Assembly: GCA_013140575.1 (NCBI GenBank) | Contig: JABFSN010000007.1 | Coordinates: forward strand, 1-43,404 | Origin: Phycisphaerales bacterium | Lineage (GTDB): Bacteria; Planctomycetota; Phycisphaerae; UBA1845 | Length of the DNA stretch: 43,404 nucleotides | Reading direction: 5' to 3' | Part shown: positions 1 to 43,404 of the stretch, in pieces | Numbering within the stretch: position 1 is the first letter of the stretch | How the letters are laid out: the number at the start of each line of letters is the position of its first letter | Program-made: the position numbers and the translations under genes | The notes under the pieces: model-generated | What the model was told of the DNA's origin: nothing | The model's input: the letters and a program-made list of their open reading frames with translations, nothing else | Databases searched by the model: none

Positions 1-1200
1 GGGACGATGGGGGCGGGGATCGCGCAGGTGGCGGCCGCGCATGGGTGGCGCGTTCGATTGGTCGACGTCAACGCGGAGGTATTGAAACGTGCGGACGAAG
101 GGATGCGTTCGTTTCTGAATCGGTCGGTGGAGAAGGGGAAGCTGACGGCGGTCGATCGTGATGAGTTGCTGAGCCGCATTGTGATGTCCGGCCGCATGGA
201 CCGCATCGGCGACGTGCCGTTGGCGGTTGAGGCGGTCATTGAAGATTTGGCCGTCAAGCGACAAGTGTTCCGGGCGTTGGAGGCGGCGACGTCGAGCGAC
301 GCCGTGCTGGCCACGAATACGTCGTCGTTGCGGGTGGCGGATATCGCGGCACGGACCGATCGGCCGGAGCGGGTGGTGGGGATGCACTTTTTCAATCCCG
401 CGCCGCTGATGCCGCTGGTGGAGATCATCGCGGCGCCGGCGAGCAGTGACAGGGCACTGGCACTGGCGACGTCGGCCGCGCGAGGGTGGGGGAAGGTAAC
501 CGTGCGTGCAAAGGACACACCCGGGTTCATCGTCAATCGAGTGGCGCGGGGGTATTATCTGGAGGCGTTGCGGATGTTGGGCGAGGGGGTCGCGGGCGTT
601 GAACAAATCGATACGACGATGAAGACGCTGGGGCAATTCCGGATGGGCCCGTTCGAATTGATGGACCTGGTGGGGTTAGACGTCAATTATGCCGTATCGC
701 AGTCCGTGTGGGAGCAATCGGGTCGGCCGCTCCGGCTCGAGCCGCACGAGATTCAGCGGACGCTGGTGGAGGCCGGCCGTCTGGGGCGCAAGACGGGGCG
801 GGGGTTTTATCGGTATGATGCCGAATCGCCCGCTGCAGACGAATCGTATGCCGTGGTAGGCGCGCCGGACGATCAAGACTTGCTGAACGCGGTCATGGCG
901 TTCTGCGCGCGGGCCATCGACGGCGGAGCGGTGGCAACGGCGTCCCCCGTTGAACGGTACGTACTTGCGCGGATACTGGCGACAGTGATGAACGAGGCCG
1001 CATTGACGCTAGACGACGGAGTGGCGACGGCGGAAGATATTGATATTGCCATGCAGAAGGGCACGAATTATCCGCGGGGACCGTTGACGTGGGCGGATTC
1101 GGTGGGGAAGGCGCTGACGACGGAGTGGTTGGTGACGCTGGGGCGGCAGACGGGCAGTGCGCGGTTTCGGCCGGCGGAGTATTTGGGCCGATCTCGGTAG
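1..1200 (+). CDS. 3-hydroxyacyl-CoA dehydrogenase, 5' end missing
   Basis: This enzyme oxidises 3-hydroxyacyl-CoA to 3-ketoacyl-CoA with NAD+ in beta-oxidation or related acyl-CoA pathways. The reading frame is open at base 1. The first residues, G-T-MGAGIAQVAA, are the middle of the Rossmann GxGxMGxGIA loop, so roughly the first ten residues lie outside the window and the ATG at 7 is not the true start. The family's NTSSL and HFFNPAPLMPLVEI motifs (the latter with the catalytic His) are present. Two copies of the C-terminal 3HCDH helical domain follow: one around PFELMDLVGLDVN with the GRLGRKTGRGFYRY signature, and one starting near VERYVLARI. The two-domain layout resembles PaaH/PaaC-type enzymes, but the substrate cannot be told. 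A thiolase, the next step of the pathway, lies 151 bases downstream. Confidence 0.93.
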   Translation, partial: GTMGAGIAQVAAAHGWRVRLVDVNAEVLKRADEGMRSFLNRSVEKGKLTAVDRDELLSRIVMSGRMDRIGDVPLAVEAVIEDLAVKRQVFRALEAATSSDAVLATNTSSLRVADIAARTDRPERVVGMHFFNPAPLMPLVEIIAAPASSDRALALATSAARGWGKVTVRAKDTPGFIVNRVARGYYLEALRMLGEGVAGVEQIDTTMKTLGQFRMGPFELMDLVGLDVNYAVSQSVWEQSGRPLRLEPHEIQRTLVEAGRLGRKTGRGFYRYDAESPAADESYAVVGAPDDQDLLNAVMAFCARAIDGGAVATASPVERYVLARILATVMNEAALTLDDGVATAEDIDIAMQKGTNYPRGPLTWADSVGKALTTEWLVTLGRQTGSARFRPAEYLGRSR

Positions 1201-1247
1201 CCAATACGTTCGCGATTTCTTTCAGCGGAATTCATTATTGCCTGCCG

Positions 1248-1338
1248 AACTGTCGCCCCTCCGGGGCTGGTTTGCGGATGTATCGAGTTCCGGGGGCTGA
1301 CGCCCCCGGCTATTGACTGTCGCCCCTTCGGGGCTTGG
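1248..1338. repeat. Cluster of three short hairpins between the two beta-oxidation genes
   Basis: Two near-identical direct copies of a CTGTCGCCCCTYCGGGGCT unit (stems GCCCC/GGGGC at 1255-1267 and 1322-1334) flank a third hairpin. The third has 8-base arms CCGGGGGC/GCCCCCGG around TGAC (1290-1309). The unit resembles the short dispersed palindromes found elsewhere in this window. It lies between two co-directional genes, so it could act as an attenuating or mRNA-stabilising structure. No T-run follows any stem. Confidence 0.7.
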
Positions 1339-1351
1339 GAAAGTGAAGCCG

Positions 1352-2572
1352 ATGACGGGTCAACAAATCCGCCGGGCGGCGATCGTGGGTGCAGTGCGGA
1401 CGCCGATCGGGCGGTATGGCGGCGCATTGAGCATGGTTCGCCCGGATGATCTGGCTGCGCTGGTGATTAAGGCGGTCGTGGTGCGATCGGGCGTCGATCC
1501 CGCGGTTATAGAAGACATTTATTTTGGGGCGGCCAATCAGGCCGGCGAAGACAATCGCAACGTGGCGCGAATGGCGGCGTTATTGGCCGGTCTGCCGGTG
1601 ACGGTTCCCGGCTGCACGGTCAATCGTCTGTGTGCGTCCAGTCTGACGGCGATCAACCTGGCGGCGCGGATGATTGAGGCCGATCACGGCGATGTGTTCA
1701 TCGCGGGCGGCGTGGAGAGCATGACGCGGGCGCCGCTGGTGATGGCCAAGGCGGAGTCGGCATTTCCGCGCGGTGAACCGGGAATTCACGATACCACGAT
1801 GGGTTGGCGGTTTACCAATCCCAGACTGGCGGAGGTGCATCATCCGTACAGCATGGGCGAGACGGCCGAGAACGTGGCGAAGAAGTACGGCGTTGCGCGC
1901 GAGGATCAGGATCGGTTGGCGTTTGAGTCGCAAGAGAAGACGGCGGCGGCCGTAGCAGCGGGCAGATTTGACAACGAAATGGTCCCGGTTCCGATTCCGC
2001 AGCGCAAAGGCGACGCGATCGTCGTCAATCGCGACGAGCATCCGCGGCCGGACACTACGATGGAGGCGCTGTCGAAACTGAAGCCGGCGTTTGCGAAAGA
2101 CGGCACGGTGACGGCGGGTAACTCGTCGGGGATTAATGATGGAGCGGCCGCGGTGTTATTAGCGGAATGGGACTATGCAATGCGAATGGGTCTGCCCATT
2201 TTGGGTGTGATTGGTCCGTCGGCATCGGCCGGGGTTGATCCGGCCTATATGGGATTGGGACCCGTTCCGGCAACGCGGAAGGTTCTGAAGCGCGCGGGTC
2301 GGTCGATCGAGGATATTGAATTGGTCGAACTAAACGAGGCGTTTGCATCACAGTCATTGGAGTGCACTCGACAATTGGGTTTCAATCCGGCGCGGGTGAA
2401 CGTCAACGGCGGCGCGATTGCACTGGGGCACCCGTTGGGCTGTAGTGGGGCGCGGATTTTGACCACGCTGGTACACGAAATGTCGCGGCGGAAGTCTCGA
2501 TGGGGTCTGGCGACGATGTGCGTGGGCGTCGGGCAGGGCGTGGCGACGCTCGTGGAGGGCGCCCCTGAATGA
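1352..2572 (+). CDS. Acetyl-CoA acyltransferase (thiolase)
   Basis: A 406-residue thiolase that cleaves 3-ketoacyl-CoA with CoA, or condenses two acyl-CoAs. The nucleophilic Cys sits in [11 protein letters not shown] near residue 93. The catalytic His is in [16 protein letters not shown] near 359, and the second Cys is in [11 protein letters not shown] near 389. The [12 protein letters not shown] and ELNEAFA blocks are typical of the family. An in-frame ATG at 1313 is available, but the segment before 1352 translates across the GCCCC repeat and does not look like a thiolase. The ATG at 1352 ([20 protein letters not shown]) matches the usual N-terminus. It pairs with the upstream 3-hydroxyacyl-CoA dehydrogenase. 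Its stop codon abuts the stop codon of the convergent permease with no spacing. Whether it acts in fatty acid or aromatic (PcaF/PaaJ-like) degradation is undetermined. Confidence 0.95.
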
Positions 2573-3388
2573 CTATGCGGCCGGGATGTCCCGCCGGGTG
2601 AAGACGATGCCGCCGGCCGTCCACGTGACGATGGCGACTACGCTCAACACGACGAGATCGGTCATGTTCGGGCCGCCTTCTCGTAGAACAACGTAGGGAC
2701 GATAGTATCGAAGTATTCCGGCGAACGCCACGCGCTCGGCCACCGGCCAAAACGCGGCAAGCACGTTCAAGAGAAATGACGAGAGCAGAATTCCGAAAGC
2801 ACAGGCAATTGCCCGTCCGCGTCGCACGCTCAGCGAGCTAACCAGCACAGCCAATCCGCCAACGGCGAGCAACATTGCCGTCTCGTTCACGACGATGTAC
2901 CGCAGTGACCATCCATTGGCGGTGTCGCGAAGTTCACCGGTGGTCAGACCGATCGTCGCCCCACACCAGGTCGCGCATGCGAGGACGGGACACGCGACCA
3001 CCAGCCATCCGGTGACCGACGCATAAATTCGCCAACGGGTCAGCGGCAGTGACAGCAGGATTTCTCCGGTTCCGTTTTCGATTTCGCCGGCAAGCGATCG
3101 TGTGGCCATGGCGACGACATAGGTCCATCCCAGCGCTAGAATGACGGGATGAATAAACGGAAACGCGGCCAGTGATTGCCGGTTGAGCACCTCGGACACG
3201 TTGGAACCGGTAAGCGCCCGGATGAGAGTATTGACGAAGGGCAGATTCAGAAATGCCTCGGCGTGCGCAAAGTCGAAAGCATCGAACGCGTGCAAGAAGA
3301 TGATGGGAAACGCCGCGCTGCCAGCGGCAGTCATCAACAGCAGCCATCGTTGTTCGTACGCGGTCTTTTGAAATAGCGCGACATTCAT
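2573..3388 (-). CDS. ABC-2 type transporter permease
   Basis: A 271-residue integral membrane protein with about six hydrophobic segments, the usual size for an ABC-2 permease subunit. The start MNVALFQKTAYEQRW at 3388 was chosen because its ATG overlaps the TGA of the ATPase gene in an ATGA junction. The longer frame to 3517 only adds sequence that lies over the ATPase gene. The NGTGEILLSLPLTRWRIY block (about residues 100-117) is the EAA-like cytoplasmic loop where such permeases contact their ATPase. With the upstream ATPase it should form an exporter or membrane-remodelling transporter. The substrate is unknown. It is the last gene of a chain of overlapping genes that begins with addB. 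Confidence 0.85.
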   Translation of the reverse strand: MNVALFQKTAYEQRWLLLMTAAGSAAFPIIFLHAFDAFDFAHAEAFLNLPFVNTLIRALTGSNVSEVLNRQSLAAFPFIHPVILALGWTYVVAMATRSLAGEIENGTGEILLSLPLTRWRIYASVTGWLVVACPVLACATWCGATIGLTTGELRDTANGWSLRYIVVNETAMLLAVGGLAVLVSSLSVRRGRAIACAFGILLSSFLLNVLAAFWPVAERVAFAGILRYYRPYVVLREGGPNMTDLVVLSVVAIVTWTAGGIVFTRRDIPAA

Positions 3389-4308
3389 TCGACGACATCC
3401 GCAGGTGATTGGTAAAAGTTGAGAAATACGTCCTCCAGATTCGGCGGCTGAATGACGACTTCCTCGGGTGACAGCGCCGCGAGCCAGTTCAGCAGCGCAC
3501 TGGCCGGTCCCGTCCATCGCCCGCGCAGCAGTCCGTTCCGAAAGTCTTCCTGAACGAACTCGGTCGGCCGATCGGGGGCCATTTTCGCTGTCGGCGGCAA
3601 TCGTACGCTGACCTGCCGTCCCGCACGCCGTTTCAGGGATTCCATGCTGGTCGCGGCGACCACGCGCCCGGAGCGAAGGATGACGACGTGCTCGCAGAGC
3701 GATTCGACCTCCGCCAGACTGTGGCTGCTGAACAGAACGGAGCGGCCCTCCCGCGCCGCGGCGCGAAGTTCCCGATAGACCACCTGTTGCATCAACGGGT
3801 CCAAAGCCGCGGTCGGTTCGTCGAGAATGAGAAGCTCGGGGCGGTGCATAAGCGCCAGTACGATTCCCAGCTTCTGTTTCATGCCCGTCGAGTAATGGCG
3901 CACGCGGGTCCGCAGATCCAGACGCAGCGATTCAGCAAGGCGTTCAGCTTCCGCGCAATTGGAAAGACGCCGGGCGTGCAGAATGGTCCGTACGGTCTGC
4001 CGGCCGGTCAGATCGCGATAGAGCCGCACGTCACCGGACAAATAGCCGACGCGGGCATGAATCTCTTTAACCTGCCTCCAGGGGTCCAGTCCAAATACCA
4101 ATGAACGTCCGGCAGTGGGCTTTAACAGCCCCATCAAGAGGCGAATGGCCGTGGATTTGCCGGCGCCGTTGGGACCCAGGAACCCCAGCAATTGTCCGCG
4201 CCGCATCGTAAACGTGGCTTCGTCGAGGGCCCGTGTCGCGCCGTAGTGCTTCGACAGGCGGTCAATTACGACCACGTCCGCTGGGTTGTCCAATCCGCGC
4301 CGCGTCAT
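3385..4308 (-). CDS. ABC transporter ATP-binding protein
   Basis: A 307-residue ABC ATPase of the CcmA/DrrA type (COG1131). Visible motifs are Walker A GPNGAGKST (about residues 48-56), a signature loop YSTGMKQKLGI in place of LSGGQ (about 137), Walker B LLILDEPTAALDP (about 163) and the H-loop SSHSLAEVE. The C-terminal extension of about 80 residues is typical of ABC-2 exporters. Both ends overlap neighbours by four bases (ATGA): the start with the PutA stop, and the stop with the permease start. This indicates translational coupling with both. The substrate cannot be inferred. Confidence 0.93.
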   Translation of the reverse strand: MTRRGLDNPADVVVIDRLSKHYGATRALDEATFTMRRGQLLGFLGPNGAGKSTAIRLLMGLLKPTAGRSLVFGLDPWRQVKEIHARVGYLSGDVRLYRDLTGRQTVRTILHARRLSNCAEAERLAESLRLDLRTRVRHYSTGMKQKLGIVLALMHRPELLILDEPTAALDPLMQQVVYRELRAAAREGRSVLFSSHSLAEVESLCEHVVILRSGRVVAATSMESLKRRAGRQVSVRLPPTAKMAPDRPTEFVQEDFRNGLLRGRWTGPASALLNWLAALSPEEVVIQPPNLEDVFLNFYQSPADVVE

Positions 4309-7300
4309 GCCGTGGCTTGCAGTTCCCGTGACGACGCCAGACCGTGCCGAAGCGTATGCTCGGTGATCGTGCGGGCGTTACAGAATCCATGGAGGTATTC
4401 CGGACCGCCGGCCTTGGCGCCGTCGCCGCTCATTTTGATGCCTCCGAACGGCTCCACGTCGACGCGCGAACCGGTGATCTTGCGGTTGACGTATAGATTG
4501 CCCACCAGGAAGTCACGTTTGGCACGCTCAATGTGCGCCGGGCTGCGGGAATAGAGGCCGCCGGTCAGGGCGTATCGCGTGCCATTGGCGATTTCCAGCG
4601 CGTGATCGAAATCCCGCGCGTGCAAGACGCACAAGATGGGCCCCAGAATCTCCTCCTGGGCAATGACCGATGAAGGGTCGACGTCGGCCACAATCACCGG
4701 CCCGGCGAAATATCCCTCCGCCGGAAGGTCCGTGCGCTCCAACAATATGCGTCCCTCCTGGCGCGCGATTTCCAGAAACTTTGCCATTCTTCGAATGGCC
4801 GAACCGTCGATCAACGGGCCGATGACCGTTGCCGGCTCGTCGGCAGGTCCGATGGTCATCGCTCCGGCGGCATCGACCAGTCGCTCGCAGAATCGGTCAT
4901 ACACATCCGCCAAGACGACTGCCCGGCTACAGGCCGTGCATTTCTGTCCGCTAAAACCGAAGGCGGACTTCAGCACTCCGGCGGCGGCCTCGTCGATGTC
5001 GGCGTCGTCGTCGATGATAACGGCGTTCTTGCCGCCCATTTCGGCGATGACTTTTTTGATATGGTGCTGAGACGCCGGGGCATCCGGCGCCGCCCGCATC
5101 ACTTCGACGCCCACCTCTCGCGATCCGGTAATGGCCACCAGATGGACCTCTGTGCTGCGCACCAGGTGCCGGCCCATTGTCTTACCGTCGCCGGGAAGGT
5201 AGTTCAAGACACCCGGCGGCAAATCCAGACCACGAAACACGTCCATGAACCACGCGGCGACGACGGGGGTGGCGGATGCGGGCTTCATAATGACCGTGTT
5301 GCCGGCCGCGAGCGCGGCGGATGTCATGTTGGCCAGCAGCGCCAATGGAAACGTCCACGTCGCCAGAACGACGCAGACGCCTTTCGGTTCGTAGACAAGG
5401 TAATTGTCCTCGCCGGGCAGGTCGCGCCGTCGCGGACGATGAATGAGATGTTCCGCGTGAAAAGCATAATAGTCCAGATAATCAATGGCTTCGGACACGT
5501 CGGCATCGGCTTCGCGCCAGGGTTTGCCGGCTTCGTAGGTGATGAGCGCCGCGAATTCAAACCGTCGCCGTCGCAATTCGTCCGCCGCTTTGTGAAGATA
5601 ATCCGCACGGCGCCGCGCATCCACCAGACGCCACGTGCGGAACGCGCGGCAGGCGGCCGCGACGGCATGGTCGGCGTCGGCCGTTGTCGCCGCCGCGGCC
5701 CGCCCGACGGTTTCGGTCGGCCGCGACGGATTAACGGACTCGATCCAGTCATCCGTCGGCACCGTCTCGCCGTTGATTACCAACGGATAGTTCCTGCCGA
5801 ATTGGCCATGCACGTGCGTTAACGCCGCGGCGTATCGTTCGCGATTGACCGCGTTGGTAAAACTGGTCAACGGCTCATTCTTGAATTCAAACATCGGTGC
5901 GTCCTCTTGCGTGTCCTGAAAGCGCAGCGCACGCGGCGCCCGACTCGGCGGACGGACTTCCGCCGGGTCTTTCAAGAGGCGGTCGGCGTCGCGCAATCTG
6001 TAGCTTTGCCGCAGAAATGAGTCGTTGGCCGTATTCTCCAGCAGACGGCGAATCAAATAGCCCATACCGGACACCTGATCGCCGTAGGGAGTATAGACGC
6101 GTACGCATCGCCCCATGTCCGCGAGCGCGTCTTTCAACGGTTCGCCCATGCCGTTTAACAACTGAATTTCGTATTCCGTCGCGTCCGCACCAAGTTGCTC
6201 GGCGGCGGCCATTACCGAGGCCATGGTGCGCACGTTGTGCGTCGCGAACGCCGGTCGCAGCCAACGGCGGTTTTCGAGCATGCGTCGTGCGATGCGCTCG
6301 TAGCACACGTCTGACTGCCACTTGTGCAGCCAGACCGGCGGCGTGGAGTAATTCTGGGCGGCTACGGCGGTTTCCATATCCCAATAGGCGCCCTTGACGA
6401 GCCGAACGGCGATTCCGCAGCCGCGACGTCTGATCCACGACAGAAGGCGATCGAAATGCGCTTCGGCGGACTGAAGATAAGCCTGAATGACGATGCCCAC
6501 GTCGGTCATCCCGCGGAATTCGTCCTCTTCGAGCACTCGAGTGAACAACTCGAGCGTCAAGTCATGATACGCGTACGACTCCATGTCCACGTTGATGAAG
6601 GCGCCCAGGTCCCGGGCCCGGCGCAGAATCGGCCGCAGTCGATGGCAGACGGAACGAACCGCCGACGGCGGGTCGATGGCGTCGAACGACGGCGACAATG
6701 CGGTCAACTTGATGCTGATGTTGACGCGGGGCATGGGGCCGGTTGCGCCCCGGTCGATCAATGAATCGAACCCCCAGGTGCGCGCGGCCGGACACAGCTC
6801 GTTCATCAGGTCCAGATAGGTTTGCTGATAGTGATCCGCCTGTGCGTGACTGGACGTGAATTCTCCGAGCACGTCGAGCGTAAAGGCCATTCGTCGCCGA
6901 CGCAGGCCATGGACGAACCGGATGGCCTCTTCGGCGTTGTTTCCCGCGATAAAGCTTCCTGCCATCATTCGCGCCCCGCGCCGCGTCATGGCCGCGATCA
7001 GCAGCGCGTGGAGCGACTTCGGATGGGCATAGGACAATGCCAGGCGGCCGAGCGCCGGCATGGGGTGTCGGTCGGGATCGAGGTACTCCTTCAAGTGGCG
7101 AGCGATCGCGTCGTCCGATTGCAGCACGGGTAGTACGTCGATGAAGCGGAACAGTTGCACGCGCAGGGCGTCGTAGGCGAGGCTCATATCCAGCAAGCAT
7201 TGCTGCCACCAGCCTCGATGCCAGACTCGCGGTTGAGCGGCGCGGGCGCGTTCGAAGATTTCCCATCCGAACTCCCGGCAGCGTGCTTCGGTTGAATGGA

Positions 7301-7310
7301 CTGGGGTCAT
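4305..7310 (-). CDS. putA: Bifunctional proline dehydrogenase / L-glutamate gamma-semialdehyde dehydrogenase
   Basis: A 1001-residue fusion that oxidises proline to glutamate in two steps. The N-terminal half is the FAD-dependent ProDH barrel, with RLVKGAYWDME near residue 307, DMESYAYHD before it and TEYEIQLLNGMG after it. The C-terminal half is an aldehyde dehydrogenase: the general-base Glu is in IAEMGGKNAV near 757, the catalytic Cys in SGQKCTACSR near 787, then EEILGPILCV and PFGGIKMSGDG. No ribbon-helix-helix DNA-binding domain precedes the ProDH part, so it is not an autorepressor like E. coli PutA. The frame is open to 7706, but that extension only overlaps the addA 3' end. The ATG at 7310 (MTPVHSTEARC) overlaps the addA stop as ATGA. 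The start of the downstream ABC ATPase overlaps the putA stop in the same way. Confidence 0.95.
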   Translation of the reverse strand: MTPVHSTEARCREFGWEIFERARAAQPRVWHRGWWQQCLLDMSLAYDALRVQLFRFIDVLPVLQSDDAIARHLKEYLDPDRHPMPALGRLALSYAHPKSLHALLIAAMTRRGARMMAGSFIAGNNAEEAIRFVHGLRRRRMAFTLDVLGEFTSSHAQADHYQQTYLDLMNELCPAARTWGFDSLIDRGATGPMPRVNISIKLTALSPSFDAIDPPSAVRSVCHRLRPILRRARDLGAFINVDMESYAYHDLTLELFTRVLEEDEFRGMTDVGIVIQAYLQSAEAHFDRLLSWIRRRGCGIAVRLVKGAYWDMETAVAAQNYSTPPVWLHKWQSDVCYERIARRMLENRRWLRPAFATHNVRTMASVMAAAEQLGADATEYEIQLLNGMGEPLKDALADMGRCVRVYTPYGDQVSGMGYLIRRLLENTANDSFLRQSYRLRDADRLLKDPAEVRPPSRAPRALRFQDTQEDAPMFEFKNEPLTSFTNAVNRERYAAALTHVHGQFGRNYPLVINGETVPTDDWIESVNPSRPTETVGRAAAATTADADHAVAAACRAFRTWRLVDARRRADYLHKAADELRRRRFEFAALITYEAGKPWREADADVSEAIDYLDYYAFHAEHLIHRPRRRDLPGEDNYLVYEPKGVCVVLATWTFPLALLANMTSAALAAGNTVIMKPASATPVVAAWFMDVFRGLDLPPGVLNYLPGDGKTMGRHLVRSTEVHLVAITGSREVGVEVMRAAPDAPASQHHIKKVIAEMGGKNAVIIDDDADIDEAAAGVLKSAFGFSGQKCTACSRAVVLADVYDRFCERLVDAAGAMTIGPADEPATVIGPLIDGSAIRRMAKFLEIARQEGRILLERTDLPAEGYFAGPVIVADVDPSSVIAQEEILGPILCVLHARDFDHALEIANGTRYALTGGLYSRSPAHIERAKRDFLVGNLYVNRKITGSRVDVEPFGGIKMSGDGAKAGGPEYLHGFCNARTITEHTLRHGLASSRELQATA

Positions 7311-10300
7311 GTGATTGCAGGTGTTTCGACGTCCGGGGGCGACGCCGCCCGAACATCCATGATAACCTGCGGCCGCAGGAAAACGAGCCATGCGTGAATC
7401 ACCGGCCGGCGGAACAGGGCTTCGATGGACGCGGCATAAAGTTGCATGGGTCGTTGGTATCGCGCCGCCCGTTCGTTGGCCGCGGCAGCCGAGATCCGGT
7501 CGGTCTTGTAATCGATCAGTTCCAAACCGCCGTCGCACGGGAGAATGCCGTCCACGATCCCCCGGACCAGCACGCGATCGTCCATGTCCGGGCGAAGCGT
7601 TTGGTCCATCTCGGACGCCGGCCGACCGGCGAGAAACATGAACTCCCGGCGAAACCCGTCGCCGGCCGCAGCCGCGCGACGGCCCAGCGACGTGCCGCAG
7701 AACCACGCGATGCCGTCAATGTCCGCGCGACCCTTGTCGTCGAGAACCAACAATCCGCGGGCGATGAATGCGTCGACTTGATCGGCGACGGAGCGAGGAT
7801 CGCGAACCAGGGAGATGTCAAGGTGTTGCAGTACGCGATGCGTCACCGTGCCCCGGCGTCGGGCGTCGTCCCGGTCTGATCGCAATCGCGCTGGCGTCGG
7901 ATCGTCGCCGGGGCGATCGATCCGCACCTCCGGATCGGACTGCCAGTCAAACACATGCCGGACATCGCTGGCCGCGACGACCGACGGCACGCTCGCCGCT
8001 TCCAAATGCGGGTATTGAAATCGAACCCGCGCGATCAAGTCTTCCGCCCAGGTCGAAGTCGGCGACACCGGCTCGTCCGGCGGCAGGGGTTTCATCCGGC
8101 CGGCGGCTTCCAACAGCGGCGATCGCGTCGATCCCGGCGCCGGCGGCATTCGCCATTCCCGAATAACGTCGGCCGCGTGGACAACAACCTGATAGAGTGA
8201 AGCGTCGGAATCCGCGCCATCCCAGGCAACGATGCCCGCGGGCTGGGTGGTCAATGCCGGGACAATCCAGTCCAGAAAGGAGCGGCCGGTCGCAACGTCC
8301 AAACCGGTGAGACCCTTCCGCGACGCCGTTCGACGCCGCAACTGCTGGATTACCGCCGCCGGCGCGCTGCCCACCAAAATCAGCTTTTCCTGTGCCCGGG
8401 TCATACCGACGTACAAGACCCGCAGTTCCTCCGCGCGGGTCTGCAGTTCAATTTCCGCCGCGGCCAATCGATGAACAATGGACGGATATTCAATCAGCGC
8501 ATCCCGATCGACCACGTTGAATCCAATACCCGCGTCGCGGTCCAGTATCATGCGGCCGCGTGCATCGGTCAGATTGAACCGTCTGCCCAGGTCGGCCACG
8601 AAGACGATCGGAAACTCAAGTCCCTTGCTCGCGTGAATGCTCATCACCTGAACCGCATCGGAACACTCATCGCTGACGGACGCGCTCGCGACGTCCCGAT
8701 CGTCCGATTCGAGCGAATCCAGGTATTCCAAGAACCGCCGCAGACCGTGCCGTCGATAGGATTCACATCTTCGGGCGTGTTCATGAAAGCGCACGAGGTT
8801 CGCCCGGCGGCGGCGACCCTCTATTAACCCGCCGACGTATGCCAAATACCCCGATCCGTCGATTATGCTCCACAGGGCGTCCGGCAGCGACCTGACCCGC
8901 ATGGCTCTCCGGTACCGATGAATCTTGCCCAGTTTCGCGCGAACCGTACTCTGCAAAGACCCGTCGCAACCATGTGTTGCATACAACTGCACGGCGCGAT
9001 GGAAGGGCACGCTCCTGTCCGCGCCGCACACGGTCTGAAGCTCCCTTTCGTTCAGCGGATCGCCGAGCACGGGCGAGCGCAAGACCGCGGCCAGTGGAAT
9101 ATCCTGTTGCCCATTGTCCATAACCTCGAGCAGGGCGCGCAGATCGCGAACTTCCACGGTCTGCAGTAGTTTGCCGGGGGTCTTGCTGTACGCGGGTATG
9201 CCGAACCGCCCCAGGCAGGACACCAGTGCATCGGCCGTGTGAACGCCGGCACGAAGCAGCACGGCGATGTCGGCCAACTTTATTCCGCGCCGGCCGTCCA
9301 GCTCAAATTCCCCGGCCCGTAGGCGCCGTATTCGTTCCGCGATGACGTACGCCTCCCGCTCGATCCCGGCCCACTCCGCGGGGTCGTTCGGATCGACATA
9401 GACCGGCGCATCCGCCTCGCGCTCGTCGGATTGGTCGGCCGCGCCCCCATCGTCGTCGGTTTCGTCCGACTGCCCGCCCGCGGACACTGCAAAGCGTCTG
9501 TCCAACAGATGCAATTCGGTAACCGGCCCCGATCGGCCGTCCGTGAATCGCCGCCCGGGGCGCAAGAAATGGCCGTCCTGGTAGTCGACGTCCCCGATTG
9601 ACCCGCGCATCAGCGTCCGGAATAGACAATTAATGCCTTCGATCACGCGGGGACGGCTGCGAAAATTCTCCTGTAACGCAATGGATGTAACGTCGGCACC
9701 GGAGGCCGATCCATCGCCCGCGCGCTCCAGAAATACGCGTGGCTCCGCGGAGCGAAACCGATAGATGCTCTGCTTGATGTCTCCCACGGTAAACAGGTTC
9801 AGCGGCCGGCCCGACGCGCCCTTTCGCGAAAGAGCGCGGATCAGGTCCGACTGCAGTCGATTAATGTCCTGGTATTCATCCACCAAGACATGCGCGAACT
9901 GCCGTTGGACAGCCGTGGCAACATGATCGCGCTGCAGCAGATCACAGGCCATTCGCTCCAGGTCGGCGAAATCCAGGACGTCGCTGCGTCGTTTGGCCAA
10001 GCTGTAATGCTCCCGCAATGTCCGCACAACGCCGGCAAAGGCGCCGACATGGGGTGCGGTGCGTTGCAGATGCGCCTCCATTTCCGTCGTCGTGAATCGA
10101 GCGAATCTCCGCCGCAACCGTGACTCGAACAGCTCCTTCGTCTTCTCGCGGGACTTCGTTGCGTCGTGGCGCGCGACTGCCAGGGATTCGTCGGCGCCCG
10201 CTCGTGGTCCGCCTCGGGCGTCCATCGAATACGCATTGATTTCCGCAAGCAGGGCATTCAGCGCCGCCAGGCAAGCCGATTGGTCGCCTGACTGCCGCTG

Positions 10301-11131
10301 CGAATTGAGTGTCCGGACGGTCTGAAGCCACCGCGACAATTGATCGCCGTATCGGGCGATTATTCCACGATGAAAGGCGATATACGCGTCGTCGCCGTCG
10401 ATGCCCGCCGCGACATGCCGTACATGTTCGTCCTGCAACGCCAATTCAACTCGCAGAGCGGCCGCGAGGCTCGACGTGACGGCGGCTACGCCGTCGGAAT
10501 ACCGCTGCGTCGCCGTGTCGAGCCACTGCTCCGGAACGACCTGGCTTTCCAACAAGTCCGCGAGGCGAAGAGCCGTCGATCGGATGACGCCATCGTTTCC
10601 CAATCCGTAATCATCGATCAGCCGCTTGAATGCCCGTCCCTGTTCGTCGTCGGCCGCGTAACGCCGTTCGCATTCCTGATCCAGTGTTTGTATCTTGAGT
10701 AATCGCGCGGCGTCGGCATCCATAACCGTCGCCCCGGCGTCGACGCCGACTTCGCTGAACCAGCGGCGGACCAGCCACAGGCAGAATGAATGCAGCGTCC
10801 CGATATGCGCCGTATCCAGCAGCGCCAACTGCGTCCGCAACCGCGCGTCGTGCGGGCGTTCGGCCGCACGTGACCGAAGCCGCTCGCGGATGCGGGAGCG
10901 CATTTCGGCGGCGGCCGACTCCGTAAACGTCACCACGAGCAATGCGCCCACACTGCACCGATGGCTTTCCGGCGCATCGCAAATCAGATAGGCGCAGCGC
11001 TCCGCCAGAACGGCCGTCTTGCCGGAGCCGGCCGCCGCCGAAACGGCCACGCCGCGTTCGATCGTCTCCACGGCCCGCCGCTGCTCCGGCGTCCATGCGA
11101 TCTCAACAGCGTTAACGCGGCTGTCAGTCAT
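7307..11131 (-). CDS. addA: AddA-type ATP-dependent helicase/nuclease subunit
   Basis: A 1274-residue UvrD-like superfamily 1 helicase fused to a RecB-family nuclease. It is the motor subunit that processes DNA double-strand ends for recombination. Walker A is SAAAGSGKT (residues 31-39) and Walker B is LVDEYQDINRLQ (about 415). A late helicase motif MSIHASKGLEFPIVFVAD lies near 830. The C-terminal nuclease has RRGTVTHRVLQHL and the PD-(D/E)XK core VDGILPCDGGLELIDYKTD near 1200. Its start overlaps the end of addB by eight bases, and its stop overlaps the putA start by four. The size and pairing fit AddAB rather than RecBCD. Chi regulation cannot be judged from the sequence. Confidence 0.94.
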   Translation of the reverse strand: MTDSRVNAVEIAWTPEQRRAVETIERGVAVSAAAGSGKTAVLAERCAYLICDAPESHRCSVGALLVVTFTESAAAEMRSRIRERLRSRAAERPHDARLRTQLALLDTAHIGTLHSFCLWLVRRWFSEVGVDAGATVMDADAARLLKIQTLDQECERRYAADDEQGRAFKRLIDDYGLGNDGVIRSTALRLADLLESQVVPEQWLDTATQRYSDGVAAVTSSLAAALRVELALQDEHVRHVAAGIDGDDAYIAFHRGIIARYGDQLSRWLQTVRTLNSQRQSGDQSACLAALNALLAEINAYSMDARGGPRAGADESLAVARHDATKSREKTKELFESRLRRRFARFTTTEMEAHLQRTAPHVGAFAGVVRTLREHYSLAKRRSDVLDFADLERMACDLLQRDHVATAVQRQFAHVLVDEYQDINRLQSDLIRALSRKGASGRPLNLFTVGDIKQSIYRFRSAEPRVFLERAGDGSASGADVTSIALQENFRSRPRVIEGINCLFRTLMRGSIGDVDYQDGHFLRPGRRFTDGRSGPVTELHLLDRRFAVSAGGQSDETDDDGGAADQSDEREADAPVYVDPNDPAEWAGIEREAYVIAERIRRLRAGEFELDGRRGIKLADIAVLLRAGVHTADALVSCLGRFGIPAYSKTPGKLLQTVEVRDLRALLEVMDNGQQDIPLAAVLRSPVLGDPLNERELQTVCGADRSVPFHRAVQLYATHGCDGSLQSTVRAKLGKIHRYRRAMRVRSLPDALWSIIDGSGYLAYVGGLIEGRRRRANLVRFHEHARRCESYRRHGLRRFLEYLDSLESDDRDVASASVSDECSDAVQVMSIHASKGLEFPIVFVADLGRRFNLTDARGRMILDRDAGIGFNVVDRDALIEYPSIVHRLAAAEIELQTRAEELRVLYVGMTRAQEKLILVGSAPAAVIQQLRRRTASRKGLTGLDVATGRSFLDWIVPALTTQPAGIVAWDGADSDASLYQVVVHAADVIREWRMPPAPGSTRSPLLEAAGRMKPLPPDEPVSPTSTWAEDLIARVRFQYPHLEAASVPSVVAASDVRHVFDWQSDPEVRIDRPGDDPTPARLRSDRDDARRRGTVTHRVLQHLDISLVRDPRSVADQVDAFIARGLLVLDDKGRADIDGIAWFCGTSLGRRAAAAGDGFRREFMFLAGRPASEMDQTLRPDMDDRVLVRGIVDGILPCDGGLELIDYKTDRISAAAANERAARYQRPMQLYAASIEALFRRPVIHAWLVFLRPQVIMDVRAASPPDVETPAIT

Positions 11132-14100
11132 TCGTCGAATCCACCGGCGACTCGGTCAATCGATCGAATACCTGCACGCGGGTCAGGGCGTCGAGCAGAC
11201 GAATCGGCGTGTGCATTTGCTCGTAACGGCAGACGGAAACATAGTCGCACCACGCGCATGGCGAGAACGACCGCAGACGACAGGGCTCCACACGGGCATC
11301 GCCGTCCAGAATCCGATCGGCCAATTGCGCCATAGTGGCTCGCGTATGGTCCAGCAAGGCCTCAAATTGCGGTCCCTCGGCGACATCCGTGCTGTTCACG
11401 TATCCGAACGTGCCGTCACGTTTGCGATAGGCGGACACGGTCGAGAATCGCCCCGCATCGTCGGCGTTATTCAGTGCCGACACATGCTCGGCGTTAAATA
11501 CGCCCCGCAACTTGAAGGCCGACATTCGCGGTTCCTCGCCAGAACCGTCATCGGGATGATCCACGCGTTTGTACTTCTGCAAGAGACCCGCGTAGAACGC
11601 GCCAATCGGCAAGACCCTTCGCCCGGCAAGCGTCGACCCGTGACGCGCGAGCACCAGTGCATAGCCGAGAAGCTGGAGCGACAGCCCGTGGTAGACGGCG
11701 GCCAGATCAAGACGCGCGCGATCGGCATGCTTGCGCTTGTAGTCGATCACGATGCCGAGCATGTGATCCGTCGCCTCCGCGAGTTCCACACGATCGATCG
11801 CCCCGCGGAGGCGCACCCGGCGGCCGGACGGCGTGGTCAATTCCAATGCGGGCAATGGCGATTGGGCGTCTTTCCCGAACTGCAATTCCGCCGCCCTGGG
11901 CCGAAACGATCCGGCCCGGGCGATGCGCCTTTGCGCGGTCAAGACGCGCCACAGCTGGTCGGAACAGCGGTCCCACAAATAGCGGTCTCGCGCCCGCGAC
12001 ATCCCGCCCGCCACGGGGAGCTCTTCGTTCACCCGCCGGCAACTCTCGGCCAGCCGGTCGGCCAGGTCCACTTCGTCAAGCTCGCCCAGGGACTCGCCGC
12101 GCTCAATCACGCCGGTCAGCATGCGCTCCAGAACGGCGTGATGAAGCACGCCCACGTCGGCGGCGTCCAGCGGCGCGACAGGCCGTCGCCGCAAACGCAG
12201 ACGGTAGTGCGCGAAGTGCTTGAAAGAGCATTCCGCAAAGGTCTCCAACTCCGAGACGCTCATCGTCGCAGCCGGCTGGTCATCCGCTGCCTTCGCATCC
12301 GTGGGTACGGAACTCGTGGTGTTGTCGTCCACGAGAGACCGCATCACACGGCTTAGAAACGGCGCGAGCGACTCGTCGTCGCGAGCCAGCCCATAAAGGT
12401 CGTTCCACTGCGCCCGGATTTCACGATCGTCGCCGATCGCGTCCTCGCGGTGCCGCAGTTCGTACGCCAGTTGCGACGCAAGCTCCCGGGCGGACACAAC
12501 AGACCGGCCGTCTCGTGCATGAAGCGGATCGCCCGATCTGTCGACAGACAGGCCCGGCAGCGCATTCAAGAGCGCGACCGTAAACGGAGACGGAAGAAGA
12601 GCCTTTCCCCGTTCGTCCGCGGTCGCATACGTCACCAGCAGCGATTCACCGGGCCGCGTACACGCCACGTAAAACAGCATGGCCTCTTCGAGGATTTGCT
12701 GAACACGCGGTGGACCCACCGGCACTCCCGCCCGCTCGAGCCAGACGCGATCATCGTCATTCAAGATGGAGGAATCGGACGGGATCGCCGGGAATATGCC
12801 ATCGTTCATCCCCAGGAGGATCACGAGACGCAGTTCGGGATGCCGGCTGCGCTCGATCGAGCCGACCAGCACCTGGTCGAGCATGGGCGGCGCCAGACCG
12901 AGCGTCAGCGGAGACATGGCCGCGTCCAGGAGTGCGCCCAGCTCTGCGATGCCGAATGGCGTCTCTCCAAACACCTCCGCCAGATCGTCCAGCCCGGCGG
13001 ACACGTCATTCAGGACCTGACCATGCACGGCCGCCTGCTCCCAATCGCCGTCTTGACCGGCGGTCTGAATCCAATGCAACAGTGTGTCCTCGATCGCAAG
13101 ACGATCAAAAACGCCGCGCAAGTGTTCCGCCCAGACCCGGCCTGTCTTTGCGCCGCCGGCGGACGCCGCGTTCCAATGGTCCAGGGCGTCAATGAATCGG
13201 CGACGCGCCCCGTTTACCTCCGCCATGGGGTTTCGCATGCGGTCACGCGCAGAACGCTCCCGCGGCGGCGGCGGCCAGTCGCCGGCGGTCCATTTGTCCC
13301 GGCCGCAAATGGCGGTGGCCAGCAGGTGGTTTTCCATTGCGTCCGCGGAGTCGTCGTCGATCGGCAGGAGGCCGGTCTTGAGCAGCGCGCGAACCGCGTC
13401 CACACCGAAATCCGTGGCGGTCAGTGCGGTCAGTCCCCGGGCCAATTCAATCAGCGGATGATGCGAAATGGGCCGCCGACGGTCGATGAAGCAGGGGATT
13501 CCATGCGCGGCGAGCGCCGCGGAAATCAGTTCGTGGTATTGATCGAGGTTACGCGCCACGATGCCGATGTCCCGGTAGCGCAACGGGTCCACGGACCGGC
13601 GAACGGACTCGTGGATGCAGGCCACGGCGTACGCGACTTCCGCGCGCCGATCGGTGCACTCGACCAGACGCACACCATCGTTTGAACTCGCGGCCGTCGG
13701 CGGCGGTCCGAACAGGCGCCGCTCCAGATTGGCCAGTGCCGGGGCGAGTTCAAATCTCCGCGGCGGACCCGGCAGGACGACCGGAGGCTCAACTTCGATT
13801 CCCTGTTCGGCGAAGAGCGAAATAAGCTCCGTCACCATCCGCTGCGTCCGGGCAAACAGATCGCTTGCGGCAATCACCGCCGCCGGTCGCGAATGATAAT
13901 GCTCAGGATCGATCAGGACAGTGATGGACATGCCGGCCGCGCGGACGCCCAGCGCCGCGAGCATCGTTTGCTCCTGTCGGGAGAAACCCGCGAATCCGTC
14001 GACCCAGATGTGCGCTCCCGGCAGCCAGTCGCAGGAGTCCAGTCGCGCCCGGGCCGAATCGATGAACTGCGAGGGGTCCAGTCGATCCGGGCCGAGCGCG

Positions 14101-14609
14101 TCCAGATAACCCCGATAGAGGAGCCGCACATCATGCAACTTCGCCGCGCGAACCGGGTCATCGATCGGGTCGCCGGTGGGCACGGGCAGATCTTCCGGCG
14201 CAATCGCGGCCTCGAGGCACTCGGCGATCGTCCTGCCGAGTTGTTCGAGGAATCCCGCCTGCTCCTGGCATCGGCGGTAGTACCGCAATTGCGGCGCGCA
14301 TCGCGCCATCAACCACCGCAGAAGCATGGTTCGCGCCGCCGCGTTGATCGCCTTTAATCCGGTCCCGCCCGCTTCGGACAGAATGCGATTGGCCAGCCGG
14401 CGGAAACTCAATACCTCGACACGGTGCGTGGCCGCGCCCTTCACGCCCAGCACGAGTTGCCGTTCCATTTGCAGACCGGCCTGCTCGGGCACCAGCAGAA
14501 TCAGCCGCGGACCATGCACGGGCGACGCCGACGCCTGGTCGCGAATGGCATCCAGACACGCCCGCGTCTTTCCCGTTCCGGCACGGCCGATGATAAACCG
14601 AACGCTCAT
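11124..14609 (-). CDS. addB: AddB-type nuclease/inactivated helicase subunit with Fe-S cluster
   Basis: A 1161-residue partner of AddA. The N-terminal Walker A is GRAGTGKT (about residues 8-15). The C-terminal nuclease contains a core IVIDYKRKHADRARLD. An isolated Cys lies in FAECSFKHFAHYRLR (about 792), and three more in SPCAWCDYVSVC (about 1112-1125). Together they form the four-Cys pattern that clamps a 4Fe-4S cluster in AddB nucleases. An upstream in-frame ATG at 14639 exists, but MSVRFIIGRAGTGKT at 14609 gives the usual AddB N-terminus. No good Shine-Dalgarno sequence precedes either start. It is the first gene of the overlapping addB-addA-putA-ABC chain and lies 107 bases after the zinc-ribbon gene. 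Confidence 0.9.
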   Translation of the reverse strand: MSVRFIIGRAGTGKTRACLDAIRDQASASPVHGPRLILLVPEQAGLQMERQLVLGVKGAATHRVEVLSFRRLANRILSEAGGTGLKAINAAARTMLLRWLMARCAPQLRYYRRCQEQAGFLEQLGRTIAECLEAAIAPEDLPVPTGDPIDDPVRAAKLHDVRLLYRGYLDALGPDRLDPSQFIDSARARLDSCDWLPGAHIWVDGFAGFSRQEQTMLAALGVRAAGMSITVLIDPEHYHSRPAAVIAASDLFARTQRMVTELISLFAEQGIEVEPPVVLPGPPRRFELAPALANLERRLFGPPPTAASSNDGVRLVECTDRRAEVAYAVACIHESVRRSVDPLRYRDIGIVARNLDQYHELISAALAAHGIPCFIDRRRPISHHPLIELARGLTALTATDFGVDAVRALLKTGLLPIDDDSADAMENHLLATAICGRDKWTAGDWPPPPRERSARDRMRNPMAEVNGARRRFIDALDHWNAASAGGAKTGRVWAEHLRGVFDRLAIEDTLLHWIQTAGQDGDWEQAAVHGQVLNDVSAGLDDLAEVFGETPFGIAELGALLDAAMSPLTLGLAPPMLDQVLVGSIERSRHPELRLVILLGMNDGIFPAIPSDSSILNDDDRVWLERAGVPVGPPRVQQILEEAMLFYVACTRPGESLLVTYATADERGKALLPSPFTVALLNALPGLSVDRSGDPLHARDGRSVVSARELASQLAYELRHREDAIGDDREIRAQWNDLYGLARDDESLAPFLSRVMRSLVDDNTTSSVPTDAKAADDQPAATMSVSELETFAECSFKHFAHYRLRLRRRPVAPLDAADVGVLHHAVLERMLTGVIERGESLGELDEVDLADRLAESCRRVNEELPVAGGMSRARDRYLWDRCSDQLWRVLTAQRRIARAGSFRPRAAELQFGKDAQSPLPALELTTPSGRRVRLRGAIDRVELAEATDHMLGIVIDYKRKHADRARLDLAAVYHGLSLQLLGYALVLARHGSTLAGRRVLPIGAFYAGLLQKYKRVDHPDDGSGEEPRMSAFKLRGVFNAEHVSALNNADDAGRFSTVSAYRKRDGTFGYVNSTDVAEGPQFEALLDHTRATMAQLADRILDGDARVEPCRLRSFSPCAWCDYVSVCRYEQMHTPIRLLDALTRVQVFDRLTESPVDSTND

Positions 14610-14716
14610 GTTGGAGGTGATACGATGCGCGCGCCGCACGGTCCATTCAATGGCGCGCTAACTCCAAAACCCAACGCTCAATCCGGTGGTCGATGGCGCC
14701 CCGTTCGAAGCGTCGT

Positions 14717-15136
14717 CTATTCATCTTCCTCCCGTTCGACGCGATAGTGCACACGCACGGCTCGAATGAACAGTCGCAATCGCCGGATCGCCGTCGCGCC
14801 GCTCATCAATCCCAACCACGCCGTAATCGTCCCCAGAATCAGCAGCCAGTCGTTGACCGGCGAAACCGCCCCCAGAATGATCCAGATGCCCATGGGCAGG
14901 GCCACGCACGTCTGCAACAACCACACCAGCGGAAACGAGTGGGCGTGTGGTTGAAAAATCCCCTTCATGACCATCGGCCGGGCGTTATACGCCCGCCCGC
15001 ATTCCGTGCATCGCCCGATGACCGCACCATGCTTCAAGTTGTATCCGCAAAAACCGCAGAACACCGAATGTAGATTGATGCGTTCCGCCGCATCGCCCTG
15101 CGAAATCCGCTCCGCCTCGCTCGATTCGATGACCAT
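14717..15136 (-). CDS. Zinc-ribbon membrane protein of unknown function
   Basis: A 139-residue protein. Residues 27-48 hold a CxxCGYNL ... CTECG zinc ribbon. Two hydrophobic segments follow (about 66-90 and 95-112), then a basic/acidic tail ending HYRVEREEDE. Short zinc-ribbon membrane proteins with a CGY-(N/D)-L signature are, to my knowledge, common in Planctomycetota genomes, mostly without assigned function. It starts six bases after the ftsY stop, so the two are probably co-transcribed. A role next to the SRP receptor in membrane-protein handling is possible but only suggested by position. Confidence 0.78.
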   Translation of the reverse strand: MVIESSEAERISQGDAAERINLHSVFCGFCGYNLKHGAVIGRCTECGRAYNARPMVMKGIFQPHAHSFPLVWLLQTCVALPMGIWIILGAVSPVNDWLLILGTITAWLGLMSGATAIRRLRLFIRAVRVHYRVEREEDE

Positions 15137-15142
15137 GATCCG

Positions 15143-16054
15143 TCACTCGAACAACGCGTCCACGAACACGCCCGGATCGAATGGGGCCACGTCGTCGGGC
15201 GTCTCACCCAGCCCCACAAACTTCACCGGCACGCCGAGCTGCTCGCGAATCCCCATCACCACTCCGCCCTTGGCGCTGCCGTCCAGCTTGGCCAGGAAGA
15301 TCCCCGTCACCGACACGCATTCACCGAACACCCGCGCCTGGTTGATTGCGTTCTGCCCGATGGTCGCGTCCAGCACGAGCAGCACTTCGTGCGGCGCGCC
15401 CGGAATCTTGCGCTCCACGACCTTGTGGATCTTGCTCAATTCACGCATCAAATGGTCCTGCGTGTGCAATCGACCGGCCGTGTCCAGCAGAAGTATGTCC
15501 GCGTGCCGCGCGACGGCCGCCTCGCACGCGTCGTACGCGACGGCCCCCGGGTCCGCCCCCTGTTGATGCTTGACGATCTGCACGCCGATGCGGCCCGACC
15601 ATTCCGTCAACTGCGCGACCGCCGCCGCGCGAAACGTGTCGCACGCGCCCAACACCACGTTTTTGCCCTGATCCTTGAAATACTTGGCCAGCTTGGCCAC
15701 GCTGGTGGTCTTGCCCGACCCGTTGACGCCGGTGACGAAAATGACGGTCGGGCCCGACGGCGCCAAACGAATCCGCCGGTCGTCGTCGGTCCACATTGCC
15801 GCCAGTTCGGACTTCACGTGCGGAATGACGTCCTGCGCCTCCTTCACCGCGCCGCGCTTCCACGCGCTGCGCACGCCGTCAATGGTCCTGGCCACCATCG
15901 CCGGTCCCATGTCCGCGGACAACAGTGCCTTCTCGAGGTCGGTCAAAACGCCTTCATCAATCTTCCGTCCGAACGGCAGAACGGCGCGCAACCCTTCCGC
16001 CACGCGCGCCCGCGTTTTGCTGAGCCCCTGCCGTAGGCGATCCAGCAACCCCAT
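15143..16054 (-). CDS. ftsY: Signal recognition particle receptor FtsY
   Basis: A 303-residue SRP GTPase that docks SRP-ribosome complexes at the membrane for co-translational insertion. The N-terminal helical NG-start MGLLDRLRQGLSKTRARV is followed by the G domain. G1 is GVNGSGKTTSVAKLAKYF (about residue 112), then DTFRAAAVAQL, G3 DTAGR (about 190) and the end region GVVMGIREQLGVPVKFVGLGE. The acidic A domain of proteobacterial FtsY is missing, as in many other phyla. The frame extends to 16198, but that part translates palindromic repeats; the ATG at 16054 gives the standard N-terminus. ribH, nusB and ftsY follow one another on this strand, with a repeat between nusB and ftsY. Confidence 0.95.
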   Translation of the reverse strand: MGLLDRLRQGLSKTRARVAEGLRAVLPFGRKIDEGVLTDLEKALLSADMGPAMVARTIDGVRSAWKRGAVKEAQDVIPHVKSELAAMWTDDDRRIRLAPSGPTVIFVTGVNGSGKTTSVAKLAKYFKDQGKNVVLGACDTFRAAAVAQLTEWSGRIGVQIVKHQQGADPGAVAYDACEAAVARHADILLLDTAGRLHTQDHLMRELSKIHKVVERKIPGAPHEVLLVLDATIGQNAINQARVFGECVSVTGIFLAKLDGSAKGGVVMGIREQLGVPVKFVGLGETPDDVAPFDPGVFVDALFE

Positions 16055-16082
16055 GCTTCTGCTCCGATGCACCCGTGTATTC

Positions 16083-16200
16083 GGGTGGCACGGGCAAGCG
16101 TACTCGCTTGCCCGTGGATTCAGCCTTCTGCGGTGCGTAACCGTTTCACGGCGTGGGCCTGACGCCCACGGACAACGGAGTACCGTTGTCCGTGCCACCC
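16083..16200. repeat. Two-hairpin composite palindromic element (copy 1)
   Basis: The element is bounded by inverted GGGTGGCACGG (16083-16093) and CCGTGCCACCC (16190-16200). Inside, hairpin A (16089-16116) has 12-base arms CACGGGCAAGCG/CGCTTGCCCGTG around TACT. Hairpin B (16167-16194) has arms CACGGACAACGG/CCGTTGTCCGTG around AGTA. A smaller hairpin CGTGGGC/GCCCACG precedes B (16152-16170). Related copies lie at 21065-21175 (inverted) and 40682-40788. It fills the gap between nusB and ftsY. Confidence 0.85.
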
Positions 16201-16228
16201 TGCCTGTGAAACGGGCCGCGTTGGGACA

Positions 16229-16642
16229 CTACGCCCCCTCCGCGATCCGGCGCATCACCGCATCCAACACGCCGTTCACGAATTTCGCCGTGTCCGGCGA
16301 GCCGTACAGACGGGCGATCTCGATGGCCTCGTCGATCACGACTTTCGGCGGCGTCTCGCCGCCCAACAATTCGGCCGTCCCCAGTCGCAACACAATGCGC
16401 CCCAGCAGCTCGACACGTTTCAACGTCCGCTCCTGCAACACCGACGCGATCAACGCGTCGATCCGCGGTTCGTCGGCGACGAACCAGCGGCACAAGCGCG
16501 ACGCATAGTCACGCGTGCCGAGGTCCGCGTCCGCGTCGTCGGCCAGTTCGCGGAGCGCATCCAGCACCTCGTCGCGATGGAACTCGTGGTGGTAGAACGC
16601 CTGAACGGCGAGCACCCGGGCCTGGCGTCGATTCACGGCCAT
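16229..16642 (-). CDS. nusB: Transcription antitermination factor NusB
   Basis: A 137-residue all-helical RNA-binding protein that joins NusE (ribosomal protein S10) on boxA RNA in rRNA antitermination. The N-terminus NRRQARVLAVQAFYHHEF matches the basic boxA-binding start of NusB. The C-terminal block PPKVVIDEAIEIARLYGSPDTAKFVNGVLD is the family's most conserved stretch (split here by two helices). It starts 12 bases after the ribH stop, the classical ribH-nusB order. Confidence 0.95.
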   Translation of the reverse strand: MAVNRRQARVLAVQAFYHHEFHRDEVLDALRELADDADADLGTRDYASRLCRWFVADEPRIDALIASVLQERTLKRVELLGRIVLRLGTAELLGGETPPKVVIDEAIEIARLYGSPDTAKFVNGVLDAVMRRIAEGA

Positions 16643-16654
16643 GCGACCCGCCCG

Positions 16655-17131
16655 TCATTCAAGGCGGGCCAGCTCGGCCAACACGTTGGTCATTTCAATC
16701 GCCGCGGCCGCCGCTTCCGCCCCCTTGTTGCCGGCCTTGACCCCCGCACGCTGGAGCGACTGCTCGATGGTGTCGGCCGTGATGACCCCGAACGTGACGG
16801 GGATGGATGACCGGATCGACGCGTCGGCGATGCCCCGCGCCGCCTCCGCGCAGATGTAATCGAAATGGGGCGTCTCGCCGCGGATCACGCACCCCAGACA
16901 GATCACCGCGTCGAACTTGCCCGATTCCGCCAGCTTTTTCGCCGCCAGCGGAATCTCGAACGCGCCCGGCACGTGTACCGTCGTGATGTTTTCGTCCGGG
17001 CACCCGTGCCGGCGCAAGGTGTCCACGGCCGCGCTCACCAGCCGCGATCCGATGAAATCATTGAACCGGGCCACCACGATGGCGAACTTCTGATCGCCGA
17101 CCGTCAGGCCGCCGGATATCGCCTGCCCCAT
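16655..17131 (-). CDS. ribH: 6,7-dimethyl-8-ribityllumazine synthase
   Basis: A 158-residue enzyme that condenses 5-amino-6-ribitylaminouracil with 3,4-dihydroxybutanone phosphate in riboflavin synthesis, usually as a pentamer or 60-mer. Visible motifs are [38 protein letters not shown] with the catalytic His, and the C-terminal [12 protein letters not shown]. The start MGQAISGGL at 17131 was preferred over the extension to 17224, which is Cys- and Arg-rich and unlike the family. No other rib genes occur in the window, so the rest of the pathway lies elsewhere. Confidence 0.95.
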
Positions 17132-17278
17132 CGCCCACGCTCCATTTCGGTACCGCGATTGTCCGCGGTCGCACATTCCGGTCAAGTGCGCCGACACGCA
17201 ACCACGCCACCGTCCGCACCCCACACGATTAATTGGTGACGCCGGGCCGAATTCGAGACATCGGCGTTAGCGGGGCTT

Positions 17279-19759
17279 CTACGACGCATCATCGGGCTCG
17301 GTCGATTGTTCGTCCGACGCTTCTTCCGAAGGTTCGGCCATTTCGAACGACTGATTCGCCCGGACCCAGTAATCGAACGCCCGGTTGACGGCCAGCCCCA
17401 GCAGCGTGTCCTCCGGATAGGCCCCGTCTTCGCCACGTTCGCCGGCGACCACGCCGGTCAGCAGTTCGAGGGCCTGCGGCACGGTGTCCACCGCGTACAC
17501 GTGAAATTTCCCTTCGCGGCAGGCGTCGACCACCTCGTGGTTCAACATCAGGTCGCGGGCGTTGGATTGCGGAATGATCACCCCCTGCGTGCCCGTCAGC
17601 CCCATGTCGCGACAGGTGACGTAGAACCCTTCGATTTTCTCGGTGGCCGAGCCGATGGCCTGAACGTGCCCCAGTTGATCGATCGCCCCGGTGATGGCCA
17701 AATCCTGGCGGATGGGCACCCCGGTGAGCGCGGACAGCAAACAGCACACCTGGGCGGTCGACGCCGAATCGCCATCGATTCCGCCGTACGACTGCTCGAA
17801 CGCAATGGACGCATGCAATGCCAGCGGATGTTCGGTTTGCAACAGGTGCCGCAACAGCCCGCCCAAAATGTAAAACCCCTTGGTGTGAATGGCCCCGCTC
17901 AAATCGGCCTCGCGCTCGATGTTGATGACCCCGGCCGATCCCGCGCCGATGCTGGCCGTGATGCGTGCGGGGAAACCGTAGACCATCGGACCCGCGTGAA
18001 TGACGGCGATACCGTTGATCTGCCCGACTTCCGATCCGGTGGTGGCGACGCGGATGGTGCCGTCGGCCAACAGTTCACGGAACCGCACTGACGGCAGATT
18101 GGCCCGGCCCTTCGATCGGCGGACGGCTCCGCGGACGTCGGCGGCCTCCACGGTCGCGCGCGATGCCTTCCGGGCGATGAACGCGGCCTCGCGGGCCAGG
18201 TCGGCCAACCGCCCGAAACGCGTGGTCAGTTTGTCCTGCCGCTCGGCGATGCGGGCGCCGTGCTCGACGAGGGCGGCGACGGCCGACGCGTCGAAATGGG
18301 GCAGTTGTTCGTCGGCGACGATGCGGGCCAGCACGCCGGCGCATTTGTTGATCGATTCGTCGTTCCGCGGAATGACGCTGTCGAAATCGGCCAGCACCTT
18401 GAACAGGTTGGCGAAATCCGGGTCGTAGGCGTCCAGCGTGAAATAGGTTTCGTGATCGCCCAGCAGGATGACCTTCACGTTGATGGCGATCGGTTCGGGC
18501 TTGAGCGTGGGCGCGTACCACGGCAGCGTGAATTCCGGAGGAACGATTTCCAACAGGCCCGTGCGGAGCGTGCGGACCAGCACCTTCCACGCGCCCTGTT
18601 CGCGGAGGACGTCGCGGGCGTCGACCACGAGATAGCCGCCGTCGGCCCGCAACAACGAACCGGTGCGGATCATCAGGTGGTCGCTACGGGCGCCGCCCTG
18701 GCCGCCGTCCATCCGTTGATCGACGCTGCCCAGCAGGTTTCCGACCGTGGGCGAGTTTTCCACCACCACCTCGCACGCGTCGCCTTTCGAATGGGTCATC
18801 ACCACGTTGACCCGGTAGTGCCGCGTGTCGTCCCCGTCGCGCTCGCCCGCCGACAGGCGATGCACCACCACGTCCTCGATCAGTTCTTGGAGGAACTCGC
18901 GGACCTCCGGTTGCGGGAATTCGGCCACGATCTGGTCGATGAACAGGGACAGCGCCCCCCGGGCGGCTTCCTGGCGCATCTCGCGGATCGTCTTTTCGTG
19001 TTCGCGCCTAAAACCGGTGACGTCCTGCATCACCGTTCGCAAGCGCTGTTGAAACGCGTCGTGCCGCTCCTTGAAGTGCTTTACGAATTCGGGCGTGACG
19101 TCGCCGCGATCCTTCAACTGCTCCCATTCCTCGGGCGGCACCGGTTTGCCCTTGACCAGCGGAAACAACACCGCCTGGGTCAGCGGTCCGACCTGCATGC
19201 TGACCAGCGCCAGATCGGCCTCGCGCAGCTCCTGCTGAAACGGGGCCACGACCGTTTCGACCTTTTCGTGAACGCGTTGTTCGAGCGCCAGCCGGCGGGC
19301 CTCGAACGCATCGGACTGCAGCGCCGGCTCCAGATCGTCGCGAATGAAATTGGCCAGCTCGTCCACCCGTTGCCGGAACACCGGTCCGCGGCCGCGCGGC
19401 AGCGTGACCAGCCGCGGCTGCGCCGGCTGGGGGAAGTGGTGAACGTAACAACGATCGCGGGCCATCGGGCACGACGGGCGGATCTCGTTCACCAGCCGGC
19501 TGATCAGCGTCATGCGCCCCGTGCCCGTCAGTCCGCGCACGAACACGTTCTGACCGGGGGCGTTGATTTCCATGCCGAAGCGCAACGCCTCGATGGCCGC
19601 GTCCTGCCCGATGACCCCGTGCACGGGTTCGACGTCGGCGGTGGAGCGGAACGGCAGCTTTGCCGGGTCGCATTGCCACCGCAATTCGTCGGGCGGCAAC
19701 GGCGCTTGCTCCTCGGCCGCGGCGAGCTTGATCTGTTCGGAATTGTCCTGTTCGGCCAT
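17279..19759 (-). CDS. Lon-like ATP-dependent protease (COG1067 / YcbZ type)
   Basis: An 826-residue AAA+ protease without the Lon N-terminal LAN domain. The nucleotide loop is GLTGTGRMTLI near residues 77-86, with Arg where Walker A normally has Lys. A long helical insertion follows. Towards the C-terminus lies the Lon peptidase domain, with YGGIDGDSAS holding the catalytic Ser near 664 and ATEKIEGFY holding the catalytic Lys near 706. The arrangement fits the LonB/YcbZ-like family, thought to degrade regulatory or damaged proteins. The final 30 residues are highly acidic and probably disordered. It is followed after 147 bases by ribH on the same strand. Confidence 0.9.
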   Translation of the reverse strand: MAEQDNSEQIKLAAAEEQAPLPPDELRWQCDPAKLPFRSTADVEPVHGVIGQDAAIEALRFGMEINAPGQNVFVRGLTGTGRMTLISRLVNEIRPSCPMARDRCYVHHFPQPAQPRLVTLPRGRGPVFRQRVDELANFIRDDLEPALQSDAFEARRLALEQRVHEKVETVVAPFQQELREADLALVSMQVGPLTQAVLFPLVKGKPVPPEEWEQLKDRGDVTPEFVKHFKERHDAFQQRLRTVMQDVTGFRREHEKTIREMRQEAARGALSLFIDQIVAEFPQPEVREFLQELIEDVVVHRLSAGERDGDDTRHYRVNVVMTHSKGDACEVVVENSPTVGNLLGSVDQRMDGGQGGARSDHLMIRTGSLLRADGGYLVVDARDVLREQGAWKVLVRTLRTGLLEIVPPEFTLPWYAPTLKPEPIAINVKVILLGDHETYFTLDAYDPDFANLFKVLADFDSVIPRNDESINKCAGVLARIVADEQLPHFDASAVAALVEHGARIAERQDKLTTRFGRLADLAREAAFIARKASRATVEAADVRGAVRRSKGRANLPSVRFRELLADGTIRVATTGSEVGQINGIAVIHAGPMVYGFPARITASIGAGSAGVINIEREADLSGAIHTKGFYILGGLLRHLLQTEHPLALHASIAFEQSYGGIDGDSASTAQVCCLLSALTGVPIRQDLAITGAIDQLGHVQAIGSATEKIEGFYVTCRDMGLTGTQGVIIPQSNARDLMLNHEVVDACREGKFHVYAVDTVPQALELLTGVVAGERGEDGAYPEDTLLGLAVNRAFDYWVRANQSFEMAEPSEEASDEQSTEPDDAS

Positions 19760-19882
19760 GTGGCGACCCCCGCTGGAAACCTCGAACTGCGTCCCGAATG
19801 GGCGTTACGCGTGACAGTGAACCGGATTTTCACGCCGCAAGCAACCGCGTCCGCAATGGGACGATACGCTCGCTCGTCCTCA

Positions 19883-19904
19883 ATTGAGGCTATATTGAGG
19901 CTAT
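19883..19904. repeat. Perfect 11-bp tandem duplication
   Basis: ATTGAGGCTAT occurs twice head to tail (19883-19893 and 19894-19904) in the gap between the divergent Lon-like gene and the secreted STN-like gene. It lies about 115 bases upstream of the GTG start at 20021. It may be a repeated protein-binding site or replication slippage. A TAGACT hexamer at 19933-19938 is a weak -10 candidate for the plus-strand gene. Confidence 0.6.
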
Positions 19905-20020
19905 CATGCCGACGGCGGCCGATGAAATGTGGTAGACTACCCGTTGAGTCGTCCCATTCGCCGGGCGGCCGATCGGGACATTCGGGCGCGCCGGGCCGGT
20001 ACCTCCAACGGAGACCCACC

Positions 20021-20923
20021 GTGAAATCCAAACCGCTGATCGTGCTGGTGGCGTCGTGGTGCGTCGTATTGAATGCATGGGCGCAGTCGACACCGACGGA
20101 CCGTCAACAACCGCAATCAACGCCGCAAAAGGCCGCGCCGGGAAAAGCGTCGCCCGTCGCGCGGGTCAAGTCGGCCGTGCCGCCGGTGATGGCCTTACTG
20201 CGAAGCCCCGTTGAGCGCGTCGCGTGGGACAACGCACCGTTCAGCATGGTATTGGAGTGGCTGGAAGACCGCGGCGCATCGGCGGGCCCGGTACACGTCC
20301 GCCCCAATTGGCGGGCGTTGAACGCCGAAGGCATCGACAAGGACGCGGAAGTCACGCTGGAGATGTCCGACACCAACGTCTACGAAATTCTGATCGAGCT
20401 ACTCGACGGTCTGTCCAACGGCGATCCGCTGCACTACGTCGGCGAGGGCGACGTGTTGCGCATCACCACGCGGACCGATCTACGCCGCCACCTCGTTTCG
20501 CGTTCGTACGACGTCAATCAGATCATCGCCCAGATTCGCGGGCAACGCCTGAATCCCCGATTCGACATCGGCCAAACCGTCCACATCGTGACGTTCTTTC
20601 CGGTCGATGGGGCCGGCGTGGGCGTGACCACGCAGCCCATCGACGTGGGCACCTCGATGTTCAGCGACGACTTCTTCTCCGTCGGCAACAACGGGCGGAA
20701 CAACCCCGGACGCGGCAACGACGATGACGATGACGACGACGAGGGCGCCGAGGAGGAAATCATCCAGGACCTGCTCGAGAACATCTACACCACCATCGAA
20801 CCCGACACCTGGAACCTCAACGGCGGACCGGGCACGGCCGGCGTGTTCAACGGCGTTCTGACCGTCCGCAATTCCATCGACGTGCACGCCCAGCTCGGCG
20901 CGCCGTTCATCGTCAGCCCGTAG
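20021..20923 (+). CDS. Secreted protein with secretin/STN-like domain
   Basis: A 300-residue exported protein. The GTG start at 20021 has a GGAGA ribosome site at 20010-20014, six bases upstream. It gives a clean signal peptide, VKSKPLIVLVASWCVVLNAWA. Residues about 60-150 read like the STN/secretin short domain: NAPFSMVLEWLEDRG, then TLEMSDTNVYEILIELLDGL, and HYVGEGDVLRITTRTDL. A run of seven Asp then an acidic stretch lie near 230-245. The end, IQDLLENIYTTIEPDTWN with LNGGPGTAGVFNGVLTVRNS, resembles N-domain folds of type II/IV secretins, but no secretin pore domain follows. It may be a periplasmic adaptor or a structural protein. The frame is open upstream to 18260, but that part is antisense to the Lon-like gene. 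Confidence 0.75.
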   Translation: MKSKPLIVLVASWCVVLNAWAQSTPTDRQQPQSTPQKAAPGKASPVARVKSAVPPVMALLRSPVERVAWDNAPFSMVLEWLEDRGASAGPVHVRPNWRALNAEGIDKDAEVTLEMSDTNVYEILIELLDGLSNGDPLHYVGEGDVLRITTRTDLRRHLVSRSYDVNQIIAQIRGQRLNPRFDIGQTVHIVTFFPVDGAGVGVTTQPIDVGTSMFSDDFFSVGNNGRNNPGRGNDDDDDDDEGAEEEIIQDLLENIYTTIEPDTWNLNGGPGTAGVFNGVLTVRNSIDVHAQLGAPFIVSP

Positions 20924-20935
20924 CAGAAGTCGTGG

Positions 20936-20977
20936 CATGGGCGTCCCGCCCATGATTTCACGGGCAGGATGCCCGTG
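20936..20977. repeat. Paired hairpins just after the STN-like gene
   Basis: Two adjacent hairpins start 13 bases after the stop. CATGGGC/GCCCATG with loop GTCCC spans 20936-20954, and CACGGGCA/TGCCCGTG with loop GGA spans 20959-20977. They belong to the GGCACGGGCATCCTGCC type of dispersed palindrome also seen at 26401-26497. They could serve as a terminator or mRNA 3' end, but there is no T-run. Confidence 0.7.
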
Positions 20978-20995
20978 CCACCACCCCAACCCGAA

Positions 20996-21015
20996 CCCAC
21001 CACGCAAGTGGCGGG
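20996..21015. repeat. GCAA-loop hairpin (copy 1)
   Basis: CCCACCAC-GCAA-GTGGCGGG, with one unpaired position. A perfect version, CCCGCCAC-GCAA-GTGGCGGG, lies at 26129-26148. Both are preceded by GAA, so they are copies of one short unit with a GNRA-type loop. Confidence 0.6.
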
Positions 21016-21064
21016 CCGTCGGGTGCAGACTTCCGCCGAAGCGTGCGTCGCGGCTCGATTCGAC

Positions 21065-21175
21065 GGGTGGCACTGACAACGGTGCTCCGTCGTCAGTGCG
21101 CCGCAGGTGTTCGTGCTGGTTTCGGAACGAACGCCGGCGGGCTGACACACTGGCAAGCGAGTACGCTTGTCCGTG
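21065..21175. repeat. Two-hairpin composite palindromic element (copy 2, inverted)
   Basis: It starts with GGGTGGCAC (21065-21073). Hairpin B comes first (21071-21098, arms CACTGACAACGG/CCGTCGTCAGTG, loop TGCT). After 49 bases hairpin A follows (21148-21175, arms CACTGGCAAGCG/CGCTTGTCCGTG, loop AGTA). The order is the reverse of copies 1 and 3, as expected for an inverted copy. A second GTGCCACCC end at 21418-21426 closes a larger inverted-repeat frame that also encloses the element at 21215-21374. Confidence 0.75.
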
Positions 21176-21214
21176 TTTAGCGTCTCCGGGGGTTTGCCTG
21201 CCGCAGGCAGGCCT

Positions 21215-21374
21215 GAATGTAGCCCCGCGTTTCAACGCGGGGTACGCTGGAGACCCAATGGCACTGAGTCCCGAAGGGACGGCTGAAATCCCGCATGACG
21301 CTTCAGTCGTCCCTACGGGACTATGGATCCTTGGCGGCGGCGTCATCCCAGCACTGAAGTGCTGGGCTACATTC
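21215..21374. repeat. 160-bp palindromic element with 11-bp terminal inverted repeats (copy A)
   Basis: The ends are the perfect inverted repeats GAATGTAGCCC (21215-21225) and GGGCTACATTC (21364-21374). Inside are three stems. CCCCGCGTT/AACGCGGGG spans 21223-21242. A central 21-base stem pairs 21267-21287 with 21302-21322, starting AGTCCCGAAGGGACGGCTGA, with two mismatches. CCCAGCACT/AGTGCTGGG spans 21347-21366. A small hairpin lies just outside each end (21195-21209 and 21377-21395). An inverted copy is at 22751-22911, on the other side of ltaE. There is no coding capacity; it resembles a miniature non-autonomous element. Confidence 0.85.
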
Positions 21375-21475
21375 ACAGCGTCCCCAAGGGACGCTAAACA
21401 CATACGTACGCTTGCCAGTGCCACCCACGTGTGTTCATCGGAACCGCCGGGTCATCTGCGTGTCGGCCGGTCCCG

Positions 21476-21504
21476 CTGACCTGGGTGAGCATTTCGCGTA
21501 CAAT
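21476..21504 (+). promoter_or_regulatory. Probable sigma-70 promoter of ltaE
   Basis: CTGACC (21476-21481), a 17-base spacer and TACAAT (21499-21504) give a housekeeping-type promoter. It would start transcription about 40 bases before the ltaE ATG at 21551. Confidence 0.5.
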
Positions 21505-21550
21505 GACGGATGTGTGAAACAGGGGGCCAGCAATACAGGATTTCGAGATC

Positions 21551-22609
21551 ATGCCCGACCGACCACCCATCGATTTACGCAGCGACACGGTGACCAAACC
21601 CACACCCGACATGCGCCGGGCCATGGCAAATGCCGAGGTCGGTGACGACGTGTTCGGCGACGACCCCACCGTCAACCGCCTGCAGGAACGGGTGGCCGAA
21701 CTGCTGGGGAAGGAGTCGGCCATATTCGTGCCGTCGGGCTCGATGGCCAATCAGGCGTCGATCCGATCCCAAACCCACCACGGCGACGAGATCATTTGTC
21801 ATCAAGACAGCCACATCTACCACTACGAAGCCGGCGGACCGGCTAGCCTGTCCGGCTGTTCGTTGCGGCTGCTGACCGGTGAACGCGGTCTGTTTGAGGC
21901 CGACCAGGTGCGGGCGGCGATACGTCCGCCCGATTCGCATTTTCCGCAGACGCGGCTGGTCGTGGTCGAAAACACGCACAACCGCGGCGGAGGAAGCATC
22001 TGGCCGGTCGAACAAGTCCGCGATGTTCACGCGGTCGCGCGCGAACACGGCCTGTCCATGCACCTGGACGGCGCCCGATTGATGAACGCGTGCGTCGCGA
22101 CGGGTCGTCGTCCTACGGATTACACCCGCTATTTCGACAGCGTGTCCACCTGTTTTTCGAAGGGGCTGGGCGCGCCCGTCGGGTCGGCCGTTGCCGGCAG
22201 CAAGGAGCTGATCCGCCGCGTACACCGCTTCCGAAAAATGTTCGGGGGGGCCATGCGTCAGGCGGGGATCATCGCGGCCGGGGCGCTGTACGCACTGGAA
22301 CACCACATCGATCGATTGGCCGACGACCACGCCAACGCCCGTCGGCTGGCGTCGGCCATTGCGGATATGCCGGGGTTGTCCATCGATCCGGCATCGGTCG
22401 AGACAAACATCCTCTATTTCGACGTGGACGAATCGGTGGGGACGGCCAAGGCGCTGTGCGACCGGTTGCGTGCGGACGGCGTCTGGGTGTTGCCGGTGGC
22501 GCCGCAACGCATCCGGGCAGTCACTCATCTGGACGTGTCGGCGTCGGACATCGACCGGGCGATTTCGATTCTGTCGTCGATGATGAAATCGACGCTGGCG
22601 ACGGCGTGA
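21551..22609 (+). CDS. ltaE: Low-specificity L-threonine aldolase
   Basis: A 352-residue PLP enzyme of the beta-eliminating lyase family. It splits L-threonine or allo-threonine to glycine and acetaldehyde. The N-terminus [19 protein letters not shown] and [16 protein letters not shown] are hallmark blocks. ENTHNRGGG and [11 protein letters not shown] contain cofactor contacts. The Schiff-base Lys is in [13 protein letters not shown] near residue 203. The length is normal. It stands alone on the plus strand, enclosed by inverted copies of a palindromic element (21215-21374 and 22751-22911), and has its own likely promoter at 21476-21504. It probably works in glycine/threonine interconversion. 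Confidence 0.94.
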
Positions 22610-22750
22610 CGGCCGCCGCACGTCCGTCCCCGCGCTCGCGTGCGGGAGTTCGAACACACGACGTGCGATTGCGCACCGTCAGCGGAAATGCAGTTGGCGC
22701 CCCAAACCGTACTGCGATTGAAATTGTCCGGCGTCCCGCAGGGACACTGT

Positions 22751-22911
22751 GAATGTAGCCCAGCACTTCAGTGCTGGGATGACGGCGCCGCCGAGCATTC
22801 CCTAGTCCCGAAGGGACGGCTGAAGCGGACGGCGGCATTTCAGCCGTCCCTTCGGGACTCGACGCAATCCAATCGCCCGCGAACCCCGTGTTGAAACACG
22901 GGGCTACATTC
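22751..22911. repeat. 161-bp palindromic element with 11-bp terminal inverted repeats (copy B)
   Basis: This is an inverted copy of 21215-21374. The terminal repeats GAATGTAGCCC (22751-22761) and GGGCTACATTC (22901-22911) are perfect. Stems are CCCAGCACT/AGTGCTGGG (22759-22778), a perfect 21-base stem pairing 22804-22824 with 22839-22859, and CCCCGTGTT/AACACGGGG (22884-22903). Compared with copy A, the last stem has a C-G pair changed to T-A with pairing kept. It lies 142 bases after the ltaE stop. Confidence 0.85.
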
Positions 22912-22971
22912 AGGCCTGCCTGCGGCAGGCGACGCCTGACTGCACGAAACTCGTGCCGCACGTCGTGTGGG

Positions 22972-23574
22972 TCATTTCCGCGGAGACCAGAATCGCCACC
23001 AGGGGCGTTTGCCGGCGTTGGACGACTGGCCGAAGCGCTTCTGCAAGGTGGCCAACGTGGGCAGTTTGGCGCGCATGTCGATCAGTCGTTTACGCGAATA
23101 CTGATCGGGCTGTTCACGCAGATGGGCGCGGGTGGCGTCGGTGAAAACGGCCGACGCGGGCGGCACGTCGCCGTCGCCGTAGAACTTGATCGCCTCCTCG
23201 AGACATTGGGCCGCCTCGTACCCCAGCCGGCGGGCCTCGATTTTCCGCGGCTCCTTTTCGGCAGCCTCCAGTACGACGCGGAACAGCACGATCCATTGTC
23301 CGACGTCGAGAATTCGCGACGGTTCGTCGGTGGGGTTGACCACGGCATACAGATGCGACGCTTCATCCCGCGATTCGCGGTGCGGCACGGAAAAACGGAG
23401 CGTGTGGCGATGGCGGCAGGCGGCGCATTCGGCCGTCACGTCGAACGGATTGATCGGCGGCGCCGGTTGATCGGGCAGACTGCGCAACGGACCGTGGCCG
23501 CAGTCCGGGCATCGCGTGGCCATGAAATACAGGTGGATCTCGGCGAGGCTGTGGGCGTGGAGCGGGTGGTCCAT
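22972..23574 (-). CDS. Zinc-ribbon protein of unknown function
   Basis: A 200-residue soluble protein. An N-terminal zinc ribbon is formed by CPDCG (about residues 22-26) and CAACRHRH (about 50-57). A mixed region follows, PSRILDVGQWIVLFRVVLE, then a helical segment EARRLGYEAAQCLEEAIKFY and a basic Trp-rich tail KRPWWRFWSPRK. I do not recognise a named family. The composition resembles conserved planctomycete hypothetical proteins. It is the first minus-strand gene to the right of the repeat-rich ltaE region; the lipoprotein gene upstream of it ends 80 bases before its start. Confidence 0.7.
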   Translation of the reverse strand: MDHPLHAHSLAEIHLYFMATRCPDCGHGPLRSLPDQPAPPINPFDVTAECAACRHRHTLRFSVPHRESRDEASHLYAVVNPTDEPSRILDVGQWIVLFRVVLEAAEKEPRKIEARRLGYEAAQCLEEAIKFYGDGDVPPASAVFTDATRAHLREQPDQYSRKRLIDMRAKLPTLATLQKRFGQSSNAGKRPWWRFWSPRK

Positions 23575-23654
23575 GGTTCGTCGTCCCCCATGCTATATCC
23601 GTGGCGCGACGACCTGTAACGGTTCCCGCGGGGACGGCGGTTCCTAACGGCGAG

Positions 23655-24059
23655 TCAATTCCCGTCGGGTGGCGTGGTCGGCGCCGACGATGGCGGGGGA
23701 GGCCTGCCACCGGTCATGGCGTTCAGTGCGCGCACGGTCGTCCGGAGCCGCTGGACCAGCGAGCGGATCGGGGGTGCGTTATCGTCGGCGGCGTTCGACG
23801 ATGCGGCACCGGGCGTCGCCTTCGCAGCGGCGCCATTGGCCGCCGCAGTCAGGTCCTGCAACGGAACGACGTCGGCCCGGCCGGTCAGGATGCGTTCGTC
23901 GAAATGCGGCAGACGCGTGGGCAGCAGGGGCCGATCCACCGTGCCGAGGTTGACATTGTATTTCACGGGCGGGGGTTCTTCGCGGCAGGCGGTCAGCGAC
24001 GATACGACGACACATGCCGGAAGGGCCGTCGCGAACCATTTGCAAACGACGTTCATCAT
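23655..24059 (-). CDS. Small predicted lipoprotein
   Basis: A 134-residue exported protein. The N-terminus MMNVVCKWFATALPACVVVSSLTAC is a lipoprotein signal split here as a basic start, a hydrophobic core and a lipobox LTAC with Cys near residue 25. The mature part (EEPPPVKYNVNLGTVDRPLL) is Pro/Ala-rich and looks largely disordered, with a short helical segment PIRSLVQRLRTTVRALNAM and a Pro-rich end. No domain is recognised. It shares strand and spacing with the zinc-ribbon gene downstream. Confidence 0.65.
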   Translation of the reverse strand: MMNVVCKWFATALPACVVVSSLTACREEPPPVKYNVNLGTVDRPLLPTRLPHFDERILTGRADVVPLQDLTAAANGAAAKATPGAASSNAADDNAPPIRSLVQRLRTTVRALNAMTGGRPPPPSSAPTTPPDGN

Positions 24060-24193
24060 GGTGGGGTTGCCTGATCAAATCCGGTCAGCGATTTCCACCG
24101 ACGCTATCGCGTCGGATTCGCGGAGTCAAGATGATGCGGTGTGTCTCGTCGCAATTGAGGCGGCGACACGTGGAACCCGTCCGACCGGGCAGG

Positions 24194-24346
24194 TCACGTA
24201 TTCAGGTCGTGCGTGTCGATGTCCAGCGGGGCGTGCATGTGCGTCGTCGCGGCCGGCGTTGTCAGTACGCGGTAAAAGCAAAACGCGGTCAGCGCCAAAA
24301 CGCCGCCGATCGAACACACCATGAAAATCCAGCCCGCCGAAGTCAT
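24194..24346 (-). CDS. Small membrane subunit accompanying the sodium symporter
   Basis: A 50-residue protein with one transmembrane helix (MTSAGWIFMVCSIGGVLALT, then AFCFYRVLTTP) and a short tail HAPLDIDTHDLNT. The ATG at 24346 was chosen because GGGAG lies about eight bases before it; the extension to 24433 is not hydrophobic and overlaps nothing conserved. It follows the NSS symporter by 90 bases on the same strand. Known NSS systems such as Corynebacterium MetP/MetS need a small one-helix partner, so this is probably the analogous subunit. The sequence is not close to MetS as I remember it. Confidence 0.65.
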   Translation of the reverse strand: MTSAGWIFMVCSIGGVLALTAFCFYRVLTTPAATTHMHAPLDIDTHDLNT

Positions 24347-24436
24347 GTCTTCAACTCCCACTCGCGGCGTTTGGAGCGCACGGGGCGCCTGATACACACC
24401 CGCCGAACGGGGCGCGACGCGCGTAAACCGCAACCG

Positions 24437-26053
24437 TCATCCCCGTCGAGCATCCCGCGTCTCCGCCTGCCACCGTTTGCCGCCGATGTGGATCATCAGA
24501 AGTAGAAACACGATCACCACGACCACCAGCCCGACAGACAGCGCGATGGCATTGTCCGCCCGGACCATGTCGATGTACCGCCCCAGGTCGTTCCACGCCC
24601 ACCAGCCCAGCATGATAAGCAGGTACAGCAGCGTAACATACTTGATCATGAACTTGAAAAAGAACGGAAGGCGCATCTGCGCCCCCTCGTGGGCGAAGCG
24701 GATGCCGCGATCGGCCCCGAACACCCATCCGAACAAAATGGTCTGAATCGCGGCCAGCACCACGATGGTGATTCCGCCCACGGTGTCGTCGACGAAGTTC
24801 AGGGCCCGAAGGTCCTTGCTGAAGAAGATGAAAAACAGCGATCCCATCCCGGTGATCAGCCCCAGCAGCGCGACCGACCCGCGCCGGCCGATCCCCAACG
24901 CCTCCTCCAAAAACGCGATCACCGGCTGGAGCATGGACAGCGAACTGGTGATGGCCGCCAGGAACAACATAAAGAACCAGGTGCAGCCGAAGAATCGCCC
25001 GCCGGGCATGTGCTCGAACACGATGGGCAACGTCTTGAATCCCAGATCAAACGTCCCGGTTTTGGCGGCGCCCGCAATGCCCATGAACACGAACGCTGCC
25101 GGTATGGTGATCAGCCCGCCCAGGCAGACCTCGAAAAACTCGTTGGTGGCCGAGGCGGTCAGCCCGGAAAGCACGACGTCGTCCTTGCGTTTCAGATAGC
25201 TCGCGTAGTTGATGATCACGCCGAAGCCGACGGAGAGGCTGAAGAATATCTGCCCGGCGGCCGCCATCCACACCTTGGGTTCGGCCAGCACCGTCATCCA
25301 CGTGCCGCCGTCGGCCGACATCGGTTTCGGATTCCACATGAACCCCAGCCCGTTCATCACGCTGAGCTCCGGTTTGGACGGGTCGGGCGTCCCCAGCGTC
25401 AACACGCGGACGAGAACAATAATGGCGCAGACGGCCATGACGGGCATGGCCCAGGTGCAGAATTTCTCGACGCCCTTGGAGAGCCCGCGATAGACGTAAT
25501 AGAAGTTCAGCGCGAAAACGAGCAACCAGACGATGACGCTGATGTGCGGCCGGCCGTTGAGCATCAGCCCGTCTTGGTTCGCCCCGACGAACTCATTGAA
25601 ATAGTCCACGCTCTTTTCCGCATGAAGAGCGGGATCGGCGCCCAGATCGATCCAGTCCAGGGCGTAGCTGACCGCGTAACCCACGCACCACGATTCAATG
25701 AGCACGTAGTACATGTAGACGACGACGGGAATTAACAGTCCGAAGACGCCGAGGTATCGCCAGATCGACCGGCGACCCAGCACGCCGAAAATGGCCGGGC
25801 AGGAATTGAACCCAAACTGCCCACCGTACTTGCCCATCGTCCATTCCGCCCAGCAGATGGGAATGCCCAGGAAGATCAGGGCGGCGAAGTACGGGATCAT
25901 GAACGCCCCGCCGCCGTTGGCCGCGGCGTTGCCGGGGAAACGCAGGAAATTGCCCAGCCCGACGGCAGATCCGGCGACCGCCAGTATCACGCCCAGCCGC
26001 GACCCCCATTGTTCGCGCGGACGAGTCGGATCCAACGCCGGAGCTTCAGTCAT
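24437..26053 (-). CDS. Sodium:neurotransmitter symporter family (NSS/SNF) transporter
   Basis: A 538-residue membrane protein with about 12 helices. It probably takes up an amino acid or related solute with Na+. TM1 has WGSRLGVILAVAGSAVGLGN and NFLRFPGNAAANGGGAF, the unwound sodium/substrate-binding helix of LeuT-like transporters. GIPICWAEWTMGKYG and the TM6 block AAAGQIFFSLSVGFGVIINY also match. The start MTEAPALDPTRP at 26053 is preceded by GAAGGGTG, and the 23 extra residues upstream are not conserved-looking. The last helix is followed by a basic tail. The next gene encodes a 50-residue one-helix protein, likely its accessory subunit. The substrate is unknown. Confidence 0.92.
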   Translation of the reverse strand: MTEAPALDPTRPREQWGSRLGVILAVAGSAVGLGNFLRFPGNAAANGGGAFMIPYFAALIFLGIPICWAEWTMGKYGGQFGFNSCPAIFGVLGRRSIWRYLGVFGLLIPVVVYMYYVLIESWCVGYAVSYALDWIDLGADPALHAEKSVDYFNEFVGANQDGLMLNGRPHISVIVWLLVFALNFYYVYRGLSKGVEKFCTWAMPVMAVCAIIVLVRVLTLGTPDPSKPELSVMNGLGFMWNPKPMSADGGTWMTVLAEPKVWMAAAGQIFFSLSVGFGVIINYASYLKRKDDVVLSGLTASATNEFFEVCLGGLITIPAAFVFMGIAGAAKTGTFDLGFKTLPIVFEHMPGGRFFGCTWFFMLFLAAITSSLSMLQPVIAFLEEALGIGRRGSVALLGLITGMGSLFFIFFSKDLRALNFVDDTVGGITIVVLAAIQTILFGWVFGADRGIRFAHEGAQMRLPFFFKFMIKYVTLLYLLIMLGWWAWNDLGRYIDMVRADNAIALSVGLVVVVIVFLLLMIHIGGKRWQAETRDARRG

Positions 26054-26528
26054 CGGTTCACCCTTCTCGACGCCATGGGCCAGCCGTTGGACAGGCCCGA
26101 TTCCTCGTGCCGCGCCTCCCAATCAGAACCCGCCACGCAAGTGGCGGGCGGGGCGGACTGGTGCCCGCGCGAATCCATCGCGACTCGGTTCCCACTTGGC
26201 CCCGGACTCGTGTCCGGGGTTCTGATTTCAGTGCCGTGATCGCCGCGGCACACGTCGGATTCTGCTCCGACCGACCCGCGACTGCGACAACGGGCGTGAA
26301 GCCTAACGAGGGTCAGCGGTGGATTCAAGCGATAATGTCGGCGGCGTGTGGCGGCTGCGGGGAGTACCGACGCGCCGTGAATGCGGCACGCCGGCCGTGG
26401 CACGGGCACCCTGCCCGTGGTTCTGTGACACGAGCATCCTGCCCGCGAATACATGGCCGGGACGGCCATGCCACGGAACATGGGCTGGAAGCCCATGCCA
26501 CGGCCGGAAGCCCATTCCGCACGATCGG
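26054..26528. repeat. 475-base non-coding gap filled with dispersed palindromes
   Basis: No convincing gene is present. Hairpins seen are: CCCGCCAC-GCAA-GTGGCGGG (26129-26148, related to 20996-21015); CCCCGGAC-TCGT-GTCCGGGG followed by TTCTGATTTC (26200-26228); CACGGGCA/TGCCCGTG (26401-26419); CATGGCC/GGCCATG (26452-26470); and CATGGGC/GCCCATG (26479-26497). The last three, with a decayed unit at about 26431-26446, form a spaced array of the same type as 20936-20977. The gap lies between the co-directional response-regulator and symporter genes. Confidence 0.75.
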
Positions 26529-27932
<1,404 letters not shown>

Positions 27933-27948
27933 GGACGGGACTCCTGAA

Positions 27949-29067
27949 TCAGGTGTTCATGTGAATGGGAACGGGAACGGTGACGGTGAATACGGCGCCG
28001 CCGCCGGCGCCCGGCTGCGCGGAGATGTGACCGCCGAGCTGTTCGACGAAATCGCGGCAGATGGCCAATCCCAGCCCGGTGCCGTCCTGTTGCGCTTTGG
28101 TGGTGAAAAACGGCTCGAACAGGCGATCCGGCGGATCGGGCAGTCCGACGCCGGTGTCCTCGAATCGCAGGACCGCTTGCTCGTTGACCACGCCGGTGGT
28201 AACGGTCAGCCGGCCGCCCCCGGGCATGGCCTCCAACGCGTTCTTGATCAGATTGCAACAGACCTGAAACAACCGGCTCCCGCGGACCATGGGCATGTCC
28301 TGATCGCGATAGTTGGCGGTGATCATCACCCCGGTTTCGGCCGCGCGGTCCTCCATCGAGCGGATGGCCTCCTCGACCACGCGATTCAGATTGGCCGGCT
28401 CCGCCTGCCCGTGAACGTCGCGACCGTACGCGAGCAGTTCGGACGTGATTTGCATCATGCGCATCAGCCCGTCGCGCGCGGCGCGGAGGTAGTCGGGTGT
28501 TTTTTGGATGCGCGACTGGTCTATCTCCCGAAGCGCGAGATTCACGTAGCGCAGAATGCCGTCGAGCGGGTTGTTCAGTTCATGGGCGGCGCGGGCCACG
28601 AGGTTGACGGCGCCGGCCGTGTGTTCGAGTTGCCGGATTTGCGTTTCCAGGCTGACCCGGTCGGTCACGTCGGCGGCGGCGAGCAGTCCGCCGATGGCAT
28701 CGCCGCCCGGAGCGCGAACGGGCGTCAACGTGAACGTGTAGTATCGCGGTTTCCGGGCCGGCGCCGCGTAGGACGTGTTTTCGAACGTGGCCGGTCGCTG
28801 ACTGACCAGGACGTCGCGGGCGCGATTGCCCCAGTCGCTGTCACCCGGTGCGCGCGCGTGGGCGAGCAGCGCCGGCAACGTGTCACCATCGGCAAGCTGC
28901 GACGCGGCCGGCGCGTTGCGCGCGATCACCCGCAATTTGAGATCAAACAAGACGGCCGGCAGGGGCAGTGCGTCCAGAACGGCCGTCAACGACGCCGACG
29001 TGAATGGAACGGCAGTCGCCGTCGCGGTTGGTGCGTCATCGCGCCGGTTGGAGTTGCTTGTGGTCAA
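27949..29067 (-). CDS. PAS-domain sensor histidine kinase
   Basis: A 372-residue kinase that should phosphorylate the adjacent response regulator. It starts with TTG at 29067. A PAS-like domain covers about residues 25-135 (LDALPLPAVLFDLKLRVIAR). The HisKA H-box AHELNNPLDGILRYVNLAL lies near 158. Catalytic-domain boxes are NLIKNALEAMPGGG (N), FEDTGVGLPDP (G1) and GTGLGLAICRDFV (G2). There is no signal peptide or transmembrane helix, so the sensor is cytosolic. The signal is unknown. The stop lies 16 bases before the regulator start. Confidence 0.92.
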   Translation of the reverse strand: MTTSNSNRRDDAPTATATAVPFTSASLTAVLDALPLPAVLFDLKLRVIARNAPAASQLADGDTLPALLAHARAPGDSDWGNRARDVLVSQRPATFENTSYAAPARKPRYYTFTLTPVRAPGGDAIGGLLAAADVTDRVSLETQIRQLEHTAGAVNLVARAAHELNNPLDGILRYVNLALREIDQSRIQKTPDYLRAARDGLMRMMQITSELLAYGRDVHGQAEPANLNRVVEEAIRSMEDRAAETGVMITANYRDQDMPMVRGSRLFQVCCNLIKNALEAMPGGGRLTVTTGVVNEQAVLRFEDTGVGLPDPPDRLFEPFFTTKAQQDGTGLGLAICRDFVEQLGGHISAQPGAGGGAVFTVTVPVPIHMNT

Positions 29068-29514
29068 CGTACGGCTCGTTTCCTACGCGACAACCTCGGT
29101 GTTTCGCGGCAACACTGCCTGTGGTTCGTATCGACGGGCCGGGCGGCAAGTTTAAGAACTGCGTTGCGAGGAAACATCGGCGGCGGCGCCGGAACGGCGA
29201 CGACCGATAATGCAGGGTAGGCGTTATCGATTTGCCGGTTATTCGCCGGGGGAATTGGGCAGGTTTTCGCGGCCGGTGACATTATTCTGTACGCAGGTTG
29301 ATCGGACGATTTCGAGCCGACGAATTGGCTGCTGGTGTTGATTACTTAAGTGGCTGTTGTTAATGAAGATATGTCGCGTTTATCGTGGAAAACACGCGGC
29401 ATTTCGTCTGGTTGGCGTCGCCAGGATCGACCGGTGCGCCTAGAATCCGGTGCGGGCCGCTTGTCCGGGCCGAGCGACGTAGCCAAGTCGCCGGTCGAGG
29501 GGGGAATACTGGAT
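29068..29514. other. Divergent intergenic region
   Basis: This stretch of 447 bases lies between the divergent histidine kinase and DM13-protein genes and should hold both promoters. It is less GC-rich around 29330-29390. I see no clear -35/-10 pair, no sigma-54 promoter and no strong hairpin. An open frame on the plus strand runs from 29350, but only the part after 29515 has protein-like character. Confidence 0.5.
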
Positions 29515-31227
29515 TTGAATCGACGCATTGGAGTCGCGCTCGCAGCCCTGTTATTCGCCGCGGTTCCGCTGCGCGCGTCGCAGGTCGGCGACACGGCCGA
29601 ATTGCAGACGTTTTTCCACGGCGTCGCCGGCACGGCGACCATCACCAGCGAGACCACGATCCGCATCGACAACTTCACCTACGACGGCGGCGGACCGGAC
29701 GTTCACTTCTGGTTGTTTCAATGCGAGGTGGACAGGGACAACCCCGACTACGTGTCGATCAGCGGCACTATCGCCGGTATGGTGTTTAACGGCGAGACGG
29801 TCGAACTAACCGTACCGGCGCCGTTTCTCGCCACCCAATTCGACCATATCAGCGTCTGGTGCGTTCTGGCCCGGGCGAATTTCGGGTCCGGAGTGTTTGG
29901 GACGGCGGGCGGCGGCGGGGCCGACCTGTCGTTGACCCACGTCGTCGATCAACCCGCGCCGGCGGAAGGCGCGATGGTCACGTACACGCTCAACGTGACC
30001 AATAACGGACCGCAGAACACCAACTGCGTCGATGTGGTCAACCTGCTGCCGGCGGGTGTCACCTATCTGTCCGACGACGGCAACGACTTCTACGATCCGA
30101 TTTCCGGCGTTTGGGACATCGGACCGCTCGGCGTCGGATTGACCGCGACGCTTAACATCATGGCCACGGTCAATGCCGGGACCGTCGGCATGATGATCGC
30201 AAACACTGCCGAGGTGGCTGCGTCGAGTCAGGCGGATCCGAATTCGACGCCGGGCAACAACGCCGCCGGTGAAAACGATCAGGCGTTGGCGACGATCACC
30301 GTGATGGGCAACACGCCACCGCCACCACCACCACCACCGCCACCGGGTCCGCCCCCCACCGTACCGCCCGCGGAAGTGCCGATGGCCGAATTGGAGGGAA
30401 TGGGCGCGGCCGACGCATTCGGTCAGTACTACGCCGCCGCCCGCAGCGCGGATGATCTGATCCTGGCCGACGTCTCCATTTCCGGCGTCACGCGGGGAAC
30501 GGCCTTCGAGTTCAAATACGACGACAACAACGCGAGCGGCCTCCCCGGCGGTACGTTGGACGGTTTCGACGGGGCCCGCGCGTTCCCGCAGACCTTCACC
30601 GTCGAGGCCGAAGCCCTGCCCGGCGGGTTCGCCGCCTTGCTCCGCGTCTACGTCGACGAGGAGCTGCTGGCCGCGGCAGGTGAATCGGTCGCCGAGTACG
30701 AACTCCACGCGCTCGACGAATCGAGCGAGCCGCCGAAATGGGTACCGGCCGGCGAAAACCACGGCGAGGTACTCGTACCGGGCGGCATCGGCCGATCGGG
30801 TTATTACAAGATCACCGGGCGCTGGTGTTTCTGGACCGTGCGCGATCGGTTGAGCACGTTCGCCGTCGGAATACCCGCCACGGTCGTCGACCCCGCCGAA
30901 GACGATCCGCCAATGGACGATCCCGACGACGCACCGCCCATGAACGACGAACCGGACACCAACGAACCGGCTGGTCAGCCCGCCCCGATGGACGCCGACG
31001 GTGACGGCGTGGACGACGCGGTGGACGAATGCCCGGACACGGCTGCGGACGTTACGGTCGATGCCAACGGTTGCCCGTTGGAGGAACCGCCGGGGATCAT
31101 GCCCGACGGGGGCGACCAATGCGGCGCGGGCGCGGCGTCCTGCGGGGCGATGGGCATGGTTTCGATGCTGGCCATGATGCTGGGCGTCGTCCCGATGCGA
31201 TACCGACGCGCCCCATGTGCGAAGTGA
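29515..31227 (+). CDS. Secreted DM13-DUF11-TSP3 protein with probable C-terminal sorting tail
   Basis: The TTG start at 29515 follows a GAGGGGGGA ribosome site (29496-29504). It yields a 570-residue protein starting with a signal peptide (LNRRIGVALAALLFAAVPLR). A DM13-like domain follows (about residues 25-125; TIRIDNFTYDGGGPDVHFWL, HISVWCVLARANFG). A DUF11 beta-sandwich comes next (about 137-265; VTYTLNVTNNGP), then a poly-Pro linker (about 266-288) and an unassigned region. A thrombospondin type 3 calcium-binding repeat (DADGDGVDDAVDECPDT) sits near 492. The end has CGAGAASCG, a hydrophobic stretch and an Arg-containing tail, like MYXO-CTERM or exosortase-type sorting signals. It is likely a cell-surface protein. 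An upstream ATG at 29350 would place 55 odd residues before the signal peptide and is not favoured. Confidence 0.82.
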   Translation: MNRRIGVALAALLFAAVPLRASQVGDTAELQTFFHGVAGTATITSETTIRIDNFTYDGGGPDVHFWLFQCEVDRDNPDYVSISGTIAGMVFNGETVELTVPAPFLATQFDHISVWCVLARANFGSGVFGTAGGGGADLSLTHVVDQPAPAEGAMVTYTLNVTNNGPQNTNCVDVVNLLPAGVTYLSDDGNDFYDPISGVWDIGPLGVGLTATLNIMATVNAGTVGMMIANTAEVAASSQADPNSTPGNNAAGENDQALATITVMGNTPPPPPPPPPPGPPPTVPPAEVPMAELEGMGAADAFGQYYAAARSADDLILADVSISGVTRGTAFEFKYDDNNASGLPGGTLDGFDGARAFPQTFTVEAEALPGGFAALLRVYVDEELLAAAGESVAEYELHALDESSEPPKWVPAGENHGEVLVPGGIGRSGYYKITGRWCFWTVRDRLSTFAVGIPATVVDPAEDDPPMDDPDDAPPMNDEPDTNEPAGQPAPMDADGDGVDDAVDECPDTAADVTVDANGCPLEEPPGIMPDGGDQCGAGAASCGAMGMVSMLAMMLGVVPMRYRRAPCAK

Positions 31228-31293
31228 CATGCGTTGACACCGCGGCCCGGTCCCCGACGGCGCGACGTAAAGCTGCGCCCAGCGACAAGATTG

Positions 31294-31413
31294 ATCCACC
31301 GATTTCACAGATGAACGCAGATGGGTTTGACGACGAATGACGGTGCCGCTCCCGGTACGGACGCCGGTTCACCTTTTTCTTAATCTGTGCCAATCTGTGT
31401 AATCTGTGGATAA
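31294..31413. repeat. Inverted pair of ATCTGTG-type repeat clusters
   Basis: The right arm (31379-31413) contains three spaced AATCTGTG units ending in TGTGGATAA. The left arm (31294-31326) is an imperfect reverse complement (ATCCACCGATTTCACAGAT, then GAACGCAGATGGG). Similar short-period AATCTGTG sequences are, to my knowledge, frequent in intergenic DNA of several Gram-negative phyla. The pair lies downstream of the DM13 gene; between the arms I see no gene. Confidence 0.65.
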
Positions 31414-31464
31414 CCCCCCGTATTTCCGACTGCGAGACCGTCGCAGAACGAATTGGACGACCGG

Positions 31465-31493
31465 TTGGTGTCGAGGCCGGCGGCGCGTATGAT
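31465..31493 (+). promoter_or_regulatory. Possible promoter for the PTPS-like gene
   Basis: TTGGTG (31465-31470), a 17-base spacer and TATGAT (31488-31493). The -10 box ends eight bases before the ATG at 31502, so the transcript would have almost no leader. The -35 match is weak (3 of 6). Confidence 0.35.
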
Positions 31494-31501
31494 CGGCGGT
31501 C

Positions 31502-32368
31502 ATGTCCATGCGCCTGATGCGGGAAGTGCGGTTCGCGCTCGCCGACGGGCGTTCGGAAGCCGGATCCGCGCGAAATACGTGGGCGGGCCTGCCGGCGTCG
31601 GATCGGCTCGATGCCTACCTGGCGCTGCGTGCGGTCGTCCGCGGCGAGGTTGACCCCCGGACCGGGTATTTGTGCGATATCAGGGAGATCGACGCCTGTC
31701 TCCGCGAACGCGGCGTCGCATTTCTGTGCGATGCCGTCGCACACGACGCGGCGGGTCAGCGTGTATGCGATGACGGTGCGACCGACGGCCCCACGGCAGC
31801 CATCGGTCGAGCGCGAATCGCCCGGTCGGTGACGGGGCACCTGCCGGGTTTGTGGTCGGCCATCGAGCCCCGAACGCCGCGGAGTACGCAATTGGAATCG
31901 CTGACCGTGCAGGCCGGTCCGCAACTGTCGTTTTCGGTTCATGGGGAGGCGCCGGACATGGTCCACTTGACCTATGCGTTCGAATTCAGCGCCGCGCACC
32001 GGCTATATTGCGCTTCGCTGAACGCCGAGGAAAACCGTCGGCTGTTCGGCAAGTGCGCCAACCCCAACGGTCATGGTCACAACTACGTTTTGGAAGTGAC
32101 GGTCCGCGGCATCCCCGACGCGGCCAGCGGCGTGCTGATCGGACTGGACGCGCTGGCGCGAATCGTCAACGAGCGAGTCATCGAACGGTTCGACCACAAG
32201 CATCTGAATCTGGACTGCGCGGAATTCGCCGAGCTGAACCCCAGCGTCGAGAACATCGCCCGCGTCATCTTCGAAAAGCTGAATGGCGCCTTCGAGCCGG
32301 CCGCGCTCGATTGCATCCGCGTCTACGAAACTCCCAAAACCTGGGCCGAATGCCGGGCGGATGCGTGA
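31502..32368 (+). CDS. Tandem 6-pyruvoyl-tetrahydropterin synthase / QueD-like protein
   Basis: A 288-residue protein made of two PTPS-fold units. The C-terminal unit (about residues 158-288) looks active. Zinc ligands are in FEFSAAHRL (about 163) and NGHGHNY (about 188-194), with Cys in FGKCANPNGHGH, VIERFDHKHLNLD and the pterin-anchoring Glu in VYETPKTWAEC. The N-terminal unit aligns by pattern (VRFALADGR for FEFSAAHRL, AYLALRAVVRG for YVLEVTVRG, GYLCDIREID for GVLIGLDALA) but lacks the His ligands. The active unit could make 6-carboxy-tetrahydropterin for queuosine or a related pterin. The inactive half may mimic one face of the usual hexamer. The next gene is convergent, six bases away. 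Confidence 0.85.
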   Translation: MSMRLMREVRFALADGRSEAGSARNTWAGLPASDRLDAYLALRAVVRGEVDPRTGYLCDIREIDACLRERGVAFLCDAVAHDAAGQRVCDDGATDGPTAAIGRARIARSVTGHLPGLWSAIEPRTPRSTQLESLTVQAGPQLSFSVHGEAPDMVHLTYAFEFSAAHRLYCASLNAEENRRLFGKCANPNGHGHNYVLEVTVRGIPDAASGVLIGLDALARIVNERVIERFDHKHLNLDCAEFAELNPSVENIARVIFEKLNGAFEPAALDCIRVYETPKTWAECRADA

Positions 32369-32374
32369 CGATCA

Positions 32375-32614
32375 TCAAGGCGTCGATCGGACGACCGGAT
32401 GTGTCCGACAACAACCTCGTCGGACAAGGCGCGTAACATGTCTTTGTAGTCGTCGTTCAACATCATGAAGGGGGCTCAACGAGGCAACCTCCCTCGTCAG
32501 CGGCCAGACCAGGGCGATGCGCTCGGCCATCGTACCCGGGACGAATCCGTCGTCCGGGCGGTCGTCCAGCCGCCGGAGCTCGACGTGCGTGCGGTCCATG
32601 CGGATATGCTCCAT
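32375..32614 (-). CDS. Small protein of unknown function (leaderless gene)
   Basis: A 79-residue protein starting MEHIRMDRTHVELRRLDD. Its core is GTMAERIALVWPLTREVASL, followed by ERRLQRHVTRLVRRG. I recall short planctomycete proteins with the same pattern, an (E/D)R...VW.LT core and a RL.RHV..(I/V).RR end, some next to nucleotidyltransferase-like genes. That memory is not a database result. Here no partner gene is adjacent. The ATG at 32614 was chosen because a TTGCCG-17-TACAAT promoter ends six bases before it. ATG at 32599 is an alternative. The frame remains open to 32716 but the extra part is low-complexity. Confidence 0.55.
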   Translation of the reverse strand: MEHIRMDRTHVELRRLDDRPDDGFVPGTMAERIALVWPLTREVASLSPLHDVERRLQRHVTRLVRRGCCRTHPVVRSTP

Positions 32615-32620
32615 GACGTG

Positions 32621-32649
32621 ATTGTAACCGCGCCGCGCGGCTGCGGCAA
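32621..32649 (-). promoter_or_regulatory. Promoter of the small gene at 32375-32614
   Basis: Read on the minus strand: TTGCCG (32644-32649), a 17-base spacer and TACAAT (32621-32626). Transcription should begin at or within a base or two of the ATG at 32614, giving a leaderless mRNA. Confidence 0.5.
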
Positions 32650-32716
32650 TCCGCGGCTGCGCCCCGCCCTGGATCGGCCGCGTGCAGGCGCGACCCGGGG
32701 CCGCTCCGATTGCCAT

Positions 32717-33529
32717 TCAGTCGCCGGTGGGGAGCGTCCTGACGTCCGGCGGTCGAACCGGTGGAGCAGGATTGGTCTCTCGCGTGCTGACCGTCGCCAG
32801 CAGCACGATCAGAAATAGCGCAACGATGCCAGCCGCAATCCACGATGCCCGCAGCGGTCCCACCCGCGGCGCATCGGGTTCCGGCACGCCCGCAGCGGGC
32901 AGGCTCCGAACCGACGTCTGAAGTTCGCGAATCGCCGGCGAGAGCGTTTCGCTCGGTCGCAAAGCAACCGCCGGCGCCGCGGTCGAACGCGTCGCGACGG
33001 CATCGGCCGAACGCGGGCGGGTCGCGGCTCCGTCCGTCAACTCCCCCAACGCCGAACCGCAGCCGACGCAAACCGAATCGTCCGGCGACACTCGCGACTG
33101 ACAATTCCAGCACACGCCGACGTACTTGCTGAGCCCCGGGGTTTCGGCCGCGAACCGCCATTGATGATCCGTCGTCGGTCCCCGGACGACCGTCGTGCCC
33201 GTCAACACCCCCCGCCGAATCTGGCGGATCAGTCGTTCGTGGGTTACGCCGGGGAACGGCCGCACGTGTTCGAGCACATACCACGGCCCCGCGTACGCCC
33301 GCATGCGTTCAGTCATGCCGGCCGAAAGGTCTTCACCGCAGTCGGCGCAGGTCGCGGCGGAGCGCCGCACCAGTTGCCCGCACGACACGCAGGGGACGGA
33401 ATCGCCGTGCCAGACGTCCCGCACCAACGCGCTCAGCGGGCCGAACCCCCGCCGGGCGGCGATTTCCTGCGTGCTGTTTCCCGGCGGGTAGTCGACGGTC
33501 CCCCCGGATTCAGGTTGATTTGCATCCAT
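32717..33529 (-). CDS. Tail-anchored zinc-ribbon / GYF-like protein
   Basis: A 270-residue protein. The first zinc ribbon is CVSCGQLVRRSAATCADCG (about residues 45-63). Next is a GYF_2-like segment around PWYVLEHVRPFPGVTHERLI with RQIRRGVLTGTTVVRG. The second ribbon is CWNCQ...CVGCG (about 138-157). A single C-terminal membrane helix WIAAGIVALFLIVLLATVS lies near 223-242, followed by a short polar tail. GYF_2 domains are thought to bind Pro-rich peptides. The start MDANQPESGGTVDYPPG at 33529 was chosen over 33568, as the extra 13 residues look like leader sequence. Proteins combining these modules with a terminal anchor fit planctomycete style. The function is unknown. Confidence 0.75.
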   Translation of the reverse strand: MDANQPESGGTVDYPPGNSTQEIAARRGFGPLSALVRDVWHGDSVPCVSCGQLVRRSAATCADCGEDLSAGMTERMRAYAGPWYVLEHVRPFPGVTHERLIRQIRRGVLTGTTVVRGPTTDHQWRFAAETPGLSKYVGVCWNCQSRVSPDDSVCVGCGSALGELTDGAATRPRSADAVATRSTAAPAVALRPSETLSPAIRELQTSVRSLPAAGVPEPDAPRVGPLRASWIAAGIVALFLIVLLATVSTRETNPAPPVRPPDVRTLPTGD

Positions 33530-33725
33530 CGCGACCGCCTCGATCGGCGAAAAATCGCCGCGCCTCAATTATGTGTGATGAACCGGTTTAGGGTCAACCG
33601 ACTTGCGCCGATTCGCAGCCTGCGGCGCCCAACAGGTTCGTCGGACGTCGATCAAATGACGAACGACCGCCCGAGCGTCGAGCGGTCGTACAAAAAATGA
33701 ATCGTCGGCCTGTCCGCGCGTCGCG

Positions 33726-34733
33726 TCACGCCACCAGGTATTCGGCCTCCAGCGCGGTGCGAATCTTCCGCAGCGCCTTGTTCTGAATCTGCCGCACGCG
33801 TTCCTTGGTTACGCCGATCAACACGCCGACCTGTTCAAGCGTCTTGGGAGCGGCCGGTACGTCCGCCTTCAGCGGATGGTCGATGATCGCGAAACGCTCC
33901 TTGATGACGGTTTGCTCGACGTCGTTCAGGTCGGCCAGATTGCCCACCAGAATGCGCTTCAATTCGTCGACGCAGTCCGACTCGACGCCCTCGCGCAGCC
34001 GGTCCTTGTGGTCGCTGCGTTCCATCGACGGGTCGAATTCGCACGGGAAGTGCACGCGATAACGGCTGGCACGCATGGCCACCCGCGAGAAGCTCTTCAG
34101 AATCGCCCGGCACGCGTAGGTGCTGAACTTGAACCCGCGGGCCGCGTCGAACTTCTCGACGCTGCGCAACAGGGCCACGTTGCCCTCGCTGATCAACTCG
34201 TTGTAGTCGATGCCGTGCAGACGCGTGCGCTTGGCCATCGCCAGCACCAGCGGCAGGTTGAACTGCACGATCTCGCTGCGCACGTTCAACATGCGGTGCC
34301 CCCAAGCCAGCAGCCGCCGCGTTTCCGCCGCGGTCAGTCGCCGGTCGGCAGACCGTTCCAAAAGCCGGACGATCTCCCGCCGCGCGTAATTGAACCGCAG
34401 GAACAGAAGCTGCTCCTGATCGGTGGTGAGCGTCGGCACCCGCGACGCCCGCGACGCCGACGCCGGCACCACGGGATGGGCCGGCTCGAACCGCGCCGCA
34501 CTCGAGCGGCGCAGTTTCGTTTCCACGCCGAAGAGGGCCTTGTCGGCGCCCCGCCCGGACAGCCGCTGGTGATCAACGAAGCAGATCGGCTCGCTGAGCA
34601 ACTGCGTCAGCAACACCTGGTCCTCGGCCGCCAGCGCATCGACGACCGATGCCCGCGGCGGCAGAGCCCGCCCCACGAACCGTTCATTCCCGCCGGTTTC
34701 GCGTTCCAGTTCTTCCGTCGCATCCATCAACAT
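33726..34733 (-). CDS. RNA polymerase sigma factor, sigma-70 family
   Basis: A 335-residue group 1/2-like sigma factor. Region 2 includes NLPLVLAMAKRTRLHGIDYN, ELISEGNVALLRSVEKFD and GFKFSTYACRAILKSFSR (core binding, -10 recognition and melting). Region 4 includes VGVLIGVTKERVRQIQNKAL (-35 helix-turn-helix). A variable N-terminal segment of about 100 residues lacks the long acidic region 1.1 of RpoD. The ATG at 34733 is preceded by GGAGGAG with eight bases between, which decides it over 34781 and 34727. A promoter candidate lies at 34918-34945. It is probably an alternative housekeeping-like sigma rather than RpoD itself. Confidence 0.9.
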   Translation of the reverse strand: MLMDATEELERETGGNERFVGRALPPRASVVDALAAEDQVLLTQLLSEPICFVDHQRLSGRGADKALFGVETKLRRSSAARFEPAHPVVPASASRASRVPTLTTDQEQLLFLRFNYARREIVRLLERSADRRLTAAETRRLLAWGHRMLNVRSEIVQFNLPLVLAMAKRTRLHGIDYNELISEGNVALLRSVEKFDAARGFKFSTYACRAILKSFSRVAMRASRYRVHFPCEFDPSMERSDHKDRLREGVESDCVDELKRILVGNLADLNDVEQTVIKERFAIIDHPLKADVPAAPKTLEQVGVLIGVTKERVRQIQNKALRKIRTALEAEYLVA

Positions 34734-35136
34734 GGCACACACTCCTCCGGCACCTCGCCGCAACGGCGTCGATACCCCCATAACTAATGTACGCTACGGG
34801 CCAAGCCCGGGTGCGTCACAAGTCCGTAACCGCGCAGCATCACACAAATGCCGCGCCGCGTAGACCGATGTCCTGTCAACCGGGGAGAGTTGTTGTGGGA
34901 AGCCAACCGACAATTTCAATATAACACATGTTTGGCGAGAGGCAAATGAATCTGCTGTTTTTGACAACAATTGATTGACTGTTACGGGACCATGTCAAGC
35001 GTCCGTTCAAACAGGCGTTTTTTGTGTCGATTTTGCAGTTGAAGTCCATATTCGAACGTAATCTCGGCGAGACCGACCGGCAATTGAAACGTCCTTGAGA
35101 CTATGATGTTACGCACCGGACGGAAGTGACTCCGGG
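34734..35136. other. AT-richer intergenic region upstream of the sigma factor
   Basis: This stretch of 403 bases lies between the sigma factor gene and the upstream ABC permease, both on the minus strand. The stretch 34910-35080 is clearly less GC-rich than its surroundings. It holds one good promoter candidate (34918-34945, minus). A short open frame here (34982-35272) overlaps the permease 3' end and shows no protein-like character. No strong terminator follows the permease. Confidence 0.5.
34918..34945 (-). promoter_or_regulatory. Extended -10 promoter upstream of the sigma factor gene
   Basis: On the minus strand: TTGCCT (34940-34945), a 16-base spacer and TATATT (34918-34923), with TGT directly before the -10 box. 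This gives a sigma-70 promoter with an extended -10. It would leave a 5' untranslated region of about 175 bases before the ATG at 34733. Confidence 0.5.
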
Positions 35137-36435
35137 CTACTCGTGGCGCAGAGCCTCGATCGGATCGAGCCGGGCGGCTTGGATTGCCGGGTACATGCCG
35201 AAGAACACGCCGACCAACGCAGATAAAGTGAAACTGATTATCACCGTCCACGGTTCGACGATGGTCTCCCAATTCGCCAGCCGGTTGATGGTCATGGCCG
35301 CGACGCAGCCCAGCACGATTCCGATCAGGCCGCCGCCGGTGCTCAAGACCACGGTCTCGACGAGGAATTGAACGGTGATGTGCCGCTGACGAGCGCCCAG
35401 CGCCCGGCGGACGCCGATCTCGCGGGTACGTTCGGTGACGGTGGCGAGCATGATGTTCATGATGCCGATGCCGCCGACGAGCAGCGAAATGCCGGCGATG
35501 AATCCCAGCATCAACTGCTGGTTGGCCTTTTTCTTCTGGGCGAGCTTCAGCCGGGCCAGCGGGACGTTTACCTCGTAATCGTGGGCTTCGTGATTGTGCT
35601 CGAGCACGCGCTCCACCATTTGGGACACGGGCAAAACATGATCGACGTCGTCGACGTTCACGTAGAGCGACGAGTAGTCAAGTTTGAACATCTCCCGCGA
35701 GCCGCTCGCCCGGCGGACCATGATGTCGCCGTAATTGGCCTCGGCGGTGGTGAAGGGGATGTACGATTCCCGATTCAGATTACGCTCGTCGACGCCGCGG
35801 GCCGGGGTGCCCGCGGTGATGACCGCCCGAAGCACGCCGACGACCGCATACGGTGAGAAGCCGTTGGCGCTTTCGGCGTAAATCGACCGGCCGAGGGCAT
35901 CTTCGTAGCCGAACAATTCGCGGGCCAGGTCCTGCCCGATGACGCAGACCTGTTTTTGGTCGAGCATGTCCTCGGCCGTCAGAGCCCGGCCGCGTTCGAT
36001 TTCGACGTTGACGGTTTCGAAGAATTCCGGGGTGGTGCCGAACACGCTCCAGGCGATCTTGCGGTCGCGGAACTGCACGCCGAATCCGATGGACTTCATG
36101 GGGATGACGTGTTTGACGTGGGGGATGGTCTCGCGGATGAGGCGGAAGTCCTCGCGGGTGACGCCGTATTCGAGCATGCGGGTGTTTTCCTGCGAGCTTT
36201 GGACGCTGCCTTCGGGCTTGATGGAGTTGACGATGATGTTCTGCGTGCCCATCAACTGGATCAGGCGCATCTCGTCGGCCGACGCCCCTTCGCTGATGGA
36301 CAACATGCAGATGACGGCCGCCACGCCGAAAATGATGCCCAGCGCGGTCAGCGCGCTACGCAACTTGTGCAGACGGAGGTTGTTGATCCCCAGCCAGAAG
36401 GTCTCGAGAAAGGTTCCGAGCGTGAACGTCCGCAT
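35137..36435 (-). CDS. MacB/FtsX-type ABC transporter permease
   Basis: A 432-residue permease with four transmembrane helices. One is near the N-terminus (SALTALGIIFGVAAVICML). A periplasmic MacB-PCD domain of about 250 residues follows (NIIVNSIKPEGS ... EVNVPLARLKLAQ). Three helices lie in the C-terminal FtsX domain with the conserved ERTREIGVRRALGARQRHI loop that meets the ATPase. Such MacB-like transporters are mechanotransmission pumps acting across the envelope. No ATPase or periplasmic adaptor gene lies next to it in this window; the upstream neighbours on the right are on the opposite strand. The partner is therefore encoded elsewhere. Confidence 0.92.
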   Translation of the reverse strand: MRTFTLGTFLETFWLGINNLRLHKLRSALTALGIIFGVAAVICMLSISEGASADEMRLIQLMGTQNIIVNSIKPEGSVQSSQENTRMLEYGVTREDFRLIRETIPHVKHVIPMKSIGFGVQFRDRKIAWSVFGTTPEFFETVNVEIERGRALTAEDMLDQKQVCVIGQDLARELFGYEDALGRSIYAESANGFSPYAVVGVLRAVITAGTPARGVDERNLNRESYIPFTTAEANYGDIMVRRASGSREMFKLDYSSLYVNVDDVDHVLPVSQMVERVLEHNHEAHDYEVNVPLARLKLAQKKKANQQLMLGFIAGISLLVGGIGIMNIMLATVTERTREIGVRRALGARQRHITVQFLVETVVLSTGGGLIGIVLGCVAAMTINRLANWETIVEPWTVIISFTLSALVGVFFGMYPAIQAARLDPIEALRHE

Positions 36436-36605
36436 GATCCACGTATCCTATCCGATATTCGGGCCAGGCCGAAGGCGGGGCGGCGTGCGAAGTTGTAGGC
36501 CGGGGGGTCGGAGGTATGCGTCGCGACGGGACGCTGGGGAGGCGGGAAACTTCACGATCTGAGATTGTGCATTTCCGAAACGAGGGATGGCGGCGGGAGC
36601 GTGGG

Positions 36606-36638
36606 GTGACGCAGAGGGCGCGGTATTGATACAATACC
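36606..36638 (+). promoter_or_regulatory. Promoter with operator-like palindrome for mntA-hepT
   Basis: GTGACG (36606-36611), an 18-base spacer and TACAAT (36630-36635) form a promoter. The -10 box lies inside the inverted repeat GGTATTGATACAATACC (36622-36638; 7-base arms, 3-base centre). A GGGAG ribosome site follows at 36642-36646. A repressor bound to the palindrome would block the promoter, which fits autoregulation by a toxin-antitoxin complex. Confidence 0.5.
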
Positions 36639-36653
36639 CGTGGGAGTTGACGT

Positions 36654-36956
36654 ATGCCGCCGCGCCAATTGGAGATTCCGAGGCACGAACTCGAGGCATT
36701 TTGCCGGCGGTGGGGGATTGCACGGTTGGCATTGTTCGGGTCGGTGCTTCGCGACGATTTCCGTGCCGACAGCGACGTGGACGTTCTGGTCGAGTTTCTG
36801 CCGGACGTGCACGTGACGCTCTTTGACATGGCCGAGATGCAAGAGGAATTGGGTTGCCTGTTCGGGCGGCCGGTGGATCTTCGGACTCCGGGAGACCTGT
36901 CCCGTTATTTTCGCCAGTCGGTCATGGAGCAGGCTCAAGTGCAGTATGTCGCCTGA
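36654..36956 (+). CDS. mntA: MntA-type nucleotidyltransferase antitoxin
   Basis: A 100-residue minimal nucleotidyltransferase. The family motif GSX10DXD is complete: GSVLRDDFRADSDVD near residues 29-43. DLRTPGDLSRYF follows. In characterised HepT-MntA pairs the antitoxin transfers AMP groups onto a Tyr of HepT and so silences it. GGGAG seven bases upstream supports the ATG at 36654. Its last 11 bases overlap the start of the hepT-like gene. The promoter is at 36606-36635. Confidence 0.9.
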   Translation: MPPRQLEIPRHELEAFCRRWGIARLALFGSVLRDDFRADSDVDVLVEFLPDVHVTLFDMAEMQEELGCLFGRPVDLRTPGDLSRYFRQSVMEQAQVQYVA

Positions 36957-37314
36957 TTCCCGAGAAGCCGACCGCGTCCGCCTGATGCACATGCTTGACG
37001 CGGCCCGCCGCGCGCACGACTTCGCTGTCGGGAGCGGACGAGACGGGCTGGCACCGGGCGAAGTGCCGACGCTGGGCTTGATCAAGTGCATCGAGATCAT
37101 CGGTGAAGCCGCCAACCACGTTTCCGACGCCACTACGTCCTGCCTGCCCGGGATTCCATGGCGATCGATCGTGGCCATGAGACATCGAACCATTCATGGT
37201 TACGACGACGTCAATCTGGATATTGTATGGGACACGGCCACGCGGGCACTTCCCGGCTTGATCGCCGCACTCCAGATCGCGCTTGAGAACTGGCCGCCTT
37301 CGGCGAACGACTGA
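36946..37314 (+). CDS. hepT: HepT-type ribonuclease toxin (DUF86)
   Basis: A 122-residue HEPN protein. The catalytic RX4HXY motif is intact as RHRTIHGY near residues 81-88. Its Tyr is the residue that MntA partners modify. GLIKCIEIIGEAANHVSD is the typical helix before it. The start at 36946 (MSPDSREADRVR) lies inside the end of mntA (11-base overlap); the longer frame from 36823 is antitoxin DNA read out of phase. With mntA it forms a HepT-MntA toxin-antitoxin pair, probably acting on tRNA. The antitoxin gene is first, with toxin translation coupled. Confidence 0.9.
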   Translation: MSPDSREADRVRLMHMLDAARRAHDFAVGSGRDGLAPGEVPTLGLIKCIEIIGEAANHVSDATTSCLPGIPWRSIVAMRHRTIHGYDDVNLDIVWDTATRALPGLIAALQIALENWPPSAND

Positions 37315-37426
37315 CGATTCAGCAGAAGTTACAAATCATGCAAGGTCTCCTCCGCAGGGAGCTTCCACCGTGGTCGCGTCCTGAGAGCGAGAGGGGATTC
37401 TCCCAAGCCGCGCGCCAACGCCGCCG

Positions 37427-37444
37427 CAACGTCTCGCGACGTTG
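37427..37444 (-). terminator. Weak hairpin after the OmpA-type gene
   Basis: CAACGTC-TCGC-GACGTTG forms a 7-base stem about 45 bases beyond the stop of the minus-strand OmpA-type gene. It also faces the end of the convergent hepT. No T-run is present, so intrinsic termination is uncertain. Confidence 0.25.
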
Positions 37445-37488
37445 ACGATTGGTGGGAGGGATACGCGCCGCGCCAATCTCGCGCCGGG

Positions 37489-38157
37489 CTACTTGATCGG
37501 GTCCACCGCGTAGATTTCGACGCGGCGGTTTTTCATGCGCGAGTCGTCGTTGGTGTTGGGAACCCGTGGCCGGTATTCGCCGGCGCCGCATGCGACCAGC
37601 CGCGCCCCCTCGATGCCCTGTTGCTGGAGGTGGCGCACGACGGTGAGCGCCCGCTGCGTGCTCAACTCGTAATTGTCCTTCCAGCCGCTCTTGCGGATGG
37701 GCATGTCGTCGGTGTGGCCGAACACGTAGACGTCCTTGGTGGGATACTGCGAGCCGATGGTGCTGGTGACCGAGTCCAGCTTGGCCTTGCCGGTGTCGCG
37801 CAGAACGGCCTTGCCGGACGCGAACAGGACCTCATCCTCGATCGCGATCATGGCCCCGCCGGGAACGGCGGTCCAACCTTCCGGAGCGGCCTGCTCGGGC
37901 ACGTTGTTCAACTGGTCGCGGAGCGAGTTGATCTGATTGCGGGCCGCGGCCAGTTCCTGGTCGCAGTGCTGCCGGCCGCGGGTCATTTCGTCGGCGCGGC
38001 GCTGGGCGGCGCCCAGCTCGTCGGTCAAGCGCTGGTTCTGATCTTCGATGAGCGCGATTTGCGCGTCCTTGGCCTTCAATTGATCGGCGCATCCGACCGT
38101 CGCCGACAGCACCGGCAACGCCACCACCATCCCGAGACGGACAAACTTGCGAGCCAT
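37489..38157 (-). CDS. OmpA-family peptidoglycan-binding lipoprotein
   Basis: A 222-residue envelope protein. The N-terminus MARKFVRLGMVVALPVLSA ends in a lipobox TVGC (Cys near residue 24). A coiled coil follows (about 28-75; QNQRLTDELGAAQRRADEM). The OmpA C-terminal domain (about 105-218) has VYVFGHTDDMPI, NYELSTQRALTVVRHLQQQ and SRMKNRRVEIYAV, the peptidoglycan-binding signature. AGGA eight bases before the ATG at 38157 decides the start; upstream sequence to 38325 belongs to another frame of the neighbouring gene. It probably ties the outer membrane to the wall. It is followed by hepT in convergent orientation. Confidence 0.92.
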   Translation of the reverse strand: MARKFVRLGMVVALPVLSATVGCADQLKAKDAQIALIEDQNQRLTDELGAAQRRADEMTRGRQHCDQELAAARNQINSLRDQLNNVPEQAAPEGWTAVPGGAMIAIEDEVLFASGKAVLRDTGKAKLDSVTSTIGSQYPTKDVYVFGHTDDMPIRKSGWKDNYELSTQRALTVVRHLQQQGIEGARLVACGAGEYRPRVPNTNDDSRMKNRRVEIYAVDPIK

Positions 38158-38203
38158 GATCGATCCTCCCCCCGTGTTCATGCGTTTCATGATCGTTACC
38201 ATT

Positions 38204-38563
38204 TCAATGATCCCGCGACTCGTCGCCCAGCGCCTGCTTGAGCTTCTCGTCGATGCGTTTTTCCTTTTCCTCGAGCAGCCGGGCGCGCGTCGCCTGCTCT
38301 TCCTCGCGCGTTCGCTCGGCCGCACTCCGACTCAACTCGCGCACGTCACGCCACACGCCGACGCTGAGTGACAGAAGCCACCACGACACCAGTGTGCCGC
38401 CCACGATGCACAGAATCAACCACAGCACGTTGATCGATTCGAACGTCCGGAAGAACCAGACGTCGACGCGATGGTTGCGGTTGTAATAAACCACGAGCAC
38501 GCCGACCAGCGTCAGCGCGACCAGCACCGTCAGTTTAAGATAGACCTTGATTTGCTTCAGCAC
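38204..38563 (-). CDS. LapA-like (DUF1049-type) membrane protein
   Basis: A 119-residue protein with two helices, LKLTVLVALTLVGVLVVYY and VLWLILCIVGGTLVSWWLLS, joined by a short loop NRNHRVDVWFFRTFESIN. A charged coiled coil follows (about 72-115; RTREEEQATRARLLEEKEKR). The pattern of two helices with a short loop and a C-terminal coiled coil matches LapA-domain proteins, which sit in the inner membrane with lipopolysaccharide-assembly factors. This assignment is by pattern only. It lies 15 bases after the prepilin peptidase stop and 46 before the OmpA-type gene, in one operon. Confidence 0.65.
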   Translation of the reverse strand: MLKQIKVYLKLTVLVALTLVGVLVVYYNRNHRVDVWFFRTFESINVLWLILCIVGGTLVSWWLLSLSVGVWRDVRELSRSAAERTREEEQATRARLLEEKEKRIDEKLKQALGDESRDH

Positions 38564-38578
38564 AAGCCCGCCCGCTAC

Positions 38579-40234
38579 TCAATTCGCCGTTAGTGTCTGT
38601 GAATTGTTGAAAAACAACAGATTGACCGCGGCGATAAGTTCTTGCACCACCGGCGTCTCCATCAATTGCCGATGGAACACTGTCGCGGCCAACAATCCGA
38701 TCGTCAACCAGGGTCCCAGCGGAATCACCCGGCTTCTTTTGAACGGCAGCAACGCCAGCCAGCCGATCATGGCCGCCACGCAGGTTACCACGAACCCCAT
38801 CAGCACCACCGGCCAACCAGCGACGGCGCCCGCAGCGGCCATCATGTGAATGTCGCCGGTGGCGAACGCTTCCTTGCCGTAAATCAGATTCGCGAGGATG
38901 CGCACCGTCCAAGCCATGCCGGCCGCGATGACGTATCCGCTCATGGCCGTCGCGCACCCCCATAGCGGTTGCCACCCGCCATCCAGCGGCGCCCAATGGA
39001 GGATTCCGCGAATTCGTTCGCCGATGCCGGGTTGCAGCGCGGCTACTACGGCCACTGTGCCCAGCGCGATCGCCGGCAGCAGTACGGCCAATTCGCGCAA
39101 CGTCTGAACGCGAACGTTGGGCGCCTCCACCTCGATGGCTTCGGCGATGTCCGTGTCCGAGTCGCGCACCTGCGCCGCTTCGCGCAAGATGACGATCATG
39201 AAGAAGGTCAGCGCGGCCGCCGCGCGGGTCCAGTACGGCGGCGCCCACGAAGCGCCCGCGTCGGCCGCGGCGATGGATACGAACAACGCTGCAAACAACA
39301 CCAGCGGTATCGCCAGCCGCCGGCGTGCCGCATTCCCCTGTTCCTGTCCGTGCGTGCCGAGCGCGGAAAACACCGAATCAGAGCCGTGGGCGCCAGCCCG
39401 CGGATTCTGAAACCGTGGGTCGCCCTCGGCATCCTCATCACCGGGCTTGCGCCCGGTGCTCTGAAACGGTTGAGGTGCGTCGAATACATTCTCCACGTGG
39501 GGGGGGAAACCGGGTGAGGGGATTCCCGCGACGGAGTTCGATTGCGGCGCACGGTCCGGGTTCGTCATTTCGTCGCCGCGCGCATGATCGTGCGCGGAGG
39601 TATACATTTCCGCGTCCGATGCATCACGTCGCGGCAACAGCAGCCAGGTGATCGCGAAGACGATGAATGCGATCGTGCCCCCCGCGGCCGTGGCATCGAA
39701 CGGCCGCGGCCAGTCCCGGCTGTAGCCGGGCGTCCAGATCGAATGCAGGAGGATGCCGCAGGCGGCAGCCAGATGCGTGAAGCGGATGTCCACCCAGTAG
39801 AACTGCAGGTCAATGGCGGACATGGCCAACAGACTGGTCATCAGCACTACGTGGGCGACGTACATCGGCCAATCGTCGGCGAGCGACCAGTTCAGGTTGG
39901 CCGCCGACGTCAACCCCTCGCGCGCCCGCCCCACGAAAAACGCATCCAGAAGGACGAGCACGAGCATGGCCGTCATGATCTCGACCAGCGGATAGCGCAA
40001 CGCAATCGGAGACCAGCAATTGTGGCATCGGCCGCGGAGGCGCAGGAAGCTAATGACCGGGATGTTGTGATGCCAGGCGATGCGGTTGCAGCAGTGGGGG
40101 CAGAATGACCATCGCGGACGGCTGACGTCGAGCCCCAGCGGCAAACGGTAGATGACGACGTTCAGGAAGCTGCCCAGACACAGCCCGACCGCGGTGCAGA
40201 ACAGGAGCCACCACAACGTGATGATAAGTGTCAC
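38579..40234 (-). CDS. Type IV prepilin peptidase (A24 family), enlarged
   Basis: A 551-residue membrane protease/methylase, about twice the usual 250-290. The N-terminal methylase part has CLGSFLNVVIYRLP and the zinc motif CPHCCNRI ... CHNCWSPI (about residues 45-72). The peptidase aspartates are in MSAIDLQFYWVD (about 140) and ATGDIHMM (about 458). Between them, about residues 196-305 are a hydrophilic linker with no family counterpart, followed by extra helices. The nucleotides coding part of this linker (39384-39467) are two palindromic elements like those found between genes. The frame is intact. It should process type II/IV pilin precursors; no pilin genes are in the window. Confidence 0.88.
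   Translation of the reverse strand: MTLIITLWWLLFCTAVGLCLGSFLNVVIYRLPLGLDVSRPRWSFCPHCCNRIAWHHNIPVISFLRLRGRCHNCWSPIALRYPLVEIMTAMLVLVLLDAFFVGRAREGLTSAANLNWSLADDWPMYVAHVVLMTSLLAMSAIDLQFYWVDIRFTHLAAACGILLHSIWTPGYSRDWPRPFDATAAGGTIAFIVFAITWLLLPRRDASDAEMYTSAHDHARGDEMTNPDRAPQSNSVAGIPSPGFPPHVENVFDAPQPFQSTGRKPGDEDAEGDPRFQNPRAGAHGSDSVFSALGTHGQEQGNAARRRLAIPLVLFAALFVSIAAADAGASWAPPYWTRAAAALTFFMIVILREAAQVRDSDTDIAEAIEVEAPNVRVQTLRELAVLLPAIALGTVAVVAALQPGIGERIRGILHWAPLDGGWQPLWGCATAMSGYVIAAGMAWTVRILANLIYGKEAFATGDIHMMAAAGAVAGWPVVLMGFVVTCVAAMIGWLALLPFKRSRVIPLGPWLTIGLLAATVFHRQLMETPVVQELIAAVNLLFFNNSQTLTAN
39384..39467. repeat. Two palindromic elements inside the prepilin peptidase gene
   Basis: CCGTGGGC-GCCA-GCCCGCGG (39384-39403, one mismatch) and CACCGGGC-TTGC-GCCCGGTG (39439-39458, perfect) are each followed within two bases by TCTGAAAC (39406-39413 and 39460-39467). 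A related unit in intergenic DNA at 26200-26228 has an 8-base stem, 4-base loop and TCTGATTT. The unit is thus carried within the coding sequence and translated as a hydrophilic linker. Confidence 0.65.
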
Positions 40235-40318
40235 TCGGTGGCATCTCTCGTGGACGGCTTCGACGACATGGCGCGCGTTTTACCGTGCATCATTGCTCGC
40301 CAACAGCACCCGTCGCCA

Positions 40319-40344
40319 ACCGCTCCCTGACGGTCGCGGCTCGG
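40319..40344. repeat. CGCTCCCTGACGGTCGCGGC-type dispersed repeat
   Basis: The sequence here includes CCGCTCCCTGACGGTCGCGG. When read through by chance, this repeat gives the peptide PLPDGRGSES, a string often seen in falsely translated intergenic repeats of several phyla. It lies in the 165-base gap between the CDGSH gene and the prepilin peptidase gene. Confidence 0.55.
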
Positions 40345-40399
40345 AAAGCAGTCGTCGCGGCTGCCGGCGGCAGCGCGTAGTCGCGCAGGGTCAATTGGG

Positions 40400-40639
40400 T
40401 CATGCGCGCGAATGCGTGCCGTCGCACCACGGCTTGGTTCCGCTGCGGTGGCACTGGCAGATCGATCGCTTGCCGGGCTGATCGACCGTGACCACGATCG
40501 GCGCCAACCCGGTGCCGTGCCGCGAGTGCGACCCGTCGCAATAGGGCAGGCTCTCAGACAGACCGCATTGGCAATAGGCCTTCTTGCCCGCCGACTCTTC
40601 GAGCTTGATGGGACCGGTTCCGTGCTTCGCTTCGGTCAT
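40400..40639 (-). CDS. Double CDGSH iron-sulfur protein
   Basis: A 79-residue protein with two CDGSH cluster sites. The first is CQCGLSESLPYCDGSH (about residues 23-38) and the second is CQCHRSGTKPWCDGTH (about 61-76). Each gives three Cys and one His for a labile 2Fe-2S cluster. There is no membrane anchor, so it is a soluble protein like other bacterial tandem CDGSH proteins, whose roles (electron or cluster transfer) are little known. AGGAA about eight bases before the ATG supports the start. It lies after ispH on the same strand, separated by the repeat element at 40682-40788. Confidence 0.9.
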   Translation of the reverse strand: MTEAKHGTGPIKLEESAGKKAYCQCGLSESLPYCDGSHSRHGTGLAPIVVTVDQPGKRSICQCHRSGTKPWCDGTHSRA

Positions 40640-40681
40640 AACTTGTTCCTAATGGGCCGCCACAACTCGTACGTCGGGGGG

Positions 40682-40788
40682 CACTGGCAAGCGTACTCGC
40701 TTGCCAGTGGTCTTCCGATCCTCGCGCGCTCGTTTCGATTCATGATTGGACGCCGCTGCACACGGACAACGGGGTACCGTTGTCCGTG
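40682..40788. repeat. Two-hairpin composite palindromic element (copy 3)
   Basis: Hairpin A (40682-40709) has arms CACTGGCAAGCG/CGCTTGCCAGTG around TACT. Hairpin B (40761-40788) has arms CACGGACAACGG/CCGTTGTCCGTG around GGTA and is followed by the CCACCC end. The spacer is 51 bases, against 50 in copy 1 (16083-16200) and 49 in the inverted copy 2 (21065-21175). In hairpin A, position 4 and its partner are T-A here but G-C in copy 1, so pairing is kept. It lies between ispH and the CDGSH gene. Confidence 0.85.
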
Positions 40789-40822
40789 CCACCCAATCCG
40801 AAATCTCATCCGCGGCGAACGA

Positions 40823-41665
40823 CTACAGCGCCTCGAGCATCGTCACGAAATCGGCGATGACCCATTCCGGGGTGGACGCGCCGGCCGTCACGCCCGCGAC
40901 GCGGTGCCCCGCGGTCATTTCCGCGTCGAAGTCGTCCACCGTTTCCAAATGATACGTCGGCGTCTTCTGTTCGCGGCACAGCCGGGCCAACTCCTGCGTG
41001 TTGGCCGAGTGCAGCCCGCCGAGCACGAACATCACGTCTATCTCGGCGCACAGCGCGACCGCCGCCTCCTGCCGCTTGGTCACTTCCATGCACAGTGTAT
41101 TGACGATCTTCAACTCGCGGAAGGGGCGCTTGGCGATCTCGCCGATCATCTCGGCGACATGTTCCGGCGCGTGCGTGGTCTGGGCGACGATGCCCAGCCG
41201 GTCGCGGTAGGGGATCTTCGCTTCGAGGTCGTCGCCCTTGTCGACGACGACCACGTCGGGCGCGTAACCGATGACCCCCTTGACCTCGGGGTGGTTCGCG
41301 TCGCCGATCATCACCACCTTGTAGCCTTCTTCATGCAGTTGCTTGACGACGTTCTGTGCCCGTTTCACAAGGACGCACGTCGCGTCGACGATGTTCAGGC
41401 CGCGCTCCTTGGCGCGTTCAAACGTCTCCGGATCGGCCCCGTGCGAGCGAATCAAGACGGTCGTGCCCGCTTCCAACGTCTCCACGTCGCCGGATTGATT
41501 CAGCCCGGCCTGTTCGAGCCGCTGCACGACCTGCTTGTTGTGTATCACCGGCCCAAGCGCCACGATGCCGCCGTTGCGGTGCTCGTCGAGCGCGAGCTCG
41601 GCGATTTCGATCGCGTCCTCGACGCCGAAGCAGAACCCCCTTGTCGCGGCCAGTTTGACTTCCAT
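40823..41665 (-). CDS. ispH: 4-hydroxy-3-methylbut-2-enyl diphosphate reductase
   Basis: A 280-residue 4Fe-4S enzyme, the last step of the MEP isoprenoid pathway (HMBPP to IPP and DMAPP). The three cluster Cys are in TRGFCFGVEDAIE (about residue 11), DATCVLVKRAQ (about 96) and NTLCMEVTKRQEA (about 190). RSHGADPE, GDANHPEVKG and GLHSANTQELARLC are further family blocks. The Cys-Pro usual after the second Cys is Cys-Val here. The ATG at 41665 gives the standard MEVKLAATRGFC start; the 11 residues upstream are dispensable. A TATAAT promoter is at 41765-41793. Confidence 0.95.
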   Translation of the reverse strand: MEVKLAATRGFCFGVEDAIEIAELALDEHRNGGIVALGPVIHNKQVVQRLEQAGLNQSGDVETLEAGTTVLIRSHGADPETFERAKERGLNIVDATCVLVKRAQNVVKQLHEEGYKVVMIGDANHPEVKGVIGYAPDVVVVDKGDDLEAKIPYRDRLGIVAQTTHAPEHVAEMIGEIAKRPFRELKIVNTLCMEVTKRQEAAVALCAEIDVMFVLGGLHSANTQELARLCREQKTPTYHLETVDDFDAEMTAGHRVAGVTAGASTPEWVIADFVTMLEAL

Positions 41666-41764
41666 TGGCGTCGCCGTCGCTGGGTGGCTGGGTGGCATGG
41701 CCGCGGCATTGGGCGGCCATGTTCAGTCGCCACACCGCGCCATGTCGCCCGTTCCCCTGTTGCG

Positions 41765-41793
41765 ATTATACATCGGATCGCGCGCCGTGCGAA
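41765..41793 (-). promoter_or_regulatory. Promoter of ispH
   Basis: On the minus strand: TTCGCA (41788-41793), a 17-base spacer and a consensus TATAAT (41765-41770). Transcription would begin about 93 bases before the ispH ATG, within the gap after surE. Confidence 0.55.
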
Positions 41794-41800
41794 CCTGCCG

Positions 41801-42568
41801 TCAATCGACCGCCGGCCAGCGGATGGCCGACAGACGATCGAACCGTGACCGGTCGGTCAGGTCCACGTGCAGGGGCGTGACCACGACGTACCCCTCGGCC
41901 AGCGCGTGCAAATCAGTTTCATGCGGTCCCTGCGGCTCCGAAAAATCGCCGCCCAGCGTGTAATGGCGGTCGCCGTCGGCGCCGTCGCGGCGGTCGTAGC
42001 GGTCGCGCATGACCTGCAACGCCTGAACGGCCACGCGGACGCCCTTCGGCCGGCCCGGGCCGAGCCTGGGCACGTTGATGTTGACCAGTTTGCCCGGGGG
42101 CAAACCTTCGGCCAGCAATGCGTCGATGATCCGCCGGGCGATCGTCGCCGCCCGGTCGAAATCCGTCTCCTGCCCGCGCTCCAGCGACACCGCGACGGCC
42201 GGCAGACCCAGCAACGCCCCCTCGGCCGCGGCGGCCACCGTGCCGGAATACAACACGTTGATGCTGACGTTGGCCCCGTCGTTGACCCCGGATACGACCA
42301 GGTCGGGCCGCGTCTCGGCCAGTTCGTGAACGGCCAGCTTCACGCAATCCGCCGGCCGACCGCCCACGCTCCACCCGTAAAACGCATTCTGCACGTGAAT
42401 CCGCCGGACCGGAATCGCCTGCCCCACGGTGATCCCGTGGGCCGTGGCCGACTGCACCGAATCGGGCGCGACCACCGTCACCGATCCGAGATCGACCAGC
42501 GCCCGATACATGGCCGCCAACCCGGGTGCGAGAATGCCGTCGTCGTTGGATAGCAGTACGTGCATCAC
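41801..42568 (-). CDS. surE: 5'/3'-nucleotidase SurE
   Basis: A 255-residue metal-dependent nucleotidase acting on nucleoside monophosphates. Motifs are LLSNDDGILAPGL near the N-terminus (the DD metal site), APDSVQSATAHGIT, VSGVNDGANVSINVLYSGTV with the second metal ligand Asn, and TPLHVDLTD near the end. Two ATGs are available (42568, 42565). A TATTAT -10-like hexamer on the minus strand (42575-42580) ends six bases before the first, which suggests a leaderless transcript, but the -35 match is poor. The C-terminus is followed after 135 bases by ispH. Confidence 0.94.
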   Translation of the reverse strand: MMHVLLSNDDGILAPGLAAMYRALVDLGSVTVVAPDSVQSATAHGITVGQAIPVRRIHVQNAFYGWSVGGRPADCVKLAVHELAETRPDLVVSGVNDGANVSINVLYSGTVAAAAEGALLGLPAVAVSLERGQETDFDRAATIARRIIDALLAEGLPPGKLVNINVPRLGPGRPKGVRVAVQALQVMRDRYDRRDGADGDRHYTLGGDFSEPQGPHETDLHALAEGYVVVTPLHVDLTDRSRFDRLSAIRWPAVD

Positions 42569-42717
42569 CGACGCATAATACGGCCGACTTCCGGTTGCGG
42601 CGAGCGTGACTCCGCAACCGGGGTTTGGGATGTCGCTGCCAATGACCTAAACGCCATCGAGGTTCGCACCGAAGTGTTGACTTCGACGCGGCGTTACCGC
42701 ACAATTCGACATACTCC

Positions 42718-43040
42718 CTTGGGGATCGCATCCCCAAGCCCGACGCCTCGCTCATGCGAGGCGTCTAGCATTTGCCTCGGTCGCACGATGCTGGGTGACC
42801 CATCCATCGCGCGGCGATGCGGCGACGTATACGTCGCCGGGTCACGATGATCCGACGCGCCGACGACGGGGGCCGGCCGCGGTATTCGATCGGTGCGACC
42901 AAACCACAACGCCTCGTGACGAATGCAATCCCACGCGTTTCACGCGTGGACGCCGCCCGCACCGTTCGATCATCGCGACCCCACACTTTGCTATCGCAAA
43001 GAATGAGCCCCCCGGCCGGCCGGGCTAGACGGCTCATTCT
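42718..43040. repeat. Array of six perfect hairpins in non-coding DNA
   Basis: The 465-base gap 42569-43033 has no convincing gene. Its right part carries these hairpins: CTTGGGGAT-CGC-ATCCCCAAG (42718-42738); GACGCCTCGC/GCGAGGCGTC (42742-42765); the 20-base palindrome at 42820-42839; CCACGCGT-TTC-ACGCGTGG (42931-42949); CTTTGC-TATC-GCAAAG (42986-43001); and AGAATGAGCC/GGCTCATTCT (43000-43009 with 43031-43040). The last encloses the palindrome CCCGGCCGGCCGGG. It overlaps the stop codon of the next minus-strand gene and may be its terminator. Confidence 0.8.
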
Positions 43041-43294
43041 ACGAGCCGAGCTTGGTAAAGCTTAGAAAACGTCTTGACCAATTCACTTTGTGCAGACAAA
43101 TCCGAAGTGATCATCTCAATAGCCAAGCGAGTCATCTCTCGAATAATCAAGGACTCGCCTATAAACACCTGCACAGTTCTAGCCGGCCATACGCCTGTCT
43201 GACCGCTATAGAAATATGCGTGAAAAGTAAGTAGACATTCTGTAAAACGTCTCTCGATTGAATCATCGAGAATTTCAACTAAATAACTCCCCAC
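43034..43294 (-). CDS. Small protein of unknown function in AT-richer DNA
   Basis: An 86-residue frame starting with GTG at 43294 (VGSYLVEILDDSIERRFTEC) and ending SELVKTFSKLYQARLVE. The middle has an amphipathic helix around FIGESLIIREMTRLAIEMIT. No family is recognised. Its DNA is visibly less GC-rich than the rest of the window, suggesting recent acquisition. It begins 15 bases after the stop of the partial upstream gene, so the two may be an operon. Its stop lies inside the hairpin at 43000-43040. There is no strong Shine-Dalgarno sequence, so whether it is expressed is unsure. Confidence 0.5.
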   Translation of the reverse strand: MGSYLVEILDDSIERRFTECLLTFHAYFYSGQTGVWPARTVQVFIGESLIIREMTRLAIEMITSDLSAQSELVKTFSKLYQARLVE

Positions 43295-43309
43295 AATAGG
43301 GAAACTGGT

Positions 43310-43404
43310 CTATGCCGCCTTGGAACGCAGATACGCATGGCGTTCGACTTCAAATGGTCTGCGGTGTTCGAGCCACTCGAACACCGTGTTCAACAGATCC
43401 TCCA
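43310..43404 (-). CDS. C-terminal end of an unidentified gene, cut by the window
   Basis: The minus strand reads EDLLNTVFEWLEHRRPFEVE followed by RHAYLRSKAA and a TAG stop at 43310-43312. The frame is open to the window end and has protein-like composition. The N-terminal part lies outside the window. It precedes the small gene at 43034-43294 by 15 bases. Too little is visible to name it. Confidence 0.5.
   Translation of the reverse strand, partial: EDLLNTVFEWLEHRRPFEVERHAYLRSKAA

Follow-up and report, generated by a model that had tools for sequence, protein, structure and literature searches.

Mobile Repeats Inside Bacterial Genes

Small mobile repeats that are translated in frame within genes are already established in bacteria, the described examples including the Rickettsia palindromic elements (RPEs), ERIC and QMITE1 (PMC10969869). 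Nearly half of the 44 RPE copies of R. conorii lie in frame in genes (PMC10969869), and REPs found inside ORFs of several phyla add 20 to 82 residues to the encoded proteins (PMC3733652). Additionally, insertion sequences that target REP palindromes are known, among them IS1397 and ISKpn1 (PMC1525189). In the present study, a stretch of 43,404 nucleotides from a Phycisphaerales bacterium (contig JABFSN010000007.1; hereafter, the window) was analysed, in which a repeat with features of several of these systems lies within a prepilin peptidase gene.

Structure of the Intragenic Copy

As had been predicted from the sequence at the outset, the open prepilin peptidase frame (38579-40234, minus strand) contains two hairpins with 8-bp stems and 4-nt loops, one at 39384-39403 with a single G-T pair and the other at 39439-39458 with perfect pairing. 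They are the central part of a degenerate 142-bp MITE copy located at 39350-39491 (plus strand), which was recognized by nhmmer (E 8e-30 over model positions 3-127, the model itself including this copy) and whose ends were placed by alignment to family copies having target duplications. According to this family alignment, the element reaches beyond the interval of 39384-39467 originally proposed. In the 43-copy alignment, both terminal inverted repeats of the window copy are eroded, the left one occupying 39350-39366 on the plus strand (GTGCGTGCCGAGCGCGG, consensus GTACGTGTTTAGCGTGG) and the right one 39475-39491 on the minus strand. Between them, palindrome B (TCAGAG-CCGTGGGC-GCCA-GCCCGCGG; 39378-39403, plus strand) and palindrome A (CACCGGGC-TTGC-GCCCGGTG-CTCTGA; 39439-39464, plus strand) are separated by a 35-nt spacer (39404-39438, plus strand), and a repeat search joins 39372-39419 with 39423-39470 as a single long imperfect inverted repeat.

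The original prediction regarded the hairpins as two direct units, each followed by the tag TCTGAAAC. Instead, they constitute an inverted pair carrying its tags on the outer sides, TCAGAG at 39378-39383 and CTCTGA at 39459-39464. Although TCTGAAAC is indeed found 3′ of both hairpins, the inner occurrence, at 39406-39413, belongs to the spacer, where other copies read, for example, TTCTTAAAACG, and its resemblance to the outer tag copy is partly a coincidence. Compared with the family consensus, the window copy has one mismatch in the 40 hairpin positions and 32 in the remaining 102, these counts being rough because the consensus mixes subfamilies. The target duplication has been lost, with a 3/8 match (TCCTGTCC versus TCCACGTG), which suggests that this is probably an old insertion. 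Since the terminal repeats are eroded and the duplication is gone, we infer the insertion event at this site by homology with the other copies.

The Repeat Family in the Genome

The genome from which the window comes (G000) comprises 5.05 Mb in 268 contigs. When up to 3 mismatches are allowed, the unit pattern has 173 matches in it, against 5 for the reversed pattern, and the palindrome A unit pattern is matched exactly at 22 places, the window one included. Hairpins followed by TCTGA number 102 in 692 kb, compared with 0-1 in Markov shuffles, a density that should not be taken as a genome average because these stretches were chosen for containing hits. The units form inverted pairs, most of which are separated by 34-36 or 45-46 nt. 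Altogether, 74 copies of the family, mostly intergenic, were identified in 1.14 Mb of G000.

The aligned copies begin and finish with GTACGTGATTAGCGTGC ... YACGCTAATCACGTAC and carry the terminal inverted repeats GTACGTGWTTAGCGT at both ends. The element measures 142 bp in 23 of the 43 near-full copies, and a longer form has 154 bp. It is flanked by an 8-bp target duplication, the flanks of 41 copies matching at 5.49 of 8 positions versus 2.33 of 8 in a mismatched-flank control; the duplication is perfect in 13 of these copies, and no flank-match signal was found among them at 5-7 or 9-12 bp. A length below 500 bp, many and mostly intergenic copies, terminal inverted repeats, target-site duplication and the lack of a transposase gene place the family among the MITEs. 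Mean pairwise identity reaches 0.90 in the stems, 0.64 in the terminal repeats and 0.48 in the spacer, and one stem pair of palindrome B reads T-A in 16 of the 43 copies and C-G in 15 others.

No convincing autonomous partner with matching ends was found among the IS66 and DDE_Tnp_1 families (PF03050 and PF01609), a missing transposase gene being weak evidence because the assembly is in 268 contigs. A transposase locus (L129) in G006 was considered as such a partner and rejected, since it has one end-like site and no duplication. G006 has the terminal repeats in common with the family (125 matches), and no copy of the 142-bp element was found in the 400 kb of that genome examined. Other elements share these ends. 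The window itself holds a 237-bp MITE (21169-21405, plus strand) with the same terminal repeats, an 8-bp duplication (GTACGCTT) and GTAG-tagged palindromes, and a 175-bp class also has the MITE ends in common (e.g., L063:5887-6061). Additionally, many contig ends of G000 (L096-L101, L103, L105 and L106) share a terminal sequence, CACAGGATTTCGCATGAAGTTTTCAACTCACAGCCC or GCGCGAAATCCTG, that falls within the GTAG palindrome carried by the 237-bp MITE; it looks as though the assembly broke at a further insertion sequence residing in such palindromes.

Translation of the Element and Its Near-Absence from Genes

On the minus strand, the window copy codes for residues 249-295 of the peptidase. Only one of the six frames of the family consensus is open, minus-strand frame 1, and it is identical to the frame used by the gene; its translation, YVFSVCHSFQSTGRKPGDGRAKGAPRFRHPRACAHGSDSGFPTLNTY, aligns without gaps with residues 249-295 (NVFDAPQPFQSTGRKPGDEDAEGDPRFQNPRAGAHGSDSVFSALGTH). 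The element plus one target duplication amounts to 142 + 8 = 150 bp, that is, 50 codons. The 33 differences from the consensus are spread over the codon positions as 12/9/12, an evenness that gives no sign of peptide constraint. Among the changes, there are acidic gains (S>D, G>E, R>D, K>E and A>D). It is most likely that the peptide is a tolerated spacer and not a new functional domain.

Coding scores above zero were obtained on either side of the window copy (0.22 and 0.38), which holds for no other near-full copy, versus 53% of random 142-bp intervals. Under a mild two-sided coding test, 2 of the 74 copies pass, the window copy and L146:9967-10057, in a census that is approximate because the codon model is a simple caller trained on long G000 frames. 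The L146 copy was discarded as an intragenic case, because it is partial and its frame appears to be antisense and lacks Pfam domains, and the long frames running across copies at L146, L095, L056, L060 and L069 were read as spurious; a scan found no Pfam domains in the L146 and L095 frames. Therefore, a second convincing in-gene copy, which the original prediction had led us to look for, was not found among the 74 copies in 1.14 Mb. The likeness then drawn to RPEs holds in that the repeat is mobile, mostly intergenic and translated in frame, but the in-frame habit is not widespread in this family.

The Peptidase Linker

The host gene encodes a product of 551 aa with the A24_N and Peptidase_A24 domains, the Pfam scan matching A24_N_bact at 2e-29 and Peptidase_A24 at 1.6e-4, the latter under the curated cut-off. 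Relatives are present in 58 of the 60 genomes searched. As originally proposed, the segment is part of the linker that joins the conserved aspartate regions, one at D142 and the other at the GD of positions 460-461. However, the original prediction took such a linker to be normally lacking in prepilin peptidases, and all 28 full-length relatives aligned, which come from other genera and are by name Phycisphaerae and other Planctomycetota MAGs, have a hydrophilic one at the corresponding place. In these relatives, the linker is very variable in length without being absent; its sequence shows no conservation, and it is flanked by two membrane helices. The aligned stretch has 157 residues in the query versus 80-172 in the relatives, and subtraction of 50 residues would leave it still within this range. 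Because every aligned relative has a hydrophilic linker there, the MITE would have lengthened a pre-existing one; hence, of the proposal that the repeat created the linker, the supply of about 50 residues stands and the origin of the linker itself does not.

A close relative with an empty site was not found in the 60 genomes or in a contig scan, the nearest relatives belonging to other genera with unalignable linkers; the scan of genome contigs yielded more distant ones only. In an AlphaFold2 model built from 18 sequences (pTM 0.80), residues 205-296 have pLDDT below 50 nearly throughout, with confident helices on either side, so this part of the linker is predicted to be disordered. In the prepilin peptidase of G014 (L013), the linker holds a short tandem peptide repeat (ESGQIETGQTETGQTES) that apparently expanded it, a different route to a longer linker.

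A REP-Like Core and Its Landing Sites

Pairs of TCAGAG-tagged palindromes also occur in G030, a genome that belongs to the same taxonomic family but a different genus; there, the spacers measure 6, 19, 44, 49 and 71 nt, and the outer sequences are unlike the shell of the 142-bp MITE. Seven TCAGAG units surround a Y1_Tnp gene of G030 (L209) within 3 kb, while the remainder of the 362 kb examined in that genome has at most 3 per 3-kb window. The L209 protein has an HVH motif and a Y1_Tnp Pfam match (E 1e-9), and it scores 22.7 bits against NCBIfam REP_Tyr_transpos, whose cut-off is 80. In G000, a homologue of this transposase was not found, and none of the eight Y1_Tnp genes has TCAGAG palindromes beside it. 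Tagged palindromes in inverted pairs, a feature of REPs and REPINs, are present in both G000 and G030. The presence of these palindromes on both sides of a Y1 (HUH) transposase gene in G030 makes the core look REP-like, and since the tag is TCAGAG and neither GTAG nor CGTC, it falls outside the GTAG and CGTC superfamilies. The core, two TCAGAG-tagged palindromes in inverted orientation, can therefore be called REPIN-like.

Several Y1_Tnp genes of G000 (L040, L042, L039 and L046) each lie between palindromes of a kind particular to them, whose tags differ from TCAGAG and whose stems measure roughly 8-10 bp; at L040, these form a regular 72-bp-spaced series. In a relative, a run of CACCGGGC palindromes occurs at L051 (G008:C1 838537-841558), several of them with a CCGAG tag.

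The sites in which the MITE landed were evaluated in 24 copies having at least 6 of 8 matching target bases, by joining the flanks to rebuild the empty site. Of the 24 rebuilt sites, 9 fall within the loop of a perfect palindrome whose stem measures 7-13 bp, compared with 2.1% of random sites having a stem of at least 6 there; the window site was left out because its duplication is lost. Some target palindromes are those of the family itself (CCCCGGACTCGCGTCCGGGG), and others (CCAGGGACTTCAGTCCCTGG) are also found beside a Y1 gene of G000. As such palindromes are mostly intergenic, the preference for their loops may, in addition to selection, contribute to the scarcity of copies in genes. The intergenic unit at 26200-26228, originally taken as a further example of the intragenic plan, does exist and is half of a pair at 26123-26225 (minus strand), between the genes at 24437-26122 and 26529-27956 (both on the minus strand), but it belongs to a different paired-palindrome family, C/D (TCAGAACCCCGGAC...GTGGCGGGTTCTGA). 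The C palindrome of that family is the landing site of a 142-bp MITE at L077:16837.

Origin of the Segment

The excess of repeat units over chance, the 8-bp target duplications of the family, the near-absence of its copies from genes, the single open frame with its gapless match to the protein and the disordered linker make it very probable that the segment is an old non-autonomous 142-bp MITE that inserted in the linker region of the peptidase and was kept since the frame was unbroken. A putative DDE-type transposase acting on the terminal repeats would have made the insertion, the 150 bp gained would have preserved the reading frame, and the insert would have been tolerated after landing in a disordered linker between membrane helices. 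A Y1 (HUH) transposase like that lying between the G030 palindromes probably acted on the core at some earlier time. There is next to no chance that the segment is instead a commonplace GC-rich linker in which hairpins arose fortuitously or a repeat expanded locally: this would agree with the wide variation at the same place in all relatives and with the seemingly tandem-expanded linker of G014, but it is refuted by the family alignment, in which the whole element matches a 74-copy family without gaps, and the excess of units over shuffles (102 versus 0-1) also speaks against it.

The good preservation of the palindromes bears on two other explanations. It is very unlikely that a REP/RAYT-type HUH transposase placed a bare REPIN here, with the terminal repeats as unrelated flanks. 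Within the family, conservation is highest in the palindromes (0.90, versus 0.64 and 0.48 for terminal repeats and spacer), the window hairpins were kept (1/40 mismatches) while the remainder drifts (32/102), and the same pairs are found in G030 within different shells and surrounding a Y1_Tnp gene, all of which this explanation would account for. However, the window copy aligns over the whole 142 bp, a search of G000 gave no homologue of the G030 transposase, and exact 8-bp duplications lie outside the terminal repeats in the family, whereas HUH enzymes are not known to leave such duplications. It is also improbable, if somewhat less so, that the hairpins are kept because they act at the RNA or DNA level, for instance in stabilizing the mRNA or regulating its translation, with the peptide as a by-product. 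It would fit the conservation of the window hairpins well above the rest of the element and the stem pair that varies on both sides across the family; nevertheless, this conservation is family-wide and may reflect how copies arose or were found, hairpin identity in the window copy is like that of intergenic copies, and no Rfam match above threshold was obtained.

Beyond the MITE insertion itself, a two-layer element can be tentatively envisaged, as a possibility on the doubtful side, in which a REPIN-like core moved by HUH enzymes would be cargo in MITE shells whose own transposase prefers palindrome loops, so that the repeats would seed their own landing sites and an occasional off-target landing would add a translated linker. 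REP-like palindromes together with a loop-inserting MITE shell would explain the build-up of intergenic composite repeats.

Comparison with Known Systems

The window case is a real one of a mobile repeat turned linker in one gene, ordinary in kind and well defined, and it adds a Planctomycetota example with defined ends to the few cases of small mobile repeats becoming protein. It also offers a rough tolerance rate for in-gene insertion, about 1 in 74 copies against about half expected at random sites. As far as a limited literature search indicates, what is new is the family itself, the TCAGAG tag that it carries and the way in which MITE ends and a REPIN-like core come together with a preference for loops.

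Like the RPEs (Ogata et al. 2000, as presented in PMC10969869), the family consists of mobile palindromic repeats about 150 bp long that contain an open frame and can be tolerated when inserted in frame in a protein gene. Unlike RPEs, which are in frame in many genes, it provides one convincing case in 74 copies; moreover, it belongs to a distant lineage and has defined terminal repeats and 8-bp duplications, the likeness to RPEs being one of description. With the intragenic GTAG/CGTC REPs (PMC3733652), it shares tagged inverted palindrome pairs that lie in ORFs and add tens of residues, but its tag is TCAGAG and the pair sits within terminal inverted repeats and target duplications. QMITE1 of Coxiella and the enterobacterial ERIC (PMC10969869, PMC2759123) are likewise non-autonomous and shorter than 500 bp, bear terminal repeats and enclose an open frame, whereas the family described here is GC-rich, has a REPIN-like core and frequently lands in palindrome loops. 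Finally, insertion into palindromic repeats is shared with IS1397, ISKpn1 and others (PMC1525189); here, however, the inserting element is a MITE, and 9 of its 24 sites with a recognizable duplication lie in the loops of palindromes with 7-13-bp stems.
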